Positions 1-36,982 of a stretch of DNA of 36,982 nt are shown here, piece by piece (the first letter of the stretch is position 1; every line of letters starts with the position of its first letter). The notes below the pieces were generated by a model. That model ran no database searches. It had not been told where the DNA came from and saw nothing but the letters and a program-made list of their open reading frames with translations. The stretch lies in contig JAQSCZ010000031.1 of assembly GCA_029945665.1 (NCBI GenBank), forward strand, positions 1 through 36,982. The letters are read 5' to 3'. This DNA comes from a bacterium (GTDB taxonomy: Bacteria > Bacteroidota > Bacteroidia > NS11-12g > UBA955). The position numbers and the translations under genes are program-made.

Positions 1-66
1 AATGTCTATTAGAAGCTTGCGTCTTAAAAATAGCATTAAAAATGTCTATTACTCCTAATCTTCCAA

Positions 67-690
67 TTAAATCCGCTTTTTAAAACTACAGAACAGAAAA
101 TTTTGGGTGGTATCAAAAGGTGTTTCATGATTCACTCTTATGCATTGAATCTTTTCAAAAAAACGCTTGAGTGTATCTGCCATGGTAATTTCTGTGTATT
201 GCCTTATTTCTATACCGCTGCATTTTAATGGCCCTTGATCTGAAAAAGTACCTAAAATTAAATGGCCGTTTTTTGAAAGGTGCTTTTGAGCTGTTTCTAA
301 ATATTGATCAATTTCGGTTTCAGAAGTTAGGAAATGAAATGTAGCACGATCGTGCCAAAAATCGTAAACTTCAGTTGGCTCAAAATTAGCAGCATCTGCC
401 ACTATCCATTTTATTTTTGATGCATCTTCGGACAATCTTTTTTTTGCCCTTTCCAATGCCGCCTCTGAAATATCTAATACGGTAATATCTGTATAACCAT
501 GTTTAAGTAGATGGTCTACAAAAAAACTGTCACCACCACCAACATCTATAATTTTAGCAGATTTTGGAATTTTAAACTGTTCTAGAAAATTCAGTGAAGT
601 AGTTGGTATTGGCTGATACCAACTCACTTCATTCAAGTTTTTGGTATTGTAAATTTTTTCCCAATGCACTTTGCGATCTTTTGTATTCAT
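67..690 (-). CDS. Class I SAM-dependent methyltransferase, last gene of the ars operon
   Basis: A 207-aa soluble protein. The SAM-binding glycine loop IIDVGGGDSFF lies near residue 48, followed by the acidic motif ITVLDIS and a VADAANF segment, as in class I Rossmann-fold methyltransferases. The N-terminal HWEKIYNTK..EVSWYQ and the later GPLKCSGIEIRQY segment belong to a broad family of uncharacterised small-molecule methyltransferases; the substrate is unknown. It starts 4 bp after the metallophosphoesterase stop, so it is probably the distal gene of the arsenic operon. It has a few cysteines but I do not see the ArsM cysteine pattern, so I do not call it an arsenite methyltransferase. No signal peptide or membrane segment. 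The methyltransferase call is firm; the role is open. Confidence 0.85.
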   Translation of the reverse strand: MNTKDRKVHWEKIYNTKNLNEVSWYQPIPTTSLNFLEQFKIPKSAKIIDVGGGDSFFVDHLLKHGYTDITVLDISEAALERAKKRLSEDASKIKWIVADAANFEPTEVYDFWHDRATFHFLTSETEIDQYLETAQKHLSKNGHLILGTFSDQGPLKCSGIEIRQYTEITMADTLKRFFEKIQCIRVNHETPFDTTQNFLFCSFKKRI

Positions 691-694
691 ATTT

Positions 695-1471
695 TTAAAA
701 AGCTTTTCTTAACATTTCCGCATAAGCATTTGGCAAAATGCTTTTTTCAACTGCCATTGCAGCCTTCTCTATATTATAATCAAATCTTATAAATTCTATC
801 TGTATGCCATCCTTCTCAAACTTTGTACTATTTTCATTGATTGTTAAAAGTGCATAACAACCTCTTGGGTCTCCATCCTTAGGTTTGCCTACCGAACCAA
901 TATTAATAGCATGTCTAAAAGCCTTTTTTCCATCCAATAAATACTCAAACACACGGTGGTAGGGTTTATGCGTATGTCCACAAAACATGATATCGGCCTT
1001 CACAGTTTCCATAATGCGTACCATGCTATTTTCTTCTCTATCTTCGAACAGATATTCATTAATTTTACGCGGGCTGCCATGTACCATTAATAAAAACAAT
1101 GAATCTTCATTCAATTTGTATTCCAATTGAATATGCGCAGGCAAAGTTCTTAAGTAGGCGCGCTCATTGTCTTTTATGAGTTGATTACTAAAGGCGATAG
1201 ATTGGGCACCCATTGACTTATCTTCTTCTGTTTTATAAGCGCATCCACAATCATCAGAATTTCTACCTACACCGAAATCATAATTCCCTGCTATAGTAGG
1301 AATACCTCTTTTTCTAATTTCAGAGATAACTTCATTTGGCCACACATTGTATCCAACCAAATCACCTAAACAATAAATGGCGTCAGGTTGTATTTGTGAC
1401 ATATTTTCAAACATAGCCTCCAAGGCAGGAAGATTCGCGTGCACATCGCTAAATAATGCTATTTGGGTCAT
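695..1471 (-). CDS. Metallophosphoesterase (YfcE/MJ0936-like)
   Basis: A 258-aa calcineurin-like phosphoesterase. The metal-binding motifs appear in order: FSDVHANLPAL (DxH) at the N-terminus, GDLVGY (GDxxG), GNYD in place of the usual GNHD, MVHGSP, and FCGHTHKPY (GHxH), with a C-terminal INIGSVGKPKDGDPRG typical of the YfcE/MJ0936-type subgroup. These act on small phosphodiesters or phosphomonoesters; the true substrate cannot be read from sequence. Its ATG overlaps the acr3 stop by 4 bp (1468-1471), so the two are very likely translationally coupled. A link to arsenic is inferred from position only. Cytoplasmic; no signal peptide. Confidence 0.87.
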   Translation of the reverse strand: MTQIALFSDVHANLPALEAMFENMSQIQPDAIYCLGDLVGYNVWPNEVISEIRKRGIPTIAGNYDFGVGRNSDDCGCAYKTEEDKSMGAQSIAFSNQLIKDNERAYLRTLPAHIQLEYKLNEDSLFLLMVHGSPRKINEYLFEDREENSMVRIMETVKADIMFCGHTHKPYHRVFEYLLDGKKAFRHAINIGSVGKPKDGDPRGCYALLTINENSTKFEKDGIQIEFIRFDYNIEKAAMAVEKSILPNAYAEMLRKAF

Positions 1472-2568
1472 ATTATTTTGTTAATTGTGTTGTTCTTTGT
1501 TGTTGAATTGGTGTAATATTTTTTTCTGAACCAAAAGGCCACATTAACCAATGCAATTAAAGCGGGCACTTCTACCAAGGGACCAATGACACCCGCAAAA
1601 GCTTCACCACTATTGATACCAAAAATACCGATTGCAACTGCTATAGCCAATTCAAAGTTATTGCCTGTAGCGGTAAAAGACAATGCAACATTTGTAGAGT
1701 AATCGGCTCCTAATTTTCTTGCCATGATAAAAGTAATGACAAACATTACTGCAAAATAAATGACCAAAGGAATGGCTATTCTTATAACGTCTATTGGAAT
1801 TTGAACAATTAATTGTCCTTTCAAACTAAACATAACAATGATGGTAAATAATAATGCAATTAGAGTCATAGGTGATACCATTGGAATAAATTTATCTTGA
1901 TACCAAGTTTCTCCTTTTATTTTAATTAAGGTGTATCGACTGATAATACCGGCTAAAAATGGAATACCTAAATAGATAAATACTGATTGAGCAATTTGAG
2001 AATTAGTAATGGATATTTCAAAACTTTTCATACCAAAAAATTGAGGCATCACAGTTAAATAAAAGTATGCATAGCCTGAATAAAGCAATACTTGTAATAC
2101 ACTATTCAATCCAATTAATCCTGCTATGTATTCTCTATTTCCTCCAGCCAATTCGTTCCATACAATCACCATGGCTATACAAGGGGCTATACCTATAAGT
2201 ATAAGACCAGTCATATAATGTGGGTAATTTTGCAAAAACAAATAAGCCAATACAAACATAAAAAACGGCGCCACTATCCAAGTAATAAAAATGGACATGG
2301 CTACTAATTTAAGATTTTTAAAAATTTGAGGAATTTTCTCATAACGCACCTTGGCCAAAGGCGGATACATCATTAATATCAAACCAATGGCAATCGGAAT
2401 ATTAGTAGTGCCTTTCGAAAGACCTTCTATAAAACCTGCTGTAGATGGAATAAAATAACCAATACCAACACCTAACAACATGGCTATAAAAATCCAAATG
2501 GTGAGGTATCTATCAATAAATCCTAATTTTGTGCGTGCCGCAACTGGTGCACAATTATTCGCCGACAT
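1468..2568 (-). CDS. acr3: Acr3-family arsenite efflux transporter
   Basis: A 366-aa polytopic membrane protein with about ten hydrophobic segments and a short cytoplasmic N-terminus (MSANNCAPVAARTKLGFIDR). The Acr3/BASS-family signatures are clear: GIAPCIAMVIVWN with the conserved cysteine of transmembrane segment 4, and TGNNFELAIAVAIG near the C-terminus. It exports arsenite, and in some homologues antimonite, across the inner membrane using the proton gradient. It starts 3 bp after the DUF6428-like gene and overlaps the next gene by 4 bp, fixing it in the ArsR-controlled operon. Length is normal for the family. No arsenate reductase gene lies next to it, which is a small departure from common ars operons. 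Confidence 0.95.
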   Translation of the reverse strand: MSANNCAPVAARTKLGFIDRYLTIWIFIAMLLGVGIGYFIPSTAGFIEGLSKGTTNIPIAIGLILMMYPPLAKVRYEKIPQIFKNLKLVAMSIFITWIVAPFFMFVLAYLFLQNYPHYMTGLILIGIAPCIAMVIVWNELAGGNREYIAGLIGLNSVLQVLLYSGYAYFYLTVMPQFFGMKSFEISITNSQIAQSVFIYLGIPFLAGIISRYTLIKIKGETWYQDKFIPMVSPMTLIALLFTIIVMFSLKGQLIVQIPIDVIRIAIPLVIYFAVMFVITFIMARKLGADYSTNVALSFTATGNNFELAIAVAIGIFGINSGEAFAGVIGPLVEVPALIALVNVAFWFRKKYYTNSTTKNNTINKII

Positions 2569-2571
2569 CTT

Positions 2572-3042
2572 TTAGCAACAGCCTCCTCCTGGCGTGCAAC
2601 AATTTGCTTCTGGTGTAAGTTCTACCAATTTAATCTTGCGTTTTTCAGCAGGTATACCACAGCTATCAGATGCTAAACAATCCGTTTGTTTATTGGTCAA
2701 TACAAAATCATTTCCATTATAAGTCAGGACAAATTTACCGATTGTATCCGCTTGATATTCCACTTCAACCTCTAAATCCTCCATGCCCAATACTTTTTCT
2801 GACAACGCGATGATATTTAATAATTTCTCTGGCTTTAATCGGTGATCGGTATCATTGGCATTCCATAACTGAAAATTAGCAACCTTCTCATCGCGAACGG
2901 TTCCGCCACAGTCTATAAAATGCTTTGAAATGACGCCAACTTCGGTGACATGAAAGTGATCTGGAACTTTGGTTCCATTTTCTAATACAAAGTTTACTGA
3001 ATTAACAGTTTCTAAAGTGTTTTTTATTTCTGAAAGTTTCAT
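2572..3042 (-). CDS. DUF6428-like protein with Cys-rich tail, ars operon
   Basis: A 156-aa soluble protein that I recognise as resembling the DUF6428 family found in Bacteroidota arsenic operons; the family name is from memory and the biochemical function is unknown. The N-terminal half carries DHFHVTEVGVISKHFIDCGG, and the C-terminal third is rich in cysteine: C122, C128, then vicinal pairs at C148/C149 and C155/C156 in a Gly-rich end (TPGGGCC). The tail could bind As(III) and pass it to the exporter, or act as a sensor; this is inference. It lies between arsR (72 bp upstream) and acr3 (3 bp downstream). Confidence 0.7.
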   Translation of the reverse strand: MKLSEIKNTLETVNSVNFVLENGTKVPDHFHVTEVGVISKHFIDCGGTVRDEKVANFQLWNANDTDHRLKPEKLLNIIALSEKVLGMEDLEVEVEYQADTIGKFVLTYNGNDFVLTNKQTDCLASDSCGIPAEKRKIKLVELTPEANCCTPGGGCC

Positions 3043-3114
3043 TATTTAATTTGATTTTTTATGGGTTTTTAGATGTTATTCTTTTAAATGGGTTATTAAA
3101 CTTTTAAGTGGTTA

Positions 3115-3453
3115 TTAACAACATTTTTGTTTTGCATTTTTCTTTGCAATTTTTATGGTTAGGTTGCCAAAATAATTCTGAATTTTAAGCAATGCTTTTT
3201 CTTCGATACAATAACAGATGGCATTGCCTTCGATACTTCCTTTAATTAAACCGGCATTTTTTAGTTCCTTTAAATGCTGTGAGACTGTTGGCTGAGCCAA
3301 TTGTACCTCATTCACAATATCACCACAAATGCAAGTATCTGCTTTTATCAAATACTCAAGTATGGCAACTCTAGCTGGATGAGCGATGGCCTTCAATAAG
3401 GAGGCAATGTCATTTTGCTTATCTGTAAAAATATCTGTTTTAGTAATTCCCAT
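3115..3453 (-). CDS. arsR: ArsR/SmtB-family arsenic-responsive repressor
   Basis: A winged-helix repressor of 112 aa. LLKAIAHPARVAILEYL, the recognition helix region QPTVSQHLKELKNAGLI and the wing EGNAICYCI are classic ArsR features. A CxC pair (C41, C43 in DTCICGDI) matches the As(III) site of ArsR proteins; the protein also ends in Lys-Cys-Cys. I start it at the ATG at 3453. A longer reading begins at TTG 3474, but that codon lies inside the operator palindrome, so the ATG is preferred. The protein is expected to repress its own operon by binding the palindrome just upstream and to release it on As(III) binding. Confidence 0.92.
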   Translation of the reverse strand: MGITKTDIFTDKQNDIASLLKAIAHPARVAILEYLIKADTCICGDIVNEVQLAQPTVSQHLKELKNAGLIKGSIEGNAICYCIEEKALLKIQNYFGNLTIKIAKKNAKQKCC

Positions 3454-3463
3454 TATTATATTT

Positions 3464-3487
3464 CTATATTGCAATATTACAATATAG
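3464..3487 (-). promoter_or_regulatory. Likely ArsR operator
   Basis: A perfect inverted repeat, CTATATTG, 8 bases, CAATATAG, lies 11-34 bp upstream of the arsR ATG. Its spacer adds a further overlapping palindrome (ATATTGCAATAT). A weak Bacteroidota-type box, TTTATTTG, sits just upstream on the minus strand (3492-3499), so the operator would cover the transcription start. Position and symmetry fit autorepression by ArsR; binding is inferred. Confidence 0.7.
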
Positions 3488-3603
3488 ATGGCAAATAAAA
3501 AAATATTTTTTGACTGACTTTCTTAATGCTATTTTTGAGTTTAATAGATGTTTACTAGTCAGCCTTTACAATAAAGATTATTTTTTTTACTAGTATTAAC
3601 ACT

Positions 3604-3611
3604 TAAATTTG
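3604..3611 (+). promoter_or_regulatory. TAnnTTTG promoter box for tRNA-Arg
   Basis: TAAATTTG is an exact match to the Bacteroidota -7 consensus TAnnTTTG. It lies 34 bp before the mature tRNA 5' end, leaving a short 5' leader for RNase P to remove. No clear -33 TTTG is seen. Confidence 0.55.
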
Positions 3612-3645
3612 CTGCCCTTTACAATTTACAGGAATTACCAAATTT

Positions 3646-3717
3646 GGCCCTTTAGTTCAATGGATAGAATAGATGTTTCCTAAACATTTGATCCAGGTTC
3701 GACTCCTGGAGGGGCTA
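3646..3717 (+). tRNA. tRNA-Arg(CCT)
   Basis: A 72-nt cloverleaf read by eye. The acceptor GGCCCTT (3646-3652) pairs with AGGGGCT (3710-3716) with two G-T wobbles, and the discriminator is A3717. D-stem GTTC/GAAT (3655-3658, 3667-3670). Anticodon stem GATGT/ACATT around loop TTCCTAA, with anticodon CCT at 3679-3681. T-stem CCAGG/CCTGG around TTCGACT (3693-3709). CCA is not encoded. A terminator follows directly. Confidence 0.95.
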
Positions 3718-3721
3718 CTAC

Positions 3722-3761
3722 AAAAACTCAAATCCCGCTTTCAGAGGGATTTTTAGTTTTT
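3722..3761 (+). terminator. Intrinsic terminator of tRNA-Arg
   Basis: Nested stems AAAAACT/AGTTTTT (3722-3728, 3755-3761) and AAATCCC/GGGATTT (3730-3736, 3746-3752), ending in a T-rich tract. It begins 5 bp after the tRNA. The near-symmetric A and T flanks could let it stop transcription from either side. Confidence 0.75.
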
Positions 3762-3764
3762 GTT

Positions 3765-3809
3765 GCCCTGTGGCGTGTCCGCACCTTTGTGCGGACTCTG
3801 CCACAGGGC
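3765..3809. repeat. REP-like double-hairpin palindrome, copy 1
   Basis: Outer arms GCCCTGTGGC and GCCACAGGGC (3765-3774, 3800-3809) pair perfectly. Inside them GTCCGCAC and GTGCGGAC (3777-3784, 3789-3796) pair perfectly around a CTTT loop. The GC-rich composition stands out from the AT-rich surroundings. It resembles intergenic palindromic elements such as REPs; family membership is not established. Confidence 0.75.
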
Positions 3810-3909
3810 TACTCTTTCTTAATTATTCAAATCAAATTTTCTAGAGCGAGATTGATCCTTTTCATAGATAAATACGGAAATAATGAGAAGGTTTTTGAGG
3901 AAAAATGAT

Positions 3910-4028
3910 GACCCTTTAGCCGCTGACGAAGCAAAGCTTGTCAGGGTGCTGACCGAAGCGTCAGCATTCAACGGATAGAATAGATGTTTCCTAAACATTT
4001 GATCCAGGTTCGACTCCTGGAGGGGCTA
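3910..4028 (+). pseudogene. tRNA-Arg(CCT) copy interrupted in the D-arm
   Basis: The 10 bases at 3910-3919 match tRNA-Arg 3646-3655 except G2 to A, and the 62 bases at 3967-4028 match 3656-3717 except one T to C in the D-loop. So 70 of 72 tRNA positions are kept, but a 47-bp block (3920-3966) splits the gene after G10. The anticodon and T arms are intact. The G2-to-A change also breaks an acceptor pair with C71. I see no copy of the upstream tRNA promoter here. It is probably a dead gene unless the insert is removed from the RNA. Confidence 0.88.
3920..3966. repeat. 47-bp two-hairpin insert in the tRNA copy
   Basis: The insert folds as two adjacent hairpins: CTGAC-g-AAGC, loop AAA, GCTT-GTCAG, then GCTGAC, loop CGAAGC, GTCAGC. 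Its ends also pair as GCTGACG (3922-3928) and CGTCAGC (3959-3965). It is GC-rich in an AT-rich setting and resembles a REP doublet. No target-site duplication is obvious. Its boundaries are fixed to the base by comparison with the intact tRNA. Confidence 0.8.
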
Positions 4029-4186
4029 CAAAACTGGTATCTGTTAAACCCACAAAAAGTTCGATATCTCCCCTGTTTGATCTTCTAGGCACATTACATT
4101 CCATCAAGGGCGGACTGGCATACATTAATTTGACACTCCCATGACACAATCCTTAAATCTTCTCCCTTTTTAATACTTAACTTCCT

Positions 4187-4194
4187 TACCTTTG
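4187..4194 (+). promoter_or_regulatory. TAnnTTTG promoter box for the CHU_C gene
   Basis: TACCTTTG matches the Bacteroidota -7 consensus exactly, 19 bp before the TTG start at 4214. A start site about 7 bp downstream gives a very short leader and supports the TTG start. A good -33 TTTG is not seen. Confidence 0.55.
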
Positions 4195-4213
4195 TTAAAA
4201 CAAAACCCTACAA

Positions 4214-7200
4214 TTGAGGCATATACATTCTACATGGCTGAACCGATTATTGGTTCCATATATCCTCCTGAACCTGCTTCTATGGCTTGACAAACCTTGT
4301 CATGCGCAATCCTGGGACTGGGTGCGTGCCTCCGAAACAACTGGCTTCAACTTTTATTCCAGCTGGCGGGACAGTGCAGCCAATATCTTTACTTGTCATC
4401 CTACGTATAACGACAATAATATCATCCGCCATTCTAAAGGATTTTCCGATACCTTACCAAAACTTGATTATATCAATAATAAGTTCCTGCTTATCAAAAG
4501 CAACCGCAGGGGCATTGTTCTATGGAAGTCTACCTGTAACGGTGAAATTGTTGATATGGACTTCTATGGAGGGTATGTCTACGTTCTCAGTCGGTTCCAT
4601 TACTCCCAGCAAATCCAGTTTACCTTCGGGGCTTCCAGTATCTCTAATATGAATGAAAAGAAAGACAAGGATTTCTCGCAGTTCTATACTTATTATATCC
4701 TTAAATACACCCACGCTGGACAGCCTCTTGAAGCCGCAAAGGTAATGCAGTTGACGAACAGAAGCAAAGTAAACAACTTTTTTGTTGCCGGCGAAAACAG
4801 GGTCCTGTTCTATATCCAGAATCAGTCTCCTGCGGGGAACGGCAGCCTCAGTCAGATGGTCTTCAGGAATACTACAATTAATAAAGATAATTCTTCGAAT
4901 AATTTCACTTTCCTCGTTTCCCTTGATATGCACAAGGATCTTAACTGGATAAAATGTTGTGGTTATACGGATTATTCATTGACGGAAAATGGGGCCAACC
5001 GCCTTTTATATGCCAATGGTTCCATCACAACGCTTGAATATGATAGCCTGCGCATAGTCAACAGGATGTATTTCAGGAAGCGCAGTATGCAGGGCGATAT
5101 CGTGAGCGAATTGCCCGTGTATGTAAAAAGATCCAACTGGCTGGTAGGCCTTAAGACTGACCTGCATGGCCATATATACTGCTATGGGAATTTTACGGAT
5201 TCTATGAGTTTTCGTAACCGCATCCTGTATGGCAAAAATAAAAACGGGAACTCGTACTTTTTAAAATTAGACGGTAATTTCAATGTTCTTGCTCATTGGA
5301 TACAGGAATCCCCATCTTCAAATATGCAAAATTTCTGTGTCGACAGCAAAGACAATGTTTATATGGCTATGATATTTTATGATTCGTTGCGGATCGGTTC
5401 GAAAATGATATACGGAAAAGCTAAAGGCACTTTATTTTTCGGGTCGTTTGTCCTGAAATTTCAGCCTGATCTTTCTAATGCCGAAGTGATTGAATTGAAA
5501 AGCAGCTCCATGAATACTCATTATGACGTATGGCTGGATAGATTTGACAACCTCTATACAAGCGGGGGTATGGAAAGTGTCCAGACGATACAGGTGAATG
5601 TAGATGACATGAAAATTGACCCGGGCTTAAATGGGTACTGTTCTTTCCAAGCCAAACTTAACCCTCAGAAGTTACGCTTGAAATACAATTCACTTTATTG
5701 CCGCGGCGATAGCCTCATCGCCGATGCAGATACAATTTATAAATGGTTCAAATGGCAGGTTGACGACAGCATAGTGTTATACGGACAGGCGGTGAAGGGT
5801 AATTTTACAGAAGGCTGGCACCATACCAGGCTTTTCGGATTCGAAAGCGATTCCGTGATGTCCTTGCGTATTGACAGTTTTCTTGTTATGCTTCCTCCGA
5901 AAGCCGCTCTGAATCTTAACCATTATAAAGTTTGCCGTTATGCGGGAACCTTGTTTACCGATAAATCCATTCTGAATATTACTTCAGGCAAAACCGTTCA
6001 TGCCTATATTTGGTTCGGGGACCAATCAGATACTTCCGTGCAGTTCGAGGTCAATGACAAGCCTCGACTTAACCTCGAACATACCTATCATGATACCGGC
6101 CGCTTTTCCATTCATTATATCATAGAATACTCGGGTTGCAGGGATACCCAGTTGCTCGACAAGGTCCTGTCGGTAATCGAATCGCCGAGACCGGGTTTCT
6201 CTGCCTTTCCACTCAGCGGCTGTGCTCCACTCACTGTGAACTTCAAGGACACCGTAACCGTCAATGTACGCCAGAAGGATTATTTCTTTTCAGACTTCGC
6301 TACATGGAAAAATATCGATATCAGCCAACCCAGTTTCCTCCATACTTTTACAAAACCCGGTGTTTACAATGTAGTCCAGAGCCTTGCCGGTTTTACCGGC
6401 TGCATCACCCGCACCGACTCTGTTCTCATCCATGTCAGCAAGGGACTTGGCATCGAAGACAGTTTGCATGTTTTCAACTCCACCGTCTCCGGCAGCAGAG
6501 CGCTTGTCAACTGGAAATCTATGGACGGCGCCCACACATATGAATTGTTGAGGGACGGGCAATTCGTCACTTTATTAACTGATACCTTCTTTCATGATAC
6601 CGGCGTATACTTGCGCGATGCCGAATATTCTATCAGGGGTTTTGACAGTTGTGGCAACCCCTGTAGTTCCGGTCGGGTTGGTAAACCCATTTTGCTCAAA
6701 GGAAACATTATTGGTTTTAATCATGGGGCCAAGCTGGAATATTCATCTTATTACCAATGGACGTCCGGCAAACTGCTTTACCGCTTACAGAAACTTTCGC
6801 CGGATAAGCAATGGAAAACGCTGCGTCAATCATCCGACACAAGCTACTTCGACGACCGAGGTTTTTTTGAAGAAGGGAAAACAGGTGCGACCTACCGCGT
6901 GGAAGCCTGTGCAATTTCCAACCCGGGTTTACTTACACACAGCAACCTTGTCTTCATCCCCTACATACCGGTAATATACTTGCCAAACGCCTTTAGTCCG
7001 AACGACGATGGAGTGAACGACCTTTACCAGCCCAAAGTATATGGCATAGAAACTTACAGGCTAACAGTTGTCAATCGCTGGGGTGAAATCATCTTTAAAG
7101 GTGAGCTTAACCAGGCCTGGCAAGCTGGCAATATTCCAGAAGGCGTCTATACAGTATTGATAAACTATACTACGAATGAAGGTCAGTCAGCAAGCCAAAG

Positions 7201-7225
7201 AATATTGGTGACGTTGTTGAAGTAA
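4214..7225 (+). CDS. Secreted PKD-like protein with gliding-motility C-terminal domain (CHU_C)
   Basis: A 1003-aa protein starting at TTG. The start is chosen because a hydrophobic signal peptide follows at once (to about residue 32, ending CHAQS) and a TAnnTTTG box lies just upstream. Residues about 40-560 look like a repetitive beta-propeller or SBBP-like region (several 'D..gn.Y' strands); this is not a firm domain call. PKD-like segments follow at about 560-655 and 655-740, then an Ig-like part. The last 90 residues, with LPNAFSPNDDGVND and VNRWGEIIFKG, are the CHU_C / type B sorting domain, so export by the type IX system is expected. Composition differs from its neighbours: for example 6181-6240 is 35 of 60 G+C, against 22 of 60 at 9001-9060. 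It lies between tRNA-derived repeats and is probably acquired. Confidence 0.9.
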   Translation: MRHIHSTWLNRLLVPYILLNLLLWLDKPCHAQSWDWVRASETTGFNFYSSWRDSAANIFTCHPTYNDNNIIRHSKGFSDTLPKLDYINNKFLLIKSNRRGIVLWKSTCNGEIVDMDFYGGYVYVLSRFHYSQQIQFTFGASSISNMNEKKDKDFSQFYTYYILKYTHAGQPLEAAKVMQLTNRSKVNNFFVAGENRVLFYIQNQSPAGNGSLSQMVFRNTTINKDNSSNNFTFLVSLDMHKDLNWIKCCGYTDYSLTENGANRLLYANGSITTLEYDSLRIVNRMYFRKRSMQGDIVSELPVYVKRSNWLVGLKTDLHGHIYCYGNFTDSMSFRNRILYGKNKNGNSYFLKLDGNFNVLAHWIQESPSSNMQNFCVDSKDNVYMAMIFYDSLRIGSKMIYGKAKGTLFFGSFVLKFQPDLSNAEVIELKSSSMNTHYDVWLDRFDNLYTSGGMESVQTIQVNVDDMKIDPGLNGYCSFQAKLNPQKLRLKYNSLYCRGDSLIADADTIYKWFKWQVDDSIVLYGQAVKGNFTEGWHHTRLFGFESDSVMSLRIDSFLVMLPPKAALNLNHYKVCRYAGTLFTDKSILNITSGKTVHAYIWFGDQSDTSVQFEVNDKPRLNLEHTYHDTGRFSIHYIIEYSGCRDTQLLDKVLSVIESPRPGFSAFPLSGCAPLTVNFKDTVTVNVRQKDYFFSDFATWKNIDISQPSFLHTFTKPGVYNVVQSLAGFTGCITRTDSVLIHVSKGLGIEDSLHVFNSTVSGSRALVNWKSMDGAHTYELLRDGQFVTLLTDTFFHDTGVYLRDAEYSIRGFDSCGNPCSSGRVGKPILLKGNIIGFNHGAKLEYSSYYQWTSGKLLYRLQKLSPDKQWKTLRQSSDTSYFDDRGFFEEGKTGATYRVEACAISNPGLLTHSNLVFIPYIPVIYLPNAFSPNDDGVNDLYQPKVYGIETYRLTVVNRWGEIIFKGELNQAWQAGNIPEGVYTVLINYTTNEGQSASQRILVTLLK

Positions 7226-7256
7226 AGTTCGACATTTTTCCCATCTCCTCTACTAC

Positions 7257-7296
7257 AAAAACTCAAATCCCGCTTTCAGCGGGATTTTTAGTTTTT
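7257..7296 (+). terminator. Intrinsic terminator after the CHU_C gene
   Basis: A perfect 9-bp stem AAATCCCGC/GCGGGATTT (7265-7273, 7279-7287) with loop TTTCA, extended by AAAAACT/AGTTTTT, and ending in a T tract. One substitution relative to copy 1 lengthens the core stem from 7 to 9 bp. Confidence 0.8.
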
Positions 7297-7299
7297 GTT

Positions 7300-7344
7300 G
7301 CCCTGTGGCGTGTCCGCAGCTTTGTGCGGACTCTGCCAAAGGGC
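7300..7344. repeat. REP-like double-hairpin palindrome, copy 2
   Basis: Same architecture as 3765-3809, but one mismatch in the outer arms (GCCCTGTGGC against GCCAAAGGGC) and one at the tip of the inner arms. Copy 1 is the better-preserved form. Confidence 0.7.
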
Positions 7345-7541
7345 TATTATTATCTCACCTCGAAAATTTAAAATCACTTTCGACATTATACATATTACAT
7401 TTACAAAAATGTATAATTGAATTTTATTTCAGATATGCCGATTTTTTATCCTCTAAAACCTGCTTCAGAGGATTAACCCTTTGTAAATATAATTCTAGCG
7501 CAAAGGATAAAAATTACCTTGATAAAAAAATAATTAAATGC

Positions 7542-7573
7542 ATTCTAAAAACCCACCACATAGCATTTAGAAT
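7542..7573 (-). terminator. Possible weak terminator of the purF-like gene
   Basis: On the minus strand an 8-bp stem ATTCTAAA/TTTAGAAT (arms 7566-7573 and 7542-7549, 16-nt loop) starts about 9 bp after the stop codon. A T-rich run follows around 7525-7533. The stem is AT-rich, so this is tentative. Confidence 0.3.
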
Positions 7574-7581
7574 ATATCTAC

Positions 7582-9474
7582 TTAATAAGCCCTGGCAGTA
7601 TTCTTCTCCATAAAGTAGATAAACGCCCTATTCGCAATTTTAACACCCCCCTGGGTAGGGAAATTACCAGTAAAATACCAATCTCCACTGTGGTTAGGAA
7701 TGGCTTTATGCATATTCTCAACTGTTTGATAAATGATTTCTACCTTAGGTTTAAAATCTTCAGGTGTAACAATTTCCGCTATTTTGTCGGAAATTTGCTC
7801 CTGGCTAAACATGTTATACAATCTATTCACCTGATTTACCATGTCTTCAACTGGCTTTTGCATTTCTAATTTACAAAGTTCATACACTTCGGTAAGTTTA
7901 TGTTCTTGTTTTGTATCTTTCAACAATTCCAAAAGCGCTCTGAAGGCCACAAAATCTTTTAAACGACTCATGTCAATACCATAACAATCGGGATATAATA
8001 TTTGAGGTGCACTCGATACAACAATTATTTTCTTAGGCTCTAATCTACCCAATATTTTAAGAATACTGGTCTTTAAGGTGGTGCCTCTTACAATCGAATC
8101 ATCAATAATTACAAGTGTATCAACATTTGGCTTAATAATACCATAAGTAACATCATAAGCATGCCCAACCAAATCTTCTCTATCGGCATCGTTGGTGATA
8201 AATGTGCGCATCTTAGCATCTTTTACCAATATTTTTTCATTGCGTATTCTGTAAGTTAGAATTTCCTTGATACGCTCGGGCGTTAGTGTATCCCTTTCTG
8301 CCATTAACTGCTCTGTTCTCCTAACTTTAAGCCAATCATTAACGCCTTCTAAAATACCGTAAAATGAAGTCGAAGCGGTGTTAGGAATATAAGAAAATAC
8401 TGTATTATCAATGTCGTTTTCTAGCTTCTCAATAACAGTTGGGGCTAATAATTTACCCAATGCTTTGCGCTCGTTATAAATATCGGCATCGTTGCCCCTT
8501 GAAAAGTATATGCGTTCAAATGAACATGATCTTTTTTCTTTTTGATCTAAAATACGTGTTTCACTGTAACTGCCATCCTTATTAATAATTAAAGCACACC
8601 CTGGTGTTACCTCATTGATTTTTTGGTATGGCACATTAAAGGTCGTTGCCAAAGCAGGTCTTTCACTAGCTACCACTAACATCTCATCGTTGGCATACCA
8701 AAATGACGGACGAATGCCATTGGGATCGCGTATGACGAATGCGGAACCATGACCAATCATACCCACCATGTTATAACCGCCGTCTGTGCGTTTAAAGGCA
8801 TTCTTCAAGATATTTTCTACTGATAAATTCTCCTTTATTTTTTCGGTAATATCAAAATTACTGTAGCCTTGATCTTTAAAAATTTTAAACAATCGCTCAT
8901 TCTCTTCATCCAAAAAATGGCCGATTTTTTCCAACATCGTCACATTATCACTAATTTCTTTGGGTTGTTGACCCAGTTCAATTAACTGTGTAAATAGCTC
9001 GTCGACATTGGTTAAATTATAATTACCTGCAAGCACTAGGTTACGACACATCCAATTGTTCTGTCTTAAAAATGGATGTAAATTTTCTAGGCTATTGCCA
9101 CCATGGGTTCCGTATCGCAAATGACCCAACATCAACTCTCCCGCATAAGGAAAATGTTCTTTTAAATAAAGAGCATTGTTGAGATTTGATTTATCAAGTG
9201 ATTTTAAATCTTTGTTAACTTCTTCAAAAATATCTGCTACGGCATTTTTTGAATTAGACCGCTTACGGGCAATATAGCGCTGCCCAAATTGGGGATCGAG
9301 CTTAATAATTCCCATCCCTGCGCCATCCTGACCTCTATTAATCTGCTTGGCCATTAGCAATTGTAATTTTTTAAGGCCGTAGAGAGGGGTTCCGTATTTT
9401 TCTGTAAAGTATTCTAAAGGTTTTAAAAGCCTTATGAAAGCTACACCACATTCATGTTTTATTGGGTCGCTCAT
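7582..9474 (-). CDS. purF: Amidophosphoribosyltransferase family protein, long Bacteroidota type
   Basis: A 630-aa enzyme of the PurF family, which makes phosphoribosylamine from PRPP and glutamine, the first step of purine synthesis. The N-terminus MSDPIKHECGVAF fits a short propeptide ahead of the Ntn nucleophile C9. GHLRYGTHG matches the conserved glutaminase arginine region, and LVIIDDSIVRGTTLK is a textbook PRPP-binding loop. Two things are unusual. The protein is longer than the usual 450-500 aa, with insertions and a C-terminal extension. The usual HNG of the oxyanion hole reads GNY (LAGNYNLTN). It may therefore be the paralogous long form seen in this phylum rather than the main PurF. 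A TAnnTTTG box lies 18 bp before the ATG. Confidence 0.88.
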   Translation of the reverse strand: MSDPIKHECGVAFIRLLKPLEYFTEKYGTPLYGLKKLQLLMAKQINRGQDGAGMGIIKLDPQFGQRYIARKRSNSKNAVADIFEEVNKDLKSLDKSNLNNALYLKEHFPYAGELMLGHLRYGTHGGNSLENLHPFLRQNNWMCRNLVLAGNYNLTNVDELFTQLIELGQQPKEISDNVTMLEKIGHFLDEENERLFKIFKDQGYSNFDITEKIKENLSVENILKNAFKRTDGGYNMVGMIGHGSAFVIRDPNGIRPSFWYANDEMLVVASERPALATTFNVPYQKINEVTPGCALIINKDGSYSETRILDQKEKRSCSFERIYFSRGNDADIYNERKALGKLLAPTVIEKLENDIDNTVFSYIPNTASTSFYGILEGVNDWLKVRRTEQLMAERDTLTPERIKEILTYRIRNEKILVKDAKMRTFITNDADREDLVGHAYDVTYGIIKPNVDTLVIIDDSIVRGTTLKTSILKILGRLEPKKIIVVSSAPQILYPDCYGIDMSRLKDFVAFRALLELLKDTKQEHKLTEVYELCKLEMQKPVEDMVNQVNRLYNMFSQEQISDKIAEIVTPEDFKPKVEIIYQTVENMHKAIPNHSGDWYFTGNFPTQGGVKIANRAFIYFMEKNTARAY

Positions 9475-9491
9475 GCATTGATATTAGGCTG

Positions 9492-9499
9492 CAAAGTTA
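9492..9499 (-). promoter_or_regulatory. TAnnTTTG promoter box for the purF-like gene
   Basis: TAACTTTG on the minus strand is an exact -7 consensus match, 17 bases upstream of the ATG at 9474. The implied leader is about 10 nt. Confidence 0.6.
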
Positions 9500-9597
9500 C
9501 CTATAATAAATTTAAATCCACACAGCAATTCACGATAGTAGTATAAAAAAAGGTAATAAGCCAATGGGCCAATTCTTTTCAAATCTATTGAATCCCC

Positions 9598-9605
9598 TAT
9601 TTTTG
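9598..9605 (+). promoter_or_regulatory. TAnnTTTG promoter box for aroQ
   Basis: TATTTTTG ends 11 bp before the aroQ ATG at 9617, giving a near-leaderless transcript. This matches the consensus exactly. Confidence 0.55.
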
Positions 9606-9616
9606 CATATAATAAC

Positions 9617-10045
9617 ATGAAAATAATACTCATTCATGGTCCTAATTTGAACTTGCTAGGTAGTCGCGAGCCTGATAAATATGGTCATGAAACAGCTGAA
9701 AGTTTACTTGCCCATTTAAAAACTCAGTTCACGAATTGTCAGATAGACTATTTCCAATCTAACCATGAAGGGGAGCTCATAGACGCTATCCAAAAAGCAA
9801 AACACACTTATTCTGGTATTTTGATTAATGCAGGTGGTTTGTCGCATACTTCTATAAGCATGGTCGATGCCCTTCGCAGCATTGCTTTACCAGCAATAAA
9901 TATTCATATAACCAATATTTATAGCAGAGAAGAATACCGCCACAGCGACCCAATTGGCGACGCTTGTTCAGGCTCAATTATTGGTTTGGGTACCGATGGT
10001 TACCAACTAGCCATGGAATGCCTATTGGATCAAATCATAAAGTAA
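9617..10045 (+). CDS. aroQ: Type II 3-dehydroquinate dehydratase
   Basis: A 142-aa enzyme of normal length for type II dehydroquinases, which convert 3-dehydroquinate to 3-dehydroshikimate in the shikimate pathway. The signature GPNLNLLGSREPDKYG includes the catalytic tyrosine and the flexible loop arginine. QSNHEGELID, the NAGGLSHTS segment (usually N-P-G-A/G-x-T-H-T-S) and NIHITNIYSREEYRHSD carry the other active-site residues. Cytosolic, normally a dodecamer. It is a lone plus-strand gene between two minus-strand genes, and its stop codon directly abuts the stop of the MBL gene (TAA at 10043-10045). Confidence 0.96.
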   Translation: MKIILIHGPNLNLLGSREPDKYGHETAESLLAHLKTQFTNCQIDYFQSNHEGELIDAIQKAKHTYSGILINAGGLSHTSISMVDALRSIALPAINIHITNIYSREEYRHSDPIGDACSGSIIGLGTDGYQLAMECLLDQIIK

Positions 10046-11452
10046 TTACTTACCACTGCTGCATGCAGTTGTTTCTTTTTGGATATTGGTTTGCTTTATC
10101 TCAGCATATCCTCCAGTCACATTTATCAATTTTCCAAATCCTCGGGATTTTAAAATTGAAGCATAGATCATGCTGCGATAGCCTCCAGCACAATGCACAT
10201 AATAGGTAGCGTTCTTGTCTAAATCGGACATCTGTTGATTGATATCATCTAATGGCTTATTTAAGGCGCCAACAACATGTTCAGGATTATATTCTCCAGA
10301 TTTTCTAACATCTAATATTGTAATTCCTGTATTCGAAAGTTCAGCAAATTGAGTAGCAGGAATTGAAGTGATGGTTTCGATTTCTTTTCCAGCCTGTTTC
10401 CAAGTTTCAAAACCACCTTCTAAAAATCCAATGGTGTTATCATAACCAACCCTTGCTAATCGCTGCACAACTTCTGTCTCACGACCATTATCTGCAACTA
10501 CTAGGATTGGTTGATTGATATCTGTTATCAAAGCACCAACCCAAGGAGCAAAACCGCCATCAATCCCTATATAAATACTGTTAGGAATAAAGCCTTTACC
10601 AAATTCATCTTGGTTTCTTGTATCCAAAACAATGGCACCGGTGGCATTGGCTCTCATTTCAAATTCATCTGGACTTAAGGCTACCATTCCCTTTTTAAGC
10701 ACCACTTCTAAATTCTCGTATCCATGTTTATTAAGCCTTACATTTTCTCCAAAATAAGCGGGTGGCGCTGGAATTCCATCGGTCAATTCTTTGACAAATT
10801 CCGCTTTAGTCATATCTGCTCGTAAAGCGTAATTGTTTTGCTTTTGGTTGCCTAATAAATCAAAAGTTTCCTTGCTCATATTTTTGCCACAAGCACTGCC
10901 TGCTCCATGGGCCGGATAAACAAGCAAACTATCAGGCAAGGGCATCACTTTATTTCTTAATGAATCAAATAAATAACCTGCTAAATCTTCAGTCGTTAAT
11001 TCTCCATTCTTCTGCGCCAAATCTGGACGACCAACATCACCAATAAATAATGTATCACCTGTATAAATGCTATTTGGCAAATTCTGCTCATCCATCAATA
11101 AATAACAAGTGCTTTCCATGGTATGCCCTGGGGTATGTAATACCTTAAATGTAACATTCCCTAAATTAATGAGCTCACCATCTGTTGCAATTTTTGCATC
11201 ATAGGTTGGATTTGCATTGGGACCAAATACAATGGTAGCGCCTGTTTTTTTAGCTAAATCAACATGACCGCTTACAAAATCAGCATGGAAATGGGTTTCA
11301 AAAATATATTTAATGGTAACATTATCTGCTTTGGCTTTGTCTATATAAGGTTGTGGGTCTCTTAGCGGATCAATAACAACTGCTTCGCCATTACTCGAAA
11401 TAAAATAAGCGCCTTGTGCTAGACATCCTGTATATATCTGTTCAATTTTCAT
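10046..11452 (-). CDS. MBL-fold persulfide dioxygenase with tandem rhodanese domains (CstB-like)
   Basis: A 468-aa cytosolic protein. Residues 1 to about 240 are a metallo-beta-lactamase fold with THFHADFVSGH, HTPGHTMES and YTGDTLFIGDVGRPD, as in ETHE1/CstB-type persulfide dioxygenases that oxidise persulfides with a mononuclear iron. The last His of the generic HxHxDH motif is Phe here, which fits a one-metal site. Two rhodanese domains follow. The first (about 262-360) has VVADNGRETE with no cysteine where the nucleophile should be; the second (about 370-460) has the active C421 in YVHCAGGYRS. This dioxygenase, pseudo-rhodanese, rhodanese order resembles CstB of sulfide-detoxifying bacteria. 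No sulfide:quinone reductase lies beside it. A TAnnTTTG box lies 5 bp upstream of the ATG. Confidence 0.88.
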   Translation of the reverse strand: MKIEQIYTGCLAQGAYFISSNGEAVVIDPLRDPQPYIDKAKADNVTIKYIFETHFHADFVSGHVDLAKKTGATIVFGPNANPTYDAKIATDGELINLGNVTFKVLHTPGHTMESTCYLLMDEQNLPNSIYTGDTLFIGDVGRPDLAQKNGELTTEDLAGYLFDSLRNKVMPLPDSLLVYPAHGAGSACGKNMSKETFDLLGNQKQNNYALRADMTKAEFVKELTDGIPAPPAYFGENVRLNKHGYENLEVVLKKGMVALSPDEFEMRANATGAIVLDTRNQDEFGKGFIPNSIYIGIDGGFAPWVGALITDINQPILVVADNGRETEVVQRLARVGYDNTIGFLEGGFETWKQAGKEIETITSIPATQFAELSNTGITILDVRKSGEYNPEHVVGALNKPLDDINQQMSDLDKNATYYVHCAGGYRSMIYASILKSRGFGKLINVTGGYAEIKQTNIQKETTACSSGK

Positions 11453-11456
11453 AGTA

Positions 11457-11464
11457 CAAAGTTA
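11457..11464 (-). promoter_or_regulatory. TAnnTTTG promoter box for the MBL/rhodanese gene
   Basis: TAACTTTG on the minus strand lies only 4 bp from the ATG at 11452. If it is the -7 box, the transcript would be leaderless or nearly so. Confidence 0.5.
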
Positions 11465-11503
11465 ATTAATATTTCGATGTTAGTGAATTAGAACACTTTA
11501 TAT

Positions 11504-11857
11504 CTATATAGGCAAATAAGGTATGAAAATAATAATGGCAATAATAAATGCCACAATGCTTACTATCAGTACTGCAGCTGCTGCAAGATCTTTTATTTTT
11601 CCTGCCTTTTCATGTCGTCCAGGGGATACAAAGTCAACGATTTCCTCTATAGCAGTATTGATTAATTCCATACTTACAACCATCCCTATGCAGAGCAAAA
11701 TAAGCACCCATTCTATTTTTGTTATATTTAAAAACAAACCCAAGGCAATTACCAAAAAGGTAGAAATTATATGAAGTCTGAAATTTCTTTCAGAAAATGC
11801 TGTTCTCAAGCCATTAATGGCGTATTCAAATGATTTCAGAAATGTATTTTGCTTCAT
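11504..11857 (-). CDS. DgkA-type diacylglycerol/undecaprenol kinase
   Basis: A 117-aa integral membrane kinase with three hydrophobic helices. The family signature is present: an N-terminal amphipathic part (FEYAINGLRTAFSERNFRLH), the catalytic segment ELINTAIEEIVDFV and KIKDLAAAAVLI. Family members phosphorylate diacylglycerol or, in many bacteria, undecaprenol, feeding the lipid carrier used in cell-wall synthesis; the substrate cannot be decided from sequence. Length is typical. It sits 51 bp upstream of the MBL/rhodanese gene, which has its own promoter-like box, so the two may be transcribed separately. Confidence 0.93.
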   Translation of the reverse strand: MKQNTFLKSFEYAINGLRTAFSERNFRLHIISTFLVIALGLFLNITKIEWVLILLCIGMVVSMELINTAIEEIVDFVSPGRHEKAGKIKDLAAAAVLIVSIVAFIIAIIIFIPYLPI

Positions 11858-12026
11858 CCCTTGCGTTGTTATGGGCCGAATTTAAGTTAATTATTGAAAT
11901 GAATAGATAGATTATTCATAACTATCAAAAATCTTTCGTTTTTAATTACTATTAAATCAATTTTTACTTGACACTAACAATTAACCACAGAAAATAAGCA
12001 AATTTGATGGGGCTTCTGGTCAACTA

Positions 12027-13424
12027 TTACTTGATAAATAGTTGCAGAATATAATAGATTAAACCAGCTAAAATGATAGTAACAGGTAACGTTAATACCC
12101 ATGCAATAGCAATGCTTCTAATAGTACCTGGTTGTAAGTTTTTAACACCTTTACTAGCCGTCATGGCGCCTGCTACGCCCGAAGACAATACATGGGTTGT
12201 TGAAACAGGCAATCCAAATGCGGTGCTTACTCCGATAGTGGCAGCGGCTGTCAATTCAGCTGTAGCACCCTCGGCATAAGTCATGTGACGTTTACCAATC
12301 TTTTCACCAATGGTCACTGCAATACGTTTCCAACCTATCATAGTGCCCATGCCTAGGCACAATGCAATCATGATGGTAACCCACCATGGCACCGACTCAG
12401 TTGAAGTTTTAAAATGGTCCAATTCAGCTTTAATAATTTTCGTATTTTCTGGATTTTCTGCGAAAGCCATACTCTCTATGTCAGTATCTAATCGTTTAGA
12501 AATTTTACTCAGTTGAGTCCTAACCTTTATGGTCGTTTCTTTATTTTCCTTGTCAGAAATTGTTGGATTTGTTTGAGCGGCTTTATAGGCTTCTAATGCG
12601 TTTTTAACCTCTTTTGTTTTTATTAATAAATCTGCTTTGTGTTCCTCTGTCAATGCTATTTCAATTTTATTAAGCGAAGCCAAGGATTTATCTGCATCAA
12701 AATTCTCATTTAAGGCAAAACGCAATGGCATAAAAGTAATGAGTATAATGAGCATTAAACCTACCCCCTTTTGCCCATCATTGCTACCATGAAAAAAGCT
12801 CACAAGCGAACAAGTGCTAATTAGAATTGCTCTAATCCAAGTAGGTGGTTTACTACCGGCTTCTGGTTCTTTAAAAATATTCTTCTTTTCTTTTACAATT
12901 CGCCTTAGAATATACATCAGCAAAATGGTGAGAGAGAATCCAAATATCGGTGAAATTAACAATGACAATCCAATATCTGTTGCTTTACTCCAATTCACAC
13001 CATCGCCACCATGCAAATAATAAAACACCAAGCCGACACCCAAGATTGAGCCAATCATGGTGTGTGAACTACTGCAAGGAATACCAAAATACCAAGTGCC
13101 TAAATTCCATAAAATACCAGCAAGCATCATGCCTAGCACCAAACTTACACTTTCACCTGTTGATAGTGTTGCCAAATCCGCAAGGGGTAATAAATTAATG
13201 ATACCCATGGCCACCTTATAGCCTATAACGCTGCTGTACATAAGGCCTGCAAAATTCAGAAAACCCGACCAAACCACAGCATAAGTAGGTTTTAAGGAGC
13301 CTGTATATATAACTGTTGCCACGGCATTGGCTGTGTCGTGAAATCCATTGGCGAATTCAAAAATACAAACAGTAACAATACATAAAACGAATAAAACTGC
13401 TAACGAGGTTTCTAATCCAAACAT
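12027..13424 (-). CDS. pit: PiT-family inorganic phosphate transporter
   Basis: A 465-aa polytopic inner-membrane protein. The inverted-repeat signatures of the PiT family are visible: FANGFHDTANAVATVIYTG at the N-terminus and GSNDGQKGVGLML in the second half, with LPVSTTHVLSSGVAGAM near the C-terminus. Between about residues 235 and 335 lies a long hydrophilic, Lys/Glu-rich loop, usual in bacterial PiT proteins. It imports phosphate with protons, probably as a metal-phosphate complex. A box with one mismatch (CACCTTTG) lies 5 bp upstream of the ATG. No PhoU-like partner gene is adjacent. Confidence 0.94.
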   Translation of the reverse strand: MFGLETSLAVLFVLCIVTVCIFEFANGFHDTANAVATVIYTGSLKPTYAVVWSGFLNFAGLMYSSVIGYKVAMGIINLLPLADLATLSTGESVSLVLGMMLAGILWNLGTWYFGIPCSSSHTMIGSILGVGLVFYYLHGGDGVNWSKATDIGLSLLISPIFGFSLTILLMYILRRIVKEKKNIFKEPEAGSKPPTWIRAILISTCSLVSFFHGSNDGQKGVGLMLIILITFMPLRFALNENFDADKSLASLNKIEIALTEEHKADLLIKTKEVKNALEAYKAAQTNPTISDKENKETTIKVRTQLSKISKRLDTDIESMAFAENPENTKIIKAELDHFKTSTESVPWWVTIMIALCLGMGTMIGWKRIAVTIGEKIGKRHMTYAEGATAELTAAATIGVSTAFGLPVSTTHVLSSGVAGAMTASKGVKNLQPGTIRSIAIAWVLTLPVTIILAGLIYYILQLFIK

Positions 13425-13428
13425 AATG

Positions 13429-13436
13429 CAAAGGTG
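13429..13436 (-). promoter_or_regulatory. Possible -7 box of the pit gene
   Basis: CACCTTTG differs from TAnnTTTG at one position and lies just upstream of the ATG at 13424. Tentative. Confidence 0.3.
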
Positions 13437-13480
13437 AATTTACAATGTTAAGGAATTGTCAAGGATATGCAATCAAATAA

Positions 13481-14827
13481 TTAAATTCCTGTGTAATTAC
13501 TTGGTGAAATGCTTTTTAACCTCATTTTCAATGCGTCACTCACTGATAGTGTATCGATAAAATCGCTAATCTCTTTTTCACCAATATGTGAATTGGTTCT
13601 TGTAAGGCCTTTCAAAGCTTCGTAAGGATTTGGATAATTAGTAGTTCTCAAAATTGTTTGTATGGCTTCGGCCACCACCGCCCAATTGCTATTTAAATCT
13701 CGGCTTATCGCCTCTTCATTTAAAATAAGTTTACCCAAACCCTTTTGTAAACTACCATAAGCAATAAGATTGTGTGCAAATGGATTGCCTAAATTTCTTA
13801 AAACAGTAGAATCTGTTAAATCTCTTTGCAATCTAGAAATTGGTAATTTTGCCGAAAAATGCTCAAATAACGCATTGGAAATGCCAAGATTTCCCTCTGC
13901 ATTTTCAAAATCAATGGGATTCACTTTATGAGGCATTGCGCTGCTTCCTATCTCCCCCGCTTTCAGTTTTTGTTTGAAATAATCCATTGAAATGTACTGC
14001 CAAACATCTCTGCTAAAATCTATTAAAATGGTATTAATCCTTTTAAAACAATCGCACATGGCCGCTAAATGATCATAATGTTCAATTTGTGTTGTAGGGA
14101 AACTGCGGTATAATCCCAAGGTATTATTTACAAAATTAAATCCAAATTGCTGCCAATCTATTTCAGGAAATGCGACATGATGTGCATTGAAATTACCTGT
14201 TGCACCACCAAATTTAGCGGCAAATGGCACATTATTTAGTTGTTTAATTTGTTCATTTATGCGACTCACAAAAACCATTAATTCTTTACCTAATCGCGTA
14301 GGACTTGCAGCCTGTCCATGTGTTTTTGCCAACATTGGTATATCCTTAAAATCAACAGCCAACTTTTCAATCGTATTGCGCACAGCCTCTAATTCTGGCA
14401 ATATGACGGCTTGAATCGCATCTCTTAAACCCATTGGAATAGCCGTATTATTTATATCCTGACTGGTTAATCCAAAATGCACCCACTCTTTAGAAGTTCC
14501 TAAATTTAAATCTTCCAATTTCTGCTTAATAAAATATTCAACCGCTTTTACATCGTGATTGGTAGTAGCCTCAATTTCTTTTATAGTCAAAGCATCTGAT
14601 TCATTAAAAGAAGCATAAATACTCCTTAAAGCTGCGATTTCCGAAGCCGTAAACTTTTGACTAAAACTCTCCAATCCTTGTTCATTCAATAAAATTAAAT
14701 ACTCAATCTCTACTTTGATTCTATAATATATCAAACCCCATTCCGAGAAATAAGGTGCAATGGATTTAGTTTTATTTCTGTATCTCCCATCAATTGGGCT
14801 TATCGCGGTTAATTCACTTAAAATCAT
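13481..14827 (-). CDS. purB: Adenylosuccinate lyase
   Basis: A 448-aa enzyme of the fumarase/aspartase superfamily that releases fumarate at two steps of purine synthesis (SAICAR to AICAR, adenylosuccinate to AMP). Signatures: SPIDGRYRNKTK at the N-terminus, TNHDVKAVEYFIK, HFGLTSQDINNTA, and the catalytic loop GSSAMPHKVNPIDFENAEGN. The frame stays open to an ATG at 14857, but a perfect TAnnTTTG box (14833-14840) falls inside that extension and MILSELTAISPIDGRY is the usual family N-terminus, so I start at 14827. It is divergent from sppA. Length is normal. Confidence 0.95.
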   Translation of the reverse strand: MILSELTAISPIDGRYRNKTKSIAPYFSEWGLIYYRIKVEIEYLILLNEQGLESFSQKFTASEIAALRSIYASFNESDALTIKEIEATTNHDVKAVEYFIKQKLEDLNLGTSKEWVHFGLTSQDINNTAIPMGLRDAIQAVILPELEAVRNTIEKLAVDFKDIPMLAKTHGQAASPTRLGKELMVFVSRINEQIKQLNNVPFAAKFGGATGNFNAHHVAFPEIDWQQFGFNFVNNTLGLYRSFPTTQIEHYDHLAAMCDCFKRINTILIDFSRDVWQYISMDYFKQKLKAGEIGSSAMPHKVNPIDFENAEGNLGISNALFEHFSAKLPISRLQRDLTDSTVLRNLGNPFAHNLIAYGSLQKGLGKLILNEEAISRDLNSNWAVVAEAIQTILRTTNYPNPYEALKGLTRTNSHIGEKEISDFIDTLSVSDALKMRLKSISPSNYTGI

Positions 14828-14832
14828 TGCTG

Positions 14833-14840
14833 CAAAACTA
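14833..14840 (-). promoter_or_regulatory. TAnnTTTG promoter box that decides the purB start
   Basis: TAGTTTTG on the minus strand ends 5 bp before the ATG at 14827. It lies downstream of the alternative ATG at 14857, so transcripts from it can only use the inner start. Confidence 0.55.
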
Positions 14841-14963
14841 AACTTTTTATAGCTCATGACGAAAAAAAGTGATTTAATCCTAACATTTCGCTATTTATCG
14901 AAAACCCAAATGTTTACCACATTATTTCAACTTTATTTGTGGTCCCTTATTACAGCAAATAAT

Positions 14964-16724
14964 ATGAAGCAATTTTTGAAATATACATTGGCCACTATTG
15001 TAGGTGTTTTTATCACCTTCGTTTTCTTAGGCATTCTTATGTTTTTTACATTCCTAGGATTGGCCAGTTCATCTGGTAAAAAAGGCATGTCTCTAAAAAA
15101 TAATTCTGTCATCGAACTGAATATCAACTATGATGTTCAAGAAAGAACGCCTCAAAGTTTCATGAATATATTCTCCAATGGAGATAACGATAGCTATTTA
15201 GGCTTAAATGATATTCTATCGATTATTAATAAGGCTGCCTCTGATTCAAAAATCAAGGGAATATACTTAAAAACCAATTTAAATAATACGGGTTACGCTA
15301 CCTCACTTGAAATTAGAAATGCACTACAAGATTTTAAGAAATCAGGTAAATTTATTTATGCATTTGCCCCATACTACGACGAGAAGAATTACTATCTAGC
15401 TAGTGTTGCCGATTCTATTTTTATAGAAAAAGCTGGTAGTGTTTTATTAAATGGTCTTTCTGCTAACCTTATGTTCTATAAAGGTGCTTTAGATAAACTA
15501 GGTGTTGAAATGCAAGTTATCAAAGTGGGCGCATACAAGGGTGCTGTTGAAACCTTTTCTAGAAATGACCTAAGTGCCGAAAACCGCGAACAAATAAGTG
15601 TTTATTTAAACAATCTTTATACTACTTTCATTGATGCAGTGGGAGCAAGTAGAAAAATGGATACCGCCGTTCTTAGAAAATCTTTTAATGACTTTAGCAT
15701 TCAAACCCCTGCTCAAGCAGTTGCTTTCGGTTTAATTGATCGCACCCTTTATTCGGATGAGATTATTAAAAGCATGAGAAAAAAATTAGGTCTTAAGGAA
15801 AAGGAAGAATTATCTTTAATCAAGGCCGGCAATTATGCAGGTAATATGAATGATGATGAAGAAAAAGGTGGGGATAAAATTGCCGTAATATATGCCATAG
15901 GCGAAATAATGGAAGGCGAAGGAGATGACCAAACCATAGGTTCTGTTACACTCTCTAAATCTATAGCCAATGCGCGTGAGGATAAGAATATTAAAGCCAT
16001 TGTACTGAGGGTTAATTCACCAGGCGGTAGTTCACTCGCCAGTGATATTATAATGCGTGAGATCAAACTTTGCAAGGGTATCAAACCAATTGTTGTATCC
16101 ATGAATGACGTTGCAGCTAGCGGTGGTTATTATATTAGCGCAATGGCCGATTCTATCATAGCAATGCCTAATACAATCACTGGCTCAATTGGCGTATTTG
16201 GATTATTTCCAAACATGCAGTCCTTACTTAATGACAAAATGGGGCTTACTTTCGAAAGCGTTAAAACTGGTCAATATGCCGACTTTGGAAGAGTTGACAG
16301 GCCATTATCTGAAGTCGATAAATTGTATCTTCAAAATATGGTAAATAGAATTTATGACGATTTTACTGGTGTAGTTGAAACAGGAAGAGGTTTGGATAGT
16401 GTGACAGTTGAAAAATTGGCACAAGGCCGCGTTTGGACAGCCAACGACGCTTTATCAAGAAAATTAATAGATAGTTACGGCGGTATCAATGACGCCATAA
16501 AAATTGCGGCTTATATGGCAAAATTGAAAACGTATTCTGTTGCCAATTTTCCTAAGCAAGATAATCCATTTAAACAATTATTAGGAGGAAAAACAAATGC
16601 CATGATTGAATCTAAAATATCAAGTGATTTGGGCGTATTCTACAATTACTACAAGACATTGCAGGTCTCTGTTAAATCACAAGGATTTCAAATGCGAATG
16701 CCTTTTAATTTAAATATACAATAA
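14964..16724 (+). CDS. sppA: Signal peptide peptidase SppA, 67-kDa type
   Basis: A membrane-anchored serine protease of 586 aa that degrades signal peptides left in the membrane. The start is MKQFLKYTL at 14964, directly before a hydrophobic anchor (about residues 5-35). The longer frame from 14856 would put 36 odd residues ahead of it and overlap the divergent purB start region. Two S49 halves are present. The N-terminal half supplies the catalytic lysine K192 (KVGAYKGAVETF) and the C-terminal half the nucleophile S386 (DVAASGGYYIS), with VNSPGGSSLASD and TITGSIGVFG around it. This spacing is close to the E. coli enzyme. A near-consensus box TTTATTTG lies at 14932-14939. Confidence 0.95.
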   Translation: MKQFLKYTLATIVGVFITFVFLGILMFFTFLGLASSSGKKGMSLKNNSVIELNINYDVQERTPQSFMNIFSNGDNDSYLGLNDILSIINKAASDSKIKGIYLKTNLNNTGYATSLEIRNALQDFKKSGKFIYAFAPYYDEKNYYLASVADSIFIEKAGSVLLNGLSANLMFYKGALDKLGVEMQVIKVGAYKGAVETFSRNDLSAENREQISVYLNNLYTTFIDAVGASRKMDTAVLRKSFNDFSIQTPAQAVAFGLIDRTLYSDEIIKSMRKKLGLKEKEELSLIKAGNYAGNMNDDEEKGGDKIAVIYAIGEIMEGEGDDQTIGSVTLSKSIANAREDKNIKAIVLRVNSPGGSSLASDIIMREIKLCKGIKPIVVSMNDVAASGGYYISAMADSIIAMPNTITGSIGVFGLFPNMQSLLNDKMGLTFESVKTGQYADFGRVDRPLSEVDKLYLQNMVNRIYDDFTGVVETGRGLDSVTVEKLAQGRVWTANDALSRKLIDSYGGINDAIKIAAYMAKLKTYSVANFPKQDNPFKQLLGGKTNAMIESKISSDLGVFYNYYKTLQVSVKSQGFQMRMPFNLNIQ

Positions 16725-16726
16725 CC

Positions 16727-16734
16727 TATATTTG
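16727..16734 (+). promoter_or_regulatory. TAnnTTTG box between sppA and the S8 protease gene
   Basis: TATATTTG is an exact consensus match 3 bp after the sppA stop. It would leave a leader of about 100 nt for the S8 gene. A weaker box TAGCTTTC lies nearer the gene (about 16804-16811). Confidence 0.4.
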
Positions 16735-16855
16735 CCGTCCGAATTTATTTTTCATTGAAGTCTAAAATCCTTACTCATTCACTTTTTAAATCGAATGCTA
16801 TTGCTAGCTTTCAAAAAATCTTATTTCTAAATTAATGCCTATTTCCCGTCATAAC

Positions 16856-18424
16856 ATGAACTCAATTAAACAATCACTCTTAGCTGTATTTTTATTTTCT
16901 ATAATTACCCTATCAGCTCAACATCCTAAAAAAGACTGGTACCAAAGATATTCACTGAATGATACCTGCATGGGTATCGACCTTATAAATGCACTCAATA
17001 CAACGCCTCAACCAGCCAATGCAAAACCGGTAATAGTGGCTGTAATTGATGGAGGAACAGATATTTTACACGAAGATTTGAAATCCAATATTTGGGTAAA
17101 TCTTAGAGAAATACCAGGCAATGGTGTCGATGATGACCAAAATGGTTATGTAGATGATATCAATGGTTGGGATTTCATCGGTGGAAAGAATGGTGAAGTG
17201 CATTATGACAATCTTGAATTAACGCGTTTACTAAGAAATTATAAAGCCAAATTTGGAGATAAAACAAGTAAGGAAATTTCAAAAGCTGAAAAGCCAGAAT
17301 ATAGGAAATTTAAAGAACTAGAAGCTATTCATAAAACCCAATTACAAAATGACAAAGCAAGTTTTAGTAATATTTCTAGTTATAAGAAAATCATAGATGC
17401 TGTTGTGAGTGAAATGGGCACCAGCGATTTCAGTTTAGAAACCCTAGAAGCCTATACTCCTGAAAAAAACGAAGCTAAACTTGGTAAATTCAACATTATC
17501 AAAGCTTGCATGAGTTCCAATATGACCCCAACAGAGTTTATTAAATACATCATGAATGTATATGACCACTTGAATGCAAGTGTGAATTTTCAGCTTGATT
17601 TAAACTATGACCCAAGGGAAGTTGTTGGTGACGACTATTTAAATACAACCATTAGAAATTATGGCAATAACCAAGTAAAAGGTCCAGATGCCTTGCATGG
17701 TACACACGTTGCTGGCATTATCGGAGCTATTCGTAACAATGAAATTGGTATCAATGGTATCGCTACCATGGTGCAAATTATGGTAGTTCGTGTTGTTCCC
17801 GATGGTGATGAACGTGATAAAGATGTTGCCAATGCGATTAGATATGCCGTAGACAATGGTGCCAAAGTAATCAATATGAGTTTTGGTAAAAAATACTCAT
17901 TCAATAAAGCCATTGTTGACGAAGCAGTTAAATATGCAGAAAGCAAAGATGTTTTAATTATTCATGCTGCTGGAAACGATGGCAAGAACATAGATGAAGA
18001 GACCAATTTTCCAACACCGCGTTATGAAAATGGACAAACTTGTGCAACATGGATTGAAGTAGGCGCCAGTGGTATGGACCAAAGTCCAACAGACTTTTCT
18101 AACTATGGAAAAACTACTGTCAATGTGTTTGCTCCAGGTTTAGAAATATACAGCACCATTGCCGATAATAAATATGAATGGGAACAAGGTACTAGTATGG
18201 CGAGTCCTGTAGTTGCTGGTGTTGCTGCACTAATTAGATCCTATTATCCGAACCTAACCGCTATTCAAGTAAAATCTGTTATAGAAAGTACCGTTATTAA
18301 ACCAGAAGCAAAATTTAAAAAACCAGGCAGCAAAAGAAAGAAAACTAAGTACAAAAAATTATGTACTAGCCAAGGTATTGTAAATGTCAATGCAGCCTTA
18401 AAAGCAGCATCGCTTATTAAATAA
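16856..18424 (+). CDS. Secreted subtilisin-like S8 family peptidase
   Basis: About 522 aa from the ATG at 16856; an ATG at 16835 would add seven residues. The 16856 start gives a clean signal peptide (MNSIKQSLLAVFLFSIITLSAQ). The catalytic triad is D65 (VIDGGTD), H284 (HGTHVAGIIGA) and S447 (GTSMASPVVAG), with oxyanion Asn in HAAGNDG. The spacing of about 220 residues between Asp and His is far larger than in subtilisin; the insert is charged and partly coiled (residues about 120-230), after a D/N-rich DDDQNGYVDDINGWDF strand that may bind calcium. No type IX sorting domain is seen at the C-terminus, which ends in a Lys-rich stretch and the last catalytic-domain helix. It converges on the ELWxxDGT gene with 8 bp between stops. 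Confidence 0.92.
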   Translation: MNSIKQSLLAVFLFSIITLSAQHPKKDWYQRYSLNDTCMGIDLINALNTTPQPANAKPVIVAVIDGGTDILHEDLKSNIWVNLREIPGNGVDDDQNGYVDDINGWDFIGGKNGEVHYDNLELTRLLRNYKAKFGDKTSKEISKAEKPEYRKFKELEAIHKTQLQNDKASFSNISSYKKIIDAVVSEMGTSDFSLETLEAYTPEKNEAKLGKFNIIKACMSSNMTPTEFIKYIMNVYDHLNASVNFQLDLNYDPREVVGDDYLNTTIRNYGNNQVKGPDALHGTHVAGIIGAIRNNEIGINGIATMVQIMVVRVVPDGDERDKDVANAIRYAVDNGAKVINMSFGKKYSFNKAIVDEAVKYAESKDVLIIHAAGNDGKNIDEETNFPTPRYENGQTCATWIEVGASGMDQSPTDFSNYGKTTVNVFAPGLEIYSTIADNKYEWEQGTSMASPVVAGVAALIRSYYPNLTAIQVKSVIESTVIKPEAKFKKPGSKRKKTKYKKLCTSQGIVNVNAALKAASLIK

Positions 18425-18432
18425 TTTATTTT

Positions 18433-20523
18433 TTAGGGCTGATTAAGCTTCCATAATTCAGCGCCATGTTCCTCATCATCTACAACAAAGTAGATTATGT
18501 GATTAACAACTGTAAGATTGGTTGGTGGCATATTATTGCTACTTGAATATTTGCCTTTCACTAAGTCTGTTGATTTTGATTTTCCGGAACTCTTCCACAA
18601 TTCAACACCATTGATGCCATCATTGGCTATAAAATAAAGTACACCATTTAAATTTACAAAGCCCGATAAATTTGAACTAATGGGTCCACTCCTAATATCC
18701 TTCACTAAGTCTGTTCCTTTTGAGGTGCCATTACTCGACCATAACTCAAGTCCCGCTTTTCCATCATCGGCAATAAAAAAAAGAATCCCGTTGCTAGCCG
18801 TTAATTGACTCGCATTAGAACCCTCTTTTTGGCCTTTTGTATTAATATCCTTTACTAGCATAGTGCCAGAAGAAGTGCCATCACTTCGCCACAATTCAGG
18901 GCCATTTAAGCCATTATCCGCAATAAAATAAAGGATACCATTCATTACAACCAAATCTTCTGGCTCCGATCCTTCTTCGCCTTCGTAAATATCCTTTACC
19001 ATAACAGTACCCAATGTCGTGCCATCGCTTTTCCATAATTCGTGACCATTTGTCCCATCATTCGCAGTAAAATACAAGGTACCATTCACATTAATTAAAT
19101 TATCGGGGTATGAACCAATACCCTTTGGAAGTATATCTTTTATCATCGTGGTTCCAGCAGCTGTACCGTCACTCTTCCACAATTCATTGCCATCTCTTCC
19201 ATCGCTAGCTGTAAAAAATAAAAGGCCATTGACATTGGTTAAATGTTGTGGCTCAGATGAAGCATCTCTTGGATTAATATTTTTAACCATAACTGTCCCT
19301 GCAGCTGTGCCATCACTCTTCCATAGTTCATGTCCATTGGCTTTGTCGCTTGCATTAAAAAAAAGAACACCATTCGCTTCGGTTAAAAACTGAGGTAAGG
19401 TTGAATTACCTATATATTTTAAGGGCTTTATCATCACAGTGCCCTTCTCGGTTCCATCGCTTTTCCATAGTTCGGCTGAATCTTTACCATTGTCGGCAAT
19501 AAAATAAAGTTGCCCTCTTACATTGGTCATATTTTGCAACGATGCATCCTCCAAAGCTCGTGGAAAAATATTTTTTACAACAACAGTGCCTTCACTTTGT
19601 CCATTGGTTTTCCATAACTTAACACCACCATTTAATATGGCAAAAAACAAGGTGCCATTCACATTGGTGAGTTGATAGGGAGAAGACCCTTTACCAAGTT
19701 TATTGATGTTTTTAAAAATATGGGTCCCCTCAGACAGGCCATTGGTTTGCCATATTTCTTCGCCAGTTATACCATCATTTGCAACAAAAAAAACTTGATT
19801 ATTAAAGGTTACAAAATCATGGGGATTGGCACCTTCAGGCCCATTATTTATATCCTTTACAAGCGTGGGTTTTCCTTTATCTGCTTGTTTGCCTAATTCA
19901 TTTCCACATTTAACATCTAGAAACGAAAGATAACGCACATCGTTTATTTTTGCCCCCGATAATTTAATCTCCATTTTTGTTACAATGGTTTTGGCTTTTA
20001 CTGTTCCATTCGAAGTACCATCTGAACTATAAAGTGTTTTATCTAAATAAAAGTACAATAGGCCTCCGACTGCCATTAAATCTATTGGTTTGTAATTTCC
20101 AGATCCATTATTTAAATCCTTAATTAAGTAAGTACCCTCGCTGCTACCATCCGATTTCCATAACTCAATACCATGCGCCCCATCGTATGCAGTAAAATAA
20201 ATTGACCCCTTAAATTCAGTTAAAAAAGAAGGATTCGAATGTCCCTTTCCTGGACAAATATCTTTAACAAGCACTGTACCAGCAACAGTACCATCTGTTT
20301 TCCATAACTCTGCGCCATTGATTCCGTCATCGGCCGAGAAAAAAATATAATTACCGGCCACAGTTAATTCTTTAGGGGTGGCCGAATTATTCGTTGGATC
20401 GCAATCTTTCAAGAGCATTGGCTCTTGACATTTGATCTCAATAAATTGATAACATAATAACAAACATAGTATCGGTCTAATTGCTGAACATTCAACCAAT
20501 CTAGCCATTCTTATCTTCACCAT
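18433..20523 (-). CDS. Secreted ELWxxDGT repeat protein
   Basis: A 696-aa protein built almost wholly of about a dozen repeats of roughly 48-52 residues. Each has the pattern 'lyF.a.dg.nG.ELWkSDGTaaGT.mvKdI', followed by 'p..lt.vnG'; the first ELW is at residue 72. Repeats in the middle degrade to EIWQTNG and KLWKTNG, and the last ends at ELWKLNQP. An N-terminal hydrophobic segment (ILCLLLCYQFIEIKCQE) looks like a signal peptide. The annotated ATG at 20523 or a second ATG at 20508 could be the start. The fold is probably a beta-propeller-like array; function is unknown. No type IX sorting domain is visible. A -33-like TTTG, 17 bp, and TATTTTTT precede the start. Confidence 0.88.
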   Translation of the reverse strand: MVKIRMARLVECSAIRPILCLLLCYQFIEIKCQEPMLLKDCDPTNNSATPKELTVAGNYIFFSADDGINGAELWKTDGTVAGTVLVKDICPGKGHSNPSFLTEFKGSIYFTAYDGAHGIELWKSDGSSEGTYLIKDLNNGSGNYKPIDLMAVGGLLYFYLDKTLYSSDGTSNGTVKAKTIVTKMEIKLSGAKINDVRYLSFLDVKCGNELGKQADKGKPTLVKDINNGPEGANPHDFVTFNNQVFFVANDGITGEEIWQTNGLSEGTHIFKNINKLGKGSSPYQLTNVNGTLFFAILNGGVKLWKTNGQSEGTVVVKNIFPRALEDASLQNMTNVRGQLYFIADNGKDSAELWKSDGTEKGTVMIKPLKYIGNSTLPQFLTEANGVLFFNASDKANGHELWKSDGTAAGTVMVKNINPRDASSEPQHLTNVNGLLFFTASDGRDGNELWKSDGTAAGTTMIKDILPKGIGSYPDNLINVNGTLYFTANDGTNGHELWKSDGTTLGTVMVKDIYEGEEGSEPEDLVVMNGILYFIADNGLNGPELWRSDGTSSGTMLVKDINTKGQKEGSNASQLTASNGILFFIADDGKAGLELWSSNGTSKGTDLVKDIRSGPISSNLSGFVNLNGVLYFIANDGINGVELWKSSGKSKSTDLVKGKYSSSNNMPPTNLTVVNHIIYFVVDDEEHGAELWKLNQP

Positions 20524-20589
20524 TAAAAAAAATACAATGATTGTTAGTTTACAAATAAATTTAAATTATTTAGACGCAATAAGCTGAAA

Positions 20590-21489
20590 TTATTTAGCTT
20601 TACTGTCCACTCTTTCATCATACTCTAAAAAAGCTGCCAAAACCAACTGAGAATAGTTTTGAGATGAAGTTTGAAAACGTCCAGCAGAAGTAGTCCATAA
20701 TTGTTTAATTAACCCCATGCCTTCTGCAGGGTATTGAATTGAATTTAAAGCTAAGCTTACATTTCCTGCACCGGCGTTATATACATGCATCACTATTAAT
20801 CGAAACCATAAATCATGCTCATTATAAACAATGCCGCGTGCATCTAACATGGATTTAGTATAAGGAATGCAAATAGTTTTAATTAGCTGACTCGCTGCAT
20901 AAGCAGAACGGTTAAAGTTAGCACGCTCATCCATTTTCTTGTTAACTTTTAACCCATAATTCCTTGCAACACCTTTCATTAATTGAAAAGGACCATAGGC
21001 GCCTGCACTCGATTTCTGAAGTTGATTAGGACTTTCAATTAATAAAATGGCTTTCGCATACCAGCCATTCACGCCATTTTTCTCAAATGCTTCAATTCCC
21101 AATGGTACTTTTGGCGCTACCTTTTCAAAAACATAAAAAAAACTTTTACCCATGGTGCCAACGACCCTGCTGCTGTCATAAATTCCACTTAACCGTCTAA
21201 AACTATCCGCAATTGTTAAACGCTGATTGACACTGCAAGTATTCCAATTTGTAGCAGGGTAGGTTGTTAAAACCATTCTGCAACTGTGTACATTTATCAA
21301 ACAACTGTCTTGGTGAAGATTCATTATTCTCCTCCAAAATATAACATGCGCCATGGTATCGCATCCCAATTGCCTTATCTCATCTGCACCATATTTTTTT
21401 ATAGATTCGGATGGGCCAGATGGTGCTGTTAAACCTAGGGTTATCCAAACAGCAACCAATAAAAATATTTTAGAAAGTGAATTTAACAT
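20590..21489 (-). CDS. Lytic transglycosylase (SLT fold)
   Basis: A 299-aa exported protein. An N-terminal hydrophobic stretch (IFLLVAVWITLGLTAP) is a likely signal peptide. The catalytic domain lies in the C-terminal two-thirds: AILLIESPNQLQ with the catalytic Glu, SSAGAYGPFQLMKGVARNYG, and HVYNAGAGNVSLAL, the usual ES, GAxGxxQ and YNAG motifs of SLT-type transglycosylases, which cleave peptidoglycan to 1,6-anhydro products. There is no LysM or other wall-binding domain. Its ATG overlaps the stop of the PorU-like gene by one base (TAATG), so the two are likely co-translated. The pairing suggests a wall-remodelling role linked to surface export, which is inference. Confidence 0.88.
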   Translation of the reverse strand: MLNSLSKIFLLVAVWITLGLTAPSGPSESIKKYGADEIRQLGCDTMAHVIFWRRIMNLHQDSCLINVHSCRMVLTTYPATNWNTCSVNQRLTIADSFRRLSGIYDSSRVVGTMGKSFFYVFEKVAPKVPLGIEAFEKNGVNGWYAKAILLIESPNQLQKSSAGAYGPFQLMKGVARNYGLKVNKKMDERANFNRSAYAASQLIKTICIPYTKSMLDARGIVYNEHDLWFRLIVMHVYNAGAGNVSLALNSIQYPAEGMGLIKQLWTTSAGRFQTSSQNYSQLVLAAFLEYDERVDSKAK

Positions 21490-24400
21490 TATCGAAGTAA
21501 TACTATTTTACCAGTGTGGTGTTTAAATAAATTATTATTGGCCTTATCCGCATTTAGATCGTTACTTACATTATCAGAACTAATCTGAGTAATATCCTCG
21601 CCGTTAGACTTAATGGTAACTGTATATAAATAAACCCCATTGGATAGCCTGTCGCCATATTGATCTGTACCGTCCCAAACAATATCAGTAATATTAGAAC
21701 CCACATGAATATTGCCTAAATCATCCTTATTCAGTTCCTTTACTACCTTTCCCTGAATGGTCATAATTTTTATATTGATATAATCTGGTACTTCATTGCC
21801 TGTTAGTGTAAACACAAAGCGCATGGCAGTGGTGAAAGGATTTGGATAAGGGTAGAAATTAGTCGCTGACTTTTGATTCACAACAGTAAAATTAATTTGA
21901 TATTCCGTAGAACCCGCATTATTCTTATTTGCATCGTTTGATTGTACCTTTAAAGTATAGACACCATCTGGTAAGTTTTTTGGAGAAAATTCAGCCTTAG
22001 CTAAATTATTTACAGAGTTCGCTGGTATGAATTTTACATTTAAACTATCAAAATCTATTCTTTCAAATTGGGTTGAATTAGGCTTCTTCCACCAAAGCTT
22101 TATACCTGTGCTATCAATCTGCCAATTGTAAATATTTTCGTCCTTACTAGAAATCAAAATCACTGGATTGGCCGAAACAATTTCACCATTTGAAATATGT
22201 CTTGCGTCGAAGGTAACATCAAGGATTGGATTAATTTTATCATCTAAAACTTCAAAGTAACGAATGGCCGAATTATTAACTAACGACAATTCAGGTATTT
22301 CTGCTTTTGAAAACTGATCAAAATTTACCTTAATCAAGTAGGCATACCTTCCACTCATTTTATTGGTTGCAAAATTGGTTCCTATTGTAAAAAACTTGCC
22401 CGGATCCAAATTTGAAGGATAAAAATAAGTTGAATCATAAACTGTATCTCTCGTATCAATATTAAATACCTTAACTTGATATTTTAAATTGGCAGGAAAA
22501 GGTAGAACAGATACATTCTGAAATCCAATATTGTAATTAAATTGTTCACCTTGTCTCAAACTATCTCTCCAAGCAGTGTTAGACAAATTCGGATTCAGTG
22601 CACCTTCTGGCACATCACCTGCAGATACGCGCCAATTCTGTAATTGTGGTGGTGTGAAATTTTCTAAATCAGTAAATAATCCCTCCAGATAAATATTGGG
22701 AAACCGCTTCGCATCTATTGAAGAAATGTCAATTTCATTATCTCTAACTATATTTAGACAAATTGAATCTACACCTGAGTTAGAAATGCCATGCACATTG
22801 ATATAAAAATCATCCCCTGCTTTTATGTCTTTGGTACTGGTATAATGGTATAATGTTTTCCATTCTGAAGAAGGGCCAATTAACTCTGACTTTACAGAAC
22901 CTTTATCATATTTCCCAATGAGTTCTTTTTGAATTTCAATGTAACTTAAATCATTATTTAATACCCACAATCCTGAATCTTCAACTGCCCAACCTGGTGC
23001 AGCCCCCTTGCGACCAATCATGGTATAACTTGTATTATTGGTGAAAACATTCTCAGTAAGTTTACAACCTAGTTTTGCAAAACCATCAATCACCTCTTGA
23101 CTCCAATTGGATCTTACAAATGAACCCCTGTTACAAATGGCTACATAGGTGCTATCAGGAATTGAATCTACCCATATTGGAAACTGTGCGTTGCCAGCAG
23201 GATATCCAATACTAAAATTATAGAATTTTCTTAAATCCTCCAAATAACCGTAAGTATTAGTCGCAGCATCGTAGATTTGGGCATTGGGATTGAAAATTCC
23301 ATTTAACTTAAATTGCTCCAATGTGTTTTTGTTAAAAAGTATGGCAATAATCCCTCCAAACGGCGCACCTGGATTTAAAGAAGTTGCGCCTTGTCCTCCT
23401 TTTTTTATGCCATAACCTGGGTAAGGACTTATTGCAGAATTCACATAGACATATTCAGAATTGGTGGTGTACTCAAATTCTCTTCTAATTTTATTGAGTT
23501 TAATTTTATTTAATTTACTACTCGGATAAAATTGCGGGAAATGTGATTGCGACCAACCTGGTTCATGGTTAAATATATGTACAAAGCTTCTATCTATATA
23601 GGCTCCTTCAATGCCTCCTGTGTTAATTTTTGCTCTCCAATAATAAACAATACTATCTCTTGTGCCCAATAACTTAATCTTCCATTTTTGAATTTGACCG
23701 ACAATATTTGTTGAACTATCGCTTCTTTTCCAAGGGCTATCAAAGGTGTAGGCAGTATCAATATCAAAATAAAATTGATAATTATTCTCAAAAATATTGA
23801 GTGCTTGCGCCACCAATTCAACAGTATCATTATTCAAATCTGAAATGATATCGAAACGCTTTGGATAAATTAAATGGATTCCGTTTCCAGGAATCAGAGC
23901 TGTATATTCTGCCGAATTATTGGCATAGGCTGTCCCCTCGTCTGTTGTCCGCAAATCGTTCACAGTCACTGTAAATTTATTTGAACCAGTGGTAGCAATA
24001 TCTTTCGATTTTATATATAAAAAGTAGGTCGTTTTATTTTTTACACCTTGTACTTTAAAATTATAAATCGTCTTAATAAAATCATTCGGATAAGAGCGTT
24101 CAACTTTGATATTAAAAGAATCAGGCACATATTTTCCGTTATTTTCAACCGTAACAACAAGCGCAAATGAATCGCTTATTGCAGTAAAATTAGCTGGATA
24201 AGTTGAAATTGATGTTTCGTTGATACTATAATCAGGCAATTGGGGTTGATACCATTCAACTGATGGATCACCTTGTAAAAAAGTAATTCTACCAATGATT
24301 GTTCCTAGCTCATCACTGCTGTTATTTTTTGCAGCCAACATGTCTTTTACTGCGTCGCCAATAGTATAATAACCGGAATAGTTATTCCTGAAAGAGAGGG

Positions 24401-26624
24401 TATAAAATTGTTGCATATACTCTGCTACTTTCCCTAATTCAGTTAACCCAGTTTGTGCAATAAAACCAATGGCACATTTTCTACTTGCTTTTAGAAAATT
24501 TTCACCAGATAATTTAGTGTTCTTGGAGGGCGGGCCTGTACAAGGATTTCCAATACTACAACCATTAAAATAGAATATTGGATACCGACCATAATTGGCG
24601 TATTCAGAAGTGTCACCCATGTCAATGTCAGTTGTTATAGAACTACCATGCCCTAAAAAAGTAACCAACTGTTTTCCACTATCCATCTGCTCAATCAATT
24701 TACTGGTCAAGTAAGGGTCCGAAACACCAGCCGCAGATTTTGCCAAGGTCTTTACTTTACCTCCAAAGGGTTCACTTTCTACAAAAGAAGCGAGTCCAAG
24801 TAATTTATTTTTTATCAATGCTGTCTGTGAACCATCCTCCCCTCCTGCTAAATGCATTACTTCTTTTTTCCATGCGCCATTTTCGCTATTGGCCATGTCT
24901 AATAATTTATTGGTGTAAGCGCCAAGTTCATAGCCTTTGTCTACCGTTAATCTGCCAATTGCTACAACAGGTGCAATACCCGACCCATTGATATCACTTG
25001 CAAACATATTATCTGAAGCAGGAACACCAATAGATGGCACCATGTTGGCATTTTGAAAACCATTTGCGCGCATAATATTGGTTTGATATCCTCTGCCAAC
25101 TAAAAATAAATATTTAAGCGTTGTATCTCCATTTTCAGTTAAAAAACGAATATATCTGCGTATCGCAATCGGATGGGGAATACCATAAGAAAAATTATTA
25201 TACAATTGTTGAACAGTTACCAATGCATTTGGACTAGTATTTGTCGCAGTGCTTTTTAAACCCAAATACTGCTCTGTGTAGGGTCCAACTAATCGCTCAT
25301 TTGTCAATAAAACTAATTTGTTCTTATTTATAATCTGAGTAGAATTAAATTTTATCAAATCCTTATCTAATACCTCATAACTAATGGCAGGCTCAACCTG
25401 TCTAACTGTTATTGTTTTAATATCTAAACTATCTAATAAATAGCAATTGGTAGTGCCGCCTGGCGAAGGTGGAAGAAGGAAGCGCATTTGAGTACCGCTG
25501 TATACTGACCCATCGATTCTATAGCCGTTTGTTAAATCGTATATAACTGGCTTCTTTCTTGTACTTTTATAATTTATCCAATTAATATGTCGCGGGTCAA
25601 CAGAAGCATTGACATTAAACTCCATGGTTGTATTATCATCCAAATCAAATAGTCTCGGATATTTTAAATCAATTTCAGAAACACCATGCCCTTGATTTGA
25701 TACCCCACTCAAAAATTCACCTTGAAATTTCAAGTAGGTAACATTCGTTCCAAAATAATTTCTTGGTAAACTAACCACTCTTTTTGCAATCGAATAACCG
25801 CTATAAAGGGTATCGTATATGGTGGTAAAGCTAGAATTATCCGTACTTATGCCGGTCGTTAAATGATGGTTTAAAACTACATTTTTATTATCTGAAGTTC
25901 CAACCACTGTAAATGAAAGCAGTGGAAGTGGTCCATTCGGACTGATAAACTTAGAATTGATAACTTCGGTTTTAGACTGAATTCCAGTAGGCTGACCGAA
26001 TCCAAACGAAGTGCCGCAAAAGCCCTCGCCTAAGGTGTATTCAGGATTGTAGGTATCGTAACCAGCCACATCAAAAGGTTTGCCTGAATTGTAATAATCT
26101 CTAAAGGTTAAATTACTTTGCGACATAAAATAAGCCTCTGGTGTATAACTGCTGTAGTTTGTATTCTTATAGGTTTGCATGTGCCAACCATTGCTTAAAG
26201 AAGAATTTGGCAGATAAGTTAGATAGTAACAACTACTATCAGTGATCATACTGGTTGTTTTTTGTGCCTGAAAACTCGGATCGCTGTATAACTCTTGATC
26301 CATCAAGCCATCGTTTGTTTTGGCGTAAAATTCAATATAATCGTAACTATTGAATTGGTTATCAGCTTCTCCAGACACAAAAATTGGCACTTCTTTTCCA
26401 AGATAAAAAATTTGCCATTTCTTTGGATTAACAGCACCGAGATCAATTTTCATCTCTGTAGCGGCATTAATTAAAGTTGTATAATCCAAATGATAAATAC
26501 CAGTCGTACCAATGCGTATCTTGAAGTACTTTTGATTGTAATTTATCCACTCATTACCATAGGTCTGGCCCGTTGATAATTTCAAAATGGATAAAAATCC
26601 AATAAGAAAAATAAATCTTTTCAT
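21489..26624 (-). CDS. PorU-like C25 (gingipain-type) cysteine peptidase, long PorU2-type
   Basis: A 1711-aa exported protein with a signal peptide (ILKLSTGQTYG). A PorU-like N-terminal region (about 20-420) precedes a peptidase C25 domain (about 420-800) with the catalytic pair H659 (VTFLGHGSS) and C689 (YFNGCSIGNPC). The remaining 900 residues look like beta-sandwich repeats and end in a FlgD-like Ig domain (YPYPNPFTTAMRF, WDGTDQYGDRLSNGVYLYTV), common in type IX secretion-linked proteins. PorU is the sortase that removes type IX sorting domains and attaches cargo; classical PorU is about 1100 aa and usually next to porV. The greater length and absence of porV point to the paralogue called PorU2. 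A promoter box lies upstream at 26647-26654. Confidence 0.88.
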   Translation of the reverse strand: MKRFIFLIGFLSILKLSTGQTYGNEWINYNQKYFKIRIGTTGIYHLDYTTLINAATEMKIDLGAVNPKKWQIFYLGKEVPIFVSGEADNQFNSYDYIEFYAKTNDGLMDQELYSDPSFQAQKTTSMITDSSCYYLTYLPNSSLSNGWHMQTYKNTNYSSYTPEAYFMSQSNLTFRDYYNSGKPFDVAGYDTYNPEYTLGEGFCGTSFGFGQPTGIQSKTEVINSKFISPNGPLPLLSFTVVGTSDNKNVVLNHHLTTGISTDNSSFTTIYDTLYSGYSIAKRVVSLPRNYFGTNVTYLKFQGEFLSGVSNQGHGVSEIDLKYPRLFDLDDNTTMEFNVNASVDPRHINWINYKSTRKKPVIYDLTNGYRIDGSVYSGTQMRFLLPPSPGGTTNCYLLDSLDIKTITVRQVEPAISYEVLDKDLIKFNSTQIINKNKLVLLTNERLVGPYTEQYLGLKSTATNTSPNALVTVQQLYNNFSYGIPHPIAIRRYIRFLTENGDTTLKYLFLVGRGYQTNIMRANGFQNANMVPSIGVPASDNMFASDINGSGIAPVVAIGRLTVDKGYELGAYTNKLLDMANSENGAWKKEVMHLAGGEDGSQTALIKNKLLGLASFVESEPFGGKVKTLAKSAAGVSDPYLTSKLIEQMDSGKQLVTFLGHGSSITTDIDMGDTSEYANYGRYPIFYFNGCSIGNPCTGPPSKNTKLSGENFLKASRKCAIGFIAQTGLTELGKVAEYMQQFYTLSFRNNYSGYYTIGDAVKDMLAAKNNSSDELGTIIGRITFLQGDPSVEWYQPQLPDYSINETSISTYPANFTAISDSFALVVTVENNGKYVPDSFNIKVERSYPNDFIKTIYNFKVQGVKNKTTYFLYIKSKDIATTGSNKFTVTVNDLRTTDEGTAYANNSAEYTALIPGNGIHLIYPKRFDIISDLNNDTVELVAQALNIFENNYQFYFDIDTAYTFDSPWKRSDSSTNIVGQIQKWKIKLLGTRDSIVYYWRAKINTGGIEGAYIDRSFVHIFNHEPGWSQSHFPQFYPSSKLNKIKLNKIRREFEYTTNSEYVYVNSAISPYPGYGIKKGGQGATSLNPGAPFGGIIAILFNKNTLEQFKLNGIFNPNAQIYDAATNTYGYLEDLRKFYNFSIGYPAGNAQFPIWVDSIPDSTYVAICNRGSFVRSNWSQEVIDGFAKLGCKLTENVFTNNTSYTMIGRKGAAPGWAVEDSGLWVLNNDLSYIEIQKELIGKYDKGSVKSELIGPSSEWKTLYHYTSTKDIKAGDDFYINVHGISNSGVDSICLNIVRDNEIDISSIDAKRFPNIYLEGLFTDLENFTPPQLQNWRVSAGDVPEGALNPNLSNTAWRDSLRQGEQFNYNIGFQNVSVLPFPANLKYQVKVFNIDTRDTVYDSTYFYPSNLDPGKFFTIGTNFATNKMSGRYAYLIKVNFDQFSKAEIPELSLVNNSAIRYFEVLDDKINPILDVTFDARHISNGEIVSANPVILISSKDENIYNWQIDSTGIKLWWKKPNSTQFERIDFDSLNVKFIPANSVNNLAKAEFSPKNLPDGVYTLKVQSNDANKNNAGSTEYQINFTVVNQKSATNFYPYPNPFTTAMRFVFTLTGNEVPDYINIKIMTIQGKVVKELNKDDLGNIHVGSNITDIVWDGTDQYGDRLSNGVYLYTVTIKSNGEDITQISSDNVSNDLNADKANNNLFKHHTGKIVLLR

Positions 26625-26646
26625 AGTTTAAAGTGCAGTTTGATTA

Positions 26647-26654
26647 CAAAAATA
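26647..26654 (-). promoter_or_regulatory. Promoter of the PorU-like gene
   Basis: TATTTTTG on the minus strand matches the -7 consensus, with TTG 20 bp further upstream, close to the -33 element. This is the best two-part promoter in the window. Confidence 0.6.
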
Positions 26655-26691
26655 CGCATTATTGTGTAAAATTTCAATCATATTAACTTAA

Positions 26692-27396
26692 ATGAAAGAC
26701 AAAAATACACTATTTTTAATCCCTGTGGGCTTATCTGATACATCAATTGACTGGTATTTACCCCATAATGTATTGAAAACAATACACTCTATTAATCAAT
26801 TCATTGTCGAAAATGCCAAAACAGCCCGACATTTTCTCAAATTTATTAAACATCCAAATCCCATTCAAACCATTGAAATATATGAACTTGATAAACACAA
26901 TCTAACAGGCCAATTGAATGAAATCAAAACATTGCTCAATGCTAATCAAAGCGTTGGGTTAATGTCCGAAGCTGGGTTGCCTTGCATTGCAGACCCAGGC
27001 ACCCACATTGTCAAACTAGCCCATGAAATTGATATGCGCGTAAAACCTCTCACTGGACCTTCTTCCATCTTACTGGCATTAATGGCCAGTGGCTTTAATG
27101 GCCAGAATTTCAAATTTGTAGGTTATATTCCTGCCAAAGGATTAGAAAAAAAACAAATTCTATTGCAAATGGAAAACGAGTCAGCGCATACTACCCAATT
27201 GTTTATCGAAGCACCCTATAGAAACGACCAATTATTAGGTGATTTGTGTGAGATTCTTAACCCATCAACCATGCTAATGTTGGCCATTAATTTAACTGCC
27301 GAGGACGAAAAAATTATAAGTAAGCCCATTAGTTGGTGGAAACAAAATAGAATGGAAATAGGCAAAGTACCTTGTCTCTTTGGCATGGGTAAATAA
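26692..27396 (+). CDS. RsmI-like tetrapyrrole-methylase-fold SAM methyltransferase
   Basis: A 234-aa protein of the tetrapyrrole methylase (class III SAM) fold. It opens with LFLIPVGLSDT, followed by SEAGLPCIADPGTHIVKLAHE (SDAGTPGISDPG in RsmI), KPLTGPSSILLALMASG and FKFVGYIPAKG. These match RsmI, which methylates the ribose of C1402 in 16S rRNA, but the protein is shorter than typical RsmI (about 280 aa) and the motifs are altered. It is probably the RsmI-like paralogue common in Bacteroidota. The substrate is uncertain. Divergent from the PorU-like gene; stop codons converge with the next gene with only 2 bp between. Confidence 0.85.
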   Translation: MKDKNTLFLIPVGLSDTSIDWYLPHNVLKTIHSINQFIVENAKTARHFLKFIKHPNPIQTIEIYELDKHNLTGQLNEIKTLLNANQSVGLMSEAGLPCIADPGTHIVKLAHEIDMRVKPLTGPSSILLALMASGFNGQNFKFVGYIPAKGLEKKQILLQMENESAHTTQLFIEAPYRNDQLLGDLCEILNPSTMLMLAINLTAEDEKIISKPISWWKQNRMEIGKVPCLFGMGK

Positions 27397-27398
27397 GG

Positions 27399-28784
27399 CT
27401 ATCTAGGACCTAAAAAATAAGTACTATCTAACCATATATTTGGCTCAAATTCTTTCATTTTAAAATAGGCCGCATTTAAATCCTTGTTCTCTATCGGATA
27501 TCCAAATGCTGGTCGAAATGCATTGGGATACTTACTTAAAAACAAGGTGTCATTTCGCTCTCTGAAATTTTTAATGCTTAGGATTTTATGACATTTAATT
27601 TTTGAGATTATAATCGTTTCATGGGGCAATGCCCAAGTGCCCATTATAACCTCGTGATTAATCTGATTTTCATTCATGATAAATTTATCGCTCGATTTTG
27701 GCAAATGCTGCATAAATTGTTCAAGTATAACAACTCTTTGCGTGTATTTTTCCGATGTTTTAATGATCGCTGTAACAGCCATGCTATATCCAATAATAAT
27801 ACCTAAATAAAATACCTTTTTCAACTTAAATTCGGACCACTGAATTTGATAAAAATATGGCAATAACAAGGCGAAATGAAATACAAAAAGAGTCTTTTGT
27901 ATCATCATGTGACTATCACCCTTAGAATACACAACTGCTAAAACGAAATAAAGCAAAAATACCGATATAATATACAACGACAAATAACTCCATTTTCTCA
28001 GTAAAATAAAGTTCAGTAACAAAAGCGAAACTAGACCTATAATTACAACAAATTGGGTACTTAACAACCCGGCAAAATACCCGTGAATAAAAGAGTTTGC
28101 AAATAAATTCCAAGGATCAAAAACACCAGCAGATAGCAATTCATTCTCGTACAAAGTTACGCCTAAAAAAAGAGATTTTAATGCCGCTATTAGGACACCC
28201 ATCAATGCATATTTGATAATATTATTTCTAATACCAAATAAGAAGGTGAACAAGACAATAAAACCAAAATAAATAGTGAAAATTGGATGTGAGAAAAAAC
28301 CACCAATTAAAATAACAAAACCAATTAAAATATGCTTGCGTTTTTTACTCAAAATAAATGCTAAAAATAAACTTGCAAATGCCAAAGAAAATTTGGTTTC
28401 AGTAACCACATCAAAAAATGTTTCATTTACAGAAAGGATCAGTATTAGTAAAAATATGAGACCTATCTCTTTTTGATTTAGCCAATTTCCAATCAAAAGG
28501 AAAACAAGATATAAAACACCAATATGCATGATTGAAAAAGCCAGAATCAATGCAGGTAAAGAGCACCCTATTTTCAACATCAACCAGGGTATAATTTGAG
28601 GCAATAGATTGACCCATCGACCACCCTCTGCAATTATTTTTTCGGTATTCACCATCCGGAAAAACATGTAAGCACTGTCCATATAACAAACCCTCTCAAC
28701 GGCATAGAATACTGACATCCCTATGAGTAGAAGAAAAAAGAGGTGAGCCACCTTCCAAGTATTTTCAAGATTTACAATTTTCAT
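27399..28784 (-). CDS. Polytopic membrane protein, unknown function
   Basis: A 461-aa protein with about nine to ten hydrophobic segments in its first 340 residues and a soluble C-terminal tail of about 110 residues (from about EKYTQRV onward). The first loop has YAVERVCYMDSAYMFFR, and a later one NETFFDVVTETKFS. This layout (acidic residue in the first loop, many helices, soluble tail) recalls GT-C-fold glycosyltransferases, but I see no decisive motif and do not claim the activity. A perfect palindrome TTGTTATAACAA (28784-28795) abuts the start codon, and a TAnnTTTG box lies just upstream. No neighbour indicates its role. Confidence 0.7.
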   Translation of the reverse strand: MKIVNLENTWKVAHLFFLLLIGMSVFYAVERVCYMDSAYMFFRMVNTEKIIAEGGRWVNLLPQIIPWLMLKIGCSLPALILAFSIMHIGVLYLVFLLIGNWLNQKEIGLIFLLILILSVNETFFDVVTETKFSLAFASLFLAFILSKKRKHILIGFVILIGGFFSHPIFTIYFGFIVLFTFLFGIRNNIIKYALMGVLIAALKSLFLGVTLYENELLSAGVFDPWNLFANSFIHGYFAGLLSTQFVVIIGLVSLLLLNFILLRKWSYLSLYIISVFLLYFVLAVVYSKGDSHMMIQKTLFVFHFALLLPYFYQIQWSEFKLKKVFYLGIIIGYSMAVTAIIKTSEKYTQRVVILEQFMQHLPKSSDKFIMNENQINHEVIMGTWALPHETIIISKIKCHKILSIKNFRERNDTLFLSKYPNAFRPAFGYPIENKDLNAAYFKMKEFEPNIWLDSTYFLGPR

Positions 28785-28797
28785 TGTTATAACAATT

Positions 28798-28805
28798 CAA
28801 AAATA
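28798..28805 (-). promoter_or_regulatory. TAnnTTTG box for the membrane protein gene
   Basis: TATTTTTG on the minus strand, 13 bp upstream of the ATG at 28784, with the palindrome TTGTTATAACAA (28784-28795) between box and start codon. Confidence 0.5.
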
Positions 28806-28927
28806 GGTTAATCGCTATTATTAATAATAGTTCATATAATAAATTGCACTCATTTTGGCATTAACATTATAAAAGTATTTTATCAATGAGTCCCAATTTT
28901 TAATTATTTTCGTATGATTAAGGTTAT

Positions 28928-30760
28928 TTGAGAAAACTACTACTTATATTGTTTTTTATCACTTCTTTTTCAGTGAAAGCTACCCATATTGTTGGTGGCG
29001 AACTTAATTATTTCCCTCTAAAAAATAACAAATATCACATCACGCTTAAACTATATGTCGATTGCTACAATGGCCAAGCAGGGGCTATCTTGCAGGATTT
29101 ATACGCCAACATTGCAGTGTATGGAAAAGATTCTAACCAACTGCTTCCAAATTTGTGTTTTTCAATTAAAAGAGCTTTACCTATTAGGGTTTCAAAAACC
29201 AACTACAATTGCATTTTATTAGCACCAAATGCCTGTGTGGACGCTTACTATTATGACACAGTAGTAACAATACCATACAGATCAGAAGGTTATATTCTAT
29301 CATTTCAAAGGTGTTGCCGAAATAACACCATTTTGAATCTGATAGCTCCCGAAGCCACTGGCGAAAATATTTGGACACAAATTTCTGATTCTGCTAAAAT
29401 CGGGGCGAATTCAAGTCCAAGTTTTAAAAATTTACCACCAAATTTTTTATGCACCAACGCGCCATTAATTTTCGACCATTCTGCAACCGATGCAGAAGGT
29501 GACAGCTTGATATATGAATTTTTTCATCCCTATACAGGTGGCGATCAATTTGACCCACGTCCCTCTTTTTTGAATGATGAACCACCCCCATTTAGTCAAG
29601 TTGCCTTTCAACCAGGATATAGTTACAACCTTGCTATCAATTCATCGCCCCTTGCCTCTATCAATTCTAAAACGGGCTTACTGAAAATTACACCAACCGT
29701 TTCGGGCCAATTTGTTGTTGGTATAGTTGTTAAGGAATTTCGAAATGGCGTCTTAATCGGATTTACACAACGCGATTATCAGTTTAATGTTCAACAATGC
29801 GTATTTGAAACGACTTCTGCTTTTGTAACGCCCGAGGTCAATTGCGACAGAGAAGTTTTCTTTGCGAATACAAGCAATAACGCTAAAAATTACCTATGGA
29901 ATTATGGTGATACGACAACACTTGCCGATACTTCTAATAATTCAAGTGGTTATTACAAATACCCTAAGTCTGGTGTCTATCAAGTTAAACTTATTGCTAA
30001 AAATGGCAATTGTATAGATTCTATTCTTAAAACCATTATCATCTTGGATAATATTATTTATCAATTGCCAAATGATACACTATTTTGCAAGACCACAACA
30101 AAGTCTTTGTTTCCCAATAAATTCTTTGAAGGCTCCACTTATCTTTGGAGTACAGGCAGCACCGATTCGATTATTAGCACCAATTCAAGTGGCCTCTATT
30201 GGTTAAAAATAACCTACGGCAAATGTGTCAAATTCGACACTTGCATTATTTCAATTGATCAACAAATTGTTAAGCTTATTTCTGATAGTTTAAAATGCGA
30301 TATTGAAACCAAAGCACTTGAGGCAACATTGTTCGCAAAAGGAGATATAAATACAATCAAATGGTATAGCAATCCTAAACAATTAGCAGATGATTTTAAA
30401 GACACTATTGCACAAATTCACAACAAAGGAATTTTCAAAATATCTGGTCAAAAAAGAAATGGTTGCCCTTATTCTGATTCCATAATTTTGAACGGAGATT
30501 TAAGCCATTCAATATTTAAATTCGCGAATATATTTACGCCTAACAATGATGGTTGGAACGATGTATATCCAGAGGCATTGCCCCCCTATGATTACCACCT
30601 TGTTATCTTCGATAGATGGGGTTTAAAAATACACGAAACAGACAATATTCCTTGGAATTCAGGAAAATATCCGAATGGCACATACTATTATTTTATCGAA
30701 GCAAATGGCTGTGGCGAAAGCGTAAAAACCCGCGGTGTGGTGCAGGTTATAAAGGATTAA
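28928..30760 (+). CDS. Secreted PKD protein with gliding-motility C-terminal domain (CHU_C)
   Basis: A 610-aa protein starting at TTG, the only start available because a TAA lies three codons upstream in frame. A signal peptide (KLLLILFFITSFSVKA) is followed by THIVGGELNYFPL, a familiar N-terminus in this group of Bacteroidota surface proteins, with a Cys-rich FQRCCRN segment. A PKD domain occupies about residues 300-370 (LWNYGDTTT). The C-terminus has FANIFTPNNDGWND and FDRWGLKIHET, the CHU_C type B sorting domain that directs export by the type IX system. Composition is AT-rich like the surroundings, unlike the CHU_C gene at 4214. A box with one mismatch, TATTTTCG, lies at 28905-28912. It is probably a surface adhesin or structural protein. 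Confidence 0.9.
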   Translation: MRKLLLILFFITSFSVKATHIVGGELNYFPLKNNKYHITLKLYVDCYNGQAGAILQDLYANIAVYGKDSNQLLPNLCFSIKRALPIRVSKTNYNCILLAPNACVDAYYYDTVVTIPYRSEGYILSFQRCCRNNTILNLIAPEATGENIWTQISDSAKIGANSSPSFKNLPPNFLCTNAPLIFDHSATDAEGDSLIYEFFHPYTGGDQFDPRPSFLNDEPPPFSQVAFQPGYSYNLAINSSPLASINSKTGLLKITPTVSGQFVVGIVVKEFRNGVLIGFTQRDYQFNVQQCVFETTSAFVTPEVNCDREVFFANTSNNAKNYLWNYGDTTTLADTSNNSSGYYKYPKSGVYQVKLIAKNGNCIDSILKTIIILDNIIYQLPNDTLFCKTTTKSLFPNKFFEGSTYLWSTGSTDSIISTNSSGLYWLKITYGKCVKFDTCIISIDQQIVKLISDSLKCDIETKALEATLFAKGDINTIKWYSNPKQLADDFKDTIAQIHNKGIFKISGQKRNGCPYSDSIILNGDLSHSIFKFANIFTPNNDGWNDVYPEALPPYDYHLVIFDRWGLKIHETDNIPWNSGKYPNGTYYYFIEANGCGESVKTRGVVQVIKD

Positions 30761-30771
30761 ACTTTTTGAAT

Positions 30772-32934
30772 CTATTTAACAGTCGAATTGCGTTTCTTAA
30801 ATTCCTTCACCCCATTTTCAAGAAACTTTAAAAACTCTTCTGTGTCAAATTGTTTGTTATTAATTTCACTACCAACAGGCGTTTGTAGTAAATTTTCTTT
30901 TCCATCCAATAAGCAATATAGTGGTTGAGATGATTTACCAAAATAACAGACTTCAATTTCAGTATTTTTTTTACCTAGCGTACTTATTTCTTGTTTACTA
31001 AATCTGCCTACAAAATGCTCTGATGACAACAATTTTACGACCTTATCATCAACATATAACGATGCAATAACATAATCTTCATTTAAAACTTTCAGAACCC
31101 TTGGATCACTCCAAACCTTTTCTTCCATTTTTCGGCAATTTACACAGCCATGTCCAGTAAAATCAATAAACAAAGGCTTCTTTAATTCCTTAGCACAGGC
31201 AACCGCTTCGTCATAGTCGTAATAACCATTTAAACCATGTGGCATGTGCAAATAATTGCCATAATTGGGCTTCTTGCAAATATTGCCCTTAATGCCTTGG
31301 GCCTCGCGCATGCTGCGATTGATATCAAAATCCTGGGTACTAATTGGCGGTAAATAACCTGATAAAAATTTAAGTGGTGCTCCCCATAAACCTGGTATCA
31401 TGTATACTACAAAGGCTAATGTGGTCATTGCTAGCATTAATCTCGGCACTTTCAAATATTTCATTTCGCTATCGTGAGAGAACTTTAATTTTCCCAATAA
31501 ATAAATCCCCATTAAACCAAATATCACAATCCATAAACTGAGATAAACTTCTCTGTCTAATATATGCCAATGATACGTTTGATCGGCAATACTTAAAAAC
31601 TTTAAGCCTAAAGCCAATTCAAGAAAACCAAAACAAACTTTAACACTGTTCAACCAGCCACCACTTTTTGGCAAACTGTTAAGCCAATTTGGAAAAACTG
31701 CAAACAATGAGAATGGCAGGGCAAAGGCCAGTCCAAATCCAAGCATTGCTATCACAGGTCTAACAAATTCTCCGCCTGCACTTTGCACCAATACTGAGCC
31801 AACAATTGGCCCGGTGCATGAGAATGATACAATGGCCAAGGTTAATGCCATGAAAAAAGTACCATATATTCCACCCTTATCAGCTTCTCTATCCACCTTA
31901 TTACTCAACCAAGAAGGTAGCATAATTTCGAATGCACCAAAAAATGAAAAGGCAAATACCACAAAAATGACGAAAAATAAGATATTTGGCAGCCAATGTG
32001 TCGAAATAAAACTACCTGCATCTGCCCCAAAAGCCAAGGCTGTTAAGGTTCCAATAATGACATATATACCAATAATCGATAAACCGAAAACTAAGCCATT
32101 AATGAATGAACTTTTTTTACTCTTTTTATCTTTCAAAAAGAAGGAAACAGTCATTGGTATCATTGGGAAAACACATGGCGTTAACAAACCTGCTAAACCT
32201 GATATAAAAGCAAGGATAAATAAACCCCAATTACTTTCTTTATCTGTTTCAGACAATTCACCGTTAAATGTGCGGACTTTACACGGTGCATTATCATTGG
32301 AATTAGTTAATTTATAGCTGCAGGTATTGCAAACACCTGTGTCAGTATTAACTGTGCTAATTGCTGGAGCGATAATAACTGAGGCTGGCACAGTATCAAT
32401 AATTTCAGCCATATCATTTGTTGCCTTATCTCCACATTTGACTTCATTACCCGTTGCCTTTAAACTGCCTGAAAATGTCAGTGGTATGAGACTACCAAAA
32501 TTAAAACAAGCAGATTCAGAGCACCATTGACCTTCAATTCTGCCACTCACCTTAAAGTTTGCATTAAGCACTCTCACTTTCTGATGAACTTCTGCTTTTC
32601 CAAAAAACTCACCGACCTCACATTCAAAAACATCATCCTTTATTATTTTGTCTCCAACACTGAAAGGAGAGCCTTCGAGACAGTAACTCTTATTTTTATC
32701 GAAAATTAATTCAAGTTTTAATGGACCGATATCGCATTTATTATGAGTACTATACATGTGTATGCCTGCTGGAATACTCGTTTTTAATACTATTTCAACA
32801 ATATCGCCAGTTTTGGGCGCACTATTGCTAAAAGTGACATTAAAAGTTGGAGGGGCCGGTTCTTGTTGACCACTGGCCCTAGGCAAAAAAATTGCCAAAA
32901 ACAAAAACACGCAAAATAATTTAACACTTTTCAT
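30772..32934 (-). CDS. DsbD-family thiol:disulfide interchange protein
   Basis: About 720 aa from the ATG at 32934. The start is chosen over 32982 because a signal peptide follows at once (MKSVKLFCVFLFLAIFLP) and a TAnnTTTG box lies 18 bp upstream. The domain order is that of DsbD: a periplasmic domain with a Cys pair (WCSESACF), an eight-helix membrane domain with the two catalytic Cys motifs (LTPCVFPMIPM and SCTGPIVGS), and a C-terminal thioredoxin domain with C597 and C600 (GCVNCRK). It carries reducing power from cytosolic thioredoxin to periplasmic thiol proteins, for example in cytochrome maturation or disulfide repair. A 160-residue segment without known motif links the membrane and thioredoxin parts. 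Divergent from the GH73/LysM gene. Confidence 0.9.
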   Translation of the reverse strand: MKSVKLFCVFLFLAIFLPRASGQQEPAPPTFNVTFSNSAPKTGDIVEIVLKTSIPAGIHMYSTHNKCDIGPLKLELIFDKNKSYCLEGSPFSVGDKIIKDDVFECEVGEFFGKAEVHQKVRVLNANFKVSGRIEGQWCSESACFNFGSLIPLTFSGSLKATGNEVKCGDKATNDMAEIIDTVPASVIIAPAISTVNTDTGVCNTCSYKLTNSNDNAPCKVRTFNGELSETDKESNWGLFILAFISGLAGLLTPCVFPMIPMTVSFFLKDKKSKKSSFINGLVFGLSIIGIYVIIGTLTALAFGADAGSFISTHWLPNILFFVIFVVFAFSFFGAFEIMLPSWLSNKVDREADKGGIYGTFFMALTLAIVSFSCTGPIVGSVLVQSAGGEFVRPVIAMLGFGLAFALPFSLFAVFPNWLNSLPKSGGWLNSVKVCFGFLELALGLKFLSIADQTYHWHILDREVYLSLWIVIFGLMGIYLLGKLKFSHDSEMKYLKVPRLMLAMTTLAFVVYMIPGLWGAPLKFLSGYLPPISTQDFDINRSMREAQGIKGNICKKPNYGNYLHMPHGLNGYYDYDEAVACAKELKKPLFIDFTGHGCVNCRKMEEKVWSDPRVLKVLNEDYVIASLYVDDKVVKLLSSEHFVGRFSKQEISTLGKKNTEIEVCYFGKSSQPLYCLLDGKENLLQTPVGSEINNKQFDTEEFLKFLENGVKEFKKRNSTVK

Positions 32935-32951
32935 CGTTGTATATATGTTGA

Positions 32952-32959
32952 CAAAAATA
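32952..32959 (-). promoter_or_regulatory. TAnnTTTG promoter box for the DsbD-like gene
   Basis: TATTTTTG on the minus strand, 17 bases upstream of the ATG at 32934. It lies downstream of the longer alternative start at 32982 and so supports the shorter protein. Confidence 0.55.
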
Positions 32960-32983
32960 TGATGTAAAAAGTTGTCTGCCAAT

Positions 32984-32991
32984 TATTTTTG
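32984..32991 (+). promoter_or_regulatory. TAnnTTTG promoter box for the GH73/LysM gene
   Basis: TATTTTTG on the plus strand, 14 bp before the ATG at 33006. With 32952-32959 it forms a back-to-back promoter pair about 25 bp apart. Confidence 0.55.
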
Positions 32992-33005
32992 AATTTCAAC
33001 TGCTA

Positions 33006-34298
33006 ATGAATCCTATCAAGAAAACCTATACAAGCCTTTATTTTTTACTTATTCCACTTCTTTCTAATGCGCAAACACTTAGTATAAAGCAATATATTGA
33101 TAGTTTCAAAAATATTGCAATGCGAGAAATGATAGAGTATAAAGTACCTGCTAGTATAACGCTTGCCCAGGGTTTATTAGAGAGTGGAAGCGGTAATAGC
33201 AGGCTTGCAAAAAACGGAAATAACCATTTTGGCATAAAGTGTAAAAAAGATTGGACAGGTTGCACTATTTTAGAAGATGATGATGCTTTACAAGAATGTT
33301 TTAGATGTTATACAACGCCTGAAGAATCATTTAAAGACCATTCCAGATTTTTAAAAGACAATAAAAGGTATGCTGCTTTGTTTACGTATTCTATAACCGA
33401 CTATAAATCTTGGGCTGCAGGATTATTGGCAGCAGGCTATGCAACCAATAAAAAATATACAGATTTATTAATTACATGCATCGAAAAAAATAAATTAGCG
33501 TCCTTCGACACTTTGGTTTTTAATGGTTATAATCCCTACAATCAACAAATGCCTGCAAATATTGAGATTGTAAATACAAAACATATTCCAAATACGGTTG
33601 TTCAGCCCAATCAAAATCTTGAAACAATTGCAGCTCAGAACAATAAAACAGAAAGAAAACTTGCAAAATATAATGACTTAGGATACCATCACATTGAACC
33701 AGGGGATGTATTATATCTGCACCCAAAGAAACGCAAAGCTGGCATTGCATCGCACATTGTTGAAGAAGGCGAAGACATGTGGACCATTTCTCAAAAATAT
33801 GCCATAAAACTGACCTCCTTATATAAAAAAAATCTCATGATTCAAGGGACTGAACCATTGCCAGGTGTTGTATTGCAACTTCAACGCAAGGCTGAAGTTA
33901 CGCCTGATACAGGGCGAATTTTAAAAATTCAACCGAAGGGCACAAATCAAATTAACAAGCCCTTAAATAACACCTCAACGAATACATTACAAGGCACTCA
34001 TATAGTCAGTACTGGTGAAACACTTTACAGTATTAGTAAATTATATGGATTAACGGTAGAAGAACTTAAAAAAATTAATAACTTACAGAACAATCAATTA
34101 ACCTTAGGTCAAAAATTAATAGTTAAAAACAATACAAACCCTCCTGTTTTAAATGAATTGGTAAAACATATTGTCAAGTCAGGAGATACTTTGTATTCAA
34201 TTGCCAAGCTCTATGGCGTAACTATTGATTCTATTAAGACTTTAAACAAGCTTCAAAGTGATGCGCTATCGCTTGGTCAAATAATAAATATTAAATAA
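33006..34298 (+). CDS. Exported N-acetylglucosaminidase (GH73) with LysM repeats
   Basis: A 430-aa cell-wall hydrolase. A signal peptide (LYFLLIPLLSNAQ) precedes a glucosaminidase domain at about residues 30-165: ASITLAQGLLESGSGNSRLA with the likely catalytic Glu, NNHFGIKC, and a Cys-containing loop DWTGCTILEDDDALQECFRCY that may hold a disulfide. Four LysM-like modules follow. The first (about 198-240) is degenerate, the second (HIVEEGEDMWTISQKY) fair, and the last two (HIVSTGETLYSISKLYG and HIVKSGDTLYSIAKLYG) canonical. LysM modules bind peptidoglycan and tether the enzyme to the wall. It is likely to act in cell separation or wall turnover. Divergent from the DsbD-like gene, with partly overlapping promoter space. 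Confidence 0.93.
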   Translation: MNPIKKTYTSLYFLLIPLLSNAQTLSIKQYIDSFKNIAMREMIEYKVPASITLAQGLLESGSGNSRLAKNGNNHFGIKCKKDWTGCTILEDDDALQECFRCYTTPEESFKDHSRFLKDNKRYAALFTYSITDYKSWAAGLLAAGYATNKKYTDLLITCIEKNKLASFDTLVFNGYNPYNQQMPANIEIVNTKHIPNTVVQPNQNLETIAAQNNKTERKLAKYNDLGYHHIEPGDVLYLHPKKRKAGIASHIVEEGEDMWTISQKYAIKLTSLYKKNLMIQGTEPLPGVVLQLQRKAEVTPDTGRILKIQPKGTNQINKPLNNTSTNTLQGTHIVSTGETLYSISKLYGLTVEELKKINNLQNNQLTLGQKLIVKNNTNPPVLNELVKHIVKSGDTLYSIAKLYGVTIDSIKTLNKLQSDALSLGQIINIK

Positions 34299-34509
34299 TA
34301 ATTAATAAAATTTTAAATGTTGTAATATAGCTTATTAAGATTTTAATTAATTTTATTTAAATTAATTTTAAATGTAAAAATCTAGTCAAATTTTTCGAAA
34401 TAATTCTCTTTTAATTTCAAAATTGATGCTTATTCTTTTTTAATTGAAAAGTTTATACTATTATTGACTCGAGAATATCTCAACCATCAATTTAAAATAA
34501 GTCAATTTT

Positions 34510-36982
34510 ATGAAAAAAACAATTACTAGTTTACCTTTAAAACTGATTCAGCGTGTCTTTTCCTTGCTACTATTAGCAAGTATAGTCATTGGATCAGCCT
34601 CTGCCCAGATTACAAATCCGGCACCCTACTGTTTTCCAACCGCATTAAACATGTCGGCTGGAACTTGTACTGGTTCACCTTATGGATTTAATTTACAAAC
34701 ATTCAAATTAGGAACCATTAAATTAGACGTAACAGGAGCCTGCTATGGATCTTCAAATGCAGATGTTTACCGTTATTGGAACTCCAAATCAACGTCATTA
34801 GAGGCAGGAGCCACTTATACTGTTGATATGTCTAGTCCACAAGGCCCTGGTTATCAGGTAAGTTGTGGTTTTTGGATTGATTACAATAAAAATAACATCT
34901 TCGATGCCTCTGAATTAATGGGTTCTCAGATTGGAACCAATAATAAAACAGGTGGTTTGTTTTGGACCATGAATTTTACTGTTCCTTGTAATGTGACTCC
35001 TGGTAAAACCAGATTGCGCGCTAGAGCTCAATATAACAACAAAGTTAGCGGTGGCGACGGTTGTTCAACACCTCAAAATTATGGCGAATCTTGGGATTTT
35101 GATGTAACGATCAACTTACCAACGAGTGTAAATGCAAACTTCATTGCACCTACACAAGCTTTCGTTAAAACTGTTGTTAAATTCATTAACAGCAATCAAA
35201 CTGGTTATGTTGAACATGCTTGGGATGCAAACAACGATGGCTCTTATGAGCAAAAAAGTGGTGTACCAAACTACCAAACCAATAGTGCTACTTGGCCAAC
35301 TGCAGGCACTAAATGTGTGAAACTAAGAAGTACCAACTGTTTAGGTAAAGATAGTATCGTTAAATGCTTAAGTGTTGTAAATCCTACCGTTATCCCTACT
35401 GCCGATTTTATTTCTAACCTTACCAGCTTAGAAATTTATAACACCATACAGTTATTCGATCTTTCTACAGATGGTCCTTACATTTGGAAATGGAATGTTT
35501 ATGATTCTACAACTTATGTGAACGATCCTTTTGATCCAGTTTCTGATTTAAATGCAGGTTGGATTTCTTATGACAATGGTACAACACCATTCTCTCAAAA
35601 TCCAATTGTTACTTTCTACAGAGAAGGTGTTTATTGTGTTGAACTAACTGCTACCAATGGCATTGGCCCTTCTGTTATGAAGAAAAAATGTGCTTATATC
35701 ACTGTAATTGCTCCAACTAACTATTATTTAGGGTTCGGTTCTTACGGTCCTAACTCTGATAATATCGTTGGTTCTAGTACCGGTACTATCATTGATGATG
35801 GTGGTGTTAATGGCAAATACAGCAACGACCAAGGTTATGGTACACGTTCTTACTTACAAATCACACCTTGTAATGCTCAGAAAATTACTTTGACAATGAC
35901 TCAATTGAGAATGAAAGATGCTGGGGATGTGTTAAGTGTTTATGATGGTAAAAATGATAAAGGTACCCTACTAGGTGCTTGGTCTTCTAACGATAAAGCA
36001 ATTAAAAAAGTAACTGCAACCAGCGGTAGCATGTTTATCTTATTCAAATCTGATGGGTCTGGTCAAGATTCTGGTTACTTAGGTACTTATGTTTCTGAAC
36101 TTGGTTCTGCAACACCTCCTTCTCCTAGCTTTACAACTTCTACCAGCCCTGGTTACAATGGTACACCATTGAAATTTATCAATACAACCACTAATATCTC
36201 AGGAGTTCCTACTTGGGAGTGGACCATTGACGGTTCTCAAGCAGGTACCAAAAAAGACATGCAAACAAGATTCTTTAACGATGGTACTTATGATGTATGT
36301 CTTGAAGTAAAATCTTGTGTTGGTAACAAAAAAACTTGTAATACTATTAGTATTATTTCACCAAATACTACCACTAAACTTGATTTTGTTGCTTCTAAGA
36401 GAAGACCAACCATCAATGTAGACAGAGTAGTACTTACGCCTAAAGTTGACAATGCTAACCGTTTCTCTTGGACTATCTTCCCTACAACTTACACTTTAAT
36501 GAATCCTCCTACAAATCCATCTAAGTATGGTGTTGGATATGTTAATTACAAAGACAACCCTGGTGATAGTTTCCCTACGCCAATTATTAAACTGACAGCC
36601 GCTGGTTGTTATACTGTTACTTTAAGAGCTTGGAATGATAACGATAGCACTGCTACTGTTAAAACAATTGTTAAAAACAAATTTATCTGCGCTTTAGATT
36701 ATTGCGCACCGAATTCCTACATCCTTAGTGCTGATATTGGTATTAACAGAGTAAAAGTATTAGATGGTTCTACTGCGTTATTAAATAACTTTAGCACATC
36801 TGGTGATGCCGCTTATACTGATTACTCTTCTACTGTTCAAGCTTCTTTAACTTATGGTAAAACATATTCTGTTGAAGTGTCTAGAAATACAACCATCGAC
36901 CCTGCTAACAGAGTGGCTTGGATTGACTGGAACATTGATGGTGATTTTGATGATGCTGGCGAACAAATATTCGTTGAAAGCA
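34510..36982 (+). CDS. Large secreted multidomain protein (GEVED, PKD, CUB), 3' end beyond the window
   Basis: The frame is open from the ATG at 34510 to the window edge (824 codons), so the gene is truncated only by the window. A signal peptide runs to about residue 33 (IVIGSASAQ). Domains in order: a GEVED-like domain (FWIDYNKNNIFDASELMGS, about 115-135), PKD-like modules (AWDANNDGSYEQ, and ATNGIGPSV before a CxY), a CUB domain (YLQITPCNAQKITLTM...LSVYDGKND, about 435-530), another PKD (WEWTIDG), and a second GEVED at the edge (WIDWNIDGDFDDAGEQIF). These are extracellular adhesion or matrix modules. Codon use in the later part (many GGT, TCT, ACT) suggests high expression. A type IX sorting domain would be expected beyond the edge. 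A possible -7 box TATTATTG lies at 34459-34466. Confidence 0.85.
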   Translation, partial: MKKTITSLPLKLIQRVFSLLLLASIVIGSASAQITNPAPYCFPTALNMSAGTCTGSPYGFNLQTFKLGTIKLDVTGACYGSSNADVYRYWNSKSTSLEAGATYTVDMSSPQGPGYQVSCGFWIDYNKNNIFDASELMGSQIGTNNKTGGLFWTMNFTVPCNVTPGKTRLRARAQYNNKVSGGDGCSTPQNYGESWDFDVTINLPTSVNANFIAPTQAFVKTVVKFINSNQTGYVEHAWDANNDGSYEQKSGVPNYQTNSATWPTAGTKCVKLRSTNCLGKDSIVKCLSVVNPTVIPTADFISNLTSLEIYNTIQLFDLSTDGPYIWKWNVYDSTTYVNDPFDPVSDLNAGWISYDNGTTPFSQNPIVTFYREGVYCVELTATNGIGPSVMKKKCAYITVIAPTNYYLGFGSYGPNSDNIVGSSTGTIIDDGGVNGKYSNDQGYGTRSYLQITPCNAQKITLTMTQLRMKDAGDVLSVYDGKNDKGTLLGAWSSNDKAIKKVTATSGSMFILFKSDGSGQDSGYLGTYVSELGSATPPSPSFTTSTSPGYNGTPLKFINTTTNISGVPTWEWTIDGSQAGTKKDMQTRFFNDGTYDVCLEVKSCVGNKKTCNTISIISPNTTTKLDFVASKRRPTINVDRVVLTPKVDNANRFSWTIFPTTYTLMNPPTNPSKYGVGYVNYKDNPGDSFPTPIIKLTAAGCYTVTLRAWNDNDSTATVKTIVKNKFICALDYCAPNSYILSADIGINRVKVLDGSTALLNNFSTSGDAAYTDYSSTVQASLTYGKTYSVEVSRNTTIDPANRVAWIDWNIDGDFDDAGEQIFVES

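Follow-up and report, generated by a model that had tools for sequence, protein, structure and literature searches.

Rickettsia palindromic elements are palindromes located within bacterial genes, mainly protein genes. The rtT repeats of the Escherichia coli tyrT operon are repeated tRNA fragments within a tRNA transcription unit; they correspond to tRNA 3' ends and lie downstream. The REP/RAYT system involves short imperfect hairpins in bacterial chromosomes, which are high-copy, dispersed and extragenic, and which have a constant, GTAG-like tetranucleotide at their foot. In the mitochondria of Allomyces and sponges, double-hairpin or repetitive hairpin elements occupy many sites, including sites inside structural RNA genes, and no flanking duplications were reported for those of Allomyces (PMC2800124). 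The T4/T6 enzyme SegB is a GIY-YIG homing endonuclease of tRNA regions, and when it cuts tRNA genes, tandem copies of the tRNA result (PMC13096335).

In this work, we describe a tRNA-Arg(CCT) copy from a Bacteroidota chromosome that is split by a small insert of two hairpins. The window, by which we mean the whole stretch of 36,982 nucleotides analysed, belongs to a draft assembly of 126 contigs, and the genomes with which it was compared are mostly drafts, many of them metagenome-assembled. The broken copy begins 264 bp downstream of an intact tRNA-Arg(CCT) gene, and the locus is composed as follows:

3604 to 3611, plus strand: Bacteroidota-type -7 box (TAAATTTG), a candidate for the intact tRNA (motif scan).
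3646 to 3718, plus strand: intact tRNA-Arg(CCT) (ARAGORN; Rfam RF00005, 62.3 bits).
3720 to 3763, plus strand: terminator-like hairpin followed by a T-rich tail, 3' of the intact tRNA (inverted repeat, sequence).
3762 to 3812, plus strand: second palindrome (GCCCTGTGGC...GCCACAGGGC) after the terminator-like hairpin (inverted repeat, sequence).
3910 to 3919, plus strand: 5' piece of the broken tRNA-Arg copy, covering tRNA positions 1-10 with G2A (70/72 comparison, shuffles, and an identical cut point at the homologous insert in L025).
3920 to 3966, plus strand: 47-bp double-hairpin insert between tRNA positions 10 and 11 (folds, pattern, homologous inserts).
3923 to 3944, plus strand: hairpin 1, CTGAC-g-AAGC-aaa-GCTT-GTCAG, a conserved structure that includes a bulged G (stem change compensated in a sister species).
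3947 to 3966, plus strand: hairpin 2, TGCTGAC-cgaagc-GTCAGCA.
3967 to 4028, plus strand: 3' piece of the broken tRNA-Arg copy, covering tRNA positions 11-72.
7250 to 7346, plus strand: 97% copy of the tail and terminator that belong to the intact tRNA (3715-3811), shortly downstream of the ORF at 4214-7225.

The first-pass annotation had described a tRNA-Arg(CCT) copy split after G10, with edges exact to the base, and this anatomy was confirmed. When 3910-3919 and 3967-4028 are joined, they are identical to the intact gene (3646-3717) at 70 of 72 positions, the differences being G2A, which leaves one mismatch in the acceptor stem, and T16C. The anticodon arm, the T-arm and the 3' acceptor strand are all intact in the 3' piece. 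ARAGORN did not call the broken copy, and within it Rfam matched 3963-4028 alone (37.5 bits). The short 5' piece agrees with the intact tRNA at 9 of 10 positions; a match of at least 9/10 anywhere in the 155 nt preceding the 3' piece arose in 34 of 20,000 shuffles, and the assignment is supported by the 5' pieces at homologous inserts, which match at 10/10 positions in the sister species and 19/19 in the same genome. The copy is located behind the terminator-like hairpin of the intact gene, and a motif scan from 3612 to the copy found no Bacteroidota-type -7 box.

The insert itself was correctly read at first pass as two adjacent hairpins, which is also how 3918-3970 folds (-22.8 kcal/mol, z -3.05). 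The pattern CTGAC-N(3-16)-GTCAG occurs twice in the window, both times within the insert, against 0.04 occurrences expected. Relative to the intact gene, the insertion caused no target duplication and no loss of bases, because the intact gene runs uninterrupted across the junction.

Further copies of the insert, whose absence the first-pass annotation had named among the grounds for refutation, were found as homologues of hairpin 1 in the same genome and in a sister species; the sequence of hairpin 2 had no other occurrence in its own genome. In 108 genomes of the order, the bulged hairpin CTGACG-AARC-NNN-GYTT-GTCAG was found in four copies when up to one mismatch was allowed, a search that more diverged members escape, and all four lie in D-arms of extra tRNA copies; a control pattern gave no matches in the same genomes. 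The carriers, present in 2 of the 108 genomes and at two tRNA loci, are the window tRNA-Arg copy, two tandem tRNA-Ala copies of the same genome and one tRNA-Ala copy of the sister species. In the genomes searched, the hairpin family is specific to tRNA copies, copies of different tRNA genes share the same hairpin, and it is confined to surplus copies beside an intact gene. The two tRNA-Ala inserts of the window's genome belong to tandem 125-bp repeats upstream of tRNA-Ala(GGC), each consisting of the first 19 nt of the tRNA, then two hairpins, then the next 8 nt of the tRNA, and one hairpin per repeat equals window hairpin 1 except in its 3-nt loop. In the sister species, the insert follows tRNA position 10 exactly, as in the window, and its stem shows a compensatory change from AAGC/GCTT to AAAC/GTTT. 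The insert position therefore differs among copies, being after position 10 or 19. These comparisons were based on structure, since a MAFFT alignment was offset by one hairpin. Insertion sites were clean in three comparisons with intact tRNAs (window Arg, own-genome Ala, sister-species Ala), and as the two own-genome tRNA-Ala copies represent one tandem duplication, the independent cases number about three. An independent analogue exists in another species, where a second tRNA-Arg copy (L108) carries a different palindrome in its D-loop. A viral match to the hairpin pattern, located inside a phage protein-coding stretch and lacking both the second hairpin and a tRNA, was judged to be due to chance, and the viral sequences searched for the palindrome-in-D-loop pattern gave no match.

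Like the mitochondrial double-hairpin elements, the window insert consists of two adjacent hairpins and made no target duplication, a resemblance of form only; unlike them, it resides in a bacterial chromosome and has very few copies, all in tRNA copies. It differs from the Rickettsia palindromic elements in that its host gene is a tRNA copy and not a protein gene. Short imperfect hairpins in a bacterial chromosome are shared with REP/RAYT, but the insert is neither high-copy nor dispersed in extragenic sites (three copies in 3.79 Mb, each inside a tRNA copy), and no constant foot tetranucleotide is found at all insert sites: TTAG precedes the insert in the window Arg and sister-species Ala copies, and the own-genome Ala copies are cut after TTTGG. 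A RAYT-like gene (L231:4047-4526; NF047646, E 2e-21, 76.4 bits against a cut-off of 80) was observed about 170 bp from a palindrome-bearing tRNA relic. As a candidate mover it is only suggestive, because it is flanked by its own, different hairpin.

Palindromes in extra tRNA copies extend well beyond this hairpin family. Extra copies were sought in the window's genome by tRNA similarity at 31 tRNA loci, and all 11 that were found, belonging to tRNA-Arg, Ala, Gly, Val and two kinds of tRNA-Met, contain a perfect stem of at least 7 bp, compared with 46 of 932 background 90-nt windows (~5%). These palindromes are GC-rich and are located at the D-arm foot, in the D-loop, after the anticodon or in the T-loop. 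In the genus, the 18-bp palindrome TCCCGATAGCTATCGGGA is dispersed, being found inside copies of a wide range of tRNAs as well as at numerous non-tRNA sites. Of 67 sites inspected, 12 are 35-210 bp away from a tRNA, and the majority of these 12 are the D-loop of a degenerate extra tRNA copy. In the class, D-loops stretched between TAGCTC and GGYTAGAGC were found in 41 of 395 genomes, and a stem of at least 5 bp is present in 28 of the 53 long D-loops, against 5.3 expected from shuffles; the long D-loop palindromes comprise 25 different sequences in 20 genomes.

Across Bacteroidota, tRNA genes representing about ten amino-acid specificities are closely preceded by a truncated 5' copy of themselves that bears a palindrome in its D-loop. 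In comparison with the rtT repeats, these copies are mostly 5' halves, lie upstream and carry palindromes. When named genomes were scanned for one palindrome in its D-loop setting, 46 stretches were returned (Salinimicrobium, Gramella, Chryseolinea, Marinoscillum and others). Of these, 39 are followed within about 520 bp by a tRNA on the same strand; as this set was picked by its palindrome, it informs on where the palindrome is located and not on the fraction of relics that carry one. Five of the remaining stretches lie near contig ends, one is apparently a distant relic, and one is not tRNA-like. The acceptor 5' strand is that of the own tRNA at 7/7 positions in 31 of 38 copies (cross-locus mean 2.0/7), and the 38 copies end at tRNA positions 19-36. 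In the complete genome CP012155 (L203), 11 tandem units with 80-bp spacing, each a palindrome-bearing tRNA-Asn 5' half, precede tRNA-Asn. About 44 nt of the tRNA-Asn copy are identical between genera while the flanks differ, and between related species the copies and their palindromes vary. No Rfam family other than tRNA covers the relics. A literature search, from whose scope most subscription journals fell, returned no paper on palindromes in bacterial tRNA copies or relics; recurrent hairpin-interrupted spare tRNA copies, with the hairpins nearly always placed in arms and loops of the tRNA itself, look like a real and apparently undescribed pattern in Bacteroidota, a novelty only as good as that search.

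Stand-alone GIY-YIG ORFs form a further recurrent element of these neighbourhoods. In the genus, 14 of 23 come shortly after a tRNA of the same strand, compared with 0 of 7 long homologues. ORFs of this type, of about 80-130 aa, were observed directly 3' of tRNA genes (L239-L265, L027, L043, L066, L079), and several are followed by a palindrome-bearing 3' tRNA copy. In three named genomes (L204, L205 and L233), a palindrome-bearing 5' half of tRNA-Met is separated from the intact tRNA-Met by such an ORF, and at L204 this arrangement consists of repeated 419-bp units. The position of a stand-alone GIY-YIG gene beside tRNA genes resembles that of SegB, and by this analogy cutting is putative here; unlike SegB, the genes are chromosomal in Bacteroidota, and the window locus is without one. 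It is plausible that they are a source of surplus tRNA copies. At the window locus, neither a GIY-YIG ORF nor a recognisable remnant was found, with only chance matches between the two tRNA-Arg copies, so for the window copy itself a nuclease-driven duplication step is putative.

We favour the reading, with a probability of about three in four, that the broken copy is a surplus tRNA copy inactivated by the clean insertion of a small double-hairpin element. It is likely, too, that the window copy exemplifies a broader tendency in Bacteroidota for extra tRNA copies next to functional genes to collect GC-rich palindromes at an arm foot or loop. A duplicated, dispensable tRNA-Arg(CCT) copy would have been the starting point, and a small double-hairpin DNA element would have inserted cleanly at the foot of its D-arm, inactivating the copy. 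Such elements may move as single-stranded DNA or RNA hairpins, and their insertion would be tolerated by surplus tRNA copies only, which may in turn arise by tRNA-gene duplication, possibly provoked by stand-alone GIY-YIG nucleases. The palindromic mobile element in the D-arm proposed at first pass is therefore retained in part: homologous inserts in other tRNA copies argue for it, while transposition is a step that we infer, as no before/after strain pair was seen. The proposal of an insertion stood, and what had been viewed as a single locus turned out to be a recurrent pattern over many tRNA genes in many Bacteroidota. The double-hairpin element is very rare, with two of its four copies derived from one tandem duplication, which is unlike a successful mobile repeat, and no transposase has been linked to it.

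The first-pass annotation had also raised RNA processing that removes the insert, and we regard it as extremely improbable that this is a split or intron-bearing bacterial tRNA that matures after loss of the 47 nt. The retention of nearly all tRNA positions would fit such a molecule, and a fold forced to form the acceptor stem reaches -40.9 kcal/mol against a minimum of -42.7; with these 1.8 kcal/mol apart, the broken copy could, according to the model, retain a tRNA fold to which two hairpins are added. However, an intact tRNA-Arg(CCT) exists, a terminator lies upstream of the copy, no promoter was found, the folds show two plain hairpins with no bulge-helix-bulge at the exon junction, and Rfam gave no intron match in the window. 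Most related copies have no 3' half, those upstream are devoid of the 3' acceptor strand and would be unable to mature, and the insert position is not constant. A group I intron needs far more than 47 nt, its core exceeding about 200 nt. A different account dispenses with a mobile hairpin: a nuclease, for instance a tRNA-linked GIY-YIG enzyme, or an integrase would break the tRNA gene, repair of the break would duplicate it, and template-switching would make the palindromes locally as repair scars. It agrees with the many different palindromes found at the same site, with the GIY-YIG ORFs adjoining tRNAs, including those that separate an intact tRNA from a palindrome-bearing 5' half, and with the ability of T6 SegB to cut tRNA genes and drive their amplification (PMC13096335). 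We nevertheless consider it unlikely for the palindromes, since tRNA genes of two kinds contain the window hairpin and TCCCGATAGCTATCGGGA is shared among tRNA copies and non-tRNA sites, which indicates that sequence travels from site to site.

Another possibility is that the palindrome-bearing copies are functional RNAs, of which the window copy would be a full-length relative. The hairpin would lock the D-arm of a 5' tRNA half in the pre-tRNA leader, so that the half is barred from pairing with the 3' half of the real tRNA, or acts as a decoy or regulator. Most 5' copies do lie between promoter and tRNA on the same strand and match the acceptor strand of their own tRNA across specificities; this identity can, however, be explained by gene conversion or recent duplication. 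The identity of the tRNA-Asn copy between genera is not what pure decay would lead one to expect, but copies and palindromes vary among related species, and the window copy is behind a terminator, with no promoter found. A tRNA-Ile-like copy of Chryseolinea (L196:1067-1168) keeps the acceptor, D-, anticodon and T-stems by sequence, with palindromes in both D-loop and T-loop; its lowest-energy predicted fold is not a cloverleaf. This copy is one of several odd tRNAs in an array (L196:523-2643). Taken together, we judge the functional reading to be quite improbable. It is a tentative and rather doubtful idea that Bacteroidota carry tRNA-specialised hairpin elements and that the resulting palindrome-locked 5' halves, placed between promoter and tRNA in up to 11 tandem units, were co-opted as a conserved leader RNA.

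tRNA genes are among the most constrained known, yet, time after time across the phylum, surplus copies of them are found with palindromes placed in the same arms. If the palindromes are mobile DNA, tRNA arms would be a preferred landing place; if they are functional, many tRNA operons would possess a type of leader RNA not described so far. Either reading would account for some of the tRNA-like fragments in Bacteroidota genomes and would tie them to tRNA-neighbouring GIY-YIG genes.

The surroundings of the broken copy are rearranged, and the repeat of 3715-3811 at 7250-7346, which includes the tRNA-Arg tail, the terminator and a nested palindrome, is part of these rearrangements and separate from the insert. 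It follows an ORF of 1003 aa with a type IX secretion C-terminal domain (4214-7225), an arrangement that suggests a cassette-like insertion between the tRNA copy and the tail. The motif GTTCGA[T/C]A[T/C], often with a CTAC-like end after it, is present at window positions 4059 and 7227 and also in L091-L094; several species have it 3' of tRNA-Arg(CCT), where copies of the tRNA tail lie nearby, and it may be a marker of recurrent insertion at the 3' end of the tRNA. A 46-bp perfect repeat of the tRNA-Ala 3' end was likewise observed 18 kb downstream of tRNA-Ala (G016:C47:18774-18819 and L025:851-926), as expected of an integrated island.

What the first reader, a model, noticed from the sequence alone, without database searches (positions are those of the whole stretch)
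4026..7253. A 3.2-kb segment inserted exactly at a tRNA 3' end, with a 4-bp CTAC duplication and no recombinase
The intact locus reads tRNA, then terminator, without a break. In the second copy the tRNA half ends at 4029 and the terminator half starts at 7250, with CTAC on both sides and one foreign-looking gene between. A tyrosine integrase would normally leave a longer copy of the tRNA end, so a 4-bp duplication suggests another route: a small transposon-like unit moved in trans, or repair-mediated capture. This could be a gene cassette that targets tRNA ends.
Basis: partly seen in the sequence, partly recalled or inferred. Interest (0 to 1): 0.7.

Follow-up and report, generated by a model that had tools for sequence, protein, structure and literature searches.

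The report
Surface-protein gene cassette at tRNA end
In a freshwater Bacteroidota genome, a foreign-looking gene for a secreted surface protein has been inserted precisely at the 3' end of a duplicated, broken tRNA gene; its right border is a 27-bp site that recurs across the genus at tRNA ends and behind genes for small GIY-YIG nucleases, which points to an apparently undescribed family of tRNA-targeting gene cassettes without an integrase.

Summary
Copy 1 reads tRNA-Arg(CCT)-CTAC|TACAAAAACTC without a break. In copy 2 a 3.2-kb segment with one T9SS (CHU_C) gene splits the same junction, with CTAC on both sides. Three syntenic relatives keep the unsplit junction and lack the gene. One correction: the 'tRNA half' is a whole second tRNA whose D-arm holds a 47-bp palindromic insert.

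The right border (7227-7253, 1 bp after the stop codon) is a 27-bp 'cap', GTTCGACATTTCTCCYATTGCCTCYAC. It occurs 44 times in 17 genomes of the genus against 9 for a reversed control; a decayed copy sits left of the gene. Caps close modules that start right after tRNA CYAC ends. Full modules hold a double hairpin and a small GIY-YIG nuclease gene; others hold only hairpins, or cargo, mostly T9SS genes. Cap ends follow the host tRNA's CTAC or CCAC, so the 4-bp duplication is general.

Most likely this is a nuclease-less, cargo-bearing member of a tRNA-3'-end-targeting GIY-YIG cassette family. Family membership is well supported; that the nuclease drives movement is inferred (about 50%). I found no description of it in the open-access library searched.

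The parts
3646..3718 (+). intact tRNA-Arg(CCT), ending CTAC
   Evidence: ARAGORN; Rfam tRNA
3719..3809 (+). double hairpin, copy 1 (terminator-like hairpin plus second hairpin with a GT/TCT internal loop), directly behind CTAC: the unsplit junction
   Evidence: z = -12
3910..4029 (+). second tRNA-Arg copy, complete in its 73 tRNA bases but broken in the D-arm
   Evidence: 3967-4029 98% identical to tRNA 1
3920..3966 (.). 47-bp palindromic insert (two hairpins) that breaks tRNA copy 2
   Evidence: same kind of break in about 20 loci of the order
4026..4029 (+). CTAC, left copy of the 4-bp duplication (last bases of tRNA copy 2)
4059..4085 (+). decayed cap site, left of the cargo gene
   Evidence: 14.9 bits, 0 of 2000 shuffles of 4030-4213 reach it
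4214..7225 (+). cargo gene: 1003-aa protein with CHU_C T9SS type B sorting domain
   Evidence: Pfam PF13585 E 4.6e-10; G+C 43.9%, GC3 0.51
7227..7253 (+). 27-bp cap, right border of the cassette, 1 bp after the stop codon; ends in the right CTAC (7250-7253)
   Evidence: 36.7 bits; 44 matches genus-wide against 9 for the reversed pattern
7254..7345 (+). double hairpin, copy 2: the half of the junction that once followed tRNA copy 2

Best explanation
The segment 4030-7253 is a gene cassette of a family that inserts at the 3' ends of tRNA genes, between the tRNA's last CYAC and its terminator hairpins. A cassette ends in the 27-bp cap, whose last four bases follow the end of the tRNA it sits behind. 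Full members carry a double hairpin and a small single-domain GIY-YIG nuclease gene; short members carry hairpins only. The window's member has no nuclease and carries a T9SS surface-protein gene of foreign composition. Shown: insertion at the junction, cap sharing, caps behind GIY-YIG and T9SS genes, correspondence of cap and tRNA ends, foreign composition. Inferred: the nuclease cuts tRNA ends that lack an insert; repair copies the cassette in, and repeated rounds give tandem modules and duplicated tRNAs; nuclease-less cassettes move in trans or by recombination between caps and hairpins; spare tRNA copies persist once a palindrome has broken one loop.
For: Cap 1 bp after the CHU_C stop, as caps lie 4-5 bp after GIY-YIG stops. 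Caps 44 versus 9 in a reversed control. GIY-YIG module between two caps in this genome's contig C35. 19 of 39 small GIY-YIG hits in the genus and 7 of 23 outside it lie within 300 bp behind a tRNA on the same strand. Cap end follows the tRNA end class at all 14 loci compared (and the window). T9SS genes next to caps also in L256, L257, L071 and L070. Unsplit junction in G005, G006 and G011. Residues typical of GIY-YIG domains are kept in most of the nucleases. Precedent: SegB, a GIY-YIG nuclease between tRNA genes, promotes tandem amplification of a tRNA segment (PMC2988022, PMC13096335).
Against: The window's segment has no nuclease gene. Homing does not by itself predict a 4-bp duplication. 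The left end has no double hairpin and no conserved start. No strain pair was at hand in which the same locus differs only by the cassette. Enzyme activity is untested. Some small GIY-YIG genes have no tRNA nearby.
Confidence: 0.52

Rival explanations
1. Integron-like cassette: the cap is a recombination site for a tyrosine recombinase acting in trans, the tRNA end plays the role of attI, and GIY-YIG genes are only common cargo.
For: One short site directly behind each gene and serial arrays resemble integron cassettes. The genome has eight tyrosine-recombinase loci, one (C104) scoring with XerA and integron-integrase models.
Against: No strong cap within the stretches fetched around those loci. 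The cap is not of the attC form GTTRRRY (from memory) and does not fold. Tyrosine recombinases exchange 6-8 bp, not 4 (general knowledge).
Confidence: 0.2
2. No dedicated mobility: caps and hairpins are dispersed genus-specific repeats that act as terminators, and homologous recombination between them brought a foreign gene between tRNA copy 2 and its hairpins.
For: Hairpin 1 is terminator-like; modules occur in many places and in tandem; homologous repeats can exchange flanks.
Against: Does not explain the match of cap ends with the tRNA end class, the position of caps 1-5 bp after stops, or the strong GIY-YIG link to tRNA ends.
Confidence: 0.18
3. A transposon-like insertion with a staggered 4-bp cut by an unknown transposase acting in trans, with GIY-YIG genes as passengers.
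For: Duplication of CYAC that tracks the target; hairpin-only modules resemble short non-autonomous elements.
Against: No terminal inverted repeats and no transposase inside any module read; targets are confined to tRNA ends and older caps.
Confidence: 0.07
4. Assembly chimera or binning contamination.
For: The segment is bounded by near-repeats of 63-102 bp, differs in G+C, and the assembly has 126 contigs.
Against: The two hairpin copies differ from each other. The cap is genus-specific. The protein's closest relatives among 108 genomes of the order lie in this genus.
Confidence: 0.03

Closest known systems
Free-standing GIY-YIG homing endonucleases of T-even phages, SegB (PMC2988022, PMC13096335)
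   Same: Small GIY-YIG gene lying among tRNA genes; linked to tandem copies of a tRNA segment
   Different: Here on bacterial chromosomes of a whole order, immediately behind single tRNAs, with hairpins, a 27-bp cap, 4-bp duplication, palindrome-broken tRNA copies and cargo; the window's member lacks the nuclease
Integron gene cassettes (from memory)
   Same: One gene with a short site directly behind its stop codon; serial arrays behind a fixed anchor
   Different: Anchor is a tRNA end, no integrase at the anchor, site is not an attC
Tyrosine-integrase islands at tRNA genes and tycheposons (from memory)
   Same: tRNA 3' end as target; duplicated tRNA sequence
   Different: No integrase gene; only CTAC shared at the two borders of the cargo segment
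REP/REPIN and other GTAG-tagged palindromes (PMC3733652)
   Same: Dispersed hairpins, some with GTAG at the stem
   Different: Two-hairpin block with a cap, at tRNA ends, often with a nuclease gene inside

Membership tests
GIY-YIG homing cassette (SegB-like) | GIY-YIG nuclease gene inside the element | tested here: not met
   The window segment has only the CHU_C gene; met by other members of the cap family
GIY-YIG homing cassette (SegB-like) | Nuclease cuts the allele without the insert near the insertion point | not testable with these tools
   Needs an enzyme assay
GIY-YIG homing cassette (SegB-like) | Insert-free allele exists in relatives | tested here: met
   Unsplit junction in G005, G006, G011 and in copy 1
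tRNA-3'-end cap family defined here | 27-bp cap at the right border, directly followed by hairpins | tested here: met
   36.7 bits at 7227-7253, hairpins from 7254
tRNA-3'-end cap family defined here | Starts directly behind a tRNA CYAC end, and the cap repeats that tetranucleotide | tested here: met
   CTAC at 4026-4029 and 7250-7253; same rule at 13 other loci
Integron gene cassette | intI integrase with attI at the anchor | tested here: not met
   No tyrosine recombinase on contig C31
Integron gene cassette | attC site (GTTRRRY ends, folded single strand) | tested here: not met
   Cap reads GTTCGAC and does not fold better than shuffles
Tyrosine-integrase island | Integrase gene within the element and long identical att repeats | tested here: not met
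   No integrase; borders share CTAC only
DNA transposon or MITE | Target-site duplication | tested here: met
   CYAC, tracks the tRNA end class
DNA transposon or MITE | Terminal inverted repeats | tested here: not met
   No inverted-repeat pair of 25 nt or more joins the two ends; the borders read AAAACTGG and CTCCTCTAC
REP/RAYT elements | RAYT (Y1) transposase in the genome | not tested

The most novel reading that the evidence does not exclude
An undescribed, order-wide family of bacterial chromosomal cassettes that target tRNA 3' ends without an integrase, driven by a free-standing GIY-YIG nuclease; it duplicates tRNA genes, leaves spare copies with one tRNA loop replaced by a palindrome, and carries surface-protein cargo between genomes.
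Probability: 0.38. Interest if true: 0.82.

Novelty: new variant of a known kind. Interest (0 to 1): 0.62.

Why it matters
If a small GIY-YIG nuclease and a 27-bp end suffice to load genes behind tRNAs, many tRNA-linked islands without an integrase have another explanation, and bacteria have a gene-cassette route apart from integrons. The recurrent cargo is T9SS surface proteins, which shape how these bacteria meet their surroundings. The palindrome-broken tRNA copies may record where the nuclease acts, which makes the rule testable.

Tried and rejected
Cap pattern in viral contigs: no match. Rfam: only tRNAs. Idea that the cap folds like an attC: rejected. Link of caps to a tyrosine recombinase: no strong cap near any of them. 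Donor of the CHU_C gene: best relatives 42-43% over the C-terminal half, all in the genus, so no donor was found. Literature: no paper held all of 'GIY-YIG', 'tRNA genes', 'Bacteroidetes' and 'inverted repeat', and none of the titles and abstract openings listed describes the association; only open-access papers are held.

Full report
Check of the observation. The window is contig C31 of a 3.79-Mb, 126-contig genome. tRNA-Arg(CCT) 3646-3718 runs into a strong double hairpin. The tRNA stretch recurs at 3967-4029 and the hairpin block at 7250-7351, so the second tRNA|hairpin joint is split by 4030-7249 with CTAC on each side. The unsplit joint is present in copy 1 and at the syntenic loci of G005, G006 and G011, which lack the gene. 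The split is therefore an insertion. The gene (CHU_C, T9SS type B) is 43.9% G+C with GC3 0.51 in a 35% G+C background.

Correction. Copy 2 of the tRNA is not a half. 3910-3919 supplies the missing first ten bases, and 3920-3966 is a 47-bp palindromic insert in the D-arm. The same kind of break is seen widely: in about 20 loci of the order, spare tRNA copies next to an intact tRNA have the D, anticodon or T loop replaced by a short palindrome such as TCCCGATAGCTATCGGGA or TCCGCCTGAGGCGGA, most of them with arms that no or few of 200 shuffles reach.

The right border. 7227-7253, GTTCGACATTTTTCCCATCTCCTCTAC, starts 1 bp after the stop codon. A matrix built from other copies finds only two sites above 8 bits in the whole window: this one (36.7) and 4059-4085 (14.9; 0 of 2000 shuffles), on the other side of the gene. 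Genus-wide there are 44 matches with up to 3 mismatches against 9 for the reversed pattern. In the scan of GTDB species genomes the strict pattern is confined to this genus except for one doubtful record.

What caps belong to. Caps occur 114-158 bp behind tRNA-Arg, -Met, -Val and -Glu (mostly hairpin-only modules), 447-476 bp behind tRNA-Val, -Met and -Phe with a small GIY-YIG gene between, and directly behind genes: GIY-YIG (4, 4 and 5 bp), the window's CHU_C (1 bp), DUF2971 (17 bp), and T9SS proteins in G007, G014 and this genome (37-41 bp; another at 185 bp). In this genome's contig C35, DUF2971-cap-hairpins-GIY-YIG (one internal stop)-cap-hairpins-cap lie in series. In G007:C21 three caps border stretches that include a 1055-aa T9SS gene. 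Five of the six non-nuclease genes found just before a cap in the same orientation are T9SS genes; such genes are common in this genome, so I put no P value on this.

GIY-YIG and tRNAs. Of 39 small GIY-YIG hits in the genus, 19 have a tRNA within 300 bp upstream on the same strand; with about 35 tRNAs in 3 Mb, chance gives about 0.4% each (my estimate). Outside the genus 7 of 23 do. Modules at other tRNAs end in a copy of the host tRNA's 3' part (up to 35 bp) instead of the cap.

The 4-bp duplication. Thirteen tRNA-linked caps and the window's were compared. The seven behind tRNAs ending CTAC all end CTAC. The seven behind tRNAs ending CCAC or CCGC end CCAC, or TCAC in one; two of these seven differ from their tRNA by one base. 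The exact probability of the two-class split is 1/3432 if the loci were independent, which related elements are not. The tRNA-Glu case matches over GGACTAC.

How it likely works. Shown: precise placement, shared end, cap-tRNA correspondence, nuclease-bearing relatives, cargo. Inferred: the nuclease opens the tRNA|terminator junction, repair installs the module, and caps or hairpins let cargo-bearing, nuclease-less modules spread. Phage SegB, a GIY-YIG nuclease in a tRNA intergenic region (PMC2988022), promotes tandem amplification of a tRNA segment by homologous recombination and is widely found with tRNAs in phages (PMC13096335). That is the nearest precedent. The weak point is the 4-bp duplication, which homing does not by itself predict; a staggered-cut insertion or an RNA-templated route is not excluded.

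Rivals. A trans-acting tyrosine recombinase (integron-like) is possible, but no integrase locus has a strong cap nearby and the cap is not attC-like. Plain recombination between repeats explains less of the precision. A chimera is unlikely because both the cap and the protein are typical of the genus.

Verdict. A real, well-delimited insertion; a cargo member of an apparently undescribed tRNA-3'-end cassette family; the mechanism is plausible but untested. How far the family deserves the name 'new' depends on the enzyme test in the next steps.

Noticed in passing
L074 5100-6100 (G000:C106): tRNA-Met is followed by two GIY-YIG genes (96% identical over 300 bp); between them lies a copy of the tRNA 3' end whose T-loop is replaced by CCGCCTAAGGCGG, followed by a double hairpin.
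   Followed up: partly
L024 8590-11430 (G005:C15): At the tRNA-Arg(CCT) locus of G005 a 5' remnant of an older tRNA lies just upstream of a different, intact tRNA-Arg; two genes, one a fucosyltransferase-family gene, lie between it and a decayed tRNA 3' end with hairpins. It looks like an island that brought its own replacement tRNA.
   Followed up: partly
window 3763-3809, and L024, L037-L041, L069, L074: The second hairpin keeps an asymmetric internal loop (GT against TCT) while the stems around it change completely; possibly a protein-binding or RNA motif. No Rfam match.
   Followed up: partly
L031 8240-8350 (G015:C70): A second tRNA-Arg copy has a hairpin of about 30 bp (CCAGCCCGAACGACGTTCAGTCGGGCGGGT) in its D-loop, like the broken copy in the window.
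   Followed up: partly
window 18433-20523: A 696-aa ORF on the minus strand holds about ten imperfect 144-bp repeats (48 residues each).
   Followed up: no
L084 152-1204 (G000:C104): A 350-aa tyrosine recombinase that scores with XerA and integron-integrase models sits at the very start of a 9-kb contig; no cap nearby.
   Followed up: partly
L098 and L256: A public MAG titled Chitinophaga pinensis has the contig length and cap of G007:C21 of this genus; the name is probably wrong.
   Followed up: partly
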